From Campylobacterales bacterium (GTDB taxonomy: Bacteria > Campylobacterota > Campylobacteria > Campylobacterales > Sulfurimonadaceae), in the NCBI GenBank assembly GCA_026390115.1, contig JAPLGO010000021.1, positions 52,406 to 116,405 of the forward strand: a DNA stretch of 64,000 nucleotides, in the 5' to 3' direction. A program made the position numbers and the translations under genes. A model generated the notes under the pieces. The model did no database searches. It saw nothing but the letters and a program-made list of their open reading frames with translations, and had not been told where the DNA came from. Shown one piece after another: positions 1-64,000 of this stretch. Position 1 is the stretch's first letter. Every line of letters starts with the position of its first letter.

Positions 1-260
1 GGAATATCATAGTTGAAAGAGCGTCTTACAACTGAGATGAGTGTACCATCTCCTCCAAGCGTTAAAAGAATGTCACATTGTTGACATAAAATCTCAAATT
101 CCATGCCCATAACATCTATCATACCACCACTGATACTATCAATATAAACCTCTATGTTGTGTTTATTGAAAATCTTTTCAAGTTTATAAAAACCACTCTT
201 GAGTTCTGGAGTGGAGGGTCGTAAAATCACACCAACTTTTTTAATGCTATTTGTTTGCAA
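1..260 (-). CDS. nadK: NAD kinase, N-terminal part, cut by window edge
   Basis: This is the first 86 codons of an ATP-NAD kinase, which phosphorylates NAD to NADP in the cytosol. The translation starts LQTNSIKKVGVILRP and contains LLTLGGDGTLISVVRR; GGDGT is the NAD-kinase signature that binds the nucleotide and carries the catalytic Asp. I chose the TTG at 258-260 because AGGA lies about eight bases upstream and no ATG precedes the conserved KKVGVILRP strand. The rest of the gene lies outside the window. The GGDGT block makes the family call firm. Confidence 0.9.
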   Translation of the reverse strand, partial: MQTNSIKKVGVILRPSTPELKSGFYKLEKIFNKHNIEVYIDSISGGMIDVMGMEFEILCQQCDILLTLGGDGTLISVVRRSFNYDI

Positions 261-382
261 AATAAGTCCTATTATTAAATTCTACATATATTAAATATTT
301 TGAGTGATTATACACATTTGTGGTAAAAAAAATAAAAATCTTTCAATTTGTCATATTTTTATTAACTATTGCAAATAACACC

Positions 383-407
383 CATAAGGGATTTTGAAGC
401 CCTTATG
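383..407. terminator. Hairpin between nadK and the broken recombinase
   Basis: CATAAGGG and CCCTTATG form a perfect 8-bp stem around a 9-base loop. A run of A and T follows on the plus strand. It may be a terminator or a processing hairpin; it sits about 60 bases before the truncated recombinase and could also mark an old element edge. Confidence 0.4.
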
Positions 408-467
408 AACTAAATAAAAATATGGCACTTGTAACACTTTTGTATTATACTTTAGAATTAACATGCA

Positions 468-1112
468 ATGCAAAATATCTTCAAGCGAAACAAGACATTT
501 TATATTAGATTGTCTCTTGATTCAAATCTGCAACCATACTTTAACAATAGTGCTTCTTATATTAGAAGCTTACGAACAAAAAATAAGAAAACCGCTACAA
601 TAATCTCTAAATATTTAGTCGCTAAATTTAACTACATAAAGAGAAGTGCAATGATTTTATCAGCAAAAGACATAGGCATATATATTGATGAGTTTAAAAA
701 AATAAGCTATGACGATATCATAAATCGTAACGGCTACTTAAGCGTAGAAGAGATAGATACTTCGATTAAAGAGTTGAGTGATGATATAGCAATTGATAGC
801 ATTCTAATCAAACAAGAGCTGCATGATTTAATGCAAATGCTTGATTCTCAACATAACCTTAATTCTATGTTTGATTTTGATGCAGAGGATGCAGAAACCT
901 TCAAAAAATATATCATTCAAATCAAAATAAATGCTCTCAGCGAAGTTAAAAAGACTATGCAAAAAAGCCTATCTCAAATCTCACATGCCCTGCATGCTTC
1001 TGCACCAGCCACAAACGGCGTTACCATCAAAGATGCAATACAAGAATATATTCATTCAAAATCTGGCATATCTAAAGCTGTTGCCAAAAGCAATTACAAT
1101 CAAAGAACATAA
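468..1112 (+). pseudogene. Truncated phage-type tyrosine recombinase, N-terminal fragment
   Basis: The 214 residues look like the front half of a phage or island integrase. An N-terminal segment of the DUF6538 type (NIFKRNKTFYIRLSL, then SLRTKNKKTATII) is followed by a helical stretch and the start of a SAM-like core-binding domain (VTIKDAIQEYIHSKSG). The catalytic domain with R, H-x-x-R and Y is absent. Reading stops at 1112. A shift by one frame would continue for a few residues (NALEELE) before more stops, so a frameshift followed by decay is likely. Intact relatives run to about 400 residues. It probably marks the remains of an integrated element next to nadK. Family call moderate, truncation clear. 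Confidence 0.55.
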
Positions 1113-1614
1113 ATGCATTAGAAGAGCTAGAATGAGAGATAAAATAACACTGGATGGATGGTATCAGTTACGATTGCAAGCGATACAATTGGTATAACTT
1201 AATAGTAATAATAATTTTAAACTAAAAAATGATTGATACCTTGATTTTAAATTGTCTTTGTACTGATTTAATAACAAACAATATTGACCTTGAGTAGTTT
1301 TTTAAAACCATTCAATTAATTATCATTTCTATCGACACAGAGCAAATAATCAAAAAGTATCAAATAAAATTAACTAAAGTCGTGCTGACTTAATAAAGAA
1401 GATGTTACACTTTGTATTATAAAATTAACTTAAAAAAGGAAATATTCCAAAGTATAAACATTTTTACAAGCCTTATTTTATGGATTTTGCTTAGTTATGA
1501 TTTTTAAAAATATTTCAATTTGTCATAAATTTTCATTTTTACAAACTTCTTGGTAGCGAATTTGTTGTATAGTAGGATTTTGACGCGACTTGAGTAAGAG
1601 TATATTTATCCTAA
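1113..1614. other. 502-bp AT-rich gap with no supported gene
   Basis: Stops occur in all frames. A few codons after 1112 may be decayed recombinase sequence. I see no RNA gene, no clear terminator and no repeat that recurs elsewhere in the window. Confidence 0.5.
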
Positions 1615-2145
1615 CTACTCTTTTTTTGTAAATGTATAAAAATCTTGTTTATCGTGAAAATAGATAATGACATCCAAGTCTATTTTTGCTTTTTGAAAAA
1701 CGCTTTTTATCAGTAAAAAAACTTTCTCTTTTTGCAATCCGCCTACGCCACAGCCAAGCAAAGGAATTACCAGTTTAGGATTTAGAATCTTCTCATCTTT
1801 GACTCTTTCTTCCACAATATTTAAGATGGAATTTAAGGCTCTTTGTATTTGAACGTAGGAAGGATATGGCGGTTTTGAACTGTCGCTGTAGTTCATCACA
1901 GCGACATGTAAAGCGTATTTAAAGTTTATTGCACTGCCTGAACTTGAGAGTAGTACATCACCCTGCTCTATAACTCCAAACTTTTTTTTAAGCTCATAAA
2001 GCTCCTTTTGATACTCTGTACCACCGCAATATTCGCTAAAAGCATGTGAAACACCGCTTCCCAAAGTAAGTTCTGTGTTTGATGCATTCACTATAAATGT
2101 AGCATTTTCTTCAATCAAATTTCCATCTTTTATTTCAAAGCGCAT
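1615..2145 (-). CDS. Macro-domain protein (ADP-ribose binding or hydrolysing)
   Basis: A single macro domain fills the 176 residues. The signatures are the N-terminal IVNASNTELTLGSGVSHAF stretch around residues 18-36, which binds the distal ribose, and PLLGCGVGGL near residue 130, the diphosphate loop. Such proteins bind or hydrolyse ADP-ribose on proteins or nucleic acids, or O-acetyl-ADP-ribose. The start overlaps the end of the methyltransferase-like gene by 11 bases, so the two are probably co-transcribed from 2884 downward. No toxin of the DarT type is visible nearby, so a DarTG-like role is not supported. Confidence 0.8.
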   Translation of the reverse strand: MRFEIKDGNLIEENATFIVNASNTELTLGSGVSHAFSEYCGGTEYQKELYELKKKFGVIEQGDVLLSSSGSAINFKYALHVAVMNYSDSSKPPYPSYVQIQRALNSILNIVEERVKDEKILNPKLVIPLLGCGVGGLQKEKVFLLIKSVFQKAKIDLDVIIYFHDKQDFYTFTKKE

Positions 2146-2884
2146 TTAGTTTCTTTCTTATGGTGAATGGAATCAGCATCGGAGTGGTATTCATATACTT
2201 TTTGTACTCTTCACCGAAAGTTTTTATCAAGCTTTTTTCTTCATAATAGAGACCTATTAAAACATAGATTGTCAAACCTACACTTAAGAGTAAATGACCA
2301 TAACTCATAGACGGTGTTGCCCATAATCCGATGAGTGTTCCCGATTGAATAGGGTGTCTAATGTATTTATAAAAAAATCTTACCTGAAATTTCACTTCTG
2401 GTTCAGGAAGATTTTTTAAAGCTCTATACCCTTGATGTAAGCCAAAAAGTTCAAAATGGTCTATAATAAAAGTAGCAACAAATGCACTCAGCCACCCTAT
2501 AATGTAGAGCATTGTAATACTCCAAAATAGTACACCATTTTGAAAATTCCAAACATATCCCTCTATTGACTGCCAAAAATAAAATATCATTATCAAACAA
2601 ATGGATGAAGCCACAGAATAAGTAGCAGATTTCAGTGCACTTGAGATATTTTTTAGCAACCCATCTTTAAAAAAACTCCTCGCCATAAGGGAGTGTTGCA
2701 AGCCAAAAAACAGCAATAAAGCTGTATTTATTAAAATGGGATTTATGTCTATAGTCAGAATAGGAGTATCAATATTGAATGGCATAAACGTCCATGGATA
2801 AACCCATAAAATTAAAAAACTTAAAGTGATGATAGAAAGGATATAGCCGACTAAGGAATATGTGAACGTTAGGTATTTTTTCAA
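2135..2884 (-). CDS. MddA-like methanethiol S-methyltransferase (membrane NnrU/ICMT family)
   Basis: A 249-residue membrane protein with about five hydrophobic segments. Motifs typical of methanethiol S-methyltransferase MddA are present: FGLQHSLMARSFF near residue 60, HFELFGLHQ near 147, YIRHPIQSGTLIGLWATP near 175, and a C-terminal EE pair before PMLIP. MddA makes dimethyl sulfide from methanethiol with S-adenosylmethionine; the RHP and EE motifs form the SAM site in this fold. The gene leads a two-gene unit with the macro-domain gene. If the assignment is right, it fits a sulfur-rich habitat. The alternative is a general isoprenylcysteine-methyltransferase-like protein of unknown substrate. 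Confidence 0.65.
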   Translation of the reverse strand: MKKYLTFTYSLVGYILSIITLSFLILWVYPWTFMPFNIDTPILTIDINPILINTALLLFFGLQHSLMARSFFKDGLLKNISSALKSATYSVASSICLIMIFYFWQSIEGYVWNFQNGVLFWSITMLYIIGWLSAFVATFIIDHFELFGLHQGYRALKNLPEPEVKFQVRFFYKYIRHPIQSGTLIGLWATPSMSYGHLLLSVGLTIYVLIGLYYEEKSLIKTFGEEYKKYMNTTPMLIPFTIRKKLNAL

Positions 2885-3362
2885 TTTTTTGGTTTCCTTG
2901 ATGAAGTTTGCTCGTTACTAAACTCTAAAATTGTGTATGTTCTCTTTAATTGCACAGGCTTTTATATATATTCTCATCGATACGATGGAAACGAGTTATA
3001 TCTATTAAACCTTTTTTACACATATTATTTCTTAATAAGATTTTATTTTTATCATAATTAAATTTATTAAATACTAATAGATAATGAAATTCATTAAGAT
3101 TAATATAAAATTCTTTAGTATGTAAAAAAATTTTAAACTCATGTTTAACATAATCAACTATAACTATTTATGAATTCCCATTATAGTGAACTAATACTGA
3201 ATATTAATAATTAATAGAACACAAAAAATGTTCTATTTAAAGGGCATGATGTCCTTTTCTCGTTCTACTTCTAAGCAAAGAAACCATCAAAAAACAACGC
3301 TACTATTTTATAAGTAGATTTTAGATATAATCGCGAAAATTTTTTATAGGACTTAATATATT
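2885..3362. other. Divergent intergenic region with two hairpins
   Basis: This 478-bp stretch separates the minus-strand methyltransferase from aspS. It has no supported gene. It holds a perfect 9-bp inverted repeat (AATAGAACA and TGTTCTATT at 3213-3237, loop of seven) and a second stem (AAAGGGCA with ATGTCCTTT, one G-T pair) at 3239-3257, then the aspS promoter. The hairpins could be a terminator or operator pair upstream of aspS. Confidence 0.55.
3326..3331 (+). promoter_or_regulatory. Probable -10 box for aspS
   Basis: TATAAT preceded by GA, 31 bases before the aspS ATG. No strong -35 is visible, as is usual for sigma-70 promoters in Campylobacterota. AGGA at 3348-3351 is the ribosome-binding site. 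Confidence 0.55.
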
Positions 3363-5120
3363 ATGAGAAGTCATTATTGTACAGATTTAAATGAAACAAA
3401 TGTAGGGCAGGATGTTGTTCTAATGGGTTGGGCGAACAATCATCGTGACCATGGTGGGATTGTTTTTATAGATTTACGAGACAAAACAGGTCTGATTCAA
3501 CTTGTTTGTGACCCAGCGGACAGTGAACAAGCACATAAACTTGCAGATAGTGTAAGAGATGAATTTGTTCTGATCGCTAAGGGGAAAGTGCGTTTTCGTG
3601 GTGAAGGTTTGGTGAATCCACGCCTCAAAACCGGTGCAATTGAAATCGTAGTACACGAACTTATTATTGAAAACAAAGCCGCTCCTCTGCCATTTGTGAT
3701 TGGTGACAAAAATGTAGGTGAAGAGACAAGACTCAGATACCGCTATTTAGAGCTTCGTGACCCTGACATGTATGAGACTTTCCGTCTTCGTTCAAAAGCG
3801 GCGATTGCTGCGAGAAATATCCTTGATGCAAACGGCTTTTTAGAAGTTGAAACTCCAATTCTCACAAAATCTACTCCTGAGGGTGCAAGAGATTATTTAG
3901 TGCCATCTCGTGTGCACAGTGGAGAGTTTTACGCACTTCCTCAATCTCCGCAACTTTTCAAACAACTTCTCATGGTTGGTGGATTTGATCGCTACTTTCA
4001 GATAGCAAAATGTTTCAGAGATGAAGATTTAAGAGCGGACCGCCAGCCAGAATTTACTCAAATAGATGTTGAGATGAGTTTTTGTAACCAAGAAGATGTT
4101 ATCAAAGTTGCAGAAGATTTACTTGTTGCAATGTTCTCGGCATGTGGACATGAAATCAAACCTCCATTTAACCGTATCACTTACAACCATGCGATGGAAT
4201 TTTATGGTTGTGATAAACCAGATTTACGCTACGACCTGAAAATGGTAGATGTTATTGATATATTTGAAAGATGTACGAATGAAATCTTTACAAACATTGC
4301 TAAACATCCACATACGAACCGCATTAAAGCTCTCAAAGTTCCTGGTGCGGATTTAGTATTTTCAAAAAGAGAGATGCAAAGTTTTGAAGAGTTTGTACGC
4401 AAATTTGGTGCACATGGTCTTGGATATTTTCAACTTAAAGAGGACGGATTAAAAGGTCCACTTATAAAATTTTTCTCTGAAGAAGATATTCAACTCATCA
4501 TTGAGAGAACTGACCTTAAAGTAGGCGATGTTGTTTTCTTTGGTGCTGGAGATAAGAAAACTGTCCTTGACTACATGGGAAGATTTAGAATTTTTATCGC
4601 TGAACACGAAAAAATGAACCTCATTGACAAAGATAGATTTGAGTTCGTATGGGTTGTTGATTTCCCTATGTTTGAAGTGGAAGATGGAAGAGTAAAAGCT
4701 CTGCACCATCCATTTACAATGCCTAAAGATACAGATAAAGAGAATGTGGAAGAAATAGAATCTATCGCGTACGACATCGTATTAAACGGCACTGAGCTTG
4801 GCGGTGGAAGTATTCGTATTCACAAATCAGAAGTTCAAGAAGAGGTTTTCAAACTTTTAGGCATCGAAGAAGAAGAAGCAAAAGAGAAGTTCGGTTTCTT
4901 ACTTGACGCACTCAAATTTGGCGCACCTCCACATGGCGGTTTTGCTATAGGATTTGACAGACTTATGATGCTAATTTCTAAAAAATCAAGCATTCGTGAT
5001 GTTATCGCATTCCCTAAAACACAAAAGGCTTCTTGTATCCTTACAAAAGCACCAAGTCCTGTGGATGCAACACAACTGAGAGATTTACATATCAGATTAC
5101 GCGAACAGCCTAAAGCATAA
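3363..5120 (+). CDS. aspS: Aspartyl-tRNA synthetase (probably also charges tRNA-Asn)
   Basis: A full-length bacterial AspRS of 585 residues. It has the N-terminal OB fold that binds the anticodon ([15 protein letters not shown] at about 19-33), class II motif 2 ([19 protein letters not shown] near 220), the bacterial GAD insertion in the middle, and motif 3 ([12 protein letters not shown] near 530). It attaches Asp to tRNA in the cytosol. In Campylobacterota this enzyme is usually non-discriminating: it also mischarges tRNA-Asn, which GatCAB then corrects. That part is family knowledge, not visible here. The gene is 36 bp upstream of the short adenylate kinase and probably shares its transcript. 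Confidence 0.97.
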
Positions 5121-5156
5121 TGATAAGAATTAAAATTCAATACAGCAAGGTAGTTA

Positions 5157-5735
5157 ATGCCGAGTCGTAAAAAACTATTTTTAATTATCGGAGCGCCCGG
5201 CTCAGGTAAGACTACAGATGCAGAGTTGATTGCACAACAAAACGATCTAATAACACACTACTCTACAGGTGACATGCTTAGAGCAGAAGTTGCAACTCAA
5301 AGTAAACTTGGACTTGAAATAGACCAATACATATCTAAAGGTTTAATAGTACCTATCGATGTGGCTATCAAAACTATCACAAACGCTATTAAAAATGCTC
5401 CTACTGACATAATTATCATTGATGGATATCCAAGAAGCATGGAGCAGTTAAATACTTTAGATGAATATCTGAACAGTGACACATTTTTAGAACTTTGCAG
5501 TGTCATAGAAGTACATGTAAATGAAGAAACTGCCCGTGACAGAGTCCTAGGTCGTAACCGTGGTGCTGATGATAATAACGAAGTGTTTGATAACCGTATG
5601 AAAGTTTATATGGAGCCTTTAGCAGATATTCAAGCTTTTTACAGTGCTAAAAATCTTTTACATGTAATTTCTGGAGAAAGCACTATCGAAGAGATAGTTC
5701 ACGAGATGGGAAGTTTTATAAACTCTAAAATATAA
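5157..5735 (+). CDS. Short adenylate kinase family protein
   Basis: A 192-residue nucleoside monophosphate kinase of the adenylate-kinase type. The P-loop is LIIGAPGSGKTT at residues 9-20, the AMP-binding segment is [10 protein letters not shown] near 35, and IIIDGYPRSMEQ near 89 matches the Adk DGFPR signature. The LID is short (VLGRNRGADDN), unlike the long-LID enzyme encoded opposite. It should convert AMP plus ATP to two ADP. AAGG six bases before the ATG supports the start. It follows aspS, an order I know from other Campylobacterota. Whether it is the main Adk or a paralogue with another substrate cannot be decided from sequence. Confidence 0.85.
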   Translation: MPSRKKLFLIIGAPGSGKTTDAELIAQQNDLITHYSTGDMLRAEVATQSKLGLEIDQYISKGLIVPIDVAIKTITNAIKNAPTDIIIIDGYPRSMEQLNTLDEYLNSDTFLELCSVIEVHVNEETARDRVLGRNRGADDNNEVFDNRMKVYMEPLADIQAFYSAKNLLHVISGESTIEEIVHEMGSFINSKI

Positions 5736-5771
5736 GTTAATTATCCAGAGTTTATTCTGGATAATTAACTT
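5734..5771. terminator. Bidirectional terminator between the two adenylate kinase genes
   Basis: A perfect 16-bp inverted repeat (AAGTTAATTATCCAGA and its complement) around the loop GTTTAT. It begins inside the stop codon of the short adk and lies between two convergent genes, so it can serve both. Confidence 0.8.
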
Positions 5772-5787
5772 AAATGGAAAAGTTTTA

Positions 5788-6522
<735 letters not shown>

Positions 6523-6638
6523 TCATTAAGTTGCAAAAATCAGCTTTATAAACTTGACTCATATACAGCAAATGAAAAAAATGTTAAACTTCGAACTGTT
6601 ATAAAAAGTAAAATTTGAGTGTGAGAGGTGGTCTGTTT

Positions 6639-6782
6639 ATGAAAAAAATTTTTGTATTATCATCGATTTTAGTTGCTATTTTGTTTATGAGCGGATGTTC
6701 TTCAACATGGGAAGGTGTCAAAGAAGATACGAGCAACGCGTGGAATAACACCAGAAAAGGTATTCATAGCGCTACTGAGTGA
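6639..6782 (+). CDS. Small entericidin-like lipoprotein
   Basis: A 47-codon gene. MKKIFVLSSILVAILFMSGC is a lipoprotein signal with lipobox LFMSGC, so Cys20 would be lipidated. The 27-residue mature part is SSTWEGVKEDTSNAWNN followed by TRKGIHSATE. The size and the TWEGVKEDTSNAW pattern resemble entericidin A/B family lipoproteins, which are small envelope peptides linked to stationary-phase lysis or stress. GAGGTGG upstream is a ribosome-binding site and a strong terminator follows at once, so the gene is probably monocistronic. The family call rests on short similarity; the lipoprotein call is firm. Confidence 0.7.
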   Translation: MKKIFVLSSILVAILFMSGCSSTWEGVKEDTSNAWNNTRKGIHSATE

Positions 6783-6787
6783 TTTTA

Positions 6788-6817
6788 TTTTATTTCCACA
6801 ATCATGTGGAAATAAAA
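6788..6817. terminator. Intrinsic terminator after the small lipoprotein gene
   Basis: TTTTATTTCCACA and its perfect complement form a 13-bp stem around ATCA. It lies between convergent genes and has T and A tails on both sides, so it can act in either direction. Confidence 0.8.
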
Positions 6818-6830
6818 TTAACTTTTAAAA

Positions 6831-7121
6831 CTACTCTTCTTCTTCAAATCCAAAATCATCGTCATCGTTCTCTTTTTGAGCTTCCAAAATATCATCTATT
6901 AGCTCTTGACACTCATCTTCTTCTATATCGCCACTTTCAATATCAGCTAATACATCTTGTAAATCAGCTTTAAATTCACGAAGCTCTTCTATCTCTTCTT
7001 TTGCATCATCACTCGCTTCTTTGCTATCTGCAATCTCTGCAAAAATTTCATCCAATCTCTCGTCAATATCAGGAATAACACTTTTTGTAATCAACTCTTC
7101 TAATTTTTGTGCATAAGACAT
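6831..7121 (-). CDS. Acidic coiled-coil protein of unknown function
   Basis: A 96-residue, strongly acidic, almost wholly helical protein (MSYAQKLEELITKSVIPDID at the start, DDDDFGFEEEE at the end) with long runs of E and D and heptad-like spacing. There is no signal peptide, membrane segment or known catalytic motif. GAGGT before the ATG supports the start. The divergent neighbour is a CinA/MoaB-like gene and the convergent one the small lipoprotein. I do not recognise the family. Confidence 0.75.
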   Translation of the reverse strand: MSYAQKLEELITKSVIPDIDERLDEIFAEIADSKEASDDAKEEIEELREFKADLQDVLADIESGDIEEDECQELIDDILEAQKENDDDDFGFEEEE

Positions 7122-7216
7122 ATTTACCTCTTTAATTCATTTATGAAATAATACACAAAAATAGAGTATCATAAGCTTTATTCCACATATAAATAATAAA
7201 TAGAAGGGTGTAAGTC

Positions 7217-7951
7217 ATGAATTTTTATGCAATAATAATAGGAACTGAAATTTTAAATGCGAGAAGAGAAGATAAACATTTCAACTTTGTTCGCACCGAG
7301 CTTCACAAATATGGACATGAACTTTTTGCATCCTTTATTATAAAAGATGATGAAGAACTCATTGCAAGAAGTTATGAACTTGTAAAAAGCGATAAAAACT
7401 CAGTTTTATTCTCTTTTGGCGGAATAGGTTCAACACCCGATGATTTGACGAGAGAAATTTCTGCAAAAGTTTTTACTTCCAAGCCTTTAACTCTTCATAA
7501 ACAGTTTGAACAGGATATTATTGAAAGATTTAGAGATGATGCTTATCCTCACAGAATTCATATGGCGGAGTTACCGCAAAATTCTGGATTGCTTTTTAAT
7601 CCGGTAAATAACATGTCAGGCTATTCTCTAGAAGATAGATTTTTTTTTGTACCTGGGTTCCCGGAAATGGCACATCCCATGATAATCAATGTTATAAAAA
7701 CTTACTTTTCTAGGGGAGCAGAAAAATTTAGATATACACTTGTAGCTCAAACCAGCGAAAACACTCTTATATCATTAATGCAAAACACTCCCTTGGACAT
7801 AGAACTTTCGTCTCTTCCCATGCTAAATAAGGGCAAACCATCTGTTGAATTATCACTGAGCGGATTTGATAAATCAAAGATTGAACACCACTTTAATCTA
7901 TTTTGCAAAGAGTTAAATAGTAAAAATATCCCCTACATGTTAATGCAGTAA
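7217..7951 (+). CDS. CinA/MoaB-type molybdopterin-binding domain protein
   Basis: A 244-residue protein made of the MoCF-binding (MogA/MoaB/CinA N-terminal) domain plus a C-terminal extension. Diagnostic parts are AIIIGTEILNARREDKHF near residue 5, where CinA has GxELLxGxxxD, and LFSFGGIGSTPDDLTRE near residue 70, which matches the GGxGPTxDD loop. Related proteins bind molybdopterin or act in nucleotide repair (CinA). The C-terminal nicotinamide deamidase domain of full CinA is missing, so this is the short stand-alone type. AAGGG upstream fits the start. Exact substrate unknown. Confidence 0.75.
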   Translation: MNFYAIIIGTEILNARREDKHFNFVRTELHKYGHELFASFIIKDDEELIARSYELVKSDKNSVLFSFGGIGSTPDDLTREISAKVFTSKPLTLHKQFEQDIIERFRDDAYPHRIHMAELPQNSGLLFNPVNNMSGYSLEDRFFFVPGFPEMAHPMIINVIKTYFSRGAEKFRYTLVAQTSENTLISLMQNTPLDIELSSLPMLNKGKPSVELSLSGFDKSKIEHHFNLFCKELNSKNIPYMLMQ

Positions 7952-8118
7952 TAGTTTTTGTCGATATTATTTGATAATAAGTCAAAGAAATCAATCATCG
8001 TGGTTTGATAATTGGTACTTTTTTTGCTTTATGTTTATTAAGTGTGTTATTTTTTAGTTAAATGAAAAAATAGCTAAAAACAGATAACGCTATACCTTGA
8101 AAATTGAGAGAGATTAAA

Positions 8119-8892
8119 ATGGCAATTAATATGAATAATCATGTCTTTAAAGGACATAAAACATTACTTGGTAGTAAATATGTAACCTATGGCGAAGTGG
8201 AACTTCCTTTAAGATATGAGCTTTTTTCTAAATCAAAAAGTGGTTTTGACTGGGGAACTGCTGGTTCAGGGGCAATTCAGCTATCTTTTTCAATGCTGTT
8301 TCAGTTGAGTAATTTTGATATAGCAAGCAGAAATGCTACTAAATATGCCTTGGAAACGGTAAGTCATCTAAATTCCAGAGATTGGCTGGTTACTGCACTG
8401 GATGTCTTAGCTTGGCTTGAACTCAATGAAGAAAAAGTAGAAGAGAAGCCGGTATTTAAAATAGAAAAGAAAGTAGAAGAGAAAGTGGTATTTAAAGTGG
8501 AAGATATACCGGAGATAAAGTTAATAAAAAGAGTAGCAGTAAAACCAGAGGAGCCGAAAATAGAAGAGGCGACAGAAGTAAAAACTGAGGAAGCACAAAT
8601 AAAAGACAAAGAACCGGCACAACTAGAACTTTTAGTTCTGACTAATCCTGTCAGAAAAGTCAAAAAAACAAAGACAAATGTAGTAAAAAGTGTATGTCAA
8701 GAACTTCATATTACACAAAAACACCTTGCAGAAATTTTGGAAGTACCCGAAGGAACAGTGAGTAGCTGGGCTGTAAAAAATGAAATACCGAGACTTGGCA
8801 AAAAAGCCATTGAGTTTTATGCATTAAGCACCAAAAATCAAAAAATTGTTGACAGTTACAGAAGCTTTGTTCACCTTTTAGATGTTTCTTGA
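8119..8892 (+). CDS. DUF6166-like protein with C-terminal helix-turn-helix
   Basis: Two parts joined by a charged linker. Residues 1-110 (KTLLGSKYVTYGEVELPLRY, then FDWGTAGSGAIQLSFSML) resemble the DUF6166 domain. Residues 112-190 are rich in E, K, P and V with near-repeats such as EEKPVFKIEKK and EEKVVFKVED. The C-terminal 70 residues contain an HTH-like segment (ELHITQKHLAEILEVPEGTV followed by SSWAVKNEIPRLGKKAIE), so DNA binding is likely. I chose the ATG at 8119, which follows GAGAGA, over a TTG five codons upstream. Probably a regulator; its target is unknown. Confidence 0.65.
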   Translation: MAINMNNHVFKGHKTLLGSKYVTYGEVELPLRYELFSKSKSGFDWGTAGSGAIQLSFSMLFQLSNFDIASRNATKYALETVSHLNSRDWLVTALDVLAWLELNEEKVEEKPVFKIEKKVEEKVVFKVEDIPEIKLIKRVAVKPEEPKIEEATEVKTEEAQIKDKEPAQLELLVLTNPVRKVKKTKTNVVKSVCQELHITQKHLAEILEVPEGTVSSWAVKNEIPRLGKKAIEFYALSTKNQKIVDSYRSFVHLLDVS

Positions 8893-8939
8893 TAGTTTGG
8901 AACGGTAAAAGAAACCAAAAAAAATTTAAATTTATTATT

Positions 8940-9443
8940 TCACCTTGTATATGCAGTATTTTTATGGCTACTTTTATCAAAATCAAGCAGTTCTAGAACA
9001 CTCTTTTTATTCATTTTTCTAGCAAAATCAGTAGCAGTAAAACCTTTAATATCCACTGCATACTGATTAGCACCCTCCTCTAATAATATTTTTACAATTT
9101 CAACTCTACCATAACAAGAAGCAGCCATTAATGCAGTAAAACCACTTCTTCGTTTCGTTTTGTTAACATCAACCCCATTCTTTATTAAATATTCAACTAA
9201 TTCTATATTGTCATATGTAATTGCCATGTCGAAAATGCTGACACCCTCGTTGTCAAAATCAAATATATCAGCACCACTCTCAATAAGTAGCATAAGTAAC
9301 TCCATATCACACCTGCTTCGAATTGCAAATGCTAAAACAGACTCTCCAATTTCATTTGAATCATTTAAACTAGCACCTTCCCTTATATATTTTTTGACAC
9401 TCAAATAATTATTATTTTTTAAAAGTTCTATCCACTTATTCAT
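8940..9443 (-). CDS. Ankyrin-repeat protein
   Basis: A 167-residue protein of about four to five ankyrin repeats. Recognisable units are IGESVLAFAIRSRCDMELLM, EGVSIFDMAITYDNIELVEY, SGFTALMAASCYGRVEIVKI and KGFTATDFARKMNKKSVLEL, each followed by a loop such as LLEEGANQYAVD. There is no signal peptide, so it probably works in the cytosol as a protein-binding module. AAAGGG before the ATG supports the start. It lies convergent to the HTH gene and divergent to dapD. No partner can be named. Confidence 0.85.
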   Translation of the reverse strand: MNKWIELLKNNNYLSVKKYIREGASLNDSNEIGESVLAFAIRSRCDMELLMLLIESGADIFDFDNEGVSIFDMAITYDNIELVEYLIKNGVDVNKTKRRSGFTALMAASCYGRVEIVKILLEEGANQYAVDIKGFTATDFARKMNKKSVLELLDFDKSSHKNTAYTR

Positions 9444-9492
9444 TAAATCCCTTTATTAATTACCCTAGAAAAAGTAATTAGTATTTTTTAAG

Positions 9493-9498
9493 TATAAT
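9493..9498 (+). promoter_or_regulatory. Probable -10 box for dapD
   Basis: TATAAT with a preceding T-rich tract, 31 bases before the dapD ATG. There is no clear -35. Confidence 0.5.
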
Positions 9499-9528
9499 GC
9501 CACAAATAAATCATTTAAGCGAGAATTC

Positions 9529-10728
9529 ATGGAAATTATTCAAACAGCTGACGCTTTTAAGGCGTTAATTGAAGAAATTAAATCAACAATGGCAGGATAC
9601 AAAGATCCACTGGCTTTTGGAATATGTAGAGTAGATTTGGGGCAATTAAATGTAGACAAATCTCTTCAAGCAACCTATCCTGTAATTAACTGGAATGAAA
9701 ACTTCGGAAGTGCTGCGATCTTTGTTAAAGCTTTAGCAGAGCAAGGTACTCTTGTTGATTTTACTCTAGATGAAGTTGTTTGCAATGTTAATTTAGATTT
9801 TTTAAGAAGTGCTTTGGCTGCTTTTACTCCCTACTCTGATGAAGCGTATGGTGATGCTCACAAAAATATTCAAGTTGTCTCGGCACTCTATAATCAAATG
9901 ATTAGCAGTGGAAGCTTAGAGGGAGAATTCAAAGTAACATTTATTTACAATGATGCTCCTCTTAAAAGCGTAGAGGCAACTTATTTAAAATTATATGCCT
10001 TATCTCAAGCAAAAGTACAAATTAGAGGAATTAACCTAAATGGTGCTTTTGGTGCTTTACCTAATGTTGCTTGGTCAAATGGACAACCGATAGAACTTGA
10101 TTATCTGCGTGAGTTTGAAATTGAGTTAAAACTTTCAAATGAGTATCCTCATATTGATTTTATAGATAAATTCCCAAGATTTTTACAACACATCATTCCT
10201 GCAGACAATACAAGAATATTAGATACTTCTAAAGTGAGATTTGGCGCACAACTAGCAGCTGGAACTACAGTAATGCCGGGAGCTTCTTATATAAACTTCA
10301 ATGCCGGAACAACAGGACCGGTTATGGTTGAGGGAAGAATTTCTAGCTCTGCGATTGTTGGAGCAGGCAGCGATGTTGGCGGCGGCGCTTCTATTTTGGG
10401 AGTACTAAGCGGAACGGACGGGAACCCTATCTCAATTGGACAGAATACTCTTTTGGGTGCAAACTCAACATGTGGAATTCCAATGGGTGATGGCTGTATT
10501 TTAGATGGTGGATTGGCAATATTTGCCGGTACTAAAGTTTTTATTGATACAAAAGAACTCTCAAAAATAAAAGAAGTAAATCAAAATAGTAAACTTTCCG
10601 GCGAACTCTTTAAAGGCAAAGAACTAGCAGGGCTGAATGGTCTTCACTTTAGACAAAACTCACAAACTGGTCAAATTACGGTCTCTCGCTCAACAAGAGA
10701 GATTAAATTAAACGCTGAACTTCACTAA
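9529..10728 (+). CDS. dapD: Tetrahydrodipicolinate N-succinyltransferase
   Basis: A 399-residue DapD of the long class found in Campylobacterota and Pseudomonas. It transfers succinyl from succinyl-CoA to tetrahydrodipicolinate in lysine and meso-diaminopimelate synthesis, which feeds peptidoglycan. The C-terminal third is a left-handed beta-helix of hexapeptide turns: FGAQLAAGTTVMPGASYINF, then VEGRISSSAIVGAGSDVGGG, then ASILGVLSGTDGNPISIG. The N-terminal half matches the long-class extension. The gene stands alone behind its own promoter, and a hairpin follows it. Confidence 0.93.
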   Translation: MEIIQTADAFKALIEEIKSTMAGYKDPLAFGICRVDLGQLNVDKSLQATYPVINWNENFGSAAIFVKALAEQGTLVDFTLDEVVCNVNLDFLRSALAAFTPYSDEAYGDAHKNIQVVSALYNQMISSGSLEGEFKVTFIYNDAPLKSVEATYLKLYALSQAKVQIRGINLNGAFGALPNVAWSNGQPIELDYLREFEIELKLSNEYPHIDFIDKFPRFLQHIIPADNTRILDTSKVRFGAQLAAGTTVMPGASYINFNAGTTGPVMVEGRISSSAIVGAGSDVGGGASILGVLSGTDGNPISIGQNTLLGANSTCGIPMGDGCILDGGLAIFAGTKVFIDTKELSKIKEVNQNSKLSGELFKGKELAGLNGLHFRQNSQTGQITVSRSTREIKLNAELH

Positions 10729-10735
10729 CTCTTTT

Positions 10736-10761
10736 GCATGTGGAAGTTTATTTTCACATGC
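10736..10761. terminator. Hairpin terminator after dapD
   Basis: GCATGTGGAA pairs with TTTTCACATGC (one G-T pair) around a short loop, 8 bases after the dapD stop. The downstream T tract is weak. Confidence 0.55.
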
Positions 10762-10830
10762 TACTTTCAAATCATAAACTTGCATTTATAAATTTAGTAA
10801 TAGAATTTTTGAAAGCACAAGGAGTGTAGT

Positions 10831-11136
10831 ATGAATATCTCAAGTAATATTTCGTCAATACAATCGCATCAAACCATGTTGAATGTAAATGCAAATAATG
10901 TTGCAAATATAAATAGTGACGGTTTTGTTCCATCAAGTGTGAGAATGACTAGTAATGGAAATACTGTGAGTATAAACAGTCGCATGTCTGATAATAATAG
11001 TTCATTAAAAAGCCAAACAGATTTAACAAAAGAGATTCCAGACCAGATTGTGGTGCAAAAGGCGACAGCCGTAAATATAAGTGCAATCAAAACACAAAAT
11101 GAGATGTTCGGCTCACTTTTGGATATAAAAGCTTAA
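10831..11136 (+). CDS. Minimal flagellar rod/hook-like protein
   Basis: Only 101 residues, but with both ends of a flagellar axial protein. The N-terminal helix carries the rod signature (MLNVNANNVANINSDGFVPS, like the SNNxANxNTxGFK motif of FlgB, C, F and G). The C-terminal helix (QIVVQKATAVNISAIKTQNE) resembles the FlgG/FlgC C-terminal domain. The middle domain is only a short linker. It could be a small rod or basal-body accessory subunit, or an assembly adaptor. AAGGAG precedes the ATG. The 3' end overlaps the convergent lipoprotein gene by 4 bases. It is far from flgF-flgG in this window. Family call good; role unknown. Confidence 0.7.
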   Translation: MNISSNISSIQSHQTMLNVNANNVANINSDGFVPSSVRMTSNGNTVSINSRMSDNNSSLKSQTDLTKEIPDQIVVQKATAVNISAIKTQNEMFGSLLDIKA

Positions 11137-12452
11137 TCTCTCTTAGTTAAAATATTCATGCTCGTTATATTTTTTAGCAACTCTGCATTTGGGTCATAGT
11201 TTTCTTGCTCTTTTCCCAATTTAAGGGTGCTAAAAATTGTTTTGCCAATTACCAATCTACCCTCAACACCATTTTTCATAGTTTTGATTCCCCATGTGTT
11301 ATGAAAGATAATTATCTCATCATTATATATTCCGACATAGAGCATTATATGACCTTTTTTATGTAATAATGTCTGAAATGGGATAGCTTTTTCTTTTATT
11401 AATGTTATCTTTTCATCATCTGCTAAATTTTTTAGACTAATTATTTTTCCTATCTTACCCTGTTCTGCAGAATTTCTTGGCAACCACATGCCAAAAGGCG
11501 CAAACAAATCACGTAGAGATGAAGAACAATCTCTCTGTTCATAGATGCCACCCCAGCCATAACGCGACTTTAAAATTTCGCTCATAATTTTATTTAAGTT
11601 TGTTTTGTTCAGACTTAAAATATTTTTGGTTGCAATTTCTTTTGTAATTTTTGCCTGCTTATAAAGCGGTTTAGAATTTCCACATGCAACTATAACTAGC
11701 ACAGTGTAGTTACCTTTATCTTCATTAATCAGTGCAAAAGACATTCCTATCTTTGATTTATAAAGAAAAGTTCCTTCGGTTGTATAAAGAGAGAGTCCCT
11801 CTTTTGTTATAAAAATTTGCTTTGATTTTTGCCAAATATCAGTATATTTTTTTTCTATAAATGCCAATCTATCGCTCTTTATCCATCCGCTTGCATAACT
11901 CGCAAATACATATACCCACTCCCTATCTTTTGAGTAGTGAGAAGCCAAAACAGGTTCATTTGCATGAATTGAGCTATTTTGCAGATAATCAAACGGGAAA
12001 CCTTCTCCTGCTAAAGATGGGTCTTTTAGCAAAGGTGCTATTGTTGGAAGTGACCTTAAATCCGAGTATTTCAGTGTTATGGCTCGTTGATTCAGGGTAG
12101 CATAAGAGTCAAAATTTGAGTTTTCGTACATCTTGTCAAAAAACTCTTTTTGCAGCGGCTGTAGATTTTCTCCAAAGGTTCTTATATTTGCATAGGTATA
12201 AAACGGCCATTTTATATTTTCTATACTCTCTTTAGGTTTTTCTGTATTCCACATTCTGAAGTAAGATGCGTCATACTTCTTTTGAATATCAAAAAGAGAC
12301 ATGTTCTCATCAAAATTTTTAGTGTAAGACTCTATATTTTGTGGAAGATTCACTAAATCAGATATTACTATTTCCTCACTTTTTGGCTTTATCTCTTTTG
12401 AAGAACAACCAAAAAATAAAAGAATTGCTAAAACTGCAAAAAAATATCTCAA
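11133..12452 (-). CDS. SH3-domain NlpC/P60 (C40) peptidase lipoprotein
   Basis: A 439-residue lipoprotein. The signal is MRYFFAVLAILLFFGC with lipobox LFFGC, so Cys16 would be lipidated. An N-terminal stabilising domain and two bacterial SH3-like domains (about 130-260, including SDRLAFIEKKY) are followed by a C40 catalytic domain: YGWGGIYEQRDCSSSLRDLF with the nucleophile Cys near residue 309, and HKKGHIMLYVG with the catalytic His. The order matches YkfC-type gamma-D-glutamyl-diamino acid endopeptidases, which cut stem peptides of peptidoglycan in the envelope. It probably acts in cell-wall recycling or remodelling. Confidence 0.85.
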   Translation of the reverse strand: MRYFFAVLAILLFFGCSSKEIKPKSEEIVISDLVNLPQNIESYTKNFDENMSLFDIQKKYDASYFRMWNTEKPKESIENIKWPFYTYANIRTFGENLQPLQKEFFDKMYENSNFDSYATLNQRAITLKYSDLRSLPTIAPLLKDPSLAGEGFPFDYLQNSSIHANEPVLASHYSKDREWVYVFASYASGWIKSDRLAFIEKKYTDIWQKSKQIFITKEGLSLYTTEGTFLYKSKIGMSFALINEDKGNYTVLVIVACGNSKPLYKQAKITKEIATKNILSLNKTNLNKIMSEILKSRYGWGGIYEQRDCSSSLRDLFAPFGMWLPRNSAEQGKIGKIISLKNLADDEKITLIKEKAIPFQTLLHKKGHIMLYVGIYNDEIIIFHNTWGIKTMKNGVEGRLVIGKTIFSTLKLGKEQENYDPNAELLKNITSMNILTKRD

Positions 12453-12464
12453 ATCAAAACCTTT

Positions 12465-13124
12465 TTAGTCAACATCACCAAATCTGCTTACTACCCTACC
12501 TATAACTTCTATCTCATTAGGATTTAGGGTTTGCGTAGAATAAACTTTATTGTCAGATATTATATCAATTTTTCCGTCTATCCTCTTCTGCACCCGTTTT
12601 ATAAATAGTCCTGCTTCTGTTTTAATTGTAAATATACCGCCTCTTTGAAGGTCGGTTTTTGCTCTATTTATAAAAACAATATCATTATAACTGAAGGTAG
12701 GCTCCATAGAATCGCCTGAAACATTAATTGCCTCTATATTTTTTAGCTCCTTTTCTCCACCAAGCATAAAAATAAATTGTTCCGGAATTTCTAACTCCTT
12801 TATCTCTTCACACTCATTTTGGCTTCCACCGCCAGCGCTTGCATGAATATCATTAAAATATTTAACTATGTAGAACTTGTTTGTAGCTTCGATAAGACTC
12901 TCCGGCGATTGCCCATACAACATCCAATTGATAGATATATTCCTAGTAGCGCAAAAGTCTAAAAGTTCTCCAAATGGTATCTTATTTCTTTTTTTCATTG
13001 TTGCAAAGTTCATCTGTGTTATACCCAAAATATCCGCTACATCTTTGTCAAATATCTTTCTGTCACTATATTCATTAGACACTATACTTTTTATCTCTTC
13101 AACTATTTCTATAAAATTATTCAC
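12465..13124 (-). CDS. S24-family repressor (CI/LexA-like)
   Basis: A 219-residue phage-type repressor. The N-terminal HTH (DKDVADILGITQMNFATMKK) resembles the CI-repressor fold. A cleavage-site-like ASAGGG sits near residue 97. The C-terminal S24 domain has the Ser in GDSMEPTF (Ser139) and the Lys in LFIKRVQ (Lys176), the dyad used for RecA-stimulated self-cleavage. The start is the GTG at 13122-13124, seven bases after a strong GGAGG; no ATG fits. It lies divergent to a 27-codon ORF across a region with two palindromes. It may be a cellular SOS-like regulator or a remnant of a prophage; no other phage genes are close. Confidence 0.88.
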   Translation of the reverse strand: MNNFIEIVEEIKSIVSNEYSDRKIFDKDVADILGITQMNFATMKKRNKIPFGELLDFCATRNISINWMLYGQSPESLIEATNKFYIVKYFNDIHASAGGGSQNECEEIKELEIPEQFIFMLGGEKELKNIEAINVSGDSMEPTFSYNDIVFINRAKTDLQRGGIFTIKTEAGLFIKRVQKRIDGKIDIISDNKVYSTQTLNPNEIEVIGRVVSRFGDVD

Positions 13125-13174
13125 AACAATACCTCCATTGCATTTTGTAAGATTATAATGATATTTACTTTTTA

Positions 13175-13193
13175 TGTCAATATTTTATTGACA
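13175..13193. promoter_or_regulatory. Operator-like palindrome 1 upstream of the S24 repressor
   Basis: TGTCAATA-TTT-TATTGACA is a perfect 8-bp inverted repeat 50 bases upstream of the repressor start. Its position and symmetry fit a repressor dimer site. Confidence 0.55.
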
Positions 13194-13195
13194 AA

Positions 13196-13223
13196 TTGCA
13201 ATATTTTTTAGAAAATATTACAA
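13196..13223. promoter_or_regulatory. Operator-like palindrome 2 upstream of the S24 repressor
   Basis: TTGcAATATTTT-TTAG-AAAATATTaCAA pairs at 11 of 12 positions. It lies three bases from palindrome 1, between the divergent starts of the repressor and the 27-codon ORF. Confidence 0.5.
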
Positions 13224-13262
13224 AATAGTATAAACTTTTTCAAATTAACTAAAGGAGATGAA

Positions 13263-13346
13263 ATGATATTGATAATTAAAAGTGCGGAGAGCTTATTGGA
13301 AAGATTTGAAAACAGTATAGAAATTTGGGCAAAAAAACTTTTTTAA
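13263..13346 (+). CDS. 27-residue peptide ORF divergent from the S24 repressor
   Basis: ATG to TAA encodes MILIIKSAESLLERFENSIE followed by IWAKKLF. AAAGGAGATGAA ahead of the ATG is a near-ideal ribosome-binding site, which argues that this short frame is translated. The peptide looks like one amphipathic helix with a basic C-terminus. Its place opposite a CI-like repressor, with two palindromes between, is where a Cro-like or repressed gene would be, but at 27 residues it is too short for a Cro fold. It could be a small membrane-active or regulatory peptide. No homologue is known to me. Confidence 0.45.
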   Translation: MILIIKSAESLLERFENSIEIWAKKLF

Positions 13347-13350
13347 GAGC

Positions 13351-13494
13351 CTATTTGTCCAAATTCTCTTTAGCTTTTTTTTCTTGTTCTTCTTTTTCTC
13401 TATTTTCTGTTTTTGTTTTATGATACCCCATAAATACCCAAAATAAAAATAGGACAAACAAAAACATCATAATATTGTCTATAATTGGATTCAT
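13351..13494 (-). CDS. 47-residue single-pass membrane protein
   Basis: It encodes MNPIIDNIMMFLFVLFLFWV and then FMGYHKTKT with a charged tail rich in E and K. One transmembrane helix at about residues 5-23 is followed by a cytoplasmic-type charged tail; size and layout recall CcoQ-like small subunits but no motif proves it. The ATG overlaps the trmL stop (ATGA type), so translation is probably coupled to trmL. Function unknown. Confidence 0.6.
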   Translation of the reverse strand: MNPIIDNIMMFLFVLFLFWVFMGYHKTKTENREKEEQEKKAKENLDK

Positions 13495-13961
13495 ACATTT
13501 TCCTTGAAAGTCATATAGTTTTGTCTAATTGCGTCATACAAAACAATACCCGCACTTATTGCTAAGTTAAGGCTTCTGCCCTCTTTTGTCATGGGAATAG
13601 TAATGTTTTGTTCTTTGTATCTGCCCAGTATATCTTCTGGAATTCCAGCCGTTTCACTGCCAAAAAATATATAGTCACCGCTTTTAAATTCTGCTTCAAA
13701 GTAGGGTTTATCTGTTTTAGTCGTAGCAAAGTAAGCGTTATCTGTTATTTCGTTTTGTTCAAAAAATTCCTCTATACTCTCCCATACTTGTAAATCCAGT
13801 TTGTGCCAATAGTCAAGCCCCGCACGTCTTACGGCTTTTTCATCTATATCAAAACCTATCGGCTTAATAAGATGAAGAGCGGCTCCCGCATTTACGCAAA
13901 GTCTTCCAATTGCACCTGTATTGTTTGGAATTTGAGGATTTACTAAAACTATGTTAAACAA
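13491..13961 (-). CDS. trmL: tRNA (cytidine/uridine-34 2'-O)-methyltransferase
   Basis: A 156-residue SPOUT methyltransferase, the usual TrmL length. The N-terminal motif NIVLVNPQIPNNTGAIGRLC, the central FFGSETAGIPEDIL, and the C-terminal knot motif IPMTKEGRSLNLAISAGIVL are all clear; the last binds SAM in the trefoil knot. It methylates the ribose of the wobble base of tRNA-Leu isoacceptors. Its stop overlaps the start of the small membrane protein gene. Confidence 0.93.
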   Translation of the reverse strand: MFNIVLVNPQIPNNTGAIGRLCVNAGAALHLIKPIGFDIDEKAVRRAGLDYWHKLDLQVWESIEEFFEQNEITDNAYFATTKTDKPYFEAEFKSGDYIFFGSETAGIPEDILGRYKEQNITIPMTKEGRSLNLAISAGIVLYDAIRQNYMTFKENV

Positions 13962-14019
13962 GTGAACTCCAGCGGCATATTTTTTTAAAATGATTATTGC
14001 ACAAATGCACTAAGAAGTC

Positions 14020-14856
14020 CTAAAATATAACTGTTTTATTTGCATAAACAAAAATTCTATCTTCAAGTGCAAGTTTAAGTGCACGGGAGAGTACAATTTT
14101 TTCTACATCTTTGCCTTTTCTTTGCATATCTCTCCATCCATAGGCATGATCAACATGTATAACTTCTTGAGCTATGATTGGACCCTCGTCAAGATTATTG
14201 TTTACAAAGTGTGCAGTAGCTCCTATGATTTTAACACCCCTGTCATACGCCTGTTTATAAGGGTTTGCACCGATAAAAGCAGGTAAAAACGAGTGATGAA
14301 TATTTATGATTTTATCTTCATAAGTCTCTACAAATCTAGGAGTCAAAATTCTCATGTATTTAGCCAGAACTATATAATTTACATCTTTAAAACCATTAAT
14401 ACACTCAATTATTCTGTTTTCATGCGTTGAGCGGTCTAAACCCTCATGTGAAATAGTGATGAAAGGAATATCAAATTTTTTCACCAAAGATTCCAAATCA
14501 CTGTAATTAGAGACAACGGCCAATATATTTGCTTCCAATTCACCGGCTTCATGGCGGATTAAAATATCTCCAAGAGCATGCATCTCTTTTGTTGCCATAA
14601 TAATAATATTTTTCTTTTTAGGTTCTATAACTTCTATGCCTGTGTTACTCGGTAAAATATCAGTCAGAGATTTTTTCAATTCCTCTAAATTAACATCTCC
14701 ATCCACAACACTTCTCATAAAAAATTTATTATTCTCTTGGTCAACAAATTCACTGTTTGACATGATATTTAGGTCATAGCTATAAAAAACACCGGAGACT
14801 TTATTCACTAATCCCTTTTCATCATAGGCATCTATCAGCACTCTATATTGACTCAT
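14020..14856 (-). CDS. purU: Formyltetrahydrofolate deformylase
   Basis: A 278-residue PurU with an N-terminal ACT domain (RVLIDAYDEKGLVNKVSGVF) and a C-terminal formyltransferase-like domain. The catalytic region has NIHHSFLPAFIGANPYKQAY and ATAHFVNNNLDEGPIIAQEV, with the Asn, His and Asp used to hydrolyse 10-formyl-THF to THF and formate. It supplies formate for PurT and balances one-carbon units. The start follows AGGACAAAGTA. It overlaps the CiaD-like gene by 14 bases, so it is the last gene of an operon that begins with leuD or leuB. Confidence 0.93.
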   Translation of the reverse strand: MSQYRVLIDAYDEKGLVNKVSGVFYSYDLNIMSNSEFVDQENNKFFMRSVVDGDVNLEELKKSLTDILPSNTGIEVIEPKKKNIIIMATKEMHALGDILIRHEAGELEANILAVVSNYSDLESLVKKFDIPFITISHEGLDRSTHENRIIECINGFKDVNYIVLAKYMRILTPRFVETYEDKIINIHHSFLPAFIGANPYKQAYDRGVKIIGATAHFVNNNLDEGPIIAQEVIHVDHAYGWRDMQRKGKDVEKIVLSRALKLALEDRIFVYANKTVIF

Positions 14857-15229
14857 TACTTTGTCCTCTTTTTAAATTCTCTACTCTATTATCTATTGTT
14901 GCCAAAACATACTCTAAGAAGTTAAGTGTCATATCCACTTTGGCTTCTATATTTGTGTTGTTAGGTGCTTGAAACCCTTCAAATAGCACAAGAAGTCTCT
15001 CTCTTATAGAGTTGAGATACATAAGCTCGCTCTCAGGCGTTGAGCCTCTAGTCTCTGCTTGAACTTCTATCTCTATTTCTGTCTCTTGTTTTATGATTGC
15101 ATTTATATTGTTTAGATTAGGTCTCACAATCTCTTTTATTTCATATTCGGAAATTTCAAGAGCTTTTCTGGCAACTTCGTTATCTTCCATCTCTGCAAGG
15201 GTTGAGAGTATTACATCTTTTAATTCCAT
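14843..15229 (-). CDS. CiaD-like Campylobacterota protein
   Basis: 128 residues starting [20 protein letters not shown], helical throughout, with no signal or membrane segment. The opening and the position beside purU match a Campylobacterota family annotated as CiaD-like; in Campylobacter jejuni the cia gene near purU encodes an effector, but most relatives are in non-pathogens and have no assigned role. I prefer the ATG at 15229, 11 bases after AAGGTGG, over a GTG that lies inside that ribosome-binding site. The ends overlap both neighbours, so translation is probably coupled. The family call is from memory of gene order and the N-terminus. Confidence 0.55.
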   Translation of the reverse strand: MELKDVILSTLAEMEDNEVARKALEISEYEIKEIVRPNLNNINAIIKQETEIEIEVQAETRGSTPESELMYLNSIRERLLVLFEGFQAPNNTNIEAKVDMTLNFLEYVLATIDNRVENLKRGQSNESI

Positions 15230-15468
15230 GATTTTAGTAACCACCTTTCAAACTCGTTAAATTCAACATCGGTATCCATTTTTAAGAAGAAGGCTTTCAT
15301 TTGAGTATTTACATTTAAGAATTTTTTTCTCATGCCGGAGAGTCTTCGTATAGCTATTTTGGCATCACTATTTGAGGGGTCTTTTTTTAGAACCCCTTTA
15401 TAAATGTCCAAGGCCTCCTCTTTGAGTCCTTGCAGTTCATATATATTTGCGAGTGTTAGTGTTTGCAT
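15220..15468 (-). CDS. Small TPR-like protein
   Basis: 82 residues with one clear tetratricopeptide unit ([20 protein letters not shown], then [11 protein letters not shown]) followed by a helical tail. It overlaps the end of leuB by 13 bases and the CiaD-like start by 10, so it is part of the same operon. Probably a protein-interaction module; its partner is unknown, although the constant pairing suggests the CiaD-like protein. Confidence 0.65.
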
Positions 15469-16532
15469 TTTGCAACATAATTAGCAATAATAGAGCCCAT
15501 CTCACTTGTTGAACAGACCTCTTTAGCATCAAATTGCGCCAAATCTCTTGTTCTGTACCCTTCACTTAATGCTCGTTTTATAGCTTCATCAATTTTATCA
15601 GCGGCAGAGATTTCGCCAAGCGCATATCTAAGCATCATAGAAGCCGATGCTATTGTAGCAATCGGGTTTGCTATGCCTTGACCTGCAATATCCGGTGCCG
15701 AACCATGAATAGGTTCATAAACACCAATTTTTGCTCCAACAGAAGCGGACGGTAAAAGACCGATTGAACCGGAGAGCATACTTGCCTCATCACTCAAAAT
15801 ATCCCCAAAAATATTTCCTGTCAACATTACATCAAACTGTTTTGGATCGCGGATGAGTTGCATGGCTGCGTTATCCACATACATATGAGAAAGCTCAACC
15901 TCCGGGTACTCTTTTGCTACTTCTGTTACTACATCTCTCCACAGTTGAGAAACATCCAAAACATTTGCTTTATCTATTGAACAAACCCTTTTGCTTCTTG
16001 TCATCGCTATTTTAAAAGCTTGATGCGCAATTCTTTCTATCTCCGGGCGGGTATAAACCATGGTATTCCAGCCTCTATTTTCATCCCGACCTTTAGGTTC
16101 ACCAAAATAGATTCCGCCGATAAGTTCACGGACAACCATTAAATCAACACCACGGACAATCTCCGGTTTGAGCGATGAAGCATTTACCAGCTCATCATAC
16201 ACAACAGCCGGACGAAGGTTTGCATAAACGCCGAGCTCTTTTCTAAATCTTAAAAGTCCGCTTTCCGGGCGTTTTTCACGAGGCAAATTATCCCATTTTG
16301 TTCCACCGATTGCTCCAAAAAGAACCGCATCACTGTTTAATGAAATATTTATAGTCTCTTGAGGAAGCGGATCGCCGGTAATATCATAAGCACATCCCCC
16401 CATCAAAGCCTCTTCATAAGAGAAATCAAAATCATAACATGAGGCAACGGAGTCTAAAACTTTAACAGCTTCATCTATAATTTCCGGACCGATTCCATCA
16501 CCTTTAATCAGTGCTATTTTGTATGTTTTCAT
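15456..16532 (-). CDS. leuB: 3-isopropylmalate dehydrogenase
   Basis: A 358-residue LeuB. Signatures are [18 protein letters not shown] at the start, [14 protein letters not shown] at about 95, [15 protein letters not shown] (the Tyr loop), and [12 protein letters not shown] near 260, followed by [14 protein letters not shown]. It oxidises and decarboxylates 3-isopropylmalate with NAD in leucine synthesis. It follows leuD by 20 bp. leuA and leuC are not in the window. Confidence 0.95.
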
Positions 16533-16552
16533 TATTTAATCTCCAAAAGTAA

Positions 16553-17056
16553 TTATTTTTTATTTATTTCATTTTGTGCGAAGTTCATGAGTCCACCGGC
16601 GTCTATGAGCTCTTGCATAAACTCCGGAATCGGAGTGAAGTTGTACGTTTTGCCTGTACTCTTATTTGTAATAGTACCTGCGTTCATGTCCACGCTCACT
16701 TCATCACCCTCTTTTATTTCACTGCTCTCTCCCAGTCCAAAGATTGGAAGACCCATGTTAAAGGCATTTCGATAAAAAATTCTAGCAAAAGTCGGAGCGA
16801 TTATAGCAGCAACACCCGCAGCTTTAAGTGCGATAGGGGCATGTTCACGAGAACTCCCGCAACCAAAATTGTCACCGGCAACTATAATGTCACCCTTACT
16901 CATTTTGTTTACAAATTCAGGGTCGGCATCTTCCATAACATGTTTCGCCAACTCCTCAGGTACAGATGTATTCAAATAGCGTGCTGCTATGATTAAATCC
17001 GTGTCAATATCCTTGCCAAATTTCCAAACTTTTCCATCAATATTTGCTTTTTGCAT
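16553..17056 (-). CDS. leuD: 3-isopropylmalate dehydratase small subunit
   Basis: A 167-residue swivel-domain subunit. Motifs are [17 protein letters not shown] at residues 12-28 and [20 protein letters not shown] near 60, the YGxGSSREHA loop that completes the isomerase site. It pairs with LeuC, which carries the 4Fe-4S cluster, to isomerise 2- to 3-isopropylmalate. It is the first of the genes leuD-leuB-TPR-CiaD-like-purU, which run head to tail with small gaps or overlaps. Confidence 0.93.
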
Positions 17057-17158
17057 ATAAAAATCCTAACTGTTTTTTCTAAATTAAGTTTGCGATTGTA
17101 TCTAAATTGAGATTGTATTTTTATAAAATTGCACTCAGCATTTAGAAAGATGTAGAAG

Positions 17159-17193
17159 AAATAGCCTAAGATAAATATCATATTAGGCTATTT
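17159..17193 (-). terminator. Terminator after flgG
   Basis: AATAGCCTAA and TTAGGCTATT form a 10-bp perfect stem (one more pair outside) with a 13-base loop, just after the flgG stop at 17205 on the minus strand. Confidence 0.65.
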
Positions 17194-17204
17194 TGAAGAT
17201 GTTT

Positions 17205-17993
17205 TTATCGTTTGAGACTATTCGTAGTTTGCAGCATTTCATCACTTGTTGTGATTACTTTTGAGTTAGAATCATAAGCTCTTTGTCCTGTAATCAGGTC
17301 TGTCAATTCAACAACAAGCTCGACATTACTAAGTTCAACGAAACCTTGCTTTAACACGCCAAGTCCACTAAGACCCGGTGTTCCTTCTACCGGTTGACCG
17401 GAACTATCTGTGGGTAAATATAAATTATCCCCCTTAGCATGAAGACCTGCCGGATTGACAAAACTTGTTGTAGTTATTTGTCCTATTTGTGTCGCGCCTG
17501 TTTGACCTGGTTGCACAACCGAAACCGTGCCATCCATACCGATACTTACACTAGTAGCATCAAGAGGAATAACAACTTCAGGAGTAAGAGTATAACCATC
17601 GCTATTTACAACCGTTCCATTACTGTCAACTTTAAATGCACCGTTTCTTGAATAAACTTCAGTTCCATCAGGAAGTGCCATCTTAAAAAAACCGCCGCCG
17701 GTTATAGCAATATCGAGTTGGTTATCAGTCTGCTTTAAACTTCCCTCTGAAAAAATCTTATTAATCGCCGTTGGTCTAACACCAAGACCAACTTCTATCC
17801 CTGTAGGACTTTTCGTTGCATCACTTGTGGATGTTCCCGCATATTCCATTACATGGTACATAAGGTCTGCAAACTCCGCACGAGATTTTTTAAAACCAAT
17901 TGTGTTGACGTTGGCAATATTATTGGCCGTCGTGTCTATCTGTGTTTGCATCCCTAACATTCCTGTTGAGGCTGTATAAAGTGATTGCATCAT
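17205..17993 (-). CDS. flgG: Flagellar distal rod protein FlgG
   Basis: A 262-residue FlgG of normal length. The N-terminus is MMQSLYTASTGMLGMQTQID, then the rod motif TTANNIANVNTIGFKKSRAE; the C-terminus is VELSNVELVVELTDLITGQR, then AYDSNSKVI. These terminal helices form the coiled coil of the axial structure. It builds the distal rod between FlgF and the hook and is exported by the flagellar type III system. It follows flgF by 14 bp and is read from the same sigma-54 promoter. Confidence 0.95.
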   Translation of the reverse strand: MMQSLYTASTGMLGMQTQIDTTANNIANVNTIGFKKSRAEFADLMYHVMEYAGTSTSDATKSPTGIEVGLGVRPTAINKIFSEGSLKQTDNQLDIAITGGGFFKMALPDGTEVYSRNGAFKVDSNGTVVNSDGYTLTPEVVIPLDATSVSIGMDGTVSVVQPGQTGATQIGQITTTSFVNPAGLHAKGDNLYLPTDSSGQPVEGTPGLSGLGVLKQGFVELSNVELVVELTDLITGQRAYDSNSKVITTSDEMLQTTNSLKR

Positions 17994-18007
17994 AATTTAG
18001 TCCTTAA

Positions 18008-18829
18008 TTAAGATTTTTTAGCAATTTTTGTAATTGCTTCAGTGTTCATATCATCCATCTGAGCACTCATGGCTTTTTGGTACATTCCAACTAAACGATT
18101 TGTCTCTATCATCTGAGTCATCATTTTTACAGCATTCACATTGCTTTTTTCTATAAAACCTTGTGTTACTGCACCGCTATTCTCCAGGCCTATAAACTCT
18201 GCACTCTCTCCGTATGCAAAAAGGTTGTCACCCTCTTTTTTTAGCAGTGATTTATTGTCCGGCTGTACAACCATGAGTTTAGCAGCAGGGGTAAAGGTTA
18301 AAGCATTTGAACTGTTTGTGCTTATTTGACCATCTTTATCTACATTAACCGTGCTATTTTGTGTCCCTAAAGTGATACTGTTTCCACTCTGATAATAGTC
18401 AGCAGGTAATACTTCATAACCCTGTTTTGTTACAAGCTTACCTTCGTCGTTCATTGAAAATGAACCATCTCTTGTAAGTCTCACACCTTGTGGAGTTTTT
18501 ACAGCAAAAAACATGTCATCTTTTGAGAGAGCAAAATCCAGAGTATTCTCTGTTTTTTGCATAGAACCGACAGAGAAATCAGTATAAGAATCAACTATCT
18601 GGGGAGATTTTGTCATAGCTCTGTTTAAAAATTGTGCTCCCTCTTTTGTCTGATTCGCTATAGGCAACTCATCTCTTGCCTCTTTATAGAGACGCATAAA
18701 ATCGCCTACTACTAAATTATCTTCTTTAAATCCTGCCGTGTTAACATTAGCAAGATTATTAGAGATTGTATCTAAACGATTAAACTGAGCAACCATACCG
18801 GCAGCTGAAGCATAATAACCTGTTTGCAT
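18008..18829 (-). CDS. flgF: Flagellar proximal rod protein, FlgF (FlgG2) type
   Basis: A 273-residue rod protein. The start MQTGYYASAAGMVAQFNRLD with the SNNLANVNTAGFKEDN motif, and the end VTQGFIEKSNVNAVKMMTQM are typical of FlgF/FlgG. The middle domain differs from the downstream flgG, and in Campylobacterota this gene is often called flgG2 or flgF. It should form the proximal rod. Its ATG lies about 23 bases after the predicted sigma-54 start site. Confidence 0.88.
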   Translation of the reverse strand: MQTGYYASAAGMVAQFNRLDTISNNLANVNTAGFKEDNLVVGDFMRLYKEARDELPIANQTKEGAQFLNRAMTKSPQIVDSYTDFSVGSMQKTENTLDFALSKDDMFFAVKTPQGVRLTRDGSFSMNDEGKLVTKQGYEVLPADYYQSGNSITLGTQNSTVNVDKDGQISTNSSNALTFTPAAKLMVVQPDNKSLLKKEGDNLFAYGESAEFIGLENSGAVTQGFIEKSNVNAVKMMTQMIETNRLVGMYQKAMSAQMDDMNTEAITKIAKKS

Positions 18830-18860
18830 ACATACCCTTTTTATAATATTTATGAGTGAC

Positions 18861-18878
18861 TAGCAAAGATTGTTCCAA
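18861..18878 (-). promoter_or_regulatory. Sigma-54 (RpoN) promoter for flgF-flgG
   Basis: On the minus strand the site reads TTGGAACAATCTTTGCTA. GG at 18875-18876 and GC at 18863-18864 are exactly 12 bases apart, the required -24/-12 spacing, with close matches to TTGGCAC and TTGCW. Predicted start near 18851. RpoN control of rod and hook genes is known in Campylobacterota. Confidence 0.8.
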
Positions 18879-18939
18879 ATTTTGAATAAAACTATATTTC
18901 TTTTTTTCTCTGTAAAAGCTATATTTAATAACAACTGGG

Positions 18940-18945
18940 TATAAT
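18940..18945 (+). promoter_or_regulatory. Probable -10 box for rpoD
   Basis: TATAAT inside GGGTATAATCC, 42 bases before the rpoD ATG. It runs opposite to the sigma-54 promoter of flgF. Confidence 0.55.
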
Positions 18946-18987
18946 CCACTCTTTTAAAATTCTTAAAACGACGGAGCTTGCCTAAAA

Positions 18988-20847
18988 ATGAGTGCAAAAG
19001 TAACAGTAAAAGATCTCAATAAAGCCATAGAAACACTCTTCACAAATGTAAAAGCAAAAGATTGTTTAACCTACGAATCATTAATAGACCTTTTTGATAA
19101 ACAGCCCACAGCGGCACAAGCGAAAAACATTTTTAAACTTGCCCAAAAAAATAAAACTTGTCTTTACACCTCTTCAGAGCATGCAAAAAAACTCAATGAT
19201 AAAGAAGCAGATGCAAGAAAAGATGCCCAAAGAAAGATGCTTCAAAATAATGACACAGATAAATTTGATATTCTTAAAGAGCATGAACTGCTTGAATGGT
19301 CTCGCTCCGATTCACCTGTTCGTATGTATCTCCGTGAAATGGGGCAGATACCTCTTTTAACAAAAGATGAAGAGATAGAGATATCTAAAAAGATAGAAGG
19401 TGGAGAGAGTATTATTATTGATGCCATCTGTTCCGTTCCTTACTTAATAGAGTTTATTTTAGACTACAAAGAGCCTTTAATTAACCGTGAAAGAAGAGTC
19501 AAAGAGCTATTTAAAAGCTTTGAAGATGAAAAAGACGATGCAGAAGAAAAAGATGACGACAGCGATGAAGAGGCGGAAGAGCGACCTCCGGTAGAAGATA
19601 AAAGCAGGGTTGAAAAAGTAACTACAAGCTTTAAAGCACTCGAAAAAGCGAAAAAAGAGTGGATTAAACTTGAAGAGAAGGCTCCTGAATATTTAGAAGT
19701 CGAGCTCACAGAAGACATTGTAAACTACTTTTTAAATGTTACTTTTAAAAAATCTATTCTTAAAGAGAAACTGCTAGATTTAGGGCCAACTTCAAAACTG
19801 ATAAATGAGCTTGTTCGCGCTATGGAGACAGCTTTGAGAACGGATGAGGGTTATGATAAAGAGCTAAGAAGATTGGAGTATAAACTTCCACTTTTTAATA
19901 CTACACTCAAAGCAAATCATAAAATTTTAGTAGAAAAGATTTGTGATTTAAACAAAGAAGATATTGCAAGCATGGTGCCTGAGGCTACAATGGTAAGTAC
20001 CTATATGGAGATTAAAAAACTTGTTCAAACAAAAGAGGCTTCAAAAAACAGTTTTGACATGGAACCTGAAAAACTGGCAGATATTTTAGAACAGATTAAG
20101 AGAGGTAAAAATATCTCTGAAATCTCTAAAACAAAAATGGCAAAATCAAATCTCAGACTTGTTGTCTCAATCGCAAAAAGATATACAAACCGCGGATTGC
20201 CTTTCCTTGATTTAATTCAAGAGGGAAATATAGGTCTTATGAAAGCGGTTGATAAGTTTGAGTACCAAAAAGGATATAAGTTCTCTACTTATGCTACATG
20301 GTGGATTCGCCAAGCTATCTCTCGCGCTATCGCAGATCAAGCCAGAACTATCCGTATCCCGATTCACATGATAGAAACTATCAACCGAATTAATAAAATC
20401 ATGCGTAAACACCTTCAAGAGCATGGCAAAGAACCGGATGTTGAAACAATTGCAGAGGAGGTTGGCTTATCTGTTGAAAAAGTTAAAAATGTCATTAAAA
20501 TTACAAAAGAACCTATCTCTCTTGAAGCACCAATCGGAAGTGAAGAGGATGGAAGATTTGGAGATTTTATCGAAGATAAATCATCTCTTTCACCATCCGA
20601 TGCTGTACTTAAAGATGATTTAAGAGTACAAATTGAGCATGTATTAGAACAATTAAATGAGAGAGAAAGAGCCGTTATCAAACTTCGTTTTGGAATTATG
20701 GATGATGAATCCGACAGAACGCTGGAAGAAATCGGTAAAGAGTTGAATGTAACAAGGGAGAGAGTTCGTCAAATCGAATCAAGCGCTATTAAAAAGCTTA
20801 AACACCCTAAAGTTGGGCGAAAACTTAAAAACTATATAGAAGAATAA
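18988..20847 (+). CDS. rpoD: RNA polymerase primary sigma factor
   Basis: A 619-residue sigma-70. Region 1.1 covers about 1-90. Region 1.2 is [20 protein letters not shown] near 110. An acidic non-conserved insert follows ([13 protein letters not shown] near 180). Regions 2.1-2.4 ([20 protein letters not shown] near 390, [20 protein letters not shown] near 435) and region 4.2 ([20 protein letters not shown] near 580) bind the -10 and -35 elements. It is the housekeeping sigma. The gene is divergent from flgF-flgG and followed after 13 bp by a protein of unknown function. Confidence 0.97.
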
Positions 20848-20860
20848 GAAGTAAATTCAT

Positions 20861-21544
20861 ATGACTTTTGAACAGCAGTGGCTAGAGTATGATTATAATC
20901 CATTTATACTCTTTAGCTCAAATGCAAAGATTATCTCACTCAATACAGAGGCTCAGTTCTTACTTGGAAGTGTATCAAACTCTGAACTGTTTGAACTTGC
21001 CACAACTTATTCAAGCGTATCTTTTGGTTTTAAAACTACATTTTTAGAACTTGAATTTGGAAGGTATAAATTTTTTGGTATCACAGTCGGATATGAAAAT
21101 GATGAGCAGATAGGTATCAAACTCTATCAATCGCCGGCATTTAAGCTTAAAAATCCAAAATCTGCAGGAGAGCTTACAAATATTTACACACTTGTTGATT
21201 TATGTATATCTACAAACTCCATAGGCTCAAAAATTAAATTTGGTAAAGAGTTTGACCCAACCATTCCGGAAATAATAATAAATTCAAATAGTTTCATAAA
21301 AATACTAAGTAAAATATATGCATGTTTTAAAGAAAGCAGCGAAATCAACACGAAAATATACTACAGAGTCGGCGAACATATAAAATTTGAAGATAAGAAG
21401 TACAGTATATTTTCTGTTGAAGTTAGAGGTGCCATTTTAGATGAAAAAAGAGCCAATGAGTTGCAAACTTTAGTCTCAAACAGTAACTTTTATATTGACA
21501 TACAGAGCAAAATAACAATAAACATTCCAATGATTTTTGCTTAA
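20861..21544 (+). CDS. PAS-like protein of unknown function downstream of rpoD
   Basis: 227 residues, cytosolic, no signal peptide. The N-terminal 80 residues (NPFILFSSNAKIISLNTEAQ, then FLLGSV) look like a PAS sensor fold. The rest resembles the dimerisation part of a histidine kinase but has no phospho-acceptor His box and no ATPase motifs. It lies 13 bp after rpoD and so is probably co-transcribed. Its stop codon is inside a bidirectional terminator. It may be a degenerate or regulatory kinase-like protein. Confidence 0.6.
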   Translation: MTFEQQWLEYDYNPFILFSSNAKIISLNTEAQFLLGSVSNSELFELATTYSSVSFGFKTTFLELEFGRYKFFGITVGYENDEQIGIKLYQSPAFKLKNPKSAGELTNIYTLVDLCISTNSIGSKIKFGKEFDPTIPEIIINSNSFIKILSKIYACFKESSEINTKIYYRVGEHIKFEDKKYSIFSVEVRGAILDEKRANELQTLVSNSNFYIDIQSKITINIPMIFA

Positions 21545-21561
21545 GCTCTCTTAAGCAAAAA
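21534..21561. terminator. Bidirectional terminator overlapping two stop codons
   Basis: TTTTTGCTTAAG and its perfect complement (12 bp) around CTCT. The hairpin contains the stop codons of both convergent genes, and its arms supply A and T tracts for both directions. Confidence 0.85.
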
Positions 21562-22054
21562 TCTCTTTAGAGCTCAAATATCCTACAACAATTCCAACTA
21601 ACAGCGATGGAAGATAAATAACTATATTTAAAAGTTCATTGTTTTTGAGTGCAATAAATCCTAAAACTAAAAAGAGATAAGGAATGAGTCTAAAAAGTGA
21701 AAAACCTGCCTTTGAGCCATTTTTCATATCTTTAAAATTCACTATTTTTATCTTTTTTTTCTCTTCTTGAACTATTGTTTTAAGATCAAGTTCCTCTGGG
21801 GATGCTTCATTTATCGGCTCATAAAGCCCATGCGGGTCTTCTAGCTCATCCAGAAATTCTCTCTCTTCTTTTATAACATCCGCTTCAACTTGTGTGTTTA
21901 CCATTTTTTTATAAGCGAAGGATGCACCCAAAATAATAAAAAGGCTACTCAAATATGCAATTTGAAGATTCATATAAAAAGCAAAAGAGATAAAATAAGA
22001 GGCTATAACAAAGATTTCTGTCAGAGCTATAAGCTTAATAGCTCTTTTCACCAT
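21551..22054 (-). CDS. Four-helix membrane protein of unknown function
   Basis: 167 residues from the ATG at 22054 ([15 protein letters not shown]), which follows AGAGG by five bases; longer starts would lie inside the upstream atpZ-like frame. Two pairs of transmembrane helices (about 5-45 and 115-165) flank a cytoplasmic linker rich in E and K (LDELEDPHGLYEPINEASPE). It overlaps the AtpZ-like gene by 20 bases, so translation is coupled. No family recognised. Confidence 0.65.
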   Translation of the reverse strand: MVKRAIKLIALTEIFVIASYFISFAFYMNLQIAYLSSLFIILGASFAYKKMVNTQVEADVIKEEREFLDELEDPHGLYEPINEASPEELDLKTIVQEEKKKIKIVNFKDMKNGSKAGFSLFRLIPYLFLVLGFIALKNNELLNIVIYLPSLLVGIVVGYLSSKEIFA

Positions 22055-22364
22055 AATCCTCTTCATCATCTTCTTTGTTGTCAAGCTGTTTTTTGATTGC
22101 ATAGCGTGGCTCTTTTGCCAACTCTTCATACTCTTTGTGCTGTTTTGCATAGGCTTTATAAACATTCAATATTGCCGCCGCAACTCCTATAGCAACACCA
22201 ACCCAAAAAAGCCAGCTTATTTCTGTCCATCTGCGGAGCAGGTATCCAATTCCAACACCCATCAGAACTGCCACAACCATAGAAATACCCAAAGAGAGAC
22301 TGTCTGCTGCCTCAATAATGGGCTTGATTCTTGGAGTGTGTTCTTCTTGCTTATCCTCAGCCAT
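22035..22364 (-). CDS. AtpZ/AtpI-type ATP synthase accessory protein
   Basis: 109 residues with two transmembrane helices joined by a short turn: [20 protein letters not shown] then [20 protein letters not shown]. This layout and the GVGIGYLL motif fit the AtpZ/AtpI family, small membrane proteins encoded near or with F-type ATP synthases and thought to help c-ring assembly or Mg/Ca transport. No atp genes are beside it here; it sits between hemL and a membrane protein. The ATG at 22364 overlaps the last codons of hemL. Confidence 0.7.
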
Positions 22365-23649
22365 TTGCAATTTCTTTAAACACTTTTGCACTCGCTTTTA
22401 TTGTCTCTTCTATCATCTCATCCGTAATTGCAGTAGAAATAAAACCTGTTTCATATAATGAGCATGCAAAGTAGAAACCTTCATTTAACATGCCAGAGTG
22501 GAATTTAGCAAAAAGCTCTGCATCAGAGTTGCATGCATCAGCAAAGTTCTTCACTGGCTTTTCATTAAAGAAAAAGCCGAACATGCTTCCTCTCACATCT
22601 ATCTGCATTGGTATTGCACATGCCGCTGCTGCTTCTTTCATTCCCTCAACCAATCTTTTGGCACGCCCTTCCAAGACAGATATAACTCTCGCATTTTGCT
22701 TTAATTTTGTAAGGGCTGCAAATCCTGCTGCCATAGCAACAGGATTTCCGCTGAGCGTTCCTGCTTGATACACTGGACCCTCAGGTGAGAGTTTTGACAT
22801 TATCTCTGCACGCGCTCCAAAAGCACCAACGGGCATGCCGCCGCCTATAACTTTTCCAAGTGTTACAATGTCCGGTTTTACACCTGTTAGAGACTCTGCG
22901 CCATGTACGCTTGCACGAAAACCACTCATAACCTCGTCAAAAATAAGCAGAGTTCCATTTGCATCACAAAGCTCTCTGAGTGCATGCAAAAACTTTTTAT
23001 CTGCGGGAACAAGACCCATGTTTCCTGCGATTGGCTCTATAATTACACATGCTATTTCTTGTGAGTCATTAAAACACTTCTTTACACTTTCAATATTGTT
23101 ATACTCAGCTAAAAGCGTATGTTTTGTAAAATCAGCCGGCACTCCAGGGCTGCTCGGATTTCCGAAAGTTGCCGCCCCGCTTCCTGCTTGAACCAAAAGA
23201 GAATCGCTATGCCCATGGTAACAACCGGTAAACTTCACAATATCATCACGACCCGTAAATCCGCGTGCAAGGCGAATTGCACTCATAACAGCTTCTGTTC
23301 CGCTACTCACAAATCTCACTTTATCCATGGAGTCAAAAAAGGAAATAACAAGTTTTGCCAGTTCTGTCTCCGCCAATGTCGGAGCACCAAAACTTAGGCC
23401 ATGTTTTACAGCTTCTATTACTGCACGCTCTATCGTTTCATCTCTATGACCAAAAAGAAGCGGTCCCCAGCTTTGAACAAAGTCAATATATTTGTTGCCA
23501 TCAATATCTGTTAAGTAAGCACCCTCTCCCTCAGTAATAAAAAGAGGTGTTCCTCCAACACTTTTAAATGCTCTCACCGGAGAGTTTACTCCGCCCGGAA
23601 TTAAACTTTGTGCTTCTTCAAAAGCTTTTATTGATGCGTCTCTGCTCAT
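22357..23649 (-). CDS. hemL: Glutamate-1-semialdehyde 2,1-aminomutase
   Basis: A 430-residue PLP enzyme of the normal length. It has [20 protein letters not shown] at the start, the site [20 protein letters not shown] near 145, [13 protein letters not shown] near 240 and the PLP lysine in [15 protein letters not shown] near 267. It makes 5-aminolevulinate from glutamate-1-semialdehyde in the C5 route to haem. It heads a chain with the AtpZ-like and four-helix membrane genes, with overlaps at both junctions. Confidence 0.96.
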
Positions 23650-23744
23650 TTTATGACCTTGTGATTTTTACGTTATTATAGCAAAGTTGCATTAATATTC
23701 ATTTGCTATAATTCGGAAAAAATTTTAGATAAAACGGAAAAATA

Positions 23745-24614
23745 GTGTACAGATCCTCTTTTGCTTTCTTTGTTGCTCTCTTATTGCATTTTGTGCTTTT
23801 CCTGCTATTTTGGATTTTATTAACTTTTATGCCTGAGCTAAAAAAACCGGATGAACCAAAAGAGGAGAAGATAAAAATCTCCCTCAAAGAGATGCCTAAA
23901 AAAGAGAAGAAACCAGATATTCCCGTAGAACAACCCATGCAGGTTGCTCCATCCATTGCTCCGCCAATGCCAAAAGGGTCTCAACTCAAAGAGATTGTAC
24001 ATGAAGAGCCGCTGAAATATGTGCCAAAAAAACAGCCAACTGAACCGAAATTAAATCCTAAGCCGGAGGCTCCTAAAGAGGTACCAAAACCGCAACCGAA
24101 AATTGAGCCTCTGCCACCGCAACTTCCCTTTATACCTTTCAAAGAAGAAAAAAAAGAGCCTATCAAAGAGGATCCGCTTGCATGGATGAAAGAGGACAAA
24201 TCAGCAGAAGAAGAAAAAAAAGAGATAAAAAAAACAGCTAGCGGAAGCAGCTTGACACAAAACATAAAAGAGCTCTATGGAGATGAATTTGGAAAACTGA
24301 CCCCGGGACAGCAGAGCTATATCATAGACAATCAAGAGATTATGAGACGAATCACGCAAGAGACCCTTACCCGTGTTGCCGGAGTAAATTTATCAAGAAA
24401 CTTAAATGTAAACAGCACGAATATAATAGAGTTTTATCTTCATCCAAACGGAGACATGACCGACTTTAAATTTTTGAAAAAGAGCGGCTACTACGAGCTT
24501 GATGATACAACGAAAGAGACAATAGAATACTCGTATAGCAAATATCCGAGACCTACCGAAAAAATATTAATAAGATACAATGTTTTTTATAATTTAGCTA
24601 CCCGCACCCGCTAA
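23745..24614 (+). CDS. TonB/TolA-like energy-transducing protein
   Basis: 289 residues. One N-terminal transmembrane helix (FAFFVALLLHFVLFLLFWIL, residues 6-25) is followed by a long periplasmic linker rich in K, P and E (about 35-165) and a compact C-terminal domain (EFYLHPNGDMTDFKFLKKSG) typical of TonB and TolA. It would span the periplasm and pass the force of ExbB-ExbD or TolQ-TolR to the outer membrane. No exbB, exbD, tolQ or tolB is beside it, so TonB and TolA cannot be told apart. The start is a GTG at 23745 with GGA about seven bases upstream. Confidence 0.75.
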   Translation: MYRSSFAFFVALLLHFVLFLLFWILLTFMPELKKPDEPKEEKIKISLKEMPKKEKKPDIPVEQPMQVAPSIAPPMPKGSQLKEIVHEEPLKYVPKKQPTEPKLNPKPEAPKEVPKPQPKIEPLPPQLPFIPFKEEKKEPIKEDPLAWMKEDKSAEEEKKEIKKTASGSSLTQNIKELYGDEFGKLTPGQQSYIIDNQEIMRRITQETLTRVAGVNLSRNLNVNSTNIIEFYLHPNGDMTDFKFLKKSGYYELDDTTKETIEYSYSKYPRPTEKILIRYNVFYNLATRTR

Positions 24615-24630
24615 TTTTACAGTAGTTAAT

Positions 24631-26454
24631 TTATTCCTCTAAAGCATTTAGAATATCATCAAATTGAGTGGTAATATCACTAATATATTCCGTTTCAACA
24701 GTGCAAACTATAATTGAATTTTTCAGAAGTTTACTCTTTTGAATATCTTCATTTATGTTATCAAGAGGATTTTCACTTAGAATCATAAAATCGTCACCTT
24801 CAACTCTAAATGTAATAGTGTTACTATATAAACTGTCTATAAATTTTGAAAATTCTACTAAAAATTCATCTCCTTTTGCCCAAGAAAATTTTTTGTTAAA
24901 ATCCGAAAAATTGTGTAGCTGTATTTTGTACATATATACAGATTTTGAAGCTATATGATATCTAAGAATAAGAGAAAGATAATCTAAAACAAACAGGTTG
25001 GTAAGCCTGTCTCTGTAGAAATATGAAAATCTTTGCTCTTCTATGGTTGTTCTTGGCAGTTGCGAAATTTCATTATCTATCTTTACCTTTTTTAAGGCGA
25101 CAACTGCTGCATCTACTACTTCCGGATGAAAATGTACGGCACTCAACTCTTTTAACTCTCTTAAAGCAGCAGATATAGATTTTCTGGGCTTATACACTCT
25201 GTTAGTTGTCATGGCATCAAAAGCATCGGCAACCATCATAACCCTGCTGAGGGGTTTTATCTCGTTCGCTTTGAGTCCTCTTGGATAACCGCTGCCATTA
25301 TACTTTTCATGGTGCTCCCGCATGACATCCGCCATAGCTTTGTATTGATCTATTTCTGAGAGCATCTCATATCCGGCGCTCAGATGCTCTTGTATCAGTT
25401 CATACTCCGTTTCATTCAATCTGTTTGGTTTGAGCAAAACGCTGTCGGGTGTTGAAATTTTACCTATATCATGCAACCAAGCTGCATTTTTCAAGATTTC
25501 TATATCCGCATCGCTATAACCCATCTCCTTGGCAATTAAAACACAATACTCTGCAACTCTTTTTGTATGGCCGGCTGTGTAAGAATCACGAGACTCTATC
25601 ATGTTAATCATAGAGTGAATTATCTGCTCTTGATTTTTTGACTTTTCCTCTTCCAAAGAGAGTATTCTTTGCTGATGCATTTTATCTCTAAATACCACTA
25701 CTGTGCCGACTATTTTGTAATCTACAAAAAGAGGCGTTGCGACTAAAGAGACATGCACAAAGGTACCGTCCTTTTTAACCAAATATTCATTTTCACTGAT
25801 ATATTTATCGCCGTGAAGAATTGTGTTGTGTACAGGGCAGTGTTTGGATGCTATGGGTTTATTCTTACTATCTTTATAGTGAATATAGTCATGAATATTT
25901 TTGCCAATCAGCTCTTCATACTCAAAACCGAGTATTTTAAGTGCCTCACTATTAATAAATGTAGTTTTATTCTCTGTATCAAGTGTGTAAATTCCGTCCC
26001 CTATGCTTTGAGCTATATCGTAAAATTTCTTTTCACTCTGGACTAATCTATTTTTTTGATCAAAAACTTTAAGATAGAGTGTGATTTTATTAATAAGCTG
26101 GTTATCATCTATGGGTTTTGTAATATAATCCACTGCGCCAATCTCAAAACCCTCTTTGATAAACTCTTCACTTTTAAATACAGCCGTTACGAAAATAATC
26201 GGTATATCTTTTGTCTTTTTGTTTGATTTTATCATTTTGGCTAACTCAAAACCATTTATCTCAGGCATTTGAACATCCAGCAGAATCAAATCAATTTTTT
26301 CAGTTAAAAGCACATGTAACGCCTCTTTAGCCGTTAAAACTTCTATGCTTTTTATATTCTTTTGAGTATGAAGCAGGACACTCAGAGTAAATAGATTATT
26401 TTGATTGTCATCTACGGATAGGATATTGTAGGTGTGTGCTACTTGCTCGGACAT
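24631..26454 (-). CDS. REC-PAS-HD-GYP response regulator with degenerate GGDEF tail
   Basis: 607 residues. An N-terminal receiver domain has LILLDVQMPEINGFELAKMI with the phospho-accepting Asp near 59. A PAS domain covers about 140-260. A HD-GYP domain follows with AWLHDIGKISTPDSVLLKP near 325 and HHEKYNGSGYPRGL near 385, so it should break down cyclic di-GMP. The C-terminal 130 residues look like a GGDEF fold (DRLTNLFVLDYLSL) in which the signature is VEGDDFMIL; this is probably not an active cyclase and may bind nucleotide or dimerise. It overlaps the GGDEF gene by 16 bases and is the last gene of the signalling operon. Confidence 0.88.
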   Translation of the reverse strand: MSEQVAHTYNILSVDDNQNNLFTLSVLLHTQKNIKSIEVLTAKEALHVLLTEKIDLILLDVQMPEINGFELAKMIKSNKKTKDIPIIFVTAVFKSEEFIKEGFEIGAVDYITKPIDDNQLINKITLYLKVFDQKNRLVQSEKKFYDIAQSIGDGIYTLDTENKTTFINSEALKILGFEYEELIGKNIHDYIHYKDSKNKPIASKHCPVHNTILHGDKYISENEYLVKKDGTFVHVSLVATPLFVDYKIVGTVVVFRDKMHQQRILSLEEEKSKNQEQIIHSMINMIESRDSYTAGHTKRVAEYCVLIAKEMGYSDADIEILKNAAWLHDIGKISTPDSVLLKPNRLNETEYELIQEHLSAGYEMLSEIDQYKAMADVMREHHEKYNGSGYPRGLKANEIKPLSRVMMVADAFDAMTTNRVYKPRKSISAALRELKELSAVHFHPEVVDAAVVALKKVKIDNEISQLPRTTIEEQRFSYFYRDRLTNLFVLDYLSLILRYHIASKSVYMYKIQLHNFSDFNKKFSWAKGDEFLVEFSKFIDSLYSNTITFRVEGDDFMILSENPLDNINEDIQKSKLLKNSIIVCTVETEYISDITTQFDDILNALEE

Positions 26455-27701
26455 ACTCTGTTTCTTCCACCTGATTTTGCCTCATAGAGAGATTCATCTG
26501 CTCTCTTAATCATCCTGTCTAAACTGTCTTTTTCTCTAAATTCTGTAATGCCAAAACTGCATGTGATGTTTTTAACAATGGCAAACTCTTTACACTCAAT
26601 ATTTTTTCTTAAACCCTCGGCTATTTCAAGACCTTTTGTTATATCCGCATCAAGGACTATAACAAACTCTTCTCCGCCCCATCTTGCAAAAACATCATGG
26701 GCTCTTATATGCTCTTTTGTAAGGGCTGTAATCTCTTTTAGTACACTGTCTCCCGCCAAATGTCCATAGGTGTCATTTACCTTTTTGAAAAAATCAATAT
26801 CAAATATAACAAATACGAAAGAGCTCTTTTGCAGCCTTGCTTCGTAAATTTTCTTCTCAATCAGACGATTGAACATATTTCTGTTATAAATTTGTGTGAG
26901 GCTGTCAAAATTGGCATCATGTTCATACTCAAGTGAACGAACAGAAATAGTCGTAATATCCGTCATGGTTACTATATAGTAGTCATGAAAAATTGCAACC
27001 TTAAGCGTGAAAATATACTCCTGAGAGTCTCTGGCAATTTTAACAAGAACATCCTCTTCCTTGAGTCTTTCTACAACCTCATCAATCCAAGCAAGAGAGT
27101 TTTCAACTAAGTTCAGATGAAAATAGGACTCTTCTCTTATAAACAGATCGGCGATACAGCCCATATTTTTTTGAAAATCATATAAAGAGTTAAAAGAGAA
27201 AAAGTTTAGGAGCGCTTTGTTTGCATGTAAAACCTGATTTGCATCGGTTACAATTATAAAGTTATCCTGCAAATCCAATACGCTTTGCGTAAACTCTTTC
27301 TCTTTTGTTATTAACCTCTCCTTATCCGCAAGTTTTAAATGAAAAGAAACACGATTCAAAAGTTCTACACTGTTGAACGGCTTATTTACATAATCTGAAC
27401 CACCCACCTCGTAGCACTTTTCAATCGTTATGTCATCTTTGTTTGCAGTTATAAATATAATAGGTATATCTTTTGTTTTCTTATTTGATTTTATCATCTT
27501 GGCACAAGCAAAGCCGTCAACATCCGGCATCATCACATCCAGAAGGATTAAATCAATCTTTTGTTTCAATAAAATATCTAAGCCGGCATGGGCAGATTTA
27601 GCAACAAAAACATCATACAAGGCATCTTCCGTCTCTTTAAGAACACTCTCTAAAACAAATAGGTTTGTTGCCAAGTCATCTATACATAATATATTTTTCA
27701 T
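26439..27701 (-). CDS. REC-(PAS)-GGDEF diguanylate cyclase
   Basis: 420 residues. The receiver domain has LILLDVMMPDVDGFACAKMI (Asp near 55). A PAS-like sensor covers about 130-250. The C-terminal GGDEF domain has DSLTQIYNRNMFNRLI and FARWGGEEFVIVLD near 335, with RAHD five residues ahead of the signature, the inhibitory I-site. It should make cyclic di-GMP when phosphorylated and be limited by its own product. The ATG at 27701 overlaps the TGA of the CheB-CheR gene by one base (TGATG), so the two are translationally coupled. Confidence 0.92.
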   Translation of the reverse strand: MKNILCIDDLATNLFVLESVLKETEDALYDVFVAKSAHAGLDILLKQKIDLILLDVMMPDVDGFACAKMIKSNKKTKDIPIIFITANKDDITIEKCYEVGGSDYVNKPFNSVELLNRVSFHLKLADKERLITKEKEFTQSVLDLQDNFIIVTDANQVLHANKALLNFFSFNSLYDFQKNMGCIADLFIREESYFHLNLVENSLAWIDEVVERLKEEDVLVKIARDSQEYIFTLKVAIFHDYYIVTMTDITTISVRSLEYEHDANFDSLTQIYNRNMFNRLIEKKIYEARLQKSSFVFVIFDIDFFKKVNDTYGHLAGDSVLKEITALTKEHIRAHDVFARWGGEEFVIVLDADITKGLEIAEGLRKNIECKEFAIVKNITCSFGITEFREKDSLDRMIKRADESLYEAKSGGRNRVCPSK

Positions 27702-29368
27702 CAAGCCACTTTCTTATAAATTTTACTCTCATCACTACACTTCTTAAATTTATCTTTAAATGCGGAGTGAACGGTTTCACTCTGACCTAAAATCAGATAC
27801 CCGCCAAATTTTAACGACTCATAAAATAAGTTAAAAACTCTTTTTTGCAAATTGTCGTCGAAATATATAATCACATTGCTGCATATTATAATATCAAATT
27901 CATTAAAAGAGCTGTCTGTCGCCAAATTATGCTGAAAAAACAGCGTCTTTTCTCTAATTTTTTCATCAATGGTTATGTAATTTTCATTTTTTGTAATGTA
28001 TTTTCCTAATCTGTCATCTAAACCAATCTGTTCAAAGTTACTAAGAGCAAGCTCGTAAGAGTCATTGGAGTAGATTCCGTTTTTCGCTTCTTCCAAAACT
28101 ACACTGTTAAAATCAGTTGCGTATATAATCGTTTTTTGAAGCATTCCTAAACTTTGCAGTAATATAGCCAAAGAGTAAACCTCCTCTCCGCTGCTGCACC
28201 CCGCACTCCATACCTTTATATTATGAGCTTTTTTATAGTGCTTTTTTAAAAGTTGAATTATATGCGCAAAGGAGCTTGGCTTTCTGAAAAATTCTGTTAC
28301 ATTTATGGAGAGTTCTAAAAAGAAAACTTTAAAGGCGGTTTTGTTAAAAAGTATAAGAGCCACCGCATCTTTAATATCTTTTATCTCATGCTTAATCATA
28401 AAAAGCTTAACACGCCTTTGAATCATATCCCTCTGATAGAGCCTAAAATCATAGCCGTAGCGTTTTAAAATCATCTCTAACAAATACTCTATCCACGCCT
28501 CTTTTGTCTTTTTTTTGTTTACAAAATTTATAAAAAGTACAATATCTTCTAAATTCAATATGTAATCATGCACATGCATGGAAACAGCGTTTAAAACCAT
28601 GCTTTTTGCTTCGCACTCACATTGGTCTTGCACGATGAGCGCTGATTTGTTTCTCTTTAAAAACTCTAATTTATCTACCCCGTCACTCGCATATCCACAC
28701 TCCTGTATCACAAGAAGAGACTCTTTGTAGTATGCAGAAAATGACTCGTAACTCAGGGAGATAGATGGCTTGGCATAGTTATATTTCTCCTCATCGCTCA
28801 GAAAAAAGAGACCCTCTTTTACTTTGAGGTGCTTGTTGTTGGGAGCTAAATAGATAATACCTTTTTGAATTTTCTCACCGTCTTTTGCATAGCAGACTTT
28901 ATGAGTAGTATATTTTTGCAATATTTCATCAAATATGCCCACCCTGTCTATTTGCACATGCTGAACAACTACAACACTTAAGTTTGTAATGTCAATATTT
29001 GAAACGATATTCACAATTTTTGGTGAGGAGTCTGCACTTCCGCCTATTAAAACAACCTCTATCAAACTCGTTTTCACAACAGAATCTTTTAAAAGAGAGA
29101 TAAATGTTGTTTCAAAGCCAAGTTTATTTAGGTATCTGTTGAGTTTATTTTTATGGGTAATAATTGAAATATTTTTACTATTTTCAAATATCTCTTTATA
29201 GAGCAAATGTACCAGCACTCCGCTGATACTGTAGATACGACCAAACTCTACTATCCATCTCGAATACTCTTTATAGAATAATTTTTGAAGAGCATCAATG
29301 TCCTCTGCAACCAAAGGAGGATGAAGCATCACTCTGCACTCCTTAGAATCTTCAAAATATTTAAGCAT
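27701..29368 (-). CDS. CheB-CheR fusion protein
   Basis: 555 residues with three parts. Residues 1-95 have the pattern of a small alpha/beta domain. Residues 103-270 are a CheB methylesterase domain: VVLIGGSADSSPKIV with the nucleophile Ser near 111, VVVVQHVQ with His137, and GYASDGVDKL with the third triad residue. Residues 290-555 are a CheR methyltransferase: NVTEFFRKPSSF, then the SAM loop VWSAGCSSGEEVYSLAI, then IICSNVIIYFDD. The pair would both add and remove methyl groups on glutamates of a receptor, here probably the adjacent kinase. No stand-alone CheA or CheW is in the cluster. It directly follows the kinase gene (TAG-ATG). Confidence 0.9.
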   Translation of the reverse strand: MLKYFEDSKECRVMLHPPLVAEDIDALQKLFYKEYSRWIVEFGRIYSISGVLVHLLYKEIFENSKNISIITHKNKLNRYLNKLGFETTFISLLKDSVVKTSLIEVVLIGGSADSSPKIVNIVSNIDITNLSVVVVQHVQIDRVGIFDEILQKYTTHKVCYAKDGEKIQKGIIYLAPNNKHLKVKEGLFFLSDEEKYNYAKPSISLSYESFSAYYKESLLVIQECGYASDGVDKLEFLKRNKSALIVQDQCECEAKSMVLNAVSMHVHDYILNLEDIVLFINFVNKKKTKEAWIEYLLEMILKRYGYDFRLYQRDMIQRRVKLFMIKHEIKDIKDAVALILFNKTAFKVFFLELSINVTEFFRKPSSFAHIIQLLKKHYKKAHNIKVWSAGCSSGEEVYSLAILLQSLGMLQKTIIYATDFNSVVLEEAKNGIYSNDSYELALSNFEQIGLDDRLGKYITKNENYITIDEKIREKTLFFQHNLATDSSFNEFDIIICSNVIIYFDDNLQKRVFNLFYESLKFGGYLILGQSETVHSAFKDKFKKCSDESKIYKKVA

Positions 29369-32300
29369 CTACTTTATCCATGCCTTGAGCATCGAGAAGA
29401 GGGCACCATGCTCTAAAGGTTTTGGCAGGTAATCACTCGCACCGGCATCGAGACAATCCTGTTTATCTTGGGGCATAGTTTTTGCGGTAATAGCGATGAT
29501 AGGAATATTTTTATATTTCTCATTTGATTTGATGTTTCTTATGGCATTTAAACCATCCATGACAGGCATCATAATATCCATTAAAATAATATCTATCTTC
29601 TTCTCTTTTTCAAGAATTTCAATAGCCTCTTTTCCGTTAAAAGCACTATAAACTTCCGCATTCAAATTTTCCAAAACAGAGGTAAGAGTAAATATATTTC
29701 TACTGTCATCATCGACTATTAAAATATTTTTATTTGACAACTCATCTCCGTTAAACAAACAACTATCCTCCGATACCAAAGAGATAAGCTCATGGTTGTT
29801 CTCATGCGTCTCCTCTTTTATTAAGTGTGGAATTTTCACTTCTGGAGTCCCATGGGCTATAGGCAGTGCTACAGTAAATGTTGTACCTTTACCAAATTCA
29901 CTCTCAACGAAAATATGTCCATGTAAAAGCTCTACTATTGTTTTGCTTATTGAAAGACCGAGACCTGTTCCTCCAAACTCTCTGCTGATAGAGCCATCCA
30001 CCTGTTTAAACGCATCAAAAATTGTATTTATCTTATCATTTTGTATGCCGATGCCGGTATCTTTGACACTAATCATAATGTTTTCATCTCTTAAACTTAT
30101 ATCTAACCTAACCGAACCCTCTTTTGTAAATTTGAAAGCATTGGATAAAAGGTTTTTGAGTACTTGAGAGAGCTTCATGCTATCGGTCATAAACACACCC
30201 TTAAAGTTGTCGTTTATAATGAACTCAACCCCTTTTTCTTCAGCCAAGGCGCCAAAAAGCCCCTTCATATCTTCTAAAACATCTCCGGAATAGAGCTCTG
30301 AGATAACAAGCTCCATTTTTCCGGATTCTATTTTGGTTAAATCTAAAATATCATTTATGAGAAGAAGCAAATCATTCCCTGCCCTATTGATTACAGAAAC
30401 TTTTTTCACGCTCTCCTCATCTAGTTTTGCATCCGAGTTCATGCTCAAAAGCTTTGAGAGAAGAATGATTGAATTAAGAGGAGTGCGAAGCTCATGCGAC
30501 ATATTTGCCAAAAATTCACTCTTATATTTTGAAGCTTTTTCCAAATCTTTTGCTCTTTTGTCTATCTCTTGTTTTGCTAAAGCTAAAGTACTGTTTTTTT
30601 CCTGCAGCTCTCTTGATTGAAGAGTAAGCTGCTGCTGCTGCTCCTCCATCTGAACATTTGACTCTTGGAGCTCTTCACTTTGAACCTGCAGCTCTTCAAA
30701 GGCTTGTTGTGATTTTTCTAGCAGCACTTTTATCTGCGCATTTTGTGCTGTTGTATAGAGTGCCGTTGCAAAGATGGTTGCTACTTTGGCAAAGTACTCT
30801 TTATCAACTTTTGTAAACTCTCTTAAACTCATAATTTCTACCACACCAAAAAGCACCTCTTCATAAGTAAGAGCAAAAATATAGACCTCTTTTGCATTCG
30901 TGAGTGTCGTAGCCGTCTCTATCTTATACTCACTCTCTTGTATATTTTTTAAATGCATCGGGATCTTTTCTAAAGCCACCTGACCGACAACACCCTCTCC
31001 CAGTTTAAAACTATGGGGTTGCATGTTGAACTCATTCATGGCAAAAGTTGCTCGAAGCTCCAAGCTGGCTTTACTTTGCTCATAGCCGTAAACAGCCCCG
31101 CTCACAGCACCGACATAACGGCTCAGAGTCGTAATAGCCTCTTTTGAGAGCTCCGCCATGTCGGCTATGTCGGTTATAGCATCATTAAATTCACTTACTC
31201 CCTCATTAAAGTAGATATCATCTCTATTTTTCACGCTATTTACTCTCAGAATATCGGTCATGGTTACAATCGCCAATCCCAACTCATCATTCTTTGATTT
31301 CACCTGAATTGTGTGCGTAAAATCCTCTTTAGTTATGGCATTTGCCTGTCTCAATATACTTTTCAGATACTCTATCATTTCCAAAACTGCAAGCCCCAAT
31401 CTGTCATCAGATCCTTTTGATTTATATCTGACATCTAAATTACCATGAGCAATGGATTCGGCAATTATTGTTATCTGCTCCAGATATTTAACCATTTCAA
31501 TGAGTGCCAAACTTAACTCATCACTGCTTCCCCTTGCAACTATAGGAACATCATAGTTACCCCTTGAGAGATTTGTTGCAAGAGCTGAAATCTCTTTTAG
31601 CCTTTTTGTCATCTCAATGAGTGCGAGACCTAACTTGTCGTTTTTACCAAGAAGCACTATATCCTTAGTAAAATCACCGTTTGCAACTGCATTCGCCTGA
31701 TTTATTGTAGTCTCTATGGCATCTATAAGGATAGTTGTCGCTTTTACAATTGCACCAATCTCATCATCCGCTCTGTAATCAATAGCCTCCTTCTTTATCT
31801 CTCCTCTTGAGAGGGCTTTTAACTGCGAAGTTATTTTGGTGAGAGGATTCATAAGTTTTGAGATATAACTATTGACAAAAAACAAGCCTAAAAGAAGTGT
31901 GCTTCCTAAAATTATAAAAAACATCATTACGAACGTATCCAACGAAGAGAGGGCTACATTTTCATCAAGTTCAGTTACAAGATAGAAGAACCTAGCTTTA
32001 TTGTTTTTTTTGTCTGGGTAAATTTTATTCATTGAAAATATTTTATGATTTTTTACAAATAGTGCTTCGTCTTTGTTAACAAACTCATCCATTACATCTT
32101 TATAATCATTTTTAAAGTTGTAATTAGTTCCCAGCTCGGAACCCCATTTTTTGGCTTCATCGCCAATATAGAGATAATCTCCCTGTTCATTTAAAAGATA
32201 ATATTTTTTAAACTCTTTTGTCTCATCCATAGCTTTTGCAGATGCAACTGCATTTAAAATATATTCGGCATTGAGACTCACTACAAGAACCCCTTTTATT

Positions 32301-32893
32301 TCACCGTTCTCATCTATAAAGGGAGTTGAGTATCTCAAAACAGGAGTATGCGGCTCCATAACTTTTCCATATTCTGTATTTAGATTTAATTCTGAAATAT
32401 ATATCTCATCATCTTTTAATTTCATAGCCTCTATAAAATAATCTTTATTTGATTGATTTTGAAGCTCTTTTTCTTTTATTTCAAGGACTTTATTCTCTTT
32501 TTTATCATAATTAAGTGCTATTTTTTCGTTGCCGCTTATATCAAGAAATCTGATTTTATAATAGAGTTTTTTATTTAAGAGGTAATCTTTAAGGGAGAGG
32601 GTGTAGATGTGAAGCCAATTATTTATCTTCTTTTCCTCATCTAAATCCTTCCAAATAAGGAGATTTTTTAGTGCATAAAGATTAGAGTTATAAATAACAT
32701 CGTTGGGCACGGTTTCTAATATACCCTTGAGTTCGCTTGATAAAGCCATTGTATCACTTTTATTTATCAACAGAGCAGAGTCTATATAAGACTTCTTTGC
32801 ACTCTTGAAACCGTACCACCCGACAATGGCGACAGAGGTAATAATTACAGTAATAAACAGTATAAAAATCTTATTCTTAACTGAAAAATTCAT
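29369..32893 (-). CDS. Multi-HAMP hybrid sensor histidine kinase
   Basis: 1174 residues. Transmembrane helices at about 7-27 and 318-341 flank a large periplasmic Cache-like sensor. About five HAMP units follow in tandem (345-560), each ending like DELGLAIVEM. A GAF domain covers 570-730, then a coiled coil. The kinase core has the His box FLANMSHELRTPLNSIIL (His near 799) and ATPase motifs such as VKDTGIGIQNDKI and GGTGLGLSISKTIVELL. The C-terminal receiver has IILMDIMMPVMDGLNAIRNI. It should relay signal to the REC proteins downstream. GGAGG lies before the ATG, which overlaps the previous stop by one base. Confidence 0.92.
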   Translation of the reverse strand: MNFSVKNKIFILFITVIITSVAIVGWYGFKSAKKSYIDSALLINKSDTMALSSELKGILETVPNDVIYNSNLYALKNLLIWKDLDEEKKINNWLHIYTLSLKDYLLNKKLYYKIRFLDISGNEKIALNYDKKENKVLEIKEKELQNQSNKDYFIEAMKLKDDEIYISELNLNTEYGKVMEPHTPVLRYSTPFIDENGEIKGVLVVSLNAEYILNAVASAKAMDETKEFKKYYLLNEQGDYLYIGDEAKKWGSELGTNYNFKNDYKDVMDEFVNKDEALFVKNHKIFSMNKIYPDKKNNKARFFYLVTELDENVALSSLDTFVMMFFIILGSTLLLGLFFVNSYISKLMNPLTKITSQLKALSRGEIKKEAIDYRADDEIGAIVKATTILIDAIETTINQANAVANGDFTKDIVLLGKNDKLGLALIEMTKRLKEISALATNLSRGNYDVPIVARGSSDELSLALIEMVKYLEQITIIAESIAHGNLDVRYKSKGSDDRLGLAVLEMIEYLKSILRQANAITKEDFTHTIQVKSKNDELGLAIVTMTDILRVNSVKNRDDIYFNEGVSEFNDAITDIADMAELSKEAITTLSRYVGAVSGAVYGYEQSKASLELRATFAMNEFNMQPHSFKLGEGVVGQVALEKIPMHLKNIQESEYKIETATTLTNAKEVYIFALTYEEVLFGVVEIMSLREFTKVDKEYFAKVATIFATALYTTAQNAQIKVLLEKSQQAFEELQVQSEELQESNVQMEEQQQQLTLQSRELQEKNSTLALAKQEIDKRAKDLEKASKYKSEFLANMSHELRTPLNSIILLSKLLSMNSDAKLDEESVKKVSVINRAGNDLLLLINDILDLTKIESGKMELVISELYSGDVLEDMKGLFGALAEEKGVEFIINDNFKGVFMTDSMKLSQVLKNLLSNAFKFTKEGSVRLDISLRDENIMISVKDTGIGIQNDKINTIFDAFKQVDGSISREFGGTGLGLSISKTIVELLHGHIFVESEFGKGTTFTVALPIAHGTPEVKIPHLIKEETHENNHELISLVSEDSCLFNGDELSNKNILIVDDDSRNIFTLTSVLENLNAEVYSAFNGKEAIEILEKEKKIDIILMDIMMPVMDGLNAIRNIKSNEKYKNIPIIAITAKTMPQDKQDCLDAGASDYLPKPLEHGALFSMLKAWIK

Positions 32894-33807
32894 TATTTTC
32901 CTCCTTTTTTTAAAGATTGAATCAAATTAAGTTTTCTTAGATTCCAACTCATAAGCTGATTCACTTCCGCAGCCGTTTTACCTTCGTACTGCGTTGCTGC
33001 AGGTGTGATTATTTTTATCCCTACGAACGCTTTTATCGTTTGAAGTTCTGCCAATACCATCTCAGATATTTCAAATACATCGCGCTCTTTCGCCTCATCT
33101 TTTTTAAATTGACTAAAATCTACGACAGCTATGCCGGCGAGTATCTGAAGCTGTTTTATTTTTTCAAGTAGCAATATGCCATTATTAAGCATATTTGTGG
33201 GTGTTGCACTAAGGTTTTTAATTTCAGGAATTGTATTATCCTCTACATTTAAGCGCTGTAAAACAGATGTAATATCGTCATAGATTCTAAGGGTTTCCCC
33301 GTAACTAAATGAGAGAGGAATTTGGGCCCCGTTTAGCTCATCCAACAATACGGAGACATGATAGAGGGCGTCAAAAACATCTAATGGTCTTTTCTCCTTG
33401 AATGATTGTTGTTTAAAAACAGGACTTACTACGCCCTCTCTCATTTTGAAAATATTCAGTTCCGTCAATATTCTTTGTGTTTGCCCATACACCATGTCCG
33501 GATTTAAATTTAGAACAGGCGTTGTATTGACAGGTTCTATAGTCTCCAAACCAAACCTATTTCTTAATATATTTATTTTTATCATTATCTCATAAGTTTT
33601 TTGCCAAACATGCCTAGGTTTGAGTTCTATGGATATGTGCGTTACTTTCTCACCATCTTTGTGGTGATGATGCACCACTTTATAATGATCAAGCAAAAAT
33701 TCAACCTCCTCCTCAATAAGCATAACTTGACCGTACAACTCACTTGATGTCATATCTTTTGCAAAGAGGCTCAAACTGATTAGTAGTATAAATATAAATA
33801 TTTTCAT
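32893..33807 (-). CDS. Periplasmic repeat protein leading the signalling operon
   Basis: 304 residues with a cleavable signal peptide (MKIFIFILLISLSLFAKD). The mature part is helical and seems to consist of about five related units of 45-60 residues, marked by VYGQTQRILTELNIFKMREG, VWQKTYEIMIKINILRNRFG, VFDALYHVSVLLDELNG and VFEISEMVLAELQTIKAFVG. A His-rich stretch (VVHHHHKDGEKVTH) near residue 45 could bind metal. As the first gene, one base from the kinase, it may present a ligand to the kinase sensor. Family not recognised. Confidence 0.7.
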   Translation of the reverse strand: MKIFIFILLISLSLFAKDMTSSELYGQVMLIEEEVEFLLDHYKVVHHHHKDGEKVTHISIELKPRHVWQKTYEIMIKINILRNRFGLETIEPVNTTPVLNLNPDMVYGQTQRILTELNIFKMREGVVSPVFKQQSFKEKRPLDVFDALYHVSVLLDELNGAQIPLSFSYGETLRIYDDITSVLQRLNVEDNTIPEIKNLSATPTNMLNNGILLLEKIKQLQILAGIAVVDFSQFKKDEAKERDVFEISEMVLAELQTIKAFVGIKIITPAATQYEGKTAAEVNQLMSWNLRKLNLIQSLKKGGK

Positions 33808-33856
33808 GTAACTCCTTTAATTTGATTTTACTGCTTTTGTTATTAAAAAATCTTAA

Positions 33857-34798
33857 TTAATTTTTCTCTAATAAATGCAAAGCGCCTTTGTAAATTGGCT
33901 CATCGATAAAACCATACTCTTCGTCAACAAAACCGCTGATTCCTTGTTCTCTGTTGCACTCAAAAAGTTCGACTATTTTTTTTGCCCGAGTAATCTCCTC
34001 TTGTGTTTGTGAAAAAATCTCATTTACTAAAGCAACCTGTTTTGGAGAGATACACCCCTTTGCATCATAACCCATCCGTTTTTCTAAAGATAACCACATG
34101 CCAAACTCCTCAAGATTTTGAAACTCTTGATAGACAAAAGAGACAGCTTTAATGCCCAATGATTTGCAAGTTACTAAAAAATGCGAAAGTATGTATAACA
34201 TGGTCGGATTATCTCTTTTTATAAGAGATTGAGGGAGTTTCATATCTGCAAACAGATCCAGTATTCCCAGATAAAAAGTAGTGACTCTTCCATTTACTGC
34301 CAAAGAGTTCATATTCTGCCATGCCGAGGCCGTTTCTATTGAGAGGTGAAGTTCTATATTACTGTTTAAACACTCTAATACAGATGTGACTTCATCTCTG
34401 TTTTTAATCTTTGGAACCCTTATAGCATCGGGCATAAACTGGTTTAAATAACATATCTCTTCGTATCCACCCTCATCAAGCGCATTTACCCTCACAACAA
34501 GTTTTTTATTGCTCTGTTTATGTTGCGATAAAAAAATAGCACAAAGAAAAAGTGCAAACGGCTTATCTTCTTGAAAGACTCCATCTTCCAAATTCAATAC
34601 TATGCATTCAGACTCAAGTGAGTCAATTTTTGAAAGATGTTTTATATTGTTGCATGAGAGCATTAAAACCGAAGAGAAATCACTGCTTTTATTTATGGTT
34701 CTTTGCGTAGGAACGGCTAACTTACGAAGTGCCTCTAAATCCCTATTTTCAAAAGCTAACGAAACACTGTTTAAATTATCTATCTGGATAGTCTTCAT
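33857..34798 (-). CDS. CitE-like HpcH/HpaI aldolase family protein
   Basis: 313 residues with a TIM-barrel of the citrate-lyase beta-subunit type. Visible motifs: SECIVLNLEDGVFQEDKPFA (the Asp/Glu pair that binds Mg), KKLVVRVNALDEGG with the substrate Arg, PDAIRVPKIKNRDEV, IELHLSIETASAW and DAKGCISPKQVALVNEIF. No citrate-lyase alpha or gamma subunit is near, so it is probably a stand-alone CitE-like enzyme acting on a short acyl-CoA or a 2-keto acid. Its ATG lies inside the end of the cytochrome gene (23-base overlap). Confidence 0.75.
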   Translation of the reverse strand: MKTIQIDNLNSVSLAFENRDLEALRKLAVPTQRTINKSSDFSSVLMLSCNNIKHLSKIDSLESECIVLNLEDGVFQEDKPFALFLCAIFLSQHKQSNKKLVVRVNALDEGGYEEICYLNQFMPDAIRVPKIKNRDEVTSVLECLNSNIELHLSIETASAWQNMNSLAVNGRVTTFYLGILDLFADMKLPQSLIKRDNPTMLYILSHFLVTCKSLGIKAVSFVYQEFQNLEEFGMWLSLEKRMGYDAKGCISPKQVALVNEIFSQTQEEITRAKKIVELFECNREQGISGFVDEEYGFIDEPIYKGALHLLEKN

Positions 34799-35390
34799 AT
34801 CTCAACTTCTTCGGTGCTTCATTTTTTGACTCCATCTTTTGAAATCTTTGAAATCTAGGATCTTCCATCTTCATTTGAGGTTTCTCTTTTTTTGGTTCTG
34901 CTTTCGGCTCTACTTTTTGAACTTTAAGTTCCTCTTTTTTCGGCTCTGCTTTTTGAACTTTTGGTTCTATTTTTTGAACTTTTGGCTCTTCTACCGCAGT
35001 TTTCGTTGTTTCTTTTTTTGCTGTTTCCTTTTTGGTAATGGCAGCTTCTTTTTCAGCTTTTCTAAGTTCATCTTCGTTGATATATAAATAGAGTGCCTGA
35101 ATCTCTTTTTCCGTTAAATAGTATCGTGGCATGCCATTATTTGATCTATTGAGTGCATAATAAAATGTGCTCCATTCAAGCTTATTAATAGCTGATCCGG
35201 CAAATTTTTTTTTCACATTGTTGTGCGTATAATTTGCAACTAATTTGCCTTCGCCTTTTTCGCCATGGCAATTTTGACAGCCAATTCCTCTTGGGTTTTT
35301 GTAGAGCTGAGAAGAGTATTCCATAATAGTTATAAAACTGGAATCGGCAACAAGTAAGCACGGTAAAGTAAGATAGAGTAGATATTTCAT
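34776..35390 (-). CDS. Periplasmic c-type cytochrome with charged tail
   Basis: 204 residues from the ATG at 35390, which begins the signal peptide MKYLLYLTLPCLLVADS; an earlier in-frame start would precede it with a charged leader. One haem site IGCQNCHGEKGEG near residue 40 and a candidate axial Met in NNGMPRYYL near 82 define a class I cytochrome c. The C-terminal 100 residues are K, E, P and V repeats (VQKIEPKVQKAEPKKEE). The protein is exported and probably carries electrons in the periplasm. It overlaps the CitE-like gene by 23 bases. Confidence 0.85.
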   Translation of the reverse strand: MKYLLYLTLPCLLVADSSFITIMEYSSQLYKNPRGIGCQNCHGEKGEGKLVANYTHNNVKKKFAGSAINKLEWSTFYYALNRSNNGMPRYYLTEKEIQALYLYINEDELRKAEKEAAITKKETAKKETTKTAVEEPKVQKIEPKVQKAEPKKEELKVQKVEPKAEPKKEKPQMKMEDPRFQRFQKMESKNEAPKKLRYEDYPDR

Positions 35391-35451
35391 TGTAAAGCGA
35401 CCTTTTATCATTAAATGATATAATAACAAAAAAATAATTTATGGGGTATAA

Positions 35452-36309
35452 ATGCAGCTTCTTGATGGTAAAAAACTCTCAGAAAAAATACAACAACAAG
35501 TATCCAGTCAGGTTAAAGAGTTAAAAAGCAAAACAGGTTCGGTTCCTGGTTTGGCAGTCATTCTTGTAGGACATGACCCCGCAAGTGCAGCTTATGTCAA
35601 CATGAAAAAAAAAGCCTGCGATAAAGTAGGTTTTTACTCAGTTACACATGAGATGCCCGAAGATATTTCTCAAGATGCCATAGAAAACACAATCAAAATG
35701 ATGAACACCAATCCAAACATAGACGGCATTCTCATTCAGCTCCCTCTTCCCCCGCAGATAGAGACAACAAAGATTCTTGAACTTGTAGAGCCGAGCAAAG
35801 ATGTGGATGGTTTTCACCCGTTTAATGTAGGTCGCCTTACAACCGGGCTTGATGGTTTCGTGCCATGTACTCCGCTTGGCATTATGGAGCTTTTAAAAGA
35901 GTACAACATAAATGTAAGAGGGAAGAACTGTGTCGTTGTCGGTGCTTCAAACATAGTCGGAAAACCGATGGCTGCCCTGCTTTTAAATGCAGATGCAACC
36001 GTTGAGATTTGCCATATTTTTACGGATGATTTAAAAAAGCATACCCTGAATGCCGACATTCTTCTGGTTGGAGTAGGCGTAATCAATCTTATCAAAGAGG
36101 ATATGGTCAAAGATGGAATTATTATCATCGATATCGGCATTAACCGTGCAGAGAATGGAACACTAGTCGGCGATGTTGATTTTGACAATGTGAGCAAAAA
36201 ATGCTCTTACATTACGCCTGTTCCAGGTGGAGTCGGTCCCATGACAATCGCTATGCTTTTAAGTAACACTCTAAAAGCAGCCCAAATAAACGCAGATAAA
36301 AGAGCATAA
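35452..36309 (+). CDS. folD: Methylene-THF dehydrogenase/cyclohydrolase
   Basis: A 285-residue bifunctional FolD. Signatures are PGLAVILVGHDPASAAYVNM with the catalytic region, KKKACDKVGFYS (active-site Lys), VDGFHPFNVGRL and the NADP loop VVVGASNIVGKPMAALLLNA near 163, and PVPGGVGPMTIAML near the end. It interconverts 5,10-methylene- and 10-formyl-THF. It starts a tight operon with lepB, an M50 protease, rpiB, a coiled-coil protein, apt and trpB. Confidence 0.97.
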   Translation: MQLLDGKKLSEKIQQQVSSQVKELKSKTGSVPGLAVILVGHDPASAAYVNMKKKACDKVGFYSVTHEMPEDISQDAIENTIKMMNTNPNIDGILIQLPLPPQIETTKILELVEPSKDVDGFHPFNVGRLTTGLDGFVPCTPLGIMELLKEYNINVRGKNCVVVGASNIVGKPMAALLLNADATVEICHIFTDDLKKHTLNADILLVGVGVINLIKEDMVKDGIIIIDIGINRAENGTLVGDVDFDNVSKKCSYITPVPGGVGPMTIAMLLSNTLKAAQINADKRA

Positions 36310-37119
36310 ATGAAAGAATTTTTAAAAAAATCGTATAAATTTTCCAACTCATGGACGGGAACTGTCATCATAGTTCTCTTTGTCATCTTCTTTATAGCGC
36401 AGGCTTTCAGAATTCCCTCGGGTTCCATGAAAGATTCACTTCTCATAGGTGACCACCTTTTTGCCAAAAAATTTGCCTATGGCATTCCTATGCCGCATCT
36501 CCCATTTTTAGAACTCTCAATCATGCCATGGAGTGACAAACTTCACCTCATTGACGGAGATACGCCAAAAAGAGGCGACATAGTTATTTTCAGATATCCG
36601 AATAATATTAAACAGCACTTTGTAAAAAGATGTGTCGCACTTCCGGATGATGAACTTTTTGTGCTCAATAAAGATTTATATTTGCACCACAGAGAGGGCG
36701 ATGCGTGGATAAAAGAGAACTTTAAAGAGTATGAAGTAATTGTGTTTGACTCAAAGCTATGGGTTAAAAATCCATATACGAAAGAGCATCCTGGAATCCA
36801 CCATGATAATAAAATCACAAATGATGGAAGATACCCACAAGAACTTTTTAATTTCGCTCCTGTAAAAGTTACTAAAGATAACTACTTTATGATGGGTGAC
36901 AACCGTGACCACTCCAATGATAGCCGTTTTTGGGGCACGGTTCCATACGAAAACATAGAAGGAACTCCTTGGTTTATTTATTTCTCAATTGATGAAAATT
37001 GGGAGATCAGATGGGACAGAGTCGGCAAAACACCGACTGATTTAGAATCTCCGGCTATCTTAGAGAGAGCACAAAAACAGAGAATAAAAGAAGACGAAGC
37101 CGACCATGGAATCTATTGA
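36310..37119 (+). CDS. lepB: Signal peptidase I
   Basis: A 269-residue type I signal peptidase. One N-terminal transmembrane helix (TGTVIIVLFVIFFIAQAFRI) leads to RIPSGSMKDSLLIGDHLFAK with the nucleophile Ser, and RGDIVIFRYPNNIKQHFVKR with the general-base Lys. GDNRDHSNDSRFWG is the box E signature. It cuts exported proteins at the outer face of the inner membrane. It starts one base after the folD stop and overlaps the next gene by 14 bases. Confidence 0.96.
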   Translation: MKEFLKKSYKFSNSWTGTVIIVLFVIFFIAQAFRIPSGSMKDSLLIGDHLFAKKFAYGIPMPHLPFLELSIMPWSDKLHLIDGDTPKRGDIVIFRYPNNIKQHFVKRCVALPDDELFVLNKDLYLHHREGDAWIKENFKEYEVIVFDSKLWVKNPYTKEHPGIHHDNKITNDGRYPQELFNFAPVKVTKDNYFMMGDNRDHSNDSRFWGTVPYENIEGTPWFIYFSIDENWEIRWDRVGKTPTDLESPAILERAQKQRIKEDEADHGIY

Positions 37120-37783
37120 TTTACTAAAAATAGCAGCCGCTGTCTTAGCTTTAGCAGTAGCTGTTATCGGGCATGAGATTATGCATGGTTTCATTGCTTA
37201 CATGTATGGCGATACAACTGCCAAAAATGCAGGACGCTTATCTATCAACCCGCTCACTCATATCGATTTAGTCGGGACAATCATTGTTCCGCTTACTCTG
37301 TACTTTTTGCCTATACTTCTTGGCGGAGAGAGCGGATTTTTATTTGGCTGGGCAAAACCTGTTCCTATCAACATGTCAACCGTTATAAACAGAGGCGGCT
37401 ACAATGCTGCAATGCAGGTTGATTTAGCAGGAATTGTTTATAACTTTACTTTAGCGGTGTTGGCCTCTGTTGCTGTTGTAGCCCTAGATAAACCGACAGG
37501 CGCGGATGATTTAATCTACATTTTCTTCTATATTTTTGTCTTCAAACTTCTCATTATAAATGTAGTCCTTGGTATATTCAACCTACTCCCTATTCCTCAA
37601 TTTGACGGAGCACATTTTATTATGCATCTTGCTCTCAAATATAAAATCAACTCTATTGCAGAGTTTTTTTATAAAAATGAAAGATATGGAATTATCATCG
37701 TTTTAATCATACTTATGACTCCTTTAAAAAATTATCTGCTTCTCTTTCCTGTACAACTTATTTTAAATTTACTCTTACCATAA
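37106..37783 (+). CDS. Site-2 protease (M50) family membrane metalloprotease
   Basis: 225 residues with about five membrane helices. HEIMHGFIAYMYGD near residue 23 is the HExxH-type zinc site (HEIMH), and NLLPIPQFDGAHF near 160 supplies the second zinc ligand Asp (NPxPxxDG type). There is no PDZ domain, so it belongs to the small FtsH-independent rhomboid-like S2P group rather than RseP. It would cut substrates inside the membrane. It overlaps lepB by 14 bases, linking two membrane proteases. Confidence 0.9.
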   Translation: MESIDLLKIAAAVLALAVAVIGHEIMHGFIAYMYGDTTAKNAGRLSINPLTHIDLVGTIIVPLTLYFLPILLGGESGFLFGWAKPVPINMSTVINRGGYNAAMQVDLAGIVYNFTLAVLASVAVVALDKPTGADDLIYIFFYIFVFKLLIINVVLGIFNLLPIPQFDGAHFIMHLALKYKINSIAEFFYKNERYGIIIVLIILMTPLKNYLLLFPVQLILNLLLP

Positions 37784-37792
37784 AGGAAAAAA

Positions 37793-38230
37793 ATGAAATT
37801 TTATATAGCAACAGACCATGCCGGAATTGATTTAAAAGATTTCACCGTAGAGCTGCTCAAAGAAAAGGGGCATGAAGTAATAGACCTAGGACCTTTTAAT
37901 AAAGAGAGAGTCGATTATCCTGATTATGCAATCAAAGTTTCACAGAGCGTTTTAGGCGATTCTGAGTCACAAGGGATACTTATCTGCGGTTCTGGAATCG
38001 GTATGAGCATGGCAGCAAATAGACACTCAGGCATTCGCGCAGCACTCTGCCATGACGCATACACCGCAACAGTTGCCCGCGCTCACAATGACGCGAATAT
38101 ACTCTGCTTCGGAGAGAGAATCATAGGCAAAGGTGTTGCCGAATCAATCCTAGATGCTTGGATTGCAGGTAGTTTTGAAGGTGGAAGACATGTCGGCAGA
38201 GTTGAAAAGATAGAAGCTATAAAATCTTAA
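37793..38230 (+). CDS. rpiB: Ribose-5-phosphate isomerase B
   Basis: A 145-residue RpiB. Motifs: FYIATDHAGIDLKDFTVELL at the start, VDYPDYAIKVSQ, and GILICGSGIGMSMAANR with the catalytic Cys near 65. NDANILCFGERIIG closes the site. It interconverts ribose-5-P and ribulose-5-P. AAAGGAAAAAA before the ATG is the ribosome site. Confidence 0.95.
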   Translation: MKFYIATDHAGIDLKDFTVELLKEKGHEVIDLGPFNKERVDYPDYAIKVSQSVLGDSESQGILICGSGIGMSMAANRHSGIRAALCHDAYTATVARAHNDANILCFGERIIGKGVAESILDAWIAGSFEGGRHVGRVEKIEAIKS

Positions 38231-38248
38231 AATTTTAAAGGAAAAGTC

Positions 38249-38581
38249 ATGTTTTGGGAATGGTCACTTTTAACAATATTATCAACACTCTCTATCTATT
38301 TATTTGTTAAAATGTACTACTTTAAAAGTATTACCAACAGAGAGCAGAGAAGCAATGACCTCATGAAACTGACACTTCAAGAGGCTGAAATACTTATCAG
38401 GAAATATCAGATCCAGCTTCAAAGAGCTTTGGGAAATGTTGATATTTTAAGTGAAGAGTTAACAAAACTAAGAAATGAACTCAAAGTGTTAAAACAGAGA
38501 AACTCTAAACATAGACAAGAGACAGACCGTTTAAACGGCAAAATCAAAGCGTTAGAGAGTCGTATAGACGCTCTATTATAA
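38249..38581 (+). CDS. Membrane-anchored coiled-coil protein
   Basis: 110 residues. A single N-terminal transmembrane segment ([20 protein letters not shown]) is followed by a coiled coil ([20 protein letters not shown] and [17 protein letters not shown]). No catalytic motif. It lies 18 bp after rpiB and 9 bp before apt in the same operon. Function unknown; it may scaffold a membrane complex. Confidence 0.75.
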
Positions 38582-38589
38582 GGATATTC

Positions 38590-39138
38590 ATGAAACTCAG
38601 CTCCATTGAGAGAAAAATTATAGAAAATTCCATAAGAGATATAAAAGATTTTCCAAAGCCGGGAATAGTTTTTAAAGACATCACGACTCTTTTGAATGAT
38701 AAAGAGGCTTATGGCGTTTTGATGAATCATCTTTATCAAAAATATAAAGATTATAATTTAGATTATATCGCCGGAATTGATGCAAGAGGCTTTATTTTTG
38801 GGGCGGCATTAGCTCAAATGCTTAGCATAGGGTTTGTACCTATCAGAAAAAGAGGCAAACTTCCATATACGACTATCAGTGAAAAATATTCTCTCGAGTA
38901 TGGAGTAGATGAAGTAGAGGTTCATATAGATGCTTTTAGTAAGATTCCTCATGCAAGAGTTCTTCTCATAGATGACCTCATTGCCACGGGCGGAACTGCC
39001 AATGCGGCAGCAAAACTTATAAAACAAGCCGGCGGAGAGTGTATTGAGGCATGTTTTGTTTTAGGACTTACTTTTTTAGACGGAATTGAAAATTTAAAAA
39101 ATCAAACTACAGTTTATTCTATTATTGAGGTCGCATAA
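38590..39138 (+). CDS. apt: Adenine phosphoribosyltransferase
   Basis: A 182-residue Apt. [18 protein letters not shown] is the N-terminal signature, [20 protein letters not shown] binds purine, and [20 protein letters not shown] is the PRPP loop. It salvages adenine to AMP. Its TAA overlaps the trpB ATG by one base, so the two are translationally coupled. Confidence 0.96.
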
Positions 39139-40340
39139 TGTATATACCATCACCATCAAAATATGATCCGGATGAAAATGGACACTTCGGGATTTTTGGA
39201 GGCAGATATGTTCCTGAAACATTGATGCCGGCGCTTTTAAGACTTAGCGATGAATACAAAAAAATTCGTTTTGACAAAGAGTTTTGGAGTGAAGTTCACT
39301 ACTACTTAAAAGATTATGTAGGGCGCCCTTCCCCTCTTTACTTTGCAAAAAACATCTCTGATGAAATCGGTGCTAAAGTTTACCTCAAACGAGAAGATTT
39401 AAATCATACGGGTGCTCACAAAGTAAACAATGTTATCGCTCAAGGAATCATGGCAAAAAAACTCGGTTATAAAAAAATAATTGCCGAAACGGGTGCGGGT
39501 CAGCATGGCGTAGCAACTGCAACAGTCTGCGCACTTTTAGGTTTAGAGTGTGAGATATTTATGGGTGCCAAAGATGTTGAGAGACAAGAGTTGAATGTTT
39601 TTCGTATGAAGCTTTTAGGTGCAAAAGTAAACTCCGTTGCAAGCGGTTCAAAAACTCTAAAAGATGCTATGAATGATGCAATCCGCCACTGGGTTACAAA
39701 TGCGAGAGATACTTTTTATATCATAGGAACAGTTGCTGGACCGCATCCCTACCCTATGATGGTGAGAGATTTTCAAGCCATAATCGGCTACGAAGCAAGA
39801 GCACAGATTTTGGAAAAAGAGAACCGATTACCAGATTATGTGATTGCATGTATCGGCGGTGGAAGCAACGCTATTGGAACTTTTCAGCACTTTTTGGAAG
39901 ATAAAGAAGTAAAGTGTATCGGTATAGAAGCTGGCGGCCTAGGCGTAGAAACCGACAAACATGGCTGTTCTTTAGAAAAAGGACGCCCTGGAGTTTTGCA
40001 TGGTCAAATGACTTATCTGCTTCAAGATGAAGATGGACAAATTCAAGAAGCTCACTCCATAAGTGCAGGACTTGATTACCCTGGAATCGGACCTGAACAT
40101 GCTTTTCACAAAGATAATAAATCTGTAAGCTATGACAATATAACAGATCAAGAAGCACTAGATGCCTTTGTTTGGCTCTCCAGAAGAGAAGGAATTATTC
40201 CTGCTTTTGAGAGTGCACATGCTGTGGCATACCTCAAAAAAATGACAAATATAAAAGATAAACTTATCATAGTAACCCTATCAGGTCGCGGCGATAAAGA
40301 TATGATACAAGCGAAAAACATACTAAAATTTGACAACTGA
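39138..40340 (+). CDS. trpB: Tryptophan synthase beta subunit
   Basis: A 400-residue TrpB1. [20 protein letters not shown], then [20 protein letters not shown] with the PLP Lys near 93, [20 protein letters not shown] and [15 protein letters not shown]. Ends [14 protein letters not shown]. It joins indole and serine to make tryptophan and normally works with TrpA, which is absent from the window. It is the last gene of the folD operon. Confidence 0.97.
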
Positions 40341-40396
40341 TATAAAAATCATATACTCAAATTAAATGTAGTAGCAACACAAAATAGGAAGCGGCA

Positions 40397-42943
40397 ATGC
40401 CAAAAACATTAAAAAATTTTATATTTTCAATAAATATTATACTTTTATCATCCCTATTTGTGTTGATATTTATCTTTACAACTTATCTACATACGGCTTT
40501 GGCACAAAAAGAGGCAATCAAACATGCGAATGCTATCTCCAGTCAAGTTTTTTCATCCATGTACCAAGTGATGAAGAGAGGCTGGAGTAAAGATGAGCTG
40601 AATGATTTTATGAATGCACTCAAAGATAACTTTAAAGAGAGCAACTACACTATAAATATTTACCGTAGTGAAGTAGTAAAAGAGCTTTTTGGGGAAGTTC
40701 ATGAAAAAACAAAAGATGAAATTGTCAATAGAGTTTTTAGCAGTGGTGAAAAATTAACTTTAAGTGAAACGCAAGTCATTAGAAATCTTTTGCCACTCAA
40801 CGCAAAGGGAGAGTGTCTAGTCTGCCACACAAATGCAAAGGTCGGAGACACTCTAGGTGTTATAGATGTTGAGCAAAATTTAATCAACATTATTCAAGAA
40901 ACATTTTTAGAGTATATATACTTCTTTTTAATTGTTCTCCCTCTCTTTGGGCTAGCAGCATTTCTTGCTTCAAGATTCACAACTTCAAAAATATCAGATG
41001 CTCTAAAACTATTTAATCAAAAAGTTCAAAACATTAATTCAATAGAAGATTTTAAAGAGTTTGACCCAACAGAGATAGATTTAAAATTTAGTGAAATGAA
41101 TGAAATCATTACAAATGTAAATGAATTAGCGACAAAACTGAAAGCTATTGCCGTTGATAAAGACCTTTTAGAGTTTGAAGTGCAACTTTTAGATAAATTC
41201 ATAATTTCCTCTGAGGTTGTAAAAGATTGGCATGACTATATTAATGAACTTCTCATTGATATAAATAAAGTCATGCCGACATATACTCTTATGACAATAT
41301 TTAGAGTGGGTGATGATCAGTTTGAAGTGGATATATTTTGGTTTGGCATTCCCGAGAATGATGTAAAAGAAAGCTTTGAATCATATGTAAGGAAATCTGT
41401 TCAAGAGAGTGACCATTTTTTAGGTTACACTGATTATACAATTCGCCACAACACATCTGAATATAACAGATGTATAAATCTAAACGACTATGAAAACTTT
41501 GCACACAGAACAAAATCACTCTTTTTAGACACTCCTAGAATCGGTGGAATAGTAGGTTTGAGTGTTCAATCAGATATAGTAGCAGACCCTATTAAACATA
41601 TAGTTATTGACAGCATATTAACAACTATGGCAAATCTTGTGGGTTCTGTTAAAGCTATCAATAAATATACAAACGACCTTGAATATTATGCGGCGCACGA
41701 CCCATTGACAGGACTCTTTAATCAACGAGTTTTTACCGATTTTTTAGGTTATGAGATAAAACGATCCATATCCCATGAGCATCATTTTGCTCTGATGGTT
41801 ATAGATTGCGACAATTTTAAACCTATAAACGATAAATATGGTCACGCCTTTGGAGACCTTTATCTCCAAGAGTTTGCAAAAGTTTTAGGCGAAACAAAGA
41901 GGTCCGAAGATATTCTCTCGCGCTACGGCGGAGATGAATTTACACTCATTTTGCCAGAATGCGGATTAGAGTGTGCTCTAGCGGTTTCAAACAAAATCAT
42001 AAAAGCAATAGAAGATTTCAGGCTGCTGAGTGCGGATGGAAACTATGTAGGAGTTACTGTCTCTATCGGTATTTCTATCTATCCTGAACATGCAAAAACC
42101 GAAAAAGATCTCTTCTTAATAGCCGATGGCATGATGTACAAAGCGAAAGAAGAGGGAAAAAATGGTGTTAGAATTCCTTCGGGCGATGACCTTATCTCTG
42201 TAATAAAAGAGCAAAAAGCAAAATCCGCTCTACTCATTGACGCTGTTGCGAACAACCGTATTGTTCCCTATTTTCAGCCTATACAAACAGCATCAACTCG
42301 TAAAAACGAGATTCATGAACTTCTCATGCGAATAGAGATAGACGGAAAAGTTATACCTGCTTACGAATTTATCGAGGTGGCAGAGAGCATGAGTATGATA
42401 AATCGCATGGATTTAATCAATATAGAAAATGCTTTTATTAAGATTAAAGAAGAAAAGTATCAAGGAATCCTATTTATTAACCTATCCCCAAAATCTCTCA
42501 TTGTCGGAAATTATGCAGACTCAATAACACAGCTTATCAAACAATACGATATTTCTAAAGACTGTATAGTATTTGAAATTACAGAAAGAGAAACAGTAAA
42601 AAACTTTTCTGTTTTAGAGAAATTTGTTTTGAATTTAAAAATGGCTGGATATAAATTTGCAATTGATGATTTTGGTTCTGGTTTTTCATCGTTTCACTAC
42701 ATCAAAAAATTCCCTATTGATTACCTAAAAATTGATGGAGAGTTTATAATAAACATCAATAAAGATGAAAAAGACCGTGCTTTTGTCTATAGTATTTTAA
42801 CTTTAGCAAAAGAGTTAAATGTAAAAACTGTTGCCGAATACGTAGAAGATGAAGAGATAGTAAAAACTCTAAGAGAGATGGGTGTTGATTATCTTCAAGG
42901 ATTCCACATAGGAAGACCACAAAATACTTTTACAATTTCCTAA
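40397..42943 (+). CDS. GGDEF-EAL protein with periplasmic haem-motif sensor
   Basis: 848 residues. Transmembrane helices at about 8-35 and 170-195 bracket a periplasmic domain that contains a CxxCH haem-attachment motif (GECLVCHTNAKVGD, residues 137-150), like DUF3365/Tll0287 haem sensors. Residues 430-600 are a GGDEF domain (LSRYGGDEFTLIL) with I-site RSED five residues ahead. Residues 620-848 are an EAL domain with DDFGSGFSSFHYIKKF intact, but EAL reads ELL and the later AEGVE motif reads AEYVE, so phosphodiesterase activity is doubtful. It probably couples redox, NO or CO sensing to cyclic di-GMP. Confidence 0.88.
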   Translation: MPKTLKNFIFSINIILLSSLFVLIFIFTTYLHTALAQKEAIKHANAISSQVFSSMYQVMKRGWSKDELNDFMNALKDNFKESNYTINIYRSEVVKELFGEVHEKTKDEIVNRVFSSGEKLTLSETQVIRNLLPLNAKGECLVCHTNAKVGDTLGVIDVEQNLINIIQETFLEYIYFFLIVLPLFGLAAFLASRFTTSKISDALKLFNQKVQNINSIEDFKEFDPTEIDLKFSEMNEIITNVNELATKLKAIAVDKDLLEFEVQLLDKFIISSEVVKDWHDYINELLIDINKVMPTYTLMTIFRVGDDQFEVDIFWFGIPENDVKESFESYVRKSVQESDHFLGYTDYTIRHNTSEYNRCINLNDYENFAHRTKSLFLDTPRIGGIVGLSVQSDIVADPIKHIVIDSILTTMANLVGSVKAINKYTNDLEYYAAHDPLTGLFNQRVFTDFLGYEIKRSISHEHHFALMVIDCDNFKPINDKYGHAFGDLYLQEFAKVLGETKRSEDILSRYGGDEFTLILPECGLECALAVSNKIIKAIEDFRLLSADGNYVGVTVSIGISIYPEHAKTEKDLFLIADGMMYKAKEEGKNGVRIPSGDDLISVIKEQKAKSALLIDAVANNRIVPYFQPIQTASTRKNEIHELLMRIEIDGKVIPAYEFIEVAESMSMINRMDLINIENAFIKIKEEKYQGILFINLSPKSLIVGNYADSITQLIKQYDISKDCIVFEITERETVKNFSVLEKFVLNLKMAGYKFAIDDFGSGFSSFHYIKKFPIDYLKIDGEFIININKDEKDRAFVYSILTLAKELNVKTVAEYVEDEEIVKTLREMGVDYLQGFHIGRPQNTFTIS

Positions 42944-43022
42944 AGAAACATTTTCACCGTGCGAAAAGCGATTCTCTTGTTTTCGTAGATTTAGGGGATT
43001 ATAGGGAGAATTTATCCCTGCC

Positions 43023-43048
43023 ACTAAAACGGACGCGTCCGTTTTAGT
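43023..43048. terminator. 26-bp perfect palindrome between convergent genes
   Basis: ACTAAAACGGACG followed directly by its complement, with no loop. The GC-rich centre and AT outer arms could form a terminator for the GGDEF-EAL gene and the chemoreceptor gene. The near-perfect symmetry would also suit a protein-binding site. The 75 bp before it may be part of a dispersed repeat. Confidence 0.6.
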
Positions 43049-43065
43049 ACATAACATTAAACTGA

Positions 43066-45198
43066 CTAAGCTTTATGTTTATCTTCTAGCAGGTTATCAA
43101 GAAATCCAAACAGCTCTTGAGAAGCAATCTCAGACTCTCTAAAGAGTTTCAAAATATCCTCATTTTTAGTATTTTCAGACCCTATAAGTAACATAACTTT
43201 TTTCATATTCTCATGTATAACGGCATGCGGTTTTTCTAGGGATACAAAGGAAGAAGAGCTTTTAAACTCCTCTTTTCCTATATTTGCGTACCATACTCCA
43301 AGATTACAGTTGGTATGGTCACTCAGATTGTGGTTAGGCTTAGATTCAAATACGGAGGAGTAGGAGTTTGTTTTAAATATCATATGATCAAGTTTCGCCA
43401 TGTTTACAAAAAGTTCATGTCCAACTTTAAAGTTGTCTGCTTTAATCTTATCGACATTAGTGACCATCTCATGCATAACATTTCTAAACTCATCCAATTT
43501 TCTTTGTGATTCAGATGCAGAATCATCAATTTTCTCACTATTTTCTGCCATAGAAATAGAGTTTTGTTTCAGCACACTAATATTTGCCTCAACTTCACTC
43601 GTTGCTTTTTGAGTTCTTTCTGCAAGCTTTCTCACTTCATCTGCAACAACTGCAAATCCCCGTCCATGCTCACCGGCTCTTGCAGCTTCAATAGCAGCAT
43701 TGAGTGCAAGTAAATTTGTTTGGTCAGAAATATCTTTGATAAGAGCTATAACACTGTAGATCTCTGCTACATTCGTATTTAATTGCTCAGATGAGATTCT
43801 TGAATCGCCTATCATCTCTGAGATTTGTGAAATATTTTCTATTATCTCATCCGTCGAAGTTGTAACCCTTTTGATAACTTCTCCGGTAACTGTATTTAAA
43901 TCATTTATTTCATTTATATTCTCAATATTGACGCGCATGCTTTTATGTAAATCGTTTGCATTAGCTATTGAGCCGGTAATCATCTCATGTGAAAGCTGAA
44001 CGCTCAACTCATTTTTTTCTAACGCGATTACAATCTCTTTTGAGGAATATTCAGCTTTTCTTGCCTCCTCCTTTGCCTCATTTGAGAGTGCTTCAACCTT
44101 ATTTAAAAAGGTGTTAAAACTTGCACTTGCAGACCCTAGTTCATCATTAGAGAGAACCGGCAATCTTTTAGATAAATCTGCATCGCCCTGAGCTAACTCT
44201 TGTGCCACTCTGTCAAGATTTACAATCGGATTTACGACTACTCTTTTTACAACAATCATTAAGAATATAAGAATAATTAAATCACTCACAGCCATAATTA
44301 CAACTTGTCTAATGAGAGATTCCTTAGAGTGAGAAAGAGTTTTTTCAACCGCAGAAATCGGCTTCGCTACAATTGCATACCCGACTGTTTTTTTAGAAAA
44401 ATCAACGATTTGCTCTGAAGCTACAAAATAATTTTTCGTGTGAAGCCCGCTTTTAATATCTTTTATATCAATTCCTGCTAATTCATTAAAGAGATTTTTA
44501 TCTATCTCTTTTTCTGGAACTGCAAGTGTATAGTTGTCAAATTTTGGTGCATTTGCCAAATCTTTTGCTTCTGCTATATACTCATTGTTCAAAAGAAAAA
44601 CAACATCTAAGCCGTAAGCATTTTTAGCCGTTTTAATCACAGAACTCAGACCCTGCATAAATTCAACCGAACCTAGATACTCTCCTTCACTTATAACAGG
44701 AGCTATACCACGGAAGGTAAGTCCTGCATTTCCAATTTCTATGGCTGTTAAAGGTTTTCTGCTCTCTTTTACTTTCACTATGGAGTGTCTAAATGAACTC
44801 AAAGCATCTCCAAATTCCTGAGGTTTCCATGATCTTAAAAAACTCTTTACATCCGCAGTATGTATGTGAATTTTTATATTCTGAAACTGTGTATTCTCTT
44901 TGAATGTTTGAGTTAAATTGTTCAACCCGCTGATAGCTATTTTTCTATCATCCTCTTTGAGCGCCTTGATTGTGTAGTAATTATCAGCCATACTGATGGC
45001 GTTTGTCAAACCCACACTCTCTTTTGCTTCCATCAGATCCTTATAAGTCGAACGCATATAACTGTTTTGGGAGTTATAAACATCCTCTTGCATCTGATTT
45101 ATCGAGTATATATAATTTATACCTATAACCAAAAAACCCAACAATATTGATAAGACTAAAGGAATTTGAACCTTGCTTCCAACACTCATATTTTTCAT
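43066..45198 (-). CDS. Methyl-accepting chemotaxis protein with CZB domain
   Basis: 710 residues. TM1 near 10-30, a periplasmic Cache-like sensor (about 35-290), TM2 near 300-320, a HAMP domain ([20 protein letters not shown]), and the signalling hairpin [20 protein letters not shown] with [20 protein letters not shown]. The C-terminal 100 residues form a chemoreceptor zinc-binding domain: [30 protein letters not shown] with the key Cys, and [14 protein letters not shown] domains bind zinc and can sense oxidants such as hypochlorous acid or zinc itself. No CheA is nearby; the receptor would signal to a flagellar array encoded elsewhere. Confidence 0.92.
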
Positions 45199-45348
45199 TT
45201 CTTACTCCCTTGTTTTTAACTATTTCTTGTATTTTATCAAATTAAATCATAAAGCCACCCTACCTGATTTTATAAGAGTATGTGTACTTTATTTTATATA
45301 TTTTTTTGCTATTATCTCAACTACAAAATTTAAAAAAAATGGATCGAC

Positions 45349-46764
45349 ATGAATATCAAACTATCAAATAAAAACAGTACCGATGTAAACGCAGACATTT
45401 TAGTTGAGTTTGTAACGCCGGATGAATTATCAAAGCATGCGGAAGTTGCAATTTTAAATAAAGCCGGATTTAAAGCCGAACAAGACTCTACCTGCTTCTT
45501 ACATGAAAAAGGACTTCTTTTTTGTGGAGTGGACAGCCAAAAAAGTGACGATATACGAAGCGCCATGGCATGTGGAATCAAGTTGCTAAAAGCATCAAAC
45601 TATGAAAGTGCAAAAGTAAGTATACATTCAAAAAGAACTTTAGCCGCTTTAGTAGATGGCATCATCCTTGGCGGATATGAGTACAATGTTTACAAGTCCA
45701 AACCAAAAAAATCAATACTCAAAAAATTATTTTTAACTGCCGATGGATTAGACTTTGAAAAAATAGAAAAAGTATTCAACGAGGCGGTAATCGTAGCAAA
45801 CGCTACAAATTTTACCCGTGACATAGTAAACACTACTCCACATGATTTGCACCCGCAAACTCTTGTATCTCTTGCTCAAAAACTGGCAGAAGAGAACAAC
45901 CTCGGATGTAAAATTCTTCAAGAAGAGGAGTTAAAAAAAGAGAATATGCATGCTATGCTAGCCGTCGGACGTGCTTCTGTTCATGGAAGTGCCTTAATCC
46001 ATCTCTCTTACAAACCAAAAAATCCTAAACAAATCATCTCTCTCGTAGGAAAAGGTCTCACTTATGACAGCGGTGGACTAAGCCTCAAACCCGCAACCTC
46101 GATGGTCACTATGAAAATGGACAAAGCAGGGGCATGTGGAGTTTTAGGAATGATAAAAGCTGCAAGTGAGTTGAAACTTGATGTTGAAATTCATGCTTTC
46201 ATTGGAGCAGTTGAAAATATGATTGGAGGAGATGCTTACAAACCTGACGATGTTTTAGTTGCAAGAAGCGGAACGACTATCGAGGTAAGAAATACGGATG
46301 CAGAGGGTCGTTTGGTTTTAGCAGATGTTCTTTCGTACGCGCAAGACAAGGTAAAAGCCGATGGAATATTTGACTTTGCTACGCTTACAGGTGCATGTGT
46401 TGTCGCTCTCGGGCCCTTTACAACGGGCATCATGGGACACTCACATAAACTCAAACATGAGTTCTCCAAGGCAGGAAGCAACTCGGGAGAGCTCACAGGT
46501 TCGCTTCCATTTAACAAACATCTCAAAAAATTTCTAAAAAGTGAAATAGCAGACATCTCAAATACTTCATCTAAACCATACGGCGGGGCGATTACCGCAG
46601 GACTGTTTTTGGATACATTCATAAAAGATGAAAACAAAGAGAAGTGGATGCACTTCGACATTGCAGGCTCTGCATATACTGAAACTCCGTGGGACTGTAA
46701 TGTCTATGGTGCAACAGGTGCGGGTGTTCGAATGATGTGTGAATATTTAAAAAGTATAGATTAG
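45349..46764 (+). CDS. pepA: Leucyl aminopeptidase
   Basis: A 471-residue M17 peptidase. The catalytic C-terminal domain has GLTYDSGGLSLKPATSMVTM with metal ligands, and NTDAEGRLVLADVLSYAQ, the M17 signature. It removes N-terminal residues from peptides in the cytosol using two metal ions. Stands alone before ychF with an 87-bp gap. Confidence 0.96.
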   Translation: MNIKLSNKNSTDVNADILVEFVTPDELSKHAEVAILNKAGFKAEQDSTCFLHEKGLLFCGVDSQKSDDIRSAMACGIKLLKASNYESAKVSIHSKRTLAALVDGIILGGYEYNVYKSKPKKSILKKLFLTADGLDFEKIEKVFNEAVIVANATNFTRDIVNTTPHDLHPQTLVSLAQKLAEENNLGCKILQEEELKKENMHAMLAVGRASVHGSALIHLSYKPKNPKQIISLVGKGLTYDSGGLSLKPATSMVTMKMDKAGACGVLGMIKAASELKLDVEIHAFIGAVENMIGGDAYKPDDVLVARSGTTIEVRNTDAEGRLVLADVLSYAQDKVKADGIFDFATLTGACVVALGPFTTGIMGHSHKLKHEFSKAGSNSGELTGSLPFNKHLKKFLKSEIADISNTSSKPYGGAITAGLFLDTFIKDENKEKWMHFDIAGSAYTETPWDCNVYGATGAGVRMMCEYLKSID

Positions 46765-46851
46765 TTTTAGATTTTCACATGCCAAACTTCGGAATGTGGA
46801 TTATCAAGTAAAGTTTCGTTAAAATTACACAATTATTATAAAAGGTTAAAA

Positions 46852-47952
46852 ATGGGATTAAGCATCGGTTTAGTAGGACTTCCAAATGTAGGCAAATCAA
46901 CAACATTCAACGCACTCACAAAAGCACAAAACGCAGAAGCTGCAAACTACCCTTTTTGTACGATAGAACCAAATAAAGCAGTTGTTCCGGTTCCTGATAA
47001 AAGATTAGCAGAGCTAGCAAAAATTGTTAATCCTGAGAGAATTCAATACTCTGTTGTGGATTTCGTTGACATTGCAGGTTTGGTTAGAGGTGCTTCCAAA
47101 GGTGAAGGTTTAGGAAACAAGTTCCTCTCTACCATTCGTGAAACTGAGGTAATTCTTCAGATTGTGAGATGTTTTGATGATGAAAATATTGTTCACAATG
47201 AGGGAAATATTGATCCTTTACGAGATGTTGATATTATTGAGGGTGAGCTGATTTTAGCTGACATCGAGGTTTTACAAAACAGAATTGAGAGACTCAAAAA
47301 ACAGTCCAAATTTGATAAAAATGCTGCGGCAGTTTTAGTTATTGCCGAAGAGCTTTTGGAATTTTTAGCGGATGGAAATCTTGCTCGAAACTTTTCAAAA
47401 ACCGATACCGAAGAGTATGTGCAGCTCAATCATGAAGTAAGACTTTTAACCAACAAAGAGATTATGTATGGTGCGAATGTTGATGAGAATGGACTGCTTG
47501 AAGATAACGATTATGTTATAAGACTTCGCGAACATGCAAACAAAAGTAATTGCGAAATCATTAAACTCTGTGCAAAAATCGAAGAGGAGCTAATCGGTCT
47601 TGAAGATGACGAGGCACAAGAGTTTTTAACGGACCTTGGTGTAACAGAATCAGGACTGGAGCAGATTATCCATAAAGGTTTTGACAAACTTGGTCTTATG
47701 AGCTACTTTACAGCGGGCGTAAAAGAGGTTCGTGCTTGGACGATACATAAAAATACGACAGCTCCAAAAGCGGCAGCAGTTATACACAACGATTTCGAGA
47801 AAGGTTTTATTCGTGCTGAAGTTATTGCTTACAATGATTTTATTACACTCGGTGGCGAAGCAAAAGCCAAAGAAGCCGGTAAAATGAGATTAGAAGGCAA
47901 AGAGTACATTGTACAAGACGGCGATATTATGCACTTTAGGTTTAATGTTTAA
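46852..47952 (+). CDS. ychF: Redox-responsive ATPase YchF
   Basis: A 366-residue Obg-like P-loop NTPase. The P-loop is [20 protein letters not shown], the G3 region is [20 protein letters not shown], and the noncanonical NMxE region is near 200. The C-terminal TGS domain ([20 protein letters not shown], then GFIRAEV) closes the protein. YchF prefers ATP over GTP and acts with ribosomes and in oxidative stress. Confidence 0.97.
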
Positions 47953-47989
47953 TTTATGTTACACACTAATAAAAAGGTAGGAAATTATC

Positions 47990-48592
47990 ATGCAATTAAA
48001 ATATGTTGGGCCGAAGCCTATTATCTCGCACACCGGAATAGAGTTTGATAACAATAAAGAGGATAAATACAACTACTTAAACATAGTTGTTCAGTTGCTA
48101 AAAGCATTTGACCATGAATACTTTGACAATAAAACTTATGTATATCAATCAGACACTAGTAGATTTTCTCCCGATGAGCTTTTTACTGAACTAAAAAAAT
48201 ATTGCCCAAATATAGATTCTTTAATGGAAAAAGCGAATCACAACATTGAAGAAGAGATTGAACATCAACTCCATAGAGCACATGAGAATTCTGTTTTGAG
48301 TAGTGTTGACAAAGAGGTATTAGAAAATAACATAAACATTATGCATGATTATATGATTCAGCGTTCTATAAATAAAGCTGTATATTACTGTGCGGTAAAT
48401 GCTTTAGCGGAGTTGCTAAAGAAAGGCAAAATTGATCATATTATTGTACCGATGTTTCAAAAATTCAGTCATGTTCTTCATTCTGTTCAAGGTACTTTAA
48501 AGGCACAAAAGTATCCTGTTGAGACAAAACTTGATATCTATAAAGAAAATGGTGTTTTGCTGGTAAAACTTCAACTATTCAACAACCGTTAA
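47990..48592 (+). CDS. Conserved protein of unknown function after ychF
   Basis: 200 residues beginning MQLKYVGPKPIISHTGIEFD. Cytosolic, mixed alpha/beta, with a helical middle (SLMEKANHNIEEEIEHQLHR) and no known motif. AAGGTAGG lies before the ATG. Its stop overlaps that of the convergent gene by four bases, so its transcript must end inside the neighbour. I do not recognise the family. Confidence 0.75.
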   Translation: MQLKYVGPKPIISHTGIEFDNNKEDKYNYLNIVVQLLKAFDHEYFDNKTYVYQSDTSRFSPDELFTELKKYCPNIDSLMEKANHNIEEEIEHQLHRAHENSVLSSVDKEVLENNINIMHDYMIQRSINKAVYYCAVNALAELLKKGKIDHIIVPMFQKFSHVLHSVQGTLKAQKYPVETKLDIYKENGVLLVKLQLFNNR

Positions 48593-49374
48593 TCAATCTG
48601 CACGTTCATATCTGCCATGGAGACAACCATGGCATCTTTTATATTTTTCAGAGTTCTGTCAAATTTTTCAAGTTTTGCTTTCGTCATTTTATCAACCTTT
48701 GATTGATACTCTTTTAATGATTTCAAAAGAGACTCTTTTTTTTCTGTATCCAACTCTTTCTCATAAAGCATGGTACTAATTTCATCTATTTTAATCTTAA
48801 TTCTATTTATATCAACCTCTTTAGAACTGTTTGCAACCCTTACTCTCTTCCAAAGTTCTTGAAAATCATCGACAGACATAAGCTTTTCATTTGCTATCAA
48901 ATCACAGCTAATTATCCCCTCAATAAGTGCACTGCTATTTTTTGAGTGCTGCATTCTTAATACTAATTCTATAAATGTATCGGCTATCTCTTCAAAGAAA
49001 TAATTTTGATATTTTTGATAATAGTCGTTAATAATAGATAAAATTAATCGGACCCTTTTTTTTTCTTGAAGCTCTTGAAGCGCATCCTCTCTCTGATAAT
49101 GGAGTACTTCCAAAGCATAAGTAAGCCACTCATTTGCTATCTCTTTAAATATAATATTTTTTATCGGTGCAAATGTAAAATCAGAAAAGTTTTTCATACA
49201 CAAAAAGTTTAACTCTTCTTTTAAAGTGTCTCTTACAAGTGATACAGCTAAAAATTTCATAATTTCTGCTCTGTCATTTTCAGACTCAATTTGTAAAATT
49301 TCTCTTTCAAAAAGTTGTCTATTGCTAAAAAGCTTTGTTACAAACTCTTTTTTTGCTTGCGTTGTTTTATGCAT
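48589..49374 (-). CDS. Helical protein of unknown function
   Basis: 261 residues, almost all helix, no signal or membrane segment. The C-terminal 100 residues are coiled-coil-like (IKIDEISTMLYEKELDTEKK, then ESLLKSLKEYQ). It lies 17 bp after psd on the same strand, so it is probably co-transcribed with truD and psd. No catalytic motif seen. The ribosome site before the ATG is weak. Confidence 0.7.
   Translation of the reverse strand: MHKTTQAKKEFVTKLFSNRQLFEREILQIESENDRAEIMKFLAVSLVRDTLKEELNFLCMKNFSDFTFAPIKNIIFKEIANEWLTYALEVLHYQREDALQELQEKKRVRLILSIINDYYQKYQNYFFEEIADTFIELVLRMQHSKNSSALIEGIISCDLIANEKLMSVDDFQELWKRVRVANSSKEVDINRIKIKIDEISTMLYEKELDTEKKESLLKSLKEYQSKVDKMTKAKLEKFDRTLKNIKDAMVVSMADMNVQID
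48613..48634 (+). terminator. Intrinsic terminator embedded in the convergent gene
   Basis: TGCCATGG-AGACAA-CCATGGCA is a perfect 8-bp stem followed by ATCTTTTATATTTTT on the plus strand. It can end the transcript of the gene stopping at 48592, although it lies within the coding end of the minus-strand neighbour, where it encodes DAMVVSMAD. Confidence 0.7.
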
Positions 49375-49390
49375 TGAATAAATACAAAAA

Positions 49391-50209
49391 TTATTTTAGC
49401 TTTGCTATGGTTTGACCATATTTAACATGTTCGCCGGCTTTTATATTTAGCTCTAACATCTCTTTTTCTGCCAAGATAACTATGGTTGAGCCCATCTCAA
49501 AACATCCAAAATCATCACCTTTATTCATAAATAAATTTTCATAAGAGTATGCAGCAGAACTCTCGGCATTTGCATTTGTCTTGATTTTTGGCTCAAATGC
49601 AACCTGCATAACACCGACATTTAAGGCACTTACAAGAACCATAAAAAATCTCTTTTTGCTCCCAGTTTCACACATCAAAACAACTCTCTCATTTTCTATA
49701 AAAAGGTTTACTTTGCTTTTTAAAGATGGAACATTTACAGGAAAAAACTTGCCGGGGATATGCACGGCTTTTAGAACTTTAAGATTCGTCGGCATGTGAT
49801 ATCTGTGGTAATCTTTTGGCGAAAGATAGAAGTTTATAAAGGTACCGTTATGAACAACAGTTTTTTCCTCTTGCGTAAAGTGCTCTCCTATAAATTCGTC
49901 ACAGTTATACTCCATGCCTTTGATTTGGAGTGCATAATCTTGAGTCAAATCCCCACACTCGGAGATCCAAGAGTCACATGGCGATATAAAATCATCTCCA
50001 TCAAGAGAGTATTTTCTATCTTCTCTAAGTTTTCTAGTAAAAAGTGCATTTAAGCTGTTGTAAGTGCTTGGTGAATGAAACTCACGCATGTCCAAACCCA
50101 TCAACCCTACATAAGAGCTGTTTACTACTTTTTGAAACCATTTCGGGAACTCTTTTGAAGCAAATTTCCCAAAACATTGTGAAATTGCCGATGTTATATG
50201 TCTGCTCAT
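49391..50209 (-). CDS. psd: Phosphatidylserine decarboxylase proenzyme
   Basis: A 272-residue Psd. The self-cleavage site is FEMGSTIVIL near residue 246: cutting before Ser makes the pyruvoyl group of the alpha subunit. Other family parts are FLSPKDYHRYHMP with the His residues and VNVPSLKSKVNLFIENERVV. It makes phosphatidylethanolamine at the inner membrane. The cleavage motif here is MGST, a variant of LGST. Confidence 0.92.
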   Translation of the reverse strand: MSRHITSAISQCFGKFASKEFPKWFQKVVNSSYVGLMGLDMREFHSPSTYNSLNALFTRKLREDRKYSLDGDDFISPCDSWISECGDLTQDYALQIKGMEYNCDEFIGEHFTQEEKTVVHNGTFINFYLSPKDYHRYHMPTNLKVLKAVHIPGKFFPVNVPSLKSKVNLFIENERVVLMCETGSKKRFFMVLVSALNVGVMQVAFEPKIKTNANAESSAAYSYENLFMNKGDDFGCFEMGSTIVILAEKEMLELNIKAGEHVKYGQTIAKLK

Positions 50210-50220
50210 TTTCTGTGACC

Positions 50221-51294
50221 TTAATTAATTTTTCTTTTTGCTATCTCTTCAATTAAAACAGTTGCATACGAACCTTTTGGAAGTGTAAAGTTTAACTCAT
50301 ATTGAGCAACCATTGAGTTATATCGCCCCTCTACCTCCGTAGGATAAACCCAAGCGTATCTTCTTGCTCCATCTTCATTTATGGTGTCGTTAAACTCCTT
50401 CTCTATCACTCCGGCCGTTCCTGAAGAAATCCTCACTTTTTTACCGCACAAAAGCCCCGTAACGCTTATGTTTCGGTTTAAAAATCTCTCTAAATCTTCT
50501 TCGCTTCCGTCAAAATCAAAAAGTCTGCCATGCGGATAATGTTCCATAATATCGCCGAGCATCACTTTAAAAGGATGTTTTTGCGCTTTTAATTTTTTCA
50601 CTTCATCATTTGGCATGTTTAAAAGCGGCTCCAACTCAGAGGGTTTAAAATTATTTATGAGATTATTTATCTCCAATCTTCTGCTCAGCCAAAGATTAAA
50701 AAGGTGGCTCTGGTACGCACTGATAAGAAGTTTTTTTATCTTTGGATTTCTCTCTTTTTTCTCACCTTTTGCGATTTTCTCTCCATCTATGTGGTTATCG
50801 CCGTCATTTCCAAATCTTTGGTATCCAAAGTAGTTCGGCATACCAAATTCAGAGATATTTTTAAGCGCTTCATCTATCTTCTGCCCAGCAGTTGGATTTA
50901 CTTTTTTAAGTTTAATGTAAAATCTGTTGCCCTGAAGATGCCCGATTTTTATTTTATTATTATGGTAAGTTTTTGAGACAATTTTTATATTCTCATGCTC
51001 AAAGTTTTCCATCGCCTCTTCATGCTTTTTGTGAAGCGAAATATACTGCTTCGTCATGGCATGTTTATCTTTTAGCCCTGCATAGCCTATCTCTTTATTT
51101 TGAATACCCAAATATTTCGCAATCATGCTGACAAGTTCAAGGGTTGAGAGACCTTTTTTTCTCACAAACAAAACAAGATGCTCGCCCTCGCCCGAAAACT
51201 CATAAAGCGGTATCTCCTCGACCACGAAATCTCTTGGTGATTGTTTAAAATGAAACTCAATGCTTGAGTGTCCCAGTGAATAAAATCTATCCAT
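50221..51294 (-). CDS. truD: tRNA pseudouridine-13 synthase TruD
   Basis: 357 residues from the ATG at 51294 (MDRFYSLGHSSIEF), which follows AGGACAAAAAAT; the longer frame would run back into thiL. FVVEEIPLYEFSGEGEHLVL and KNKEIGYAGLKDKHAMTKQY carry the catalytic Asp (in GLKDKHA), and GMPNYFGYQRFGNDGDNH is the family signature. It makes pseudouridine 13 in tRNA-Glu. It lies 10 bp after thiL. Confidence 0.93.
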   Translation of the reverse strand: MDRFYSLGHSSIEFHFKQSPRDFVVEEIPLYEFSGEGEHLVLFVRKKGLSTLELVSMIAKYLGIQNKEIGYAGLKDKHAMTKQYISLHKKHEEAMENFEHENIKIVSKTYHNNKIKIGHLQGNRFYIKLKKVNPTAGQKIDEALKNISEFGMPNYFGYQRFGNDGDNHIDGEKIAKGEKKERNPKIKKLLISAYQSHLFNLWLSRRLEINNLINNFKPSELEPLLNMPNDEVKKLKAQKHPFKVMLGDIMEHYPHGRLFDFDGSEEDLERFLNRNISVTGLLCGKKVRISSGTAGVIEKEFNDTINEDGARRYAWVYPTEVEGRYNSMVAQYELNFTLPKGSYATVLIEEIAKRKIN

Positions 51295-51304
51295 ATTTTT
51301 TGTC

Positions 51305-52129
51305 CTATCTGTTAAAATGGTGTGGTTTGCATCTGTTTTTATATTTAACACGCGCGCATGTTCCAAAAATCGTAAGCGGTGTTCTGCTTTGCGCGGCTCT
51401 TCTTAAGATGGTTTTTTTAGCTCTTTTGTCAAAAGCCACCAGCATCTCATACTCTTCTCCGCTGCATCCTATATTTTTGCTTATCTTATTATTGAACTTT
51501 ATACCTATTTTATTAACACTGCAGAGTTTACCTAAATCACTAAAAAGCCCATCCGAAATATCCATGCCAGAACTTAAAAACCTTGATGAACGGGTAATAA
51601 AATCGCCTCTGAGTTTGATATTTACAAACTTAGATCTTGTATGTATTTTTCCAAGATTGCGTAGCTTCTGCAGCTCTTTTCTGCTCTCTCCAAGCTTGCC
51701 CGTATAGGCCAACATGTAGCCCTCTCTTATACCGCTTCTTAAAAGTGGTTTCTTTGTCTGCGAAATTATTGTTACGGTTATATCAAGCTTTGTGTTACTA
51801 ATAGTATCACCACCTATAATTTCAATACCATATTTTTTTGTCATATCAATAAATCCACAAGCCAATTCCCTCATCTGAATTTTTGTTATATCCTTTGGCA
51901 TAGCAACACACAATAGAGCATATTTTGGCTTTGCATTCATGGCAATTGCATCTGAAATATTAACAACCATCGCTTTTGAGGCTATTTGATAGTAACTCAT
52001 CCACTCTCTTTTAAAATGCACATCTTCAAAGAAGGCATCTTTTGAGTAAACTGTACCTGAAATTAATGCACCATCATCACCTACATGCGGGTTATCAAAA
52101 AGTGATATAAAATAATTTTCTAAATTCAT
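51305..52129 (-). CDS. thiL: Thiamine-monophosphate kinase
   Basis: A 274-residue ThiL of the PurM-like fold. PHVGDDGALI with the Mg-binding Asp pair, ISDAIAMNAKPKYALLCVAM, IEIIGGDTISNTKLDITVTI and GMDISDGLFSDLGKLC are all present. It phosphorylates thiamine monophosphate to the diphosphate cofactor. It is somewhat shorter than the 320-residue E. coli form and has a basic C-terminus (CARVKYKNRCKPHHF). It leads the truD-psd chain. Confidence 0.92.
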   Translation of the reverse strand: MNLENYFISLFDNPHVGDDGALISGTVYSKDAFFEDVHFKREWMSYYQIASKAMVVNISDAIAMNAKPKYALLCVAMPKDITKIQMRELACGFIDMTKKYGIEIIGGDTISNTKLDITVTIISQTKKPLLRSGIREGYMLAYTGKLGESRKELQKLRNLGKIHTRSKFVNIKLRGDFITRSSRFLSSGMDISDGLFSDLGKLCSVNKIGIKFNNKISKNIGCSGEEYEMLVAFDKRAKKTILRRAAQSRTPLTIFGTCARVKYKNRCKPHHFNR

Positions 52130-52306
52130 TGAGCTTCTTGGAGTATATATTAAATGGGCTACATTATATCATTTTTTAGAAAAATTATTTTGAAACAAAT
52201 CAATAGTTATAACAAATTGAGCTACTTATAAATGTCTCAAATAGTAACAAACTAAAAGTTCATATTCACAAACCTCTTTTTTAAACTCGCATAAGAGTAG
52301 TCACGA

Positions 52307-52312
52307 TATAAT
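52307..52312 (+). promoter_or_regulatory. Probable -10 box for the frd/sdh operon
   Basis: TATAAT in CACGATATAATCAA, 37 bases before the flavoprotein ATG; AAAGGAAAG is the ribosome site. Confidence 0.55.
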
Positions 52313-52348
52313 CAATTTTATTTTAGTTCTTAATACAAAGGAAAGTTC

Positions 52349-54061
52349 ATGAGTGTTCCTATTTATACTTACGATGCAATTATTGTCGGTGCAGGTCTAG
52401 CAGGCTGTGCGGCGGCAAGAGAGTTGCAAAATGCAGGAAAAAAAGTTGCTGTTATTACAAAGTTACACCCTCTTAGAAGTCACTCCGGTGCAGCTCAGGG
52501 CGGAGTTAATGCGGCATTTAGTGATGCAGACAGTGTCGAGCTACATGAGTTTGACACAGTAAAAGGTTCTGATTATTTAGCAGATCAGGATGCTGTTGAG
52601 TTTATGTGTCAAAAAGCTCCGGAAACTATTCGCTGGGCAGAGAGAATGGGAGCGGCTTTTAGCCGAACTCCGGATGGAAAAATCGCTCAAAGACCTTTTG
52701 GCGGGCAATCTTCTCCTCGCGCATGTTATGCAAAAGACAGAACAGGTTTAACTCTGCTTCAAACTATATATGAACAAGCGCACCGTTCAGGTGTTAAGTT
52801 TTGGGATGAGTGGTATGCAGCAGATCTGATTTACAAAGATGGAAAAATTTCAGGTGTTGTAGCGTTTAATATTCGCGACATGCAAACGGTAATTTTTAAC
52901 GCAAAATCTGTAATGTTCGCAACCGGCGGGTATGCAAGAGCATTCAAAATTAATTCAAATGCACATGCCAACACGGGCGATGGTTTATCAATCGTAGCAA
53001 GACATGGTCTTCCTCTTGAAGATATGGAATTTGTTCAGTTTCACCCATCAGGATTATCAGGAAACGGTGTTTTAATCTCAGAGGCAGCTCGCGGTGAGGG
53101 TGGAAAACTTTTCAACTCACTCGGTGAAAGATTTATGGAGAAGTACGCTCCGAATGCCATGGAACTTGCAAGCCGTGATGTTGTAAGCCGTGCAATTATC
53201 AATGAAATCAGAGAGGGTCGCGGTGTCGGTCCTAGAAAAGATGCGGTATTTATCGATGTTACGCACCTTGGAAAAGATTTGATTATGGAAAGACTTCCTG
53301 AACTTCGTGATTTAGCTATCACTTTCTTAGGTCTTGACATGATTAAAGAGCCGATTCTTATCTCTGCTACTGCGCACTACTCTATGGGTGGTATTCCGGT
53401 GGATGTTCCAGGGCATGTTCGTAAAAATAACAACGAAATAGTTGAAGGTTTTTATGCTGCCGGTGAGTGTTCTTGTGTATCTGTACATGGAGCGAACCGT
53501 CTTGGTGCAAACTCTGTTTTAGAGGCTCTTCTTTTTGGTCGTTTTGTGGGCAAAACAATGGTTTCAGAGATTGACAGCATTGAACTTCGCCCTGCTACGC
53601 AAGAGGATGCAAAAACTGCTCTTGAAGAAATCAATTGGATACTGAGTAACAATGGAGATGAAACTGTAACAGCTCTTCGTGAGGAGCTTCAACAAGGAAT
53701 GACTGCAAATGCAGGTGCATTCAGAACAAAAGAGACTCTTGCAACACAAATAGAAAATGTTAAGTCACTCCGTAAGCGCTACAAAAACATTCGCATAAAA
53801 GATAAATCTAAAGTATTTAATACTGAACTTCAAGAAGCTATAGAGTTTGGTCACATGCTTGATTATTCTCTCTTTATAGTTGAGAGTGCGATTGCTAGAA
53901 ATGAGAGCCGTGGAGCTCACTTTAGAGAAGATTTTGAAACGCGTGATGATGAAAATTTCCTAAAACACACTATGGCGTATATGAATGAAAATGGCGAAAT
54001 TACGCTTGATTACATGGATGTCGTTCTCGGCAAACATGAGCTAAAAGCTAGAAACTACTAA
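52349..54061 (+). CDS. Fumarate reductase/succinate dehydrogenase flavoprotein subunit
   Basis: A 570-residue FrdA/SdhA. The FAD-binding start is YDAIIVGAGLAGCAAARELQ; HPLRSHSGAAQGGVNAAF contains the FAD-linked His. FHPSGLSGNGVLISEAARGE and ATAHYSMGGIPVDV belong to the active site, and GECSCVSVHGANRLGANSVL closes the FAD site. There is no twin-arginine signal, unlike periplasmic MfrA, so it should face the cytosol. With the next two genes it forms a type E complex that reduces fumarate or oxidises succinate. Fumarate reduction is a step of the reverse TCA cycle used by chemolithoautotrophic relatives. Confidence 0.92.
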   Translation: MSVPIYTYDAIIVGAGLAGCAAARELQNAGKKVAVITKLHPLRSHSGAAQGGVNAAFSDADSVELHEFDTVKGSDYLADQDAVEFMCQKAPETIRWAERMGAAFSRTPDGKIAQRPFGGQSSPRACYAKDRTGLTLLQTIYEQAHRSGVKFWDEWYAADLIYKDGKISGVVAFNIRDMQTVIFNAKSVMFATGGYARAFKINSNAHANTGDGLSIVARHGLPLEDMEFVQFHPSGLSGNGVLISEAARGEGGKLFNSLGERFMEKYAPNAMELASRDVVSRAIINEIREGRGVGPRKDAVFIDVTHLGKDLIMERLPELRDLAITFLGLDMIKEPILISATAHYSMGGIPVDVPGHVRKNNNEIVEGFYAAGECSCVSVHGANRLGANSVLEALLFGRFVGKTMVSEIDSIELRPATQEDAKTALEEINWILSNNGDETVTALREELQQGMTANAGAFRTKETLATQIENVKSLRKRYKNIRIKDKSKVFNTELQEAIEFGHMLDYSLFIVESAIARNESRGAHFREDFETRDDENFLKHTMAYMNENGEITLDYMDVVLGKHELKARNY

Positions 54062-54072
54062 GGAGAGAACTT

Positions 54073-55053
54073 ATGAGTACACATAAAATCACTACACAAA
54101 AAGTAAACTTCAAGGTATTTCGTTTTAATGCTAGCGAAGATTATCTTCCATATTATGAAGACTACAATATGGATGTAACTTCAGAAGAGGTTGTTCTTGA
54201 TGTTTTAAACAGAATTAAATGGGATCACGATGGCAGTTTTTCATACAGAAGAAGCTGTCGTCACGGTATTTGTGGAGCATGTGCCATTAAAGTAAACGGT
54301 CGTTCAACTCTTGCTTGTAAAGAAAGAATGAACGATATGATAGAACTTTTTGGGAATGAATTAACACTTGAGCCGTTAAGTATTAAAAGAGCTGTTAAAG
54401 ATTTAATTATCGATAAAGGTGATTTCTGGGAGAAGCATGATGCAATTCACCCCTATTTAATCTCTGACGTGGATGAACATCCAGAACATGAGCACTTGGT
54501 AACGCCAGAAGAAGCAGAACGATTACTTGAAGCTGACTTATGTATCCAGTGTGGGGCTTGCCACTACGCTTGTCCGGTTGTAGAAATCAATGAAGACTTC
54601 TTCGGCCCTGCAGCGTTCGCTAAAGCATACCGTTTTGAAGCAGATATTCGTGATGATGCTCTTGATAAAAGATTACTCCATCTCCATGAAGAGAAACAAG
54701 GACTTTGGGATTGTGTTAAATGTTTTGAATGTGCAGAGGTTTGCCCGAAAGATGTAAATCCGATTGATAAAATCACTAAACTCCACCAGATGTTATTCAA
54801 AGAGGGAATCGCAACAAGTAATGTTGCTACGCGTCATGCGGTAGGATTTAAACACTCAATTGCAAGAAACGGCATACTTGATGAGGGTGGGCTTGTTCTC
54901 TATTCTGAGGGTCTTGGAATCGTTAAACATGTACCGGTAGCTCTAAAAATGTTCGTAAAAGGTAAAATTGTTCCGCCTTGGGCTCTCACAAAATCGAAAA
55001 ACCTTGATGAGATTAAAAAACTCGTAAAATCATCGTCAACAGCAAAGTTCTAG
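54073..55053 (+). CDS. Fumarate reductase/succinate dehydrogenase iron-sulfur subunit
   Basis: 326 residues. The plant-type 2Fe-2S site is SCRHGICGACAIKVNGRSTL near 57-80 with a later ACKERM. Two further cluster sets are CIQCGACHYACPV near 155 and CVKCFECAEVCPKDVNP near 215. It carries electrons from the flavoprotein to the CCG-domain subunit. It is longer than classical SdhB (about 240), as in type E complexes. It begins 11 bp after the flavoprotein gene. Confidence 0.92.
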   Translation: MSTHKITTQKVNFKVFRFNASEDYLPYYEDYNMDVTSEEVVLDVLNRIKWDHDGSFSYRRSCRHGICGACAIKVNGRSTLACKERMNDMIELFGNELTLEPLSIKRAVKDLIIDKGDFWEKHDAIHPYLISDVDEHPEHEHLVTPEEAERLLEADLCIQCGACHYACPVVEINEDFFGPAAFAKAYRFEADIRDDALDKRLLHLHEEKQGLWDCVKCFECAEVCPKDVNPIDKITKLHQMLFKEGIATSNVATRHAVGFKHSIARNGILDEGGLVLYSEGLGIVKHVPVALKMFVKGKIVPPWALTKSKNLDEIKKLVKSSSTAKF

Positions 55054-55064
55054 GAGTATAGCAG

Positions 55065-55946
55065 ATGAAAAAATTAAAATACGCACTTTTTACAGGTTGT
55101 ACAGCAAAACAGAGTACGCCTGAGCAGTATATGTCAACTTTCGCTGTTGCAGAAAAATTGGGCATCGAACTTATTGAACTGGTAGAAGCATCATGTTGTG
55201 GCGCTTCACATTTACAAGATTATGATGACTTTTTATCTTTAGTTTTAAATGCCAGAAATATTGCTTATGCTGAAAAACATGGTTTAACTATGGTTACTAT
55301 TTGTAATACTTGTCAACTGAATACTGCTATGACTAAACATAGATTAGATAATGAGCATGGACTAAAAGAAAAGGTAAATGCAAAACTTAAAGAGATTGGA
55401 CTTGAATACAAAGGTACTTCAAACATAATTCATTTCTTGTATGCAATTATTGATGATATCGGTCTTGATAAAATTAAAGAGATGGTTGTTACACCGCTTA
55501 GCCAGTTTAACATCGCACCGTTTTACGGTTGTCACAATATCCGCCCTTCTGAGCTTCAAAATGAGTCTCATAAAAAAGCGGAAAACCCTTATAACCCTAC
55601 TTCACTTGATGACTTAATCAAAGCGTGTGGCGGTGTGAGTGTTGATTATAAAGAGAAAAATAAGTGTTGTGGCTTCCATGTGGAACTTCAAGCGCCTCGC
55701 ACCGCATCTATTTTAACAGGAAATGCGATTGCCGGTGCGATGGATGGAAATGCAGATTGGATGGTAACTCCATGTCCGCTTTGCCACCTCAAACTTGACA
55801 CGCAGACACACCACGCTTCCGTAGCAATCGGCAGAGAAGTAAAACTTCCGGTGCTTCACATGCAACAGATGTTGGGACTTGCTCTTGGATGTAGCCATGA
55901 GCAACTTGGTTTAAAACATCACTTAACAAAAGTAGATTTTATTTAA
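55065..55946 (+). CDS. SdhE/MfrE-type CCG-domain subunit (HdrB-like)
   Basis: 293 residues with two CCG domains like heterodisulfide reductase subunit B. The first has FTGCTAKQSTPEQY and EASCCGASHLQD; the second has FYGCHNIRPSELQ, KNKCCGFHVELQAP and TPCPLCHLKLD. Each set can bind a noncubane 4Fe-4S cluster. In type E succinate/methylmenaquinol:fumarate oxidoreductases this soluble subunit replaces the haem b membrane anchors and reaches the quinone through an amphipathic region. It is the third gene of the operon, 11 bp after the iron-sulfur subunit. Confidence 0.88.
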   Translation: MKKLKYALFTGCTAKQSTPEQYMSTFAVAEKLGIELIELVEASCCGASHLQDYDDFLSLVLNARNIAYAEKHGLTMVTICNTCQLNTAMTKHRLDNEHGLKEKVNAKLKEIGLEYKGTSNIIHFLYAIIDDIGLDKIKEMVVTPLSQFNIAPFYGCHNIRPSELQNESHKKAENPYNPTSLDDLIKACGGVSVDYKEKNKCCGFHVELQAPRTASILTGNAIAGAMDGNADWMVTPCPLCHLKLDTQTHHASVAIGREVKLPVLHMQQMLGLALGCSHEQLGLKHHLTKVDFI

Positions 55947-55960
55947 TTTCAAACCTCTCT

Positions 55961-55983
55961 TTTCCCGCACTTTTTGCGGGAAA
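55961..55983 (+). terminator. Terminator of the frd/sdh operon
   Basis: TTTCCCGC-ACTTTTT-GCGGGAAA, a perfect 8-bp stem 14 bases after the last stop, followed by TTCTCT. Confidence 0.75.
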
Positions 55984-56023
55984 TTCTCTCCAATAAAATC
56001 AAATTCATCATAACGGAACAAAA

Positions 56024-56800
56024 ATGTCAAACTCAATAGAAATAATTTCATGGAATGTCAATGGAATCCGTGCTGTTGCAAACAAAGAAGCCCTTAAATG
56101 GATTGATGAAAGGGAAACAGATATCTTATGTCTTCAAGAGATAAAAGCACTTGAAAGCCAAATTCCTGAAGCAATGTTTGACAAAAAGTATCAAGATATT
56201 TTAGTAAACTCCGCGACAAAAAAAGGGTACAGCGGAACCATGACTTGGAGTGTTTTACAAAGTGATTACAAATCCACATGCCAACACATCGACACAACAA
56301 GCGAAGGAAGAATCGTAGAGACACACTATGGCGATATCGTTCTTTTGAATGTTTACTTTCCCAACGGGCAAAAAGATGAAGAGAGACTCTCTCACAAAAT
56401 GAAGTTCTACGATGATTTTTTAGAGTACTGTGAAAAACTGAGAGAGGATGGAAAATCTATAATCATCTGCGGTGATGTAAACACGGCGCACAAAGAGATA
56501 GACCTCAAAAACCCAAAAGCAAATTTTAAAACATCAGGCTTTTTACCGATGGAGAGAGAGTGGATAGACAAACTTTTGACATGCGGCTATATCGACACAT
56601 TCCGCTATGTGCATGGCGACAAACTAGACAATTACAGCTGGTGGAGTTACCGCTTAAATGCCAGAGCCAACAATGTCGGCTGGAGAATCGACTATTTTTT
56701 TATAAGCGAAGATTTGGCAGAGAATCTCGAAGACGCTTTTATACTTGAGCATATCGAAGGCTCCGATCACTGCCCTGTTGGGATTAGAATCTCCATTTAA
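56024..56800 (+). CDS. xth: Exodeoxyribonuclease III family AP endonuclease
   Basis: 258 residues of the Xth family. IISWNVNGIRAV with the Asn, LCLQEIKALESQIPE with the metal-binding Glu near 38, YFPNGQKDEERL with the active Tyr, IICGDVNTAHKEIDL, and IDYFFISEDL with EGSDHCPVGIRI (Asp-His pair). It cuts DNA at abasic sites and removes 3' blocks. It is the last chromosomal-type gene before the island. Confidence 0.95.
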   Translation: MSNSIEIISWNVNGIRAVANKEALKWIDERETDILCLQEIKALESQIPEAMFDKKYQDILVNSATKKGYSGTMTWSVLQSDYKSTCQHIDTTSEGRIVETHYGDIVLLNVYFPNGQKDEERLSHKMKFYDDFLEYCEKLREDGKSIIICGDVNTAHKEIDLKNPKANFKTSGFLPMEREWIDKLLTCGYIDTFRYVHGDKLDNYSWWSYRLNARANNVGWRIDYFFISEDLAENLEDAFILEHIEGSDHCPVGIRISI

Positions 56801-56844
56801 CAATCTATTCTAATTTTTTTAAATCTAGTCAAACTCTACTACAT

Positions 56845-56861
56845 AGCCCTATTATAGGGCT
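56845..56861. terminator. Hairpin between xth and the island recombinase
   Basis: AGCCCTAT-T-ATAGGGCT is a perfect palindrome 45 bases after the xth stop. It may terminate xth. Confidence 0.55.
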
Positions 56862-56921
56862 TAAAATAGATATACTCTTTTTCATATAATTTCAGATAAC
56901 TTCATATTTGATTAAATTATC

Positions 56922-56963
56922 GGGACTACAGAGGGACTAAAATATTATCTAGTCCCTAGTCCC
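56922..56963. repeat. Double inverted GGGACTA repeats before the recombinase
   Basis: GGGACTA occurs at 56922-56928 and 56933-56939, and its complement TAGTCCC at 56950-56956 and 56957-56963. The four heptamers lie 16-57 bases before the recombinase ATG. Such clusters serve as integrase arm sites, as an attachment site or as an autoregulatory hairpin. Confidence 0.6.
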
Positions 56964-56978
56964 TCAAAAGGACTTTTT

Positions 56979-58070
56979 ATGAAAGCAGTTATTTCTAGTA
57001 AGAGAACTCCAACAAAAACCGAAGGAGTTTTTTACAAAGATATTTTTAACGACAGTGAAAAATCAGTTGATAAAAAATATATGATTAGATGGATTGATGA
57101 AAATGGTAAGAGTAGATTAAAAACTATTGGGAATTATTCAGCAGGTATTCGAGAAAAATACTGTAAAGCTAAAAGAGATGAGATTATTACAAAAATAAGA
57201 CTGGGGGAAGAGTTACCATCCCTTGCTAAACCAAAGCAAACTATGACTATATTCGATATGTCAGAACTTTATTTTGATTATAAATCTGCAACGGTTAAAG
57301 ATATTGAAAAAGAAAAAAGAAGATTTAACAATCATCTTAAAAAAACTATCGGTCATATTAAATTGCAAAATTTTTCAGAAAAAGATGCTTTAAAACTGCA
57401 ACAGAATCTAAAAGAAAATTTAGCCGTAGCTAGTGTTAGGCATTTACTCGTAACATTAAATGCTATGTATAAGTATGTTGTCACTCAAAAATTATATAGT
57501 GGTGATATTCCTACATCTAATATTCAACATGAACAACTAAACAATATTCGAGAACGCTACTTAACTCTTGATGAAATAAAGAAGCTGTTAACGGTTTGTC
57601 AAAATACCAATTATGAAATATATTTATTTGTAAAATTATCACTCTCTACAGGTGGTAGAGTTGGAACTATAGCAACTATCAGAGCTATGGATATTAAACC
57701 AAATAATAATTCACTTATATTATCAGACCATAAAAACAATGATACTTACACTGGTTTTTATAACAATGAGCTAAAAGAACTTCTTACACAAAGGATGAAA
57801 GAATTATCAGCCACTGATACGATAATTAGACTAGCAAGAAGTTCAATAACCTATAAACTTGGTTCAATTATGGATGTATTATTTAATCAATTTATAGACG
57901 ATGATGATAGAAAAAATAGGGTTGTTCCTCATACATTAAGACAGATAGCTGGTACACCTATTTTAACTATACAAAAACTTATGAATCACAAATCAATTGA
58001 AATGACCTTGAGATATGCAAAACTTGCTCCTAATCAAGGGATGGAAGCAGTAAAAAATTTATATTCTTAG
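56979..58070 (+). CDS. Tyrosine recombinase (island integrase), probably internally deleted
   Basis: 363 residues. An N-terminal arm-binding region is followed by a SAM-like core-binding domain (about 85-175) and a catalytic domain. Arg I lies in LSTGGRVGTIATIR near 225, the box II start HTLRQ near 317, the later His in MNHKSIEMTLRYAKL near 340 and the nucleophile Tyr near 350. Family members usually read HTLRHTFAS-LAI-GTPI; here HTLRQ runs straight into IAGTPILTIQKLMNH, so about eight residues of the active-site helix are missing in frame. That may inactivate the enzyme. It is at the left edge of the accessory island, with repeat heptamers just upstream. Confidence 0.8.
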   Translation: MKAVISSKRTPTKTEGVFYKDIFNDSEKSVDKKYMIRWIDENGKSRLKTIGNYSAGIREKYCKAKRDEIITKIRLGEELPSLAKPKQTMTIFDMSELYFDYKSATVKDIEKEKRRFNNHLKKTIGHIKLQNFSEKDALKLQQNLKENLAVASVRHLLVTLNAMYKYVVTQKLYSGDIPTSNIQHEQLNNIRERYLTLDEIKKLLTVCQNTNYEIYLFVKLSLSTGGRVGTIATIRAMDIKPNNNSLILSDHKNNDTYTGFYNNELKELLTQRMKELSATDTIIRLARSSITYKLGSIMDVLFNQFIDDDDRKNRVVPHTLRQIAGTPILTIQKLMNHKSIEMTLRYAKLAPNQGMEAVKNLYS

Positions 58071-58221
58071 CAGTAAGAAAAAGAGTTTCTATCACTCTTT
58101 ACTTCACTAAATACAGCATTCGAGAATATTTCTATGGATTCTTTTTTTGTGAAATATGATAGAGATAGCACTTGTTTTATAATCGTATAAGTTATCTAAA
58201 TCATTAAAATAAATAAAAAAA

Positions 58222-58240
58222 GAGAGGCTTAAAACCTCTC
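58222..58240 (-). terminator. Terminator of recoded gene B
   Basis: On the minus strand GAGAGG-TTTTAAG-CCTCTC is followed by TTTTTTTAT. The loop contains the TAA stop of the frame starting at 58558. Confidence 0.75.
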
Positions 58241-58558
58241 AAATTCACTTTGTACTTTTTCAGATGTGAACCAAATATGACTGTCTATATAATTTGTATA
58301 GATTTCAAATTCATCACTTTCGTCTTCAAATAACTCTTTATTAGAATCAATAAACTTGTAAGCTATTTGAGATAAAGCTTCATAGATGAAATAGTTAATA
58401 TTGCGGTCAAACTCTTTTCAAAAGTTCATCTCTACATTTTCATAAATTTCATCAAAATCTAGTTTATGTTCTTCCATAAGATTAACTAGAAATTCAACAT
58501 CTAAATATCAAGCTCATAATAAATTTCTTGATAAATCAACCAATATATTTTTCTTCAT
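58229..58558 (-). CDS. Recoded gene B (TGA read as glycine), unknown function
   Basis: Under the standard code this frame is broken by three TGA codons (58514-58516, 58508-58510 and 58418-58420). Under translation table 25 (TGA = Gly) it is one open frame of 109 residues from ATG to TAA: MKKNILVDLSRNLLGAGYLD, then VEFLVNLMEEHKLDFDEIYE, ending VQSEFERF. It has no TAA, TAG or frameshift inside and is followed by a terminator that overlaps its stop. Trp is also written TGG (in SHIWFTS). The protein is acidic and helical, with no motif I know. In a standard-code host only the first 14 residues would be made. Confidence 0.7.
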
Positions 58559-58609
58559 AATCACAAAAATTAAAAAATAAAGTGATTTTCGTTAAAAAAA
58601 TAACAATAA

Positions 58610-58647
58610 AAAAATCAAGGTGGAGACTTTGTACTACCTTGATTTTT
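58610..58647. terminator. Terminator between the two recoded genes
   Basis: AAAAATCAAGGT and ACCTTGATTTTT form a perfect 12-bp stem around a 14-base loop, with a T run on the minus strand. It lies downstream of recoded gene A and its extension. Confidence 0.75.
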
Positions 58648-58712
58648 GATATTTTATTTTTTAGAATAAATCAGTTTATTTTGAATGTTACTAACGATGA
58701 ATTGGTGTATTC

Positions 58713-58931
58713 TTATTGACTATTTGCTAATGTATATAACTCTTCTTTTAAATCTTTTTTCATTTCTTCAGGGATTGGCATTTGATTCGATAACATTTCT
58801 ACGACCATATCCAAAGTTCAATTTTGTTTTGCATCTTTTAGTAACTTCATTATTTCTTCCTGCGACTGTTGAATCATTTCAGGAGTTAGTTTATCTAATG
58901 ATTCTTGTTTAAAAATTATATCATTTAAAGA
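58713..58931 (-). pseudogene. In-frame extension after the TAA of recoded gene A
   Basis: The frame of gene A continues past its TAA for 72 codons to another TAA at 58713-58715. The stretch is coding-like (SLNDIIFKQESLDKLTPEMI and MPIPEEMKKDLKEELYTLAN) and has one TGA at 58818-58820, in QN-G-TLDMVVEML. Either the TAA at 58932 is a nonsense mutation in a 338-residue gene, or this is a separate small gene whose start I cannot place. The terminator at 58610 comes after it, which favours one transcript. Confidence 0.5.
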
Positions 58932-59729
58932 TTATCAACCTGTTGTTCTAAAATTTACTTCCGCAATTTCATTTTTTATAATCTTTACTAAAGTCTTTCA
59001 TTCTTTTTTGTAAACAAAATATGTTTCAAAAGAAGCTTCAAATTTAGAAATATCTTCGAAATCAAATTTCTCTAGTTTTAATCATTTTTTTCAAATAAAT
59101 AACATTCATTTTGTATTAGTTTTTCTATCAATAACTAATTCTTTAGAAAATTCCTCTCATCTTTCTCAAGTTTCATCTGCCTTTATTGTTATTCATCAAA
59201 CCTTTATTCAGAATGGTCAATTAAATAAGTCATTCATTTTTTTATCTTCATATTCTCAATCAATAAACTCTACTATTTCACATCCATCTTCAGGGTCTTT
59301 AGAAATAACCATAGACATTAAAATATTTTCATCTGGATTTTGAATAAAATGACTCATTATTTCCGCTTGAACTTGTTCTTTAGATTTTTGTTTTTCTTCT
59401 TCTTTATTTAACTCACTAATCTTTAAACTTCGTGCTTCAATATTTTGTGAAGATTCTATTTTTAAAAAGTTATTATTGAGTTTATCAAAATCAAAAAGAC
59501 TCTCCGCCCCATTTCTTTTCATAATGATCATAGCCCTATAAACCATATGCATTGCTTGGTCTTCACGATATTTTTTAAGCTCAGATAGATGTTGATCAAT
59601 AGTATTATTAAAGAGTTCTTCATTCTCTTCTCTATATCTTTTAAAATAATCTTTAATTACCTCTATTTCATATTCAGTGATTTTTAAATTATCAAAATCA
59701 CTACTACTATTTTTATTATTTAATCACAT
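58932..59729 (-). CDS. Recoded gene A (TGA read as glycine), unknown function
   Basis: One open frame of 265 codons from the ATG at 59727-59729 to TAA at 58932-58934 if TGA is sense. It holds 13 in-frame TGA codons, the first at codon 2, and no TAA or TAG. With TGA as Gly the second half reads NDLFNGPFGIKVGGITIKAD, then NTKGMLFIGKKGLKLEKFDF and VYKKEGKTLVKI, typical glycine contexts. Only three glycines use GGN and no Trp uses TGG. With Trp instead, composition would be abnormal. The first half is acidic and helical. An in-frame TAA just before the ATG bounds the start. No known domain is recognised. A standard-code host cannot make it. Confidence 0.75.
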
Positions 59730-59841
59730 ATGTTCTTGTTAAATATTAATGTACTGTGTATCCATTTTCTCATACTTTTTATTATTTTGCAAATTTTTGA
59801 TATAAAAATAAATAAATAAAGATATAATCATTTAAATAACT

Positions 59842-59857
59842 GATAATAGGATATTAT
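59842..59857 (+). repeat. Left copy of a 16-bp inverted repeat
   Basis: GATAATAGGATATTAT lies just before the 888-codon gene. The same 16 bases occur on the minus strand at 63800-63815, just before the glycosyltransferase gene. AGGAT inside the repeat acts as ribosome-binding site for both genes. Confidence 0.6.
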
Positions 59858-59859
59858 GA

Positions 59860-62526
59860 TTGGGAGAATTACACTTGAGTTATGCAACACCCCATTATGA
59901 TAAAGTTTACTTTAACTTTGAAGATGAAGTCTCAGAATTAATAAGTAATTTAAATACAAAGAAAAATCAAATATATAATATATATCCTAAAGATTATGAT
60001 GTAGCGCAAAAAATTGTTACACATTCTCTTAAGATATTACCAAAAATAAAAAATTTGGATATATATACATTTTGGTTTAATTTCAACAACAATGATTACA
60101 TATCATTTGCACAACAATTAAAAATTTTCTTAATAAAAATATGGAGAAACAATCTATTTAACTATAGCCAAATAGAAGAAAATATACTATCCATGTTGTT
60201 ATTAGAAGATAATATACAAAAATTCTCAAAACTAAATTTCAGTGCTCTATTCTCCAAATTATATAATAAACAATTTATAATTGTTATCGATATATCACAT
60301 AAAGAATTAGATAGCTTTCAAAAGAATAAAATAGAAGAAATTTTTCATTTAATTGAGTGCATTAAAGATTTAAAAGAAACTTTATGTATTGATACCATTA
60401 TATTAAATAACTATTCAAAATATGATGCTAAGAACATACAATTAGATATAAATAATCAAACTATAAAACCTTATTTAGAAATGCTGAATAGTGTCAATAC
60501 CTATCAACAGATTGATTCTATAAATATTGTAAGTAGTAATAATTTTAATAAACTTATTCATATAATCAATCCAATCGTAATGCTGAATCAAACAGTTTCT
60601 CATGAAATTATAAATTATATTGCTAGCACTGAAAGTAATATAGAAAATGAGATTACCAATCTTTTAAAAAATAATTTGATACAACATAACTTTAATAGAG
60701 ATGGATATAATTTAACCAAAGATTCTATGAAAACTTTTAAAAAAAATAATGTGAATGAAATGGATATAATTACGGCAAATGGCTCAAAAATATTATCTTT
60801 TCAATCTCCTTATCAATTACTAGATAATGATTTTTCACTGCAAACATTGAAAAAAGCGCATAGAGAAAATTTTATGCTTATCGATGTATTTTCTTCATTA
60901 TTTACTAGTAAAACTAAACAAAATCATTTAGAAAAAGAACTATATGATATTTCACTAAGTCTATCCAATGAAGTAATTAATATACTAAATGTAAATAATG
61001 AATATCATACTAAAATACTCCTCACCTATTTCAGTCAATTATTTTTAAAAGATTATAAACTAGAATACAAGTATTTTAAACTATTAGAAAATTTAACTTA
61101 TGGCTTAAGTAATTTTATTGAAAATGTTTATAAATATGATAATAATAAAAAATACAATATTTCAAGATGGATTACTAATCTTGGTTATATTTACGATGAA
61201 ATGAAATATACAACAAATGATAGAGAAAAAATATATTATAACGCTGCCCAAAGAATTGGTAAAATCTCCGATTTTACCAATGAAGTAATTGAGTTAAAAA
61301 CGAAATACACATTAGGCTGGCAATTAAAAGATTCTAACCAAATGCAAAAAGCTGTTGATACTTTTTTAGAAACGGCAAAAAGATTTTTTTATATGTTTAA
61401 AAATAATATCTTCGGAAAACCCGTTTATTTAGTACATGAAATGTACTGGTTAGGTTACATCATATCAAAAAAAGAAAACATTGAATCTAGTTTTTTAGAT
61501 GATAAAATCTTAGAAAATATTTTGTTAGAACATCCATTGTTTTATCATTCTGCTGATGTTGATATGTTTTTACATGAAAAATATAAACATATAAATTTTT
61601 ACCCTAATTCTACATATAATATATTTTTTTGTGATTATGATTTATATACAGCTATAGTTGTCTCATACCGCATATTACAAAAAAAATTGAATGTAAAATT
61701 GATTCTAGTAAATAAAAAAGAAGATATTAAATTAGGTAAAAACAATATAATTTTAGGTGCACCAGATTCCCCGAATGGTATTGGAGATTTTCTTAAACAA
61801 AATGATAAAGATTTAACAGCTTTATATCAAATTAGATTATTTGAGAATTTTTTTGAAATATCAGAAAATGATAATTTTATGGTATTAATGGGATGTGGTC
61901 TAGGAAGTATGATTGATGGTTTAAACCAACTATTAGAAAAAATTGATGAAGGAAAAAACGATATGGATTTTGGAATATTTTTACCATTAATGCAACAAGC
62001 TGGTAATAAACTTTGGGAAGTAACATTAGATAGAATAGGAGATATTGTCAAAGATAAATTAAAAGGTTCTACTGTTAAAGAAGAAAATGTTGAAAAAGAA
62101 ATTTCAAATTTAAAAAATACATCTAATATAGATAGAAAACAGGAAATAGAAATATTATTAAATATTGATAATCCAATGATTCAAAAAGCATTCAGAGAAA
62201 CGATTTTAAGTAACGATGTTATTTTAAATATTTTCAAAAATGTATCTCAAACTGAACTTCGTACATTTGACGAAATAGAAAATTTCAATCAAATTTCCTT
62301 GAGTCTAATAGATTTCACAAGAAAACATGCAAACGCATCTATTGAGGATAAAAATGATTTAGCAAAAATAAGAGAGAATTTATTAAACATACAGTCAAAA
62401 TTAAACAATATCAAAAGAAATAGACATGCTTTCGACTATTCAGAATTGAATAAAATTAATATTGAGCAAGCAGATATAGTCAATAATGCGATAGAAGATT
62501 ACACCCATTTAATGTCATTTTTATAA
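59860..62526 (+). CDS. Large AT-rich protein of unknown function
   Basis: 888 residues, much more AT-rich than the chromosome and rich in N, I, K and L. I chose TTG at 59860, 7 bases after AGGAT; TTG at 59875 after GGGAG is the alternative. The N-terminal 180 residues (YTFWFNFNNNDYISFAQQLK and KQFIIVIDISHKELDSFQKN) recall the nucleotide-binding fold of STAND proteins, but no Walker A is visible. A Rossmann-like part follows near 620-690 (NNIILGAPDSPNGIGDF). The C-terminus is helical. No membrane segment or signal. It overlaps the convergent glycosyltransferase fusion by 6 bases. Its glycines use GGN and TGA is absent, so it is not part of the recoded cassette. Function unknown; a defence role is only a guess. 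Confidence 0.6.
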   Translation: MGELHLSYATPHYDKVYFNFEDEVSELISNLNTKKNQIYNIYPKDYDVAQKIVTHSLKILPKIKNLDIYTFWFNFNNNDYISFAQQLKIFLIKIWRNNLFNYSQIEENILSMLLLEDNIQKFSKLNFSALFSKLYNKQFIIVIDISHKELDSFQKNKIEEIFHLIECIKDLKETLCIDTIILNNYSKYDAKNIQLDINNQTIKPYLEMLNSVNTYQQIDSINIVSSNNFNKLIHIINPIVMLNQTVSHEIINYIASTESNIENEITNLLKNNLIQHNFNRDGYNLTKDSMKTFKKNNVNEMDIITANGSKILSFQSPYQLLDNDFSLQTLKKAHRENFMLIDVFSSLFTSKTKQNHLEKELYDISLSLSNEVINILNVNNEYHTKILLTYFSQLFLKDYKLEYKYFKLLENLTYGLSNFIENVYKYDNNKKYNISRWITNLGYIYDEMKYTTNDREKIYYNAAQRIGKISDFTNEVIELKTKYTLGWQLKDSNQMQKAVDTFLETAKRFFYMFKNNIFGKPVYLVHEMYWLGYIISKKENIESSFLDDKILENILLEHPLFYHSADVDMFLHEKYKHINFYPNSTYNIFFCDYDLYTAIVVSYRILQKKLNVKLILVNKKEDIKLGKNNIILGAPDSPNGIGDFLKQNDKDLTALYQIRLFENFFEISENDNFMVLMGCGLGSMIDGLNQLLEKIDEGKNDMDFGIFLPLMQQAGNKLWEVTLDRIGDIVKDKLKGSTVKEENVEKEISNLKNTSNIDRKQEIEILLNIDNPMIQKAFRETILSNDVILNIFKNVSQTELRTFDEIENFNQISLSLIDFTRKHANASIEDKNDLAKIRENLLNIQSKLNNIKRNRHAFDYSELNKINIEQADIVNNAIEDYTHLMSFL

Positions 62527-63798
62527 TGCTATTTTTGCTCTATTAATAGTGTAAAATTGATATTCTTCGTAAGCTTCTGCAAATTTTACACTAGATTTTA
62601 ATCCATTTAAACTATCAATTTTCGTAACCATATTTTTCCAATATTCGACATCTTGTGATTCAAAATTTTCAATTAACTTCAATTTCATATCCATAAAATC
62701 AGTTATATCAATATAAATATTAGGATTAAAAACGCTATGATTTTGTTGAAAATAACTATTGCTCATCAAGAGTTTATCAGGTAAATGTAATCTTTTCATT
62801 TTTAAAAGTGCTGAGCTGACAATATCAAAACAAATTTTATGATCAATATGTATATCATCTTTATGATGGGTTATTAAAATATTTGGTTGTACTTTCATTA
62901 TCAAATTGTATAAAAAATCTATATTTTCTTTATTATAAAAGTTAGTCAGTTCATTATTATCCATAAAATAAAGCTCAATATTTGGAAACAATTTTTTAGT
63001 TTTTAAACTTTCATGCTTTCGTTTTTTATCCGATGTCGCAATTAGAATATTTACTCTATTATTATTTAAAGAATATTTTGAAATCAATCCACCACACCAT
63101 ATTTCTGCATCATCTGGATGAGCTAAAAATAATAAAATAGATTTATCAAACTTTTTTTTATAATCAATAAAAGAAATTAATTCATACGACATATTAATAT
63201 AATTCAAGACAGGTTTTAATGTATCATAAACAGTTCCTAAATAAACTTGAGATACTTTATAACCTAGTCTTTTTATGCTAATTAAAATATCTAAATCTAA
63301 TGCAAAAGTGTTTTGCATATGCTCTATATTTAATAATGATTTATCAAATAAATAAATTCCACTCAATGGCATTTTAATATATTTTAATTCTGGATAATTG
63401 TACTGAATCAATGGTTTTGCAACTAAATTAGTTACGGGCATGCTGTCTTCTTTATTGTCCCAATATGTTTTAACAAGAGAAGATTCTTCAAGTATCATAT
63501 TGTTATATAAGTTTTCTACCCATTCCTTATTTGGATTTCTAATATCAGCATCAATTTTAAAAATCAATCTATTACTAGCTTTCAATATCCCTTTTTTCAA
63601 AGCATAACCAAATCCAATATCTTTACAAAATACAACTTTTGCATTATTTTCTTTAGATATTTTTGCAGTATTGTCACTAGAATTATTATCTACAACAATA
63701 ATTTCCGATACATATTTTGATTTTTTAAATTCATTTATAATTTTTGCAATTGTTTTTTCTTCATTTAATGCAGGAATTACAATACTAATTTTTTCCAT
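62521..63798 (-). CDS. Glycosyltransferase family 2-PIG-L deacetylase fusion
   Basis: 425 residues with two enzyme domains. Residues 1-215 are GT2: ISIVIPALNEEKTIAKIINE, VDNNSSDNTAKISKEN and the DxD motif in FKIDADIRNP near 85, most like glucosyl-3-phosphoglycerate or mannosylglycerate synthases. Residues 222-425 are a PIG-L/LmbE deacetylase: LFLAHPDDAEIWCGGLISKY and ITHHKDDIHIDHKICF, which together hold the zinc ligands. It could transfer a sugar and then remove an acetyl or other acyl group from it. AGGAT within the inverted repeat precedes the ATG. The gene follows the second recombinase by 19 bp on the same strand. Confidence 0.85.
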   Translation of the reverse strand: MEKISIVIPALNEEKTIAKIINEFKKSKYVSEIIVVDNNSSDNTAKISKENNAKVVFCKDIGFGYALKKGILKASNRLIFKIDADIRNPNKEWVENLYNNMILEESSLVKTYWDNKEDSMPVTNLVAKPLIQYNYPELKYIKMPLSGIYLFDKSLLNIEHMQNTFALDLDILISIKRLGYKVSQVYLGTVYDTLKPVLNYINMSYELISFIDYKKKFDKSILLFLAHPDDAEIWCGGLISKYSLNNNRVNILIATSDKKRKHESLKTKKLFPNIELYFMDNNELTNFYNKENIDFLYNLIMKVQPNILITHHKDDIHIDHKICFDIVSSALLKMKRLHLPDKLLMSNSYFQQNHSVFNPNIYIDITDFMDMKLKLIENFESQDVEYWKNMVTKIDSLNGLKSSVKFAEAYEEYQFYTINRAKIAL

Positions 63799-63799
63799 G

Positions 63800-63815
63800 A
63801 TAATATCCTATTATC
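63800..63815 (-). repeat. Right copy of the 16-bp inverted repeat
   Basis: On the minus strand it reads GATAATAGGATATTAT, identical to 59842-59857 and in opposite orientation; five further bases beyond a two-base mismatch (AATAA) also match. It lies between the recombinase stop and the glycosyltransferase ATG. Confidence 0.6.
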
Positions 63816-63817
63816 CA

Positions 63818-64000
63818 TTATTCAACTACAAAATTAAAATTCCTTCTTGGGTGCTTCGTATTCAATATTTTCTTTTGCTGTTTCATATTAACTTTAGTAT
63901 AAATTTGAGTTGTAGAGATGGATGAATGCCCTAGCATATGTTGAATATATCTTATATCAACCCCCTCTTCTAAAAGTAAAGTTGCGAAACTATGTCTAAA
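63818..64000 (-). CDS. Tyrosine recombinase, C-terminal part, cut by window edge
   Basis: The last 60 residues of a XerC/D-like recombinase. [20 protein letters not shown] is the box II region (second Arg and His), [20 protein letters not shown] has the conserved His and the nucleophile Tyr. The tail is [17 protein letters not shown]. Here the box II helix is complete, unlike in the recombinase at 56979. It is upstream of and co-directional with the glycosyltransferase fusion. Its front part lies beyond the window. Confidence 0.88.

Follow-up and report, generated by a model that had tools for sequence, protein, structure and literature searches.

Architecture of the locus

The stretch of DNA analysed here, referred to as the window, comprises 64,000 nucleotides (G000:C24:52406-116405), ends on the right at the contig end, and belongs to a 2.64-Mb genome (G000; 39 contigs, 2.4% contamination) of the same genus (g1) as genome G106. 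It contains an island whose order, counted from the host DNA, is integrase, ORF-B, ORF-A, an 888-aa ORF in the opposite orientation, a gene with glycosyltransferase and PIG-L domains and a Xer-like recombinase. GC content is 33-43% in nearby host DNA and drops to 22-29% across the island, in its standard-code and recoded parts alike, so that base composition cannot set the recoded cassette apart from the rest of the island.

The tyrosine integrase (56979..58070, plus strand, 363 aa) is written in the standard code, matches Pfam Phage_integrase (1.6e-13) and a PHROG integrase (3e-34), shares 41, 40, 37, 34 and 32% identity with those of genomes G134, G530, G620, G609 and G572, respectively, and is very likely the element's own integrase. 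It is followed by two minus-strand frames that, as initially annotated, are broken by TGA alone: ORF-B (58229..58558, running from 58558 to 58229), with 109 codons and three TGA, and ORF-A (58932..59729), with 265 codons and 13 TGA between an ATG at 59729 and a TAA at 58932-58934. Neither frame as delimited holds an internal TAA, TAG or frameshift, and none of 1000 dinucleotide shuffles yielded a TAA/TAG-free frame of ORF-A's length (268 codons from stop to stop), the longest reaching 187 codons when the whole cassette was shuffled and 196 when ORF-A was shuffled alone. Past the TAA of ORF-A the same frame stays open for 72 more codons with one TGA (58713..58931, minus strand), a C-terminal continuation that is stop-free in relatives; since the relatives L055 and P0231 show no interruption where the TAA stands, ORF-A of the window carries one in-frame TAA. 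With TGA read as glycine, ORF-A has 16 Gly in 265 codons and ORF-B three in 109, and TGA makes up 16 of the 19 Gly codons of the pair. ORF-A resembles the Pfam ATP-cone weakly and below threshold (E 0.00033; 21.6 bits, where the cut-off is 25.8). ORF-B is predicted with confidence to be all-helical, and its model matched nothing in the PDB.

Between the two frames sits a long conserved hairpin, in the leader of ORF-B (58559..58682, minus strand). This leader forms an extended but imperfect inverted repeat, with the hairpin CAAGGT...ACCTTG in its interior; it is strongly conserved and kept in all eight copies compared, with a folding z of -4.1 and zero matches in Rfam. A terminator had been assigned to each frame; the one 3' of ORF-B was recovered as a terminator-like hairpin (58222..58240, minus strand), a consensus match rather than evidence of function, and none was called for ORF-A.

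A cargo slot on the far side of ORF-A holds two standard-code genes, the 888-aa ORF (59860..62526, plus strand), which has no family match above the cut-off, and a gene with Glycosyltransferase family 2 and PIG-L domains (62521..63798, minus strand; Pfam 8.9e-18 and 1.1e-14). The last feature is the end of a standard-code, Xer-like tyrosine recombinase (63818..64000, minus strand; Pfam Phage_integrase 1.8e-14), truncated by the contig end and 87% identical over 60 aa to its counterpart in the G584 element, where the order of the window recurs in reverse (Xer-like recombinase, cargo, long opposite-strand ORF, A, B). Of the mobility genes described below, the window itself contains the integrase only, with no serine recombinase and no relaxase. 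The far end of the window copy and any attachment repeat lie past the contig, so that its integration as an element is strongly inferred.

TGA encodes glycine in the recoded genes

The reading of TGA as glycine put forward in the initial annotation is borne out by aligned DNA copies. Across six gene families, TGA was partnered by TGA 350 times (pairs counted in both directions), by GGN 68 times and by the Trp codon TGG not once, the remaining partners being mostly codons for N (39), S (32), D (29), K (26) and E (22). Among the 127 alignment columns that hold TGA, 31 hold GGN too and none holds TGG. At codon 15 of ORF-B, for example, the copies carry TGA, GGT, GGG, GGA or AAA, with TGA in C24 and C37 and GGT in C31, all three contigs belonging to the genome of the window. 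Composition points the same way: in 35 recoded frames that were selected as TAA/TAG-free (10,210 codons; 390 TGA, 142 GGN, 52 TGG), glycine at TGA gives 5.2% Gly, and tryptophan gives 1.4% Gly and 4.3% Trp. Among Gly codons of recoded genes, the share of TGA is 72-81% in G609, G620, G572 and G584 and 46% in C31. When the recombinase of G609 was compared with the TP901-1 integrase, four of seven aligned TGA fell on glycines and the others on V, A and K, and two of five did so when the C31 methyltransferase was compared with CcrM. Pfam scores changed little whether TGA was read as G, W, R, A or C; the recombinase was uninformative, and the methyltransferase scored 127.2 bits for G and for A and 123.1 for W. 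Scores alone therefore do not discriminate, and were discarded as an arbiter.

Most database relatives carry tryptophan at these positions, which would favour code 4 and with it a mollicute-like donor or a recoded phage. In 120 of the 235 listed relatives of the recombinase, however, the 15 TGA columns alternate between W (946) and G (373), whereas W (107) or F (12) occupies the true TGG column. Together with the lack of TGG opposite TGA in the DNA copies and the composition of the recoded frames, this leaves the tryptophan reading next to no chance, and the W in the relatives would best be read as a product of table-4 gene calls. For ORF-B, the W:G ratios of database relatives are 96:2 at codon 17, 95:4 at codon 47 and 37:45 at codon 15. 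The W-rich codons 17 and 47 prompted us to consider a codon lock, in which the stop codon as such would be selected for; on a tree of the 94 of 105 relatives that were long enough, built with the columns of codons 15, 17 and 47 left out, W/G changes numbered two, one and two at these codons, respectively, and a codon lock is thus not supported.

To the left of the island, the window contains 51 mechanically called ORFs that are 100 aa or longer, and eight of these terminate in TGA. The recoded genes are in genetic code 25 and their hosts are not, in agreement with the earlier description of a foreign code within a standard-code Campylobacterota island. According to excerpts of one study, TGA as glycine has been shown by proteomics for a BD1-5 bacterium, with SR1 and Gracilibacteria cited therein (PMC4032931).

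Recurrence of and selection on the recoded genes

The genome of the window carries further recoded genes on two contigs. C37 holds a second A-B pair, with an ORF-B 95% identical and an A 39% identical to those of the window. On C31 lie a third ORF-B (66% identical) and further recoded genes: one for a large serine recombinase, which contains 15 TGA and matches Pfam Resolvase (2.5e-18) and Recombinase (2.7e-13), one for an N6/N4 DNA methyltransferase (five TGA; 1.4e-36), and one referred to as gene3. Genes for MobC, a relaxase and VirD4 adjoin the recoded genes of C31, their single TGA standing at the frame ends. Searches found ORF-B in 5 of 228 genomes of the family to which G000 belongs and 4 of 104 genomes of the family of G572 (Arcobacteraceae), giving 11 copies in nine genomes with in-frame TGA in every copy; in a phylum sample, which overlaps the family sets, it was found in 6 of 397 genomes, a count that includes two weak, stop-free matches that were set aside. 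ORF-B was not found in PLSDB. Named records of its carriers are Sulfurimonas MAGs and one Aliarcobacter MAG.

B and gene3 share a like neighbourhood with MobC, relaxase and VirD4 in C31, G572, G584, G609 and G620. In G134, ORF-B is split by a transposase-like ORF, and G063 and G113 hold lone copies. Among the other recoded products are a protein with an HD domain (13 TGA; Pfam 1.9e-13) and several without a clear match. A, B and gene3 are putative accessory genes.

The recoded genes are under protein-level selection. With TGA taken as glycine, dN/dS among ten ORF-B copies was at most 0.41 in 44 of 45 pairs and 1.17 in one partial pair, and the recent pairs C24-C37, C24-G106 and C37-G106 gave 0.16, 0.11 and 0.10, respectively, at dS of 0.12-0.21. 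The serine recombinases of C31 and G620 gave 0.25 and two paralogues in G572 gave 0.29; A-type genes ranged over 0.32-0.91 (long) and 0.38-0.76 (short), and gene3, computable for 13 of 15 pairs, over 0.15-0.82. By these substitution patterns ORF-B, if no other, works as a protein and did so until recently. The evidence does not support one recent transfer of a small cassette, as originally proposed: in the window's own family and in Arcobacteraceae the TGA genes keep turning up within a family of integrative elements, next to standard-code integrase and mobilisation genes, and copies with identities down to 54-66% have been kept under protein-level selection.

Complete elements and their mobility genes

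Four complete elements bounded by direct repeats were found in Arcobacteraceae, three of them at tRNA-Arg or tmRNA genes. The G609 element (27.8 kb) is enclosed by a 42-bp repeat of a tRNA-Arg 3' end, the G620 element (29.1 kb) by a 20-bp repeat of a tmRNA end, the G572 element (31.3 kb) by a 21-bp repeat, and the G530 element (14 kb) by a 12-bp tmRNA-end repeat with a 23-bp repeat inside it; their serine recombinases contain 20, 24, 23 and 22 TGA, respectively. The borders of the G572 and G530 elements are less sure, because the second repeat copy of the former overlaps the start of the integrase ORF and the repeat of the latter is only 12 bp long. All four carry a standard-code tyrosine integrase at one end and, encoded by the same strand at a distance of 1.3-2.4 kb, the recoded large serine recombinase; all four carry standard-code mobilisation genes, the relaxase of G530 being broken. 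B, gene3 and long A-type genes with TGA are present in three of the four and are all absent from the G530 element; at three further relaxase-bearing loci (G203, G156, G050) the sequence examined held no clear recoded gene.

By their combined Resolvase and Recombinase domains, the C31 and G609 enzymes are assigned to the large serine recombinases. That of G609 (Resolvase 2.5e-23, Recombinase 2.3e-10, PHROG integrase 4e-61) is of a more distant type, 23-28% identical, and that of G620 matches a PHROG integrase at 8.6e-50. A profile built from the C31, G620, G572 and G530 recombinases (A8) matched at E <=1e-50 in only 3 of 104 and 1 of 228 genomes, with 3 of 397 in the phylum sample among them; all of these matches carry 15-24 TGA and none is in the standard code. 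Functional PHROG matches among 16 island and element proteins were to integrases, an invertase or transposase and glycosyltransferases, with weak matches to membrane proteins and none to structural proteins. With flanking direct repeats and an integrase, a relaxase and a coupling protein, the relatives of the window copy are integrative mobilisable elements. The ORF lists that were inspected showed no evident VirB4.

These elements also bear on whether Gracilibacterium DNA was joined to a Sulfurimonas contig during assembly or binning. The window lies at a contig end, its genome is in 39 contigs and 2.4% contaminated, and MAGs are found among the carriers several times. Yet the 42-bp tRNA-Arg and 20-bp tmRNA-end duplications enclose whole elements, G572 and G530 are single-contig genomes, and gene order is similar across separate assemblies. 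The tRNA- and tmRNA-end duplications and the two single-contig carriers exclude a false join as a general account, and we regard an artefact as exceedingly unlikely.

The two gene sets were also compared with each other. If the element's standard-code genes were tuned to both codes they would be expected to avoid TGA stops; avoidance was not seen, TGA ending 12 of 77 such genes and 12 of 78 in host stretches, and dual-code tuning was therefore dismissed. Strict co-inheritance was likewise unsupported, at low resolution, by Mantel comparison of recoded and standard-code gene identities in five elements (r from -0.61 to 0.34), and the two sets may reassort.

Decoding of TGA in the Campylobacterota host

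A tRNA-Gly with anticodon UCA, which the initial annotation suggested seeking in the genome of the window, was not found. In G000, 41 tRNAs were found, each with an ordinary anticodon, and none of the 51 found in G572 is a tRNA-Gly(UCA), the sole UCA anticodon there belonging to a tRNA-Sec off the element and one further RNA being labelled tRNA-Pyl with anticodon CUA; as 150 of 183 and 150 of 344 first-look candidates were scored in the two genomes, respectively, an odd tRNA could have been missed. ARAGORN placed no tRNA within the bounded elements or on C31 and C37, and those nearby (tRNA-Arg, two tmRNAs, a tRNA-Asn near the ORF-B of G106, a tRNA-Met in G134) have ordinary anticodons and lie at borders or in host DNA. 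The release-factor gene prfB (RF2) is full length in all six carrier genomes searched.

These results weigh on the idea that the host itself decodes TGA as glycine conditionally, through an unrecognised suppressor, in which case the genes would be regulated rather than foreign. Suppressor tRNAs are described in recoded phages in the excerpted text of PMC10746230, and decoding at home would account for selection within Campylobacterota. Against it stand the lack of tRNA-Gly(UCA) among the tRNAs found in G000 and G572, bounded elements that hold no tRNA, full-length RF2 in every host searched, and a single 448-codon gene with 24 TGA, and we hold this idea to be highly improbable.

A probable link to Gracilibacteria and Absconditabacteria

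The link to Gracilibacteria that accompanied the single-transfer proposal fared better than the transfer itself, through one named relative. P0150, named by NCBI as a protein of a Candidatus Gracilibacteria MAG, is 57-61% identical to four element recombinases and stands on the tree outside and adjoining the element-recombinase clade (support 0.88 with 43 tips and 0.999 with 52 tips), which it joins at 0.991. This one named protein and the code itself suggest a link to Gracilibacteria, and the second host of the elements would be found in code-25 cells. The excerpted literature reports T4SS parts and, in a minority, relaxases in Patescibacteria (PMC12102498), Gracilibacteria and abundant Campylobacterota in the same sulfidic spring biofilms (PMC10811913), and a groundwater study in which a clear host link for Gracilibacteria was not found (PMC11452946). 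We found no literature report of Gracilibacteria attached to Campylobacterota.

A proposed two-host, two-code element

Since standard-code genes and genes with TGA as glycine lie on the same elements, these likely also live in tiny Gracilibacteria-type cells able to read the TGA genes. Both gene sets stay functional in the same elements, and the simplest account is use in both kinds of cell. One end of an integrated two-code element very probably lies in the window, and its TGA genes, the cassette at 58229-59738, are likely read in a Gracilibacteria/Absconditabacteria-type partner and not in the Sulfurimonas-type cell; the account as a whole we consider reasonably probable. In the Campylobacterota cell the tyrosine integrase would carry out integration, and MobC, the relaxase and VirD4 would ready the element for transfer; the element would then move to a code-25 partner by mobilisation or DNA uptake. 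There the serine recombinase, the methyltransferase of the C31 type, A, B and gene3 would be expressed and would serve integration, protection or maintenance, and selection in both cell types would maintain both toolkits.

The recoded genes could instead be passengers, repeatedly picked up from attached ultrasmall bacteria and never re-expressed, with the signs of selection left over from the donor. No host means of reading TGA as glycine was found, and the in-frame TAA of ORF-A in the window, the split ORF-B of G134 and the lone B of G063 and G113 fit genes of this kind. However, B and gene3 stand beside MobC, relaxase and VirD4 in five instances (C31, G572, G584, G609, G620), the recoded serine recombinase lies near the integrase in every complete element, and dN/dS is 0.10-0.16 among closely related B copies of the Sulfurimonas-type genus, so that we think passengers unlikely. 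The codon content would also leave the genes silent at home and readable in code 25 alone, which would suit a cargo that acts only in the code-25 cell acquiring it, for example against an attached parasite. Where a recoded gene can be given a name, it encodes a recombinase, a DNA methyltransferase or a protein with an HD domain, and PADLOC matched the methyltransferase alone among ten proteins scanned; both observations speak against such a weapon, which we rate as very unlikely.

Within the two-host account, use of the genetic code itself as a host sensor, by which the toolkits are swapped with no regulator, is a tentative extension that we put at somewhat below an even chance. Campylobacterota would make only the standard-code integrase and mobilisation genes, entry into a code-25 cell would switch on the TGA-coded recombinase, methyltransferase and accessory genes, and standard-code genes ending in TGA would run on in that cell.

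If the two-code account is true, codon reassignment does not bar ultrasmall and ordinary bacteria from exchange, the elements can serve as sequence markers of the hosts, for the most part unknown, of Gracilibacteria and Absconditabacteria (in this case the Sulfurimonas family and Arcobacteraceae), and they represent a natural case of code-gated gene expression. Should the code also act as host sensor, presence of an element would mark Campylobacterota partnered with Gracilibacteria-type bacteria. Public protein sets contain many of these proteins with Trp instead of Gly, apparently from table-4 gene calls.

Comparison with known systems

Integrative mobilisable elements are a known kind; the portions of the open-licence literature that were searched do not describe one that is split between two codes, with one recombinase per code. 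The crAss-like and Lak alternatively coded phages, as excerpted, likewise place stop-recoded genes in a standard-code host and often carry suppressor tRNAs, whereas none was found in the elements described here. Closer in idea are the phages predicted in PMC10746230 to meet both CPR and standard-code bacteria, one element for both host kinds; in the excerpted text, each of the nine co-targeted Gracilibacteria phages can be read in either code, in contrast to the separate genes per code seen here, and two of five co-targeted Absconditabacteria phages are dense in TGA. As in the genes and prophages of Gracilibacteria and Absconditabacteria (table 25), TGA is a major Gly codon of the recoded genes, and their serine recombinase family has a named Gracilibacteria member; unlike those genes, they are found in chromosomes that use the standard code, and within one element they alternate with standard-code genes. 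In their integration at tRNA-Arg or tmRNA ends, their direct repeats and their mobilisation module, the elements match the integrative mobilisable elements that encode a tyrosine integrase, MobC, a MobA/VirD2-type relaxase and VirD4, and they differ from them in a second, serine-type recombinase and in accessory genes that are written in another code.

Results and Discussion

The leader of ORF-B (window 58559-58682) is an imperfect inverted repeat of ~110 nt, which is strongly conserved ahead of the gene in all eight copies compared, is also kept where the ORF-B proteins share only 54-66% identity, and folds well (z -4.1). A search of Rfam with the leader gave no match. In one genome of the genus Sulfurimonas (G134:C14:3647-5290, L068), a transposase-like ORF of 416 aa, which we take to be of the IS256 type, interrupts ORF-B. 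Public protein sets carry tryptophan at the TGA positions of both the ORF-B family (P0005-P0109) and the serine-recombinase family (P0110-P0229, the best 120 of 235 relatives), apparently due to gene calling under table 4.

Between the Xer-like recombinase and ORF-A lies a variable cargo slot, occupied in the window (59860-64000) by an 888-aa ORF and GT/PIG-L and in the element of an Aliarcobacter MAG (L077:7132-11171) by ORFs of 620 and 421 aa, with an identical orientation pattern in the two. On the Sulfurimonas RIFOXYB12 contig, the element may be attached at a tRNA-Asn gene (L054:1119-1193) located ~270 bp past ORF-B, and a 73-bp stretch on another contig of the window's genome (G000:C18:74272-74344), with 77% identity to the DNA directly following the window integrase, is possibly the trace of another element.

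In the single-contig Arcobacteraceae genome G572, ARAGORN identified a tRNA with anticodon CUA, labelled tRNA-Pyl (C1:891353-891442, L123), close to a tRNA-Sec gene.

Recoded genes were also found outside the window. Stretch L073 harbors two paralogous recoded membrane-type proteins (16682-17404, 9 TGA; 18545-19234, 13 TGA) that are 66% identical with a dN/dS of 0.29, each adjoined by a standard-code ORF on the opposite strand; these two ORFs are similar to each other. On contig C31 of the window's genome, a recoded CcrM-like DNA methyltransferase with 5 TGA (L010:12721-13470) is adjoined by two standard-code ORFs, presumably, as read from sequence, a PIN-type toxin-antitoxin pair.
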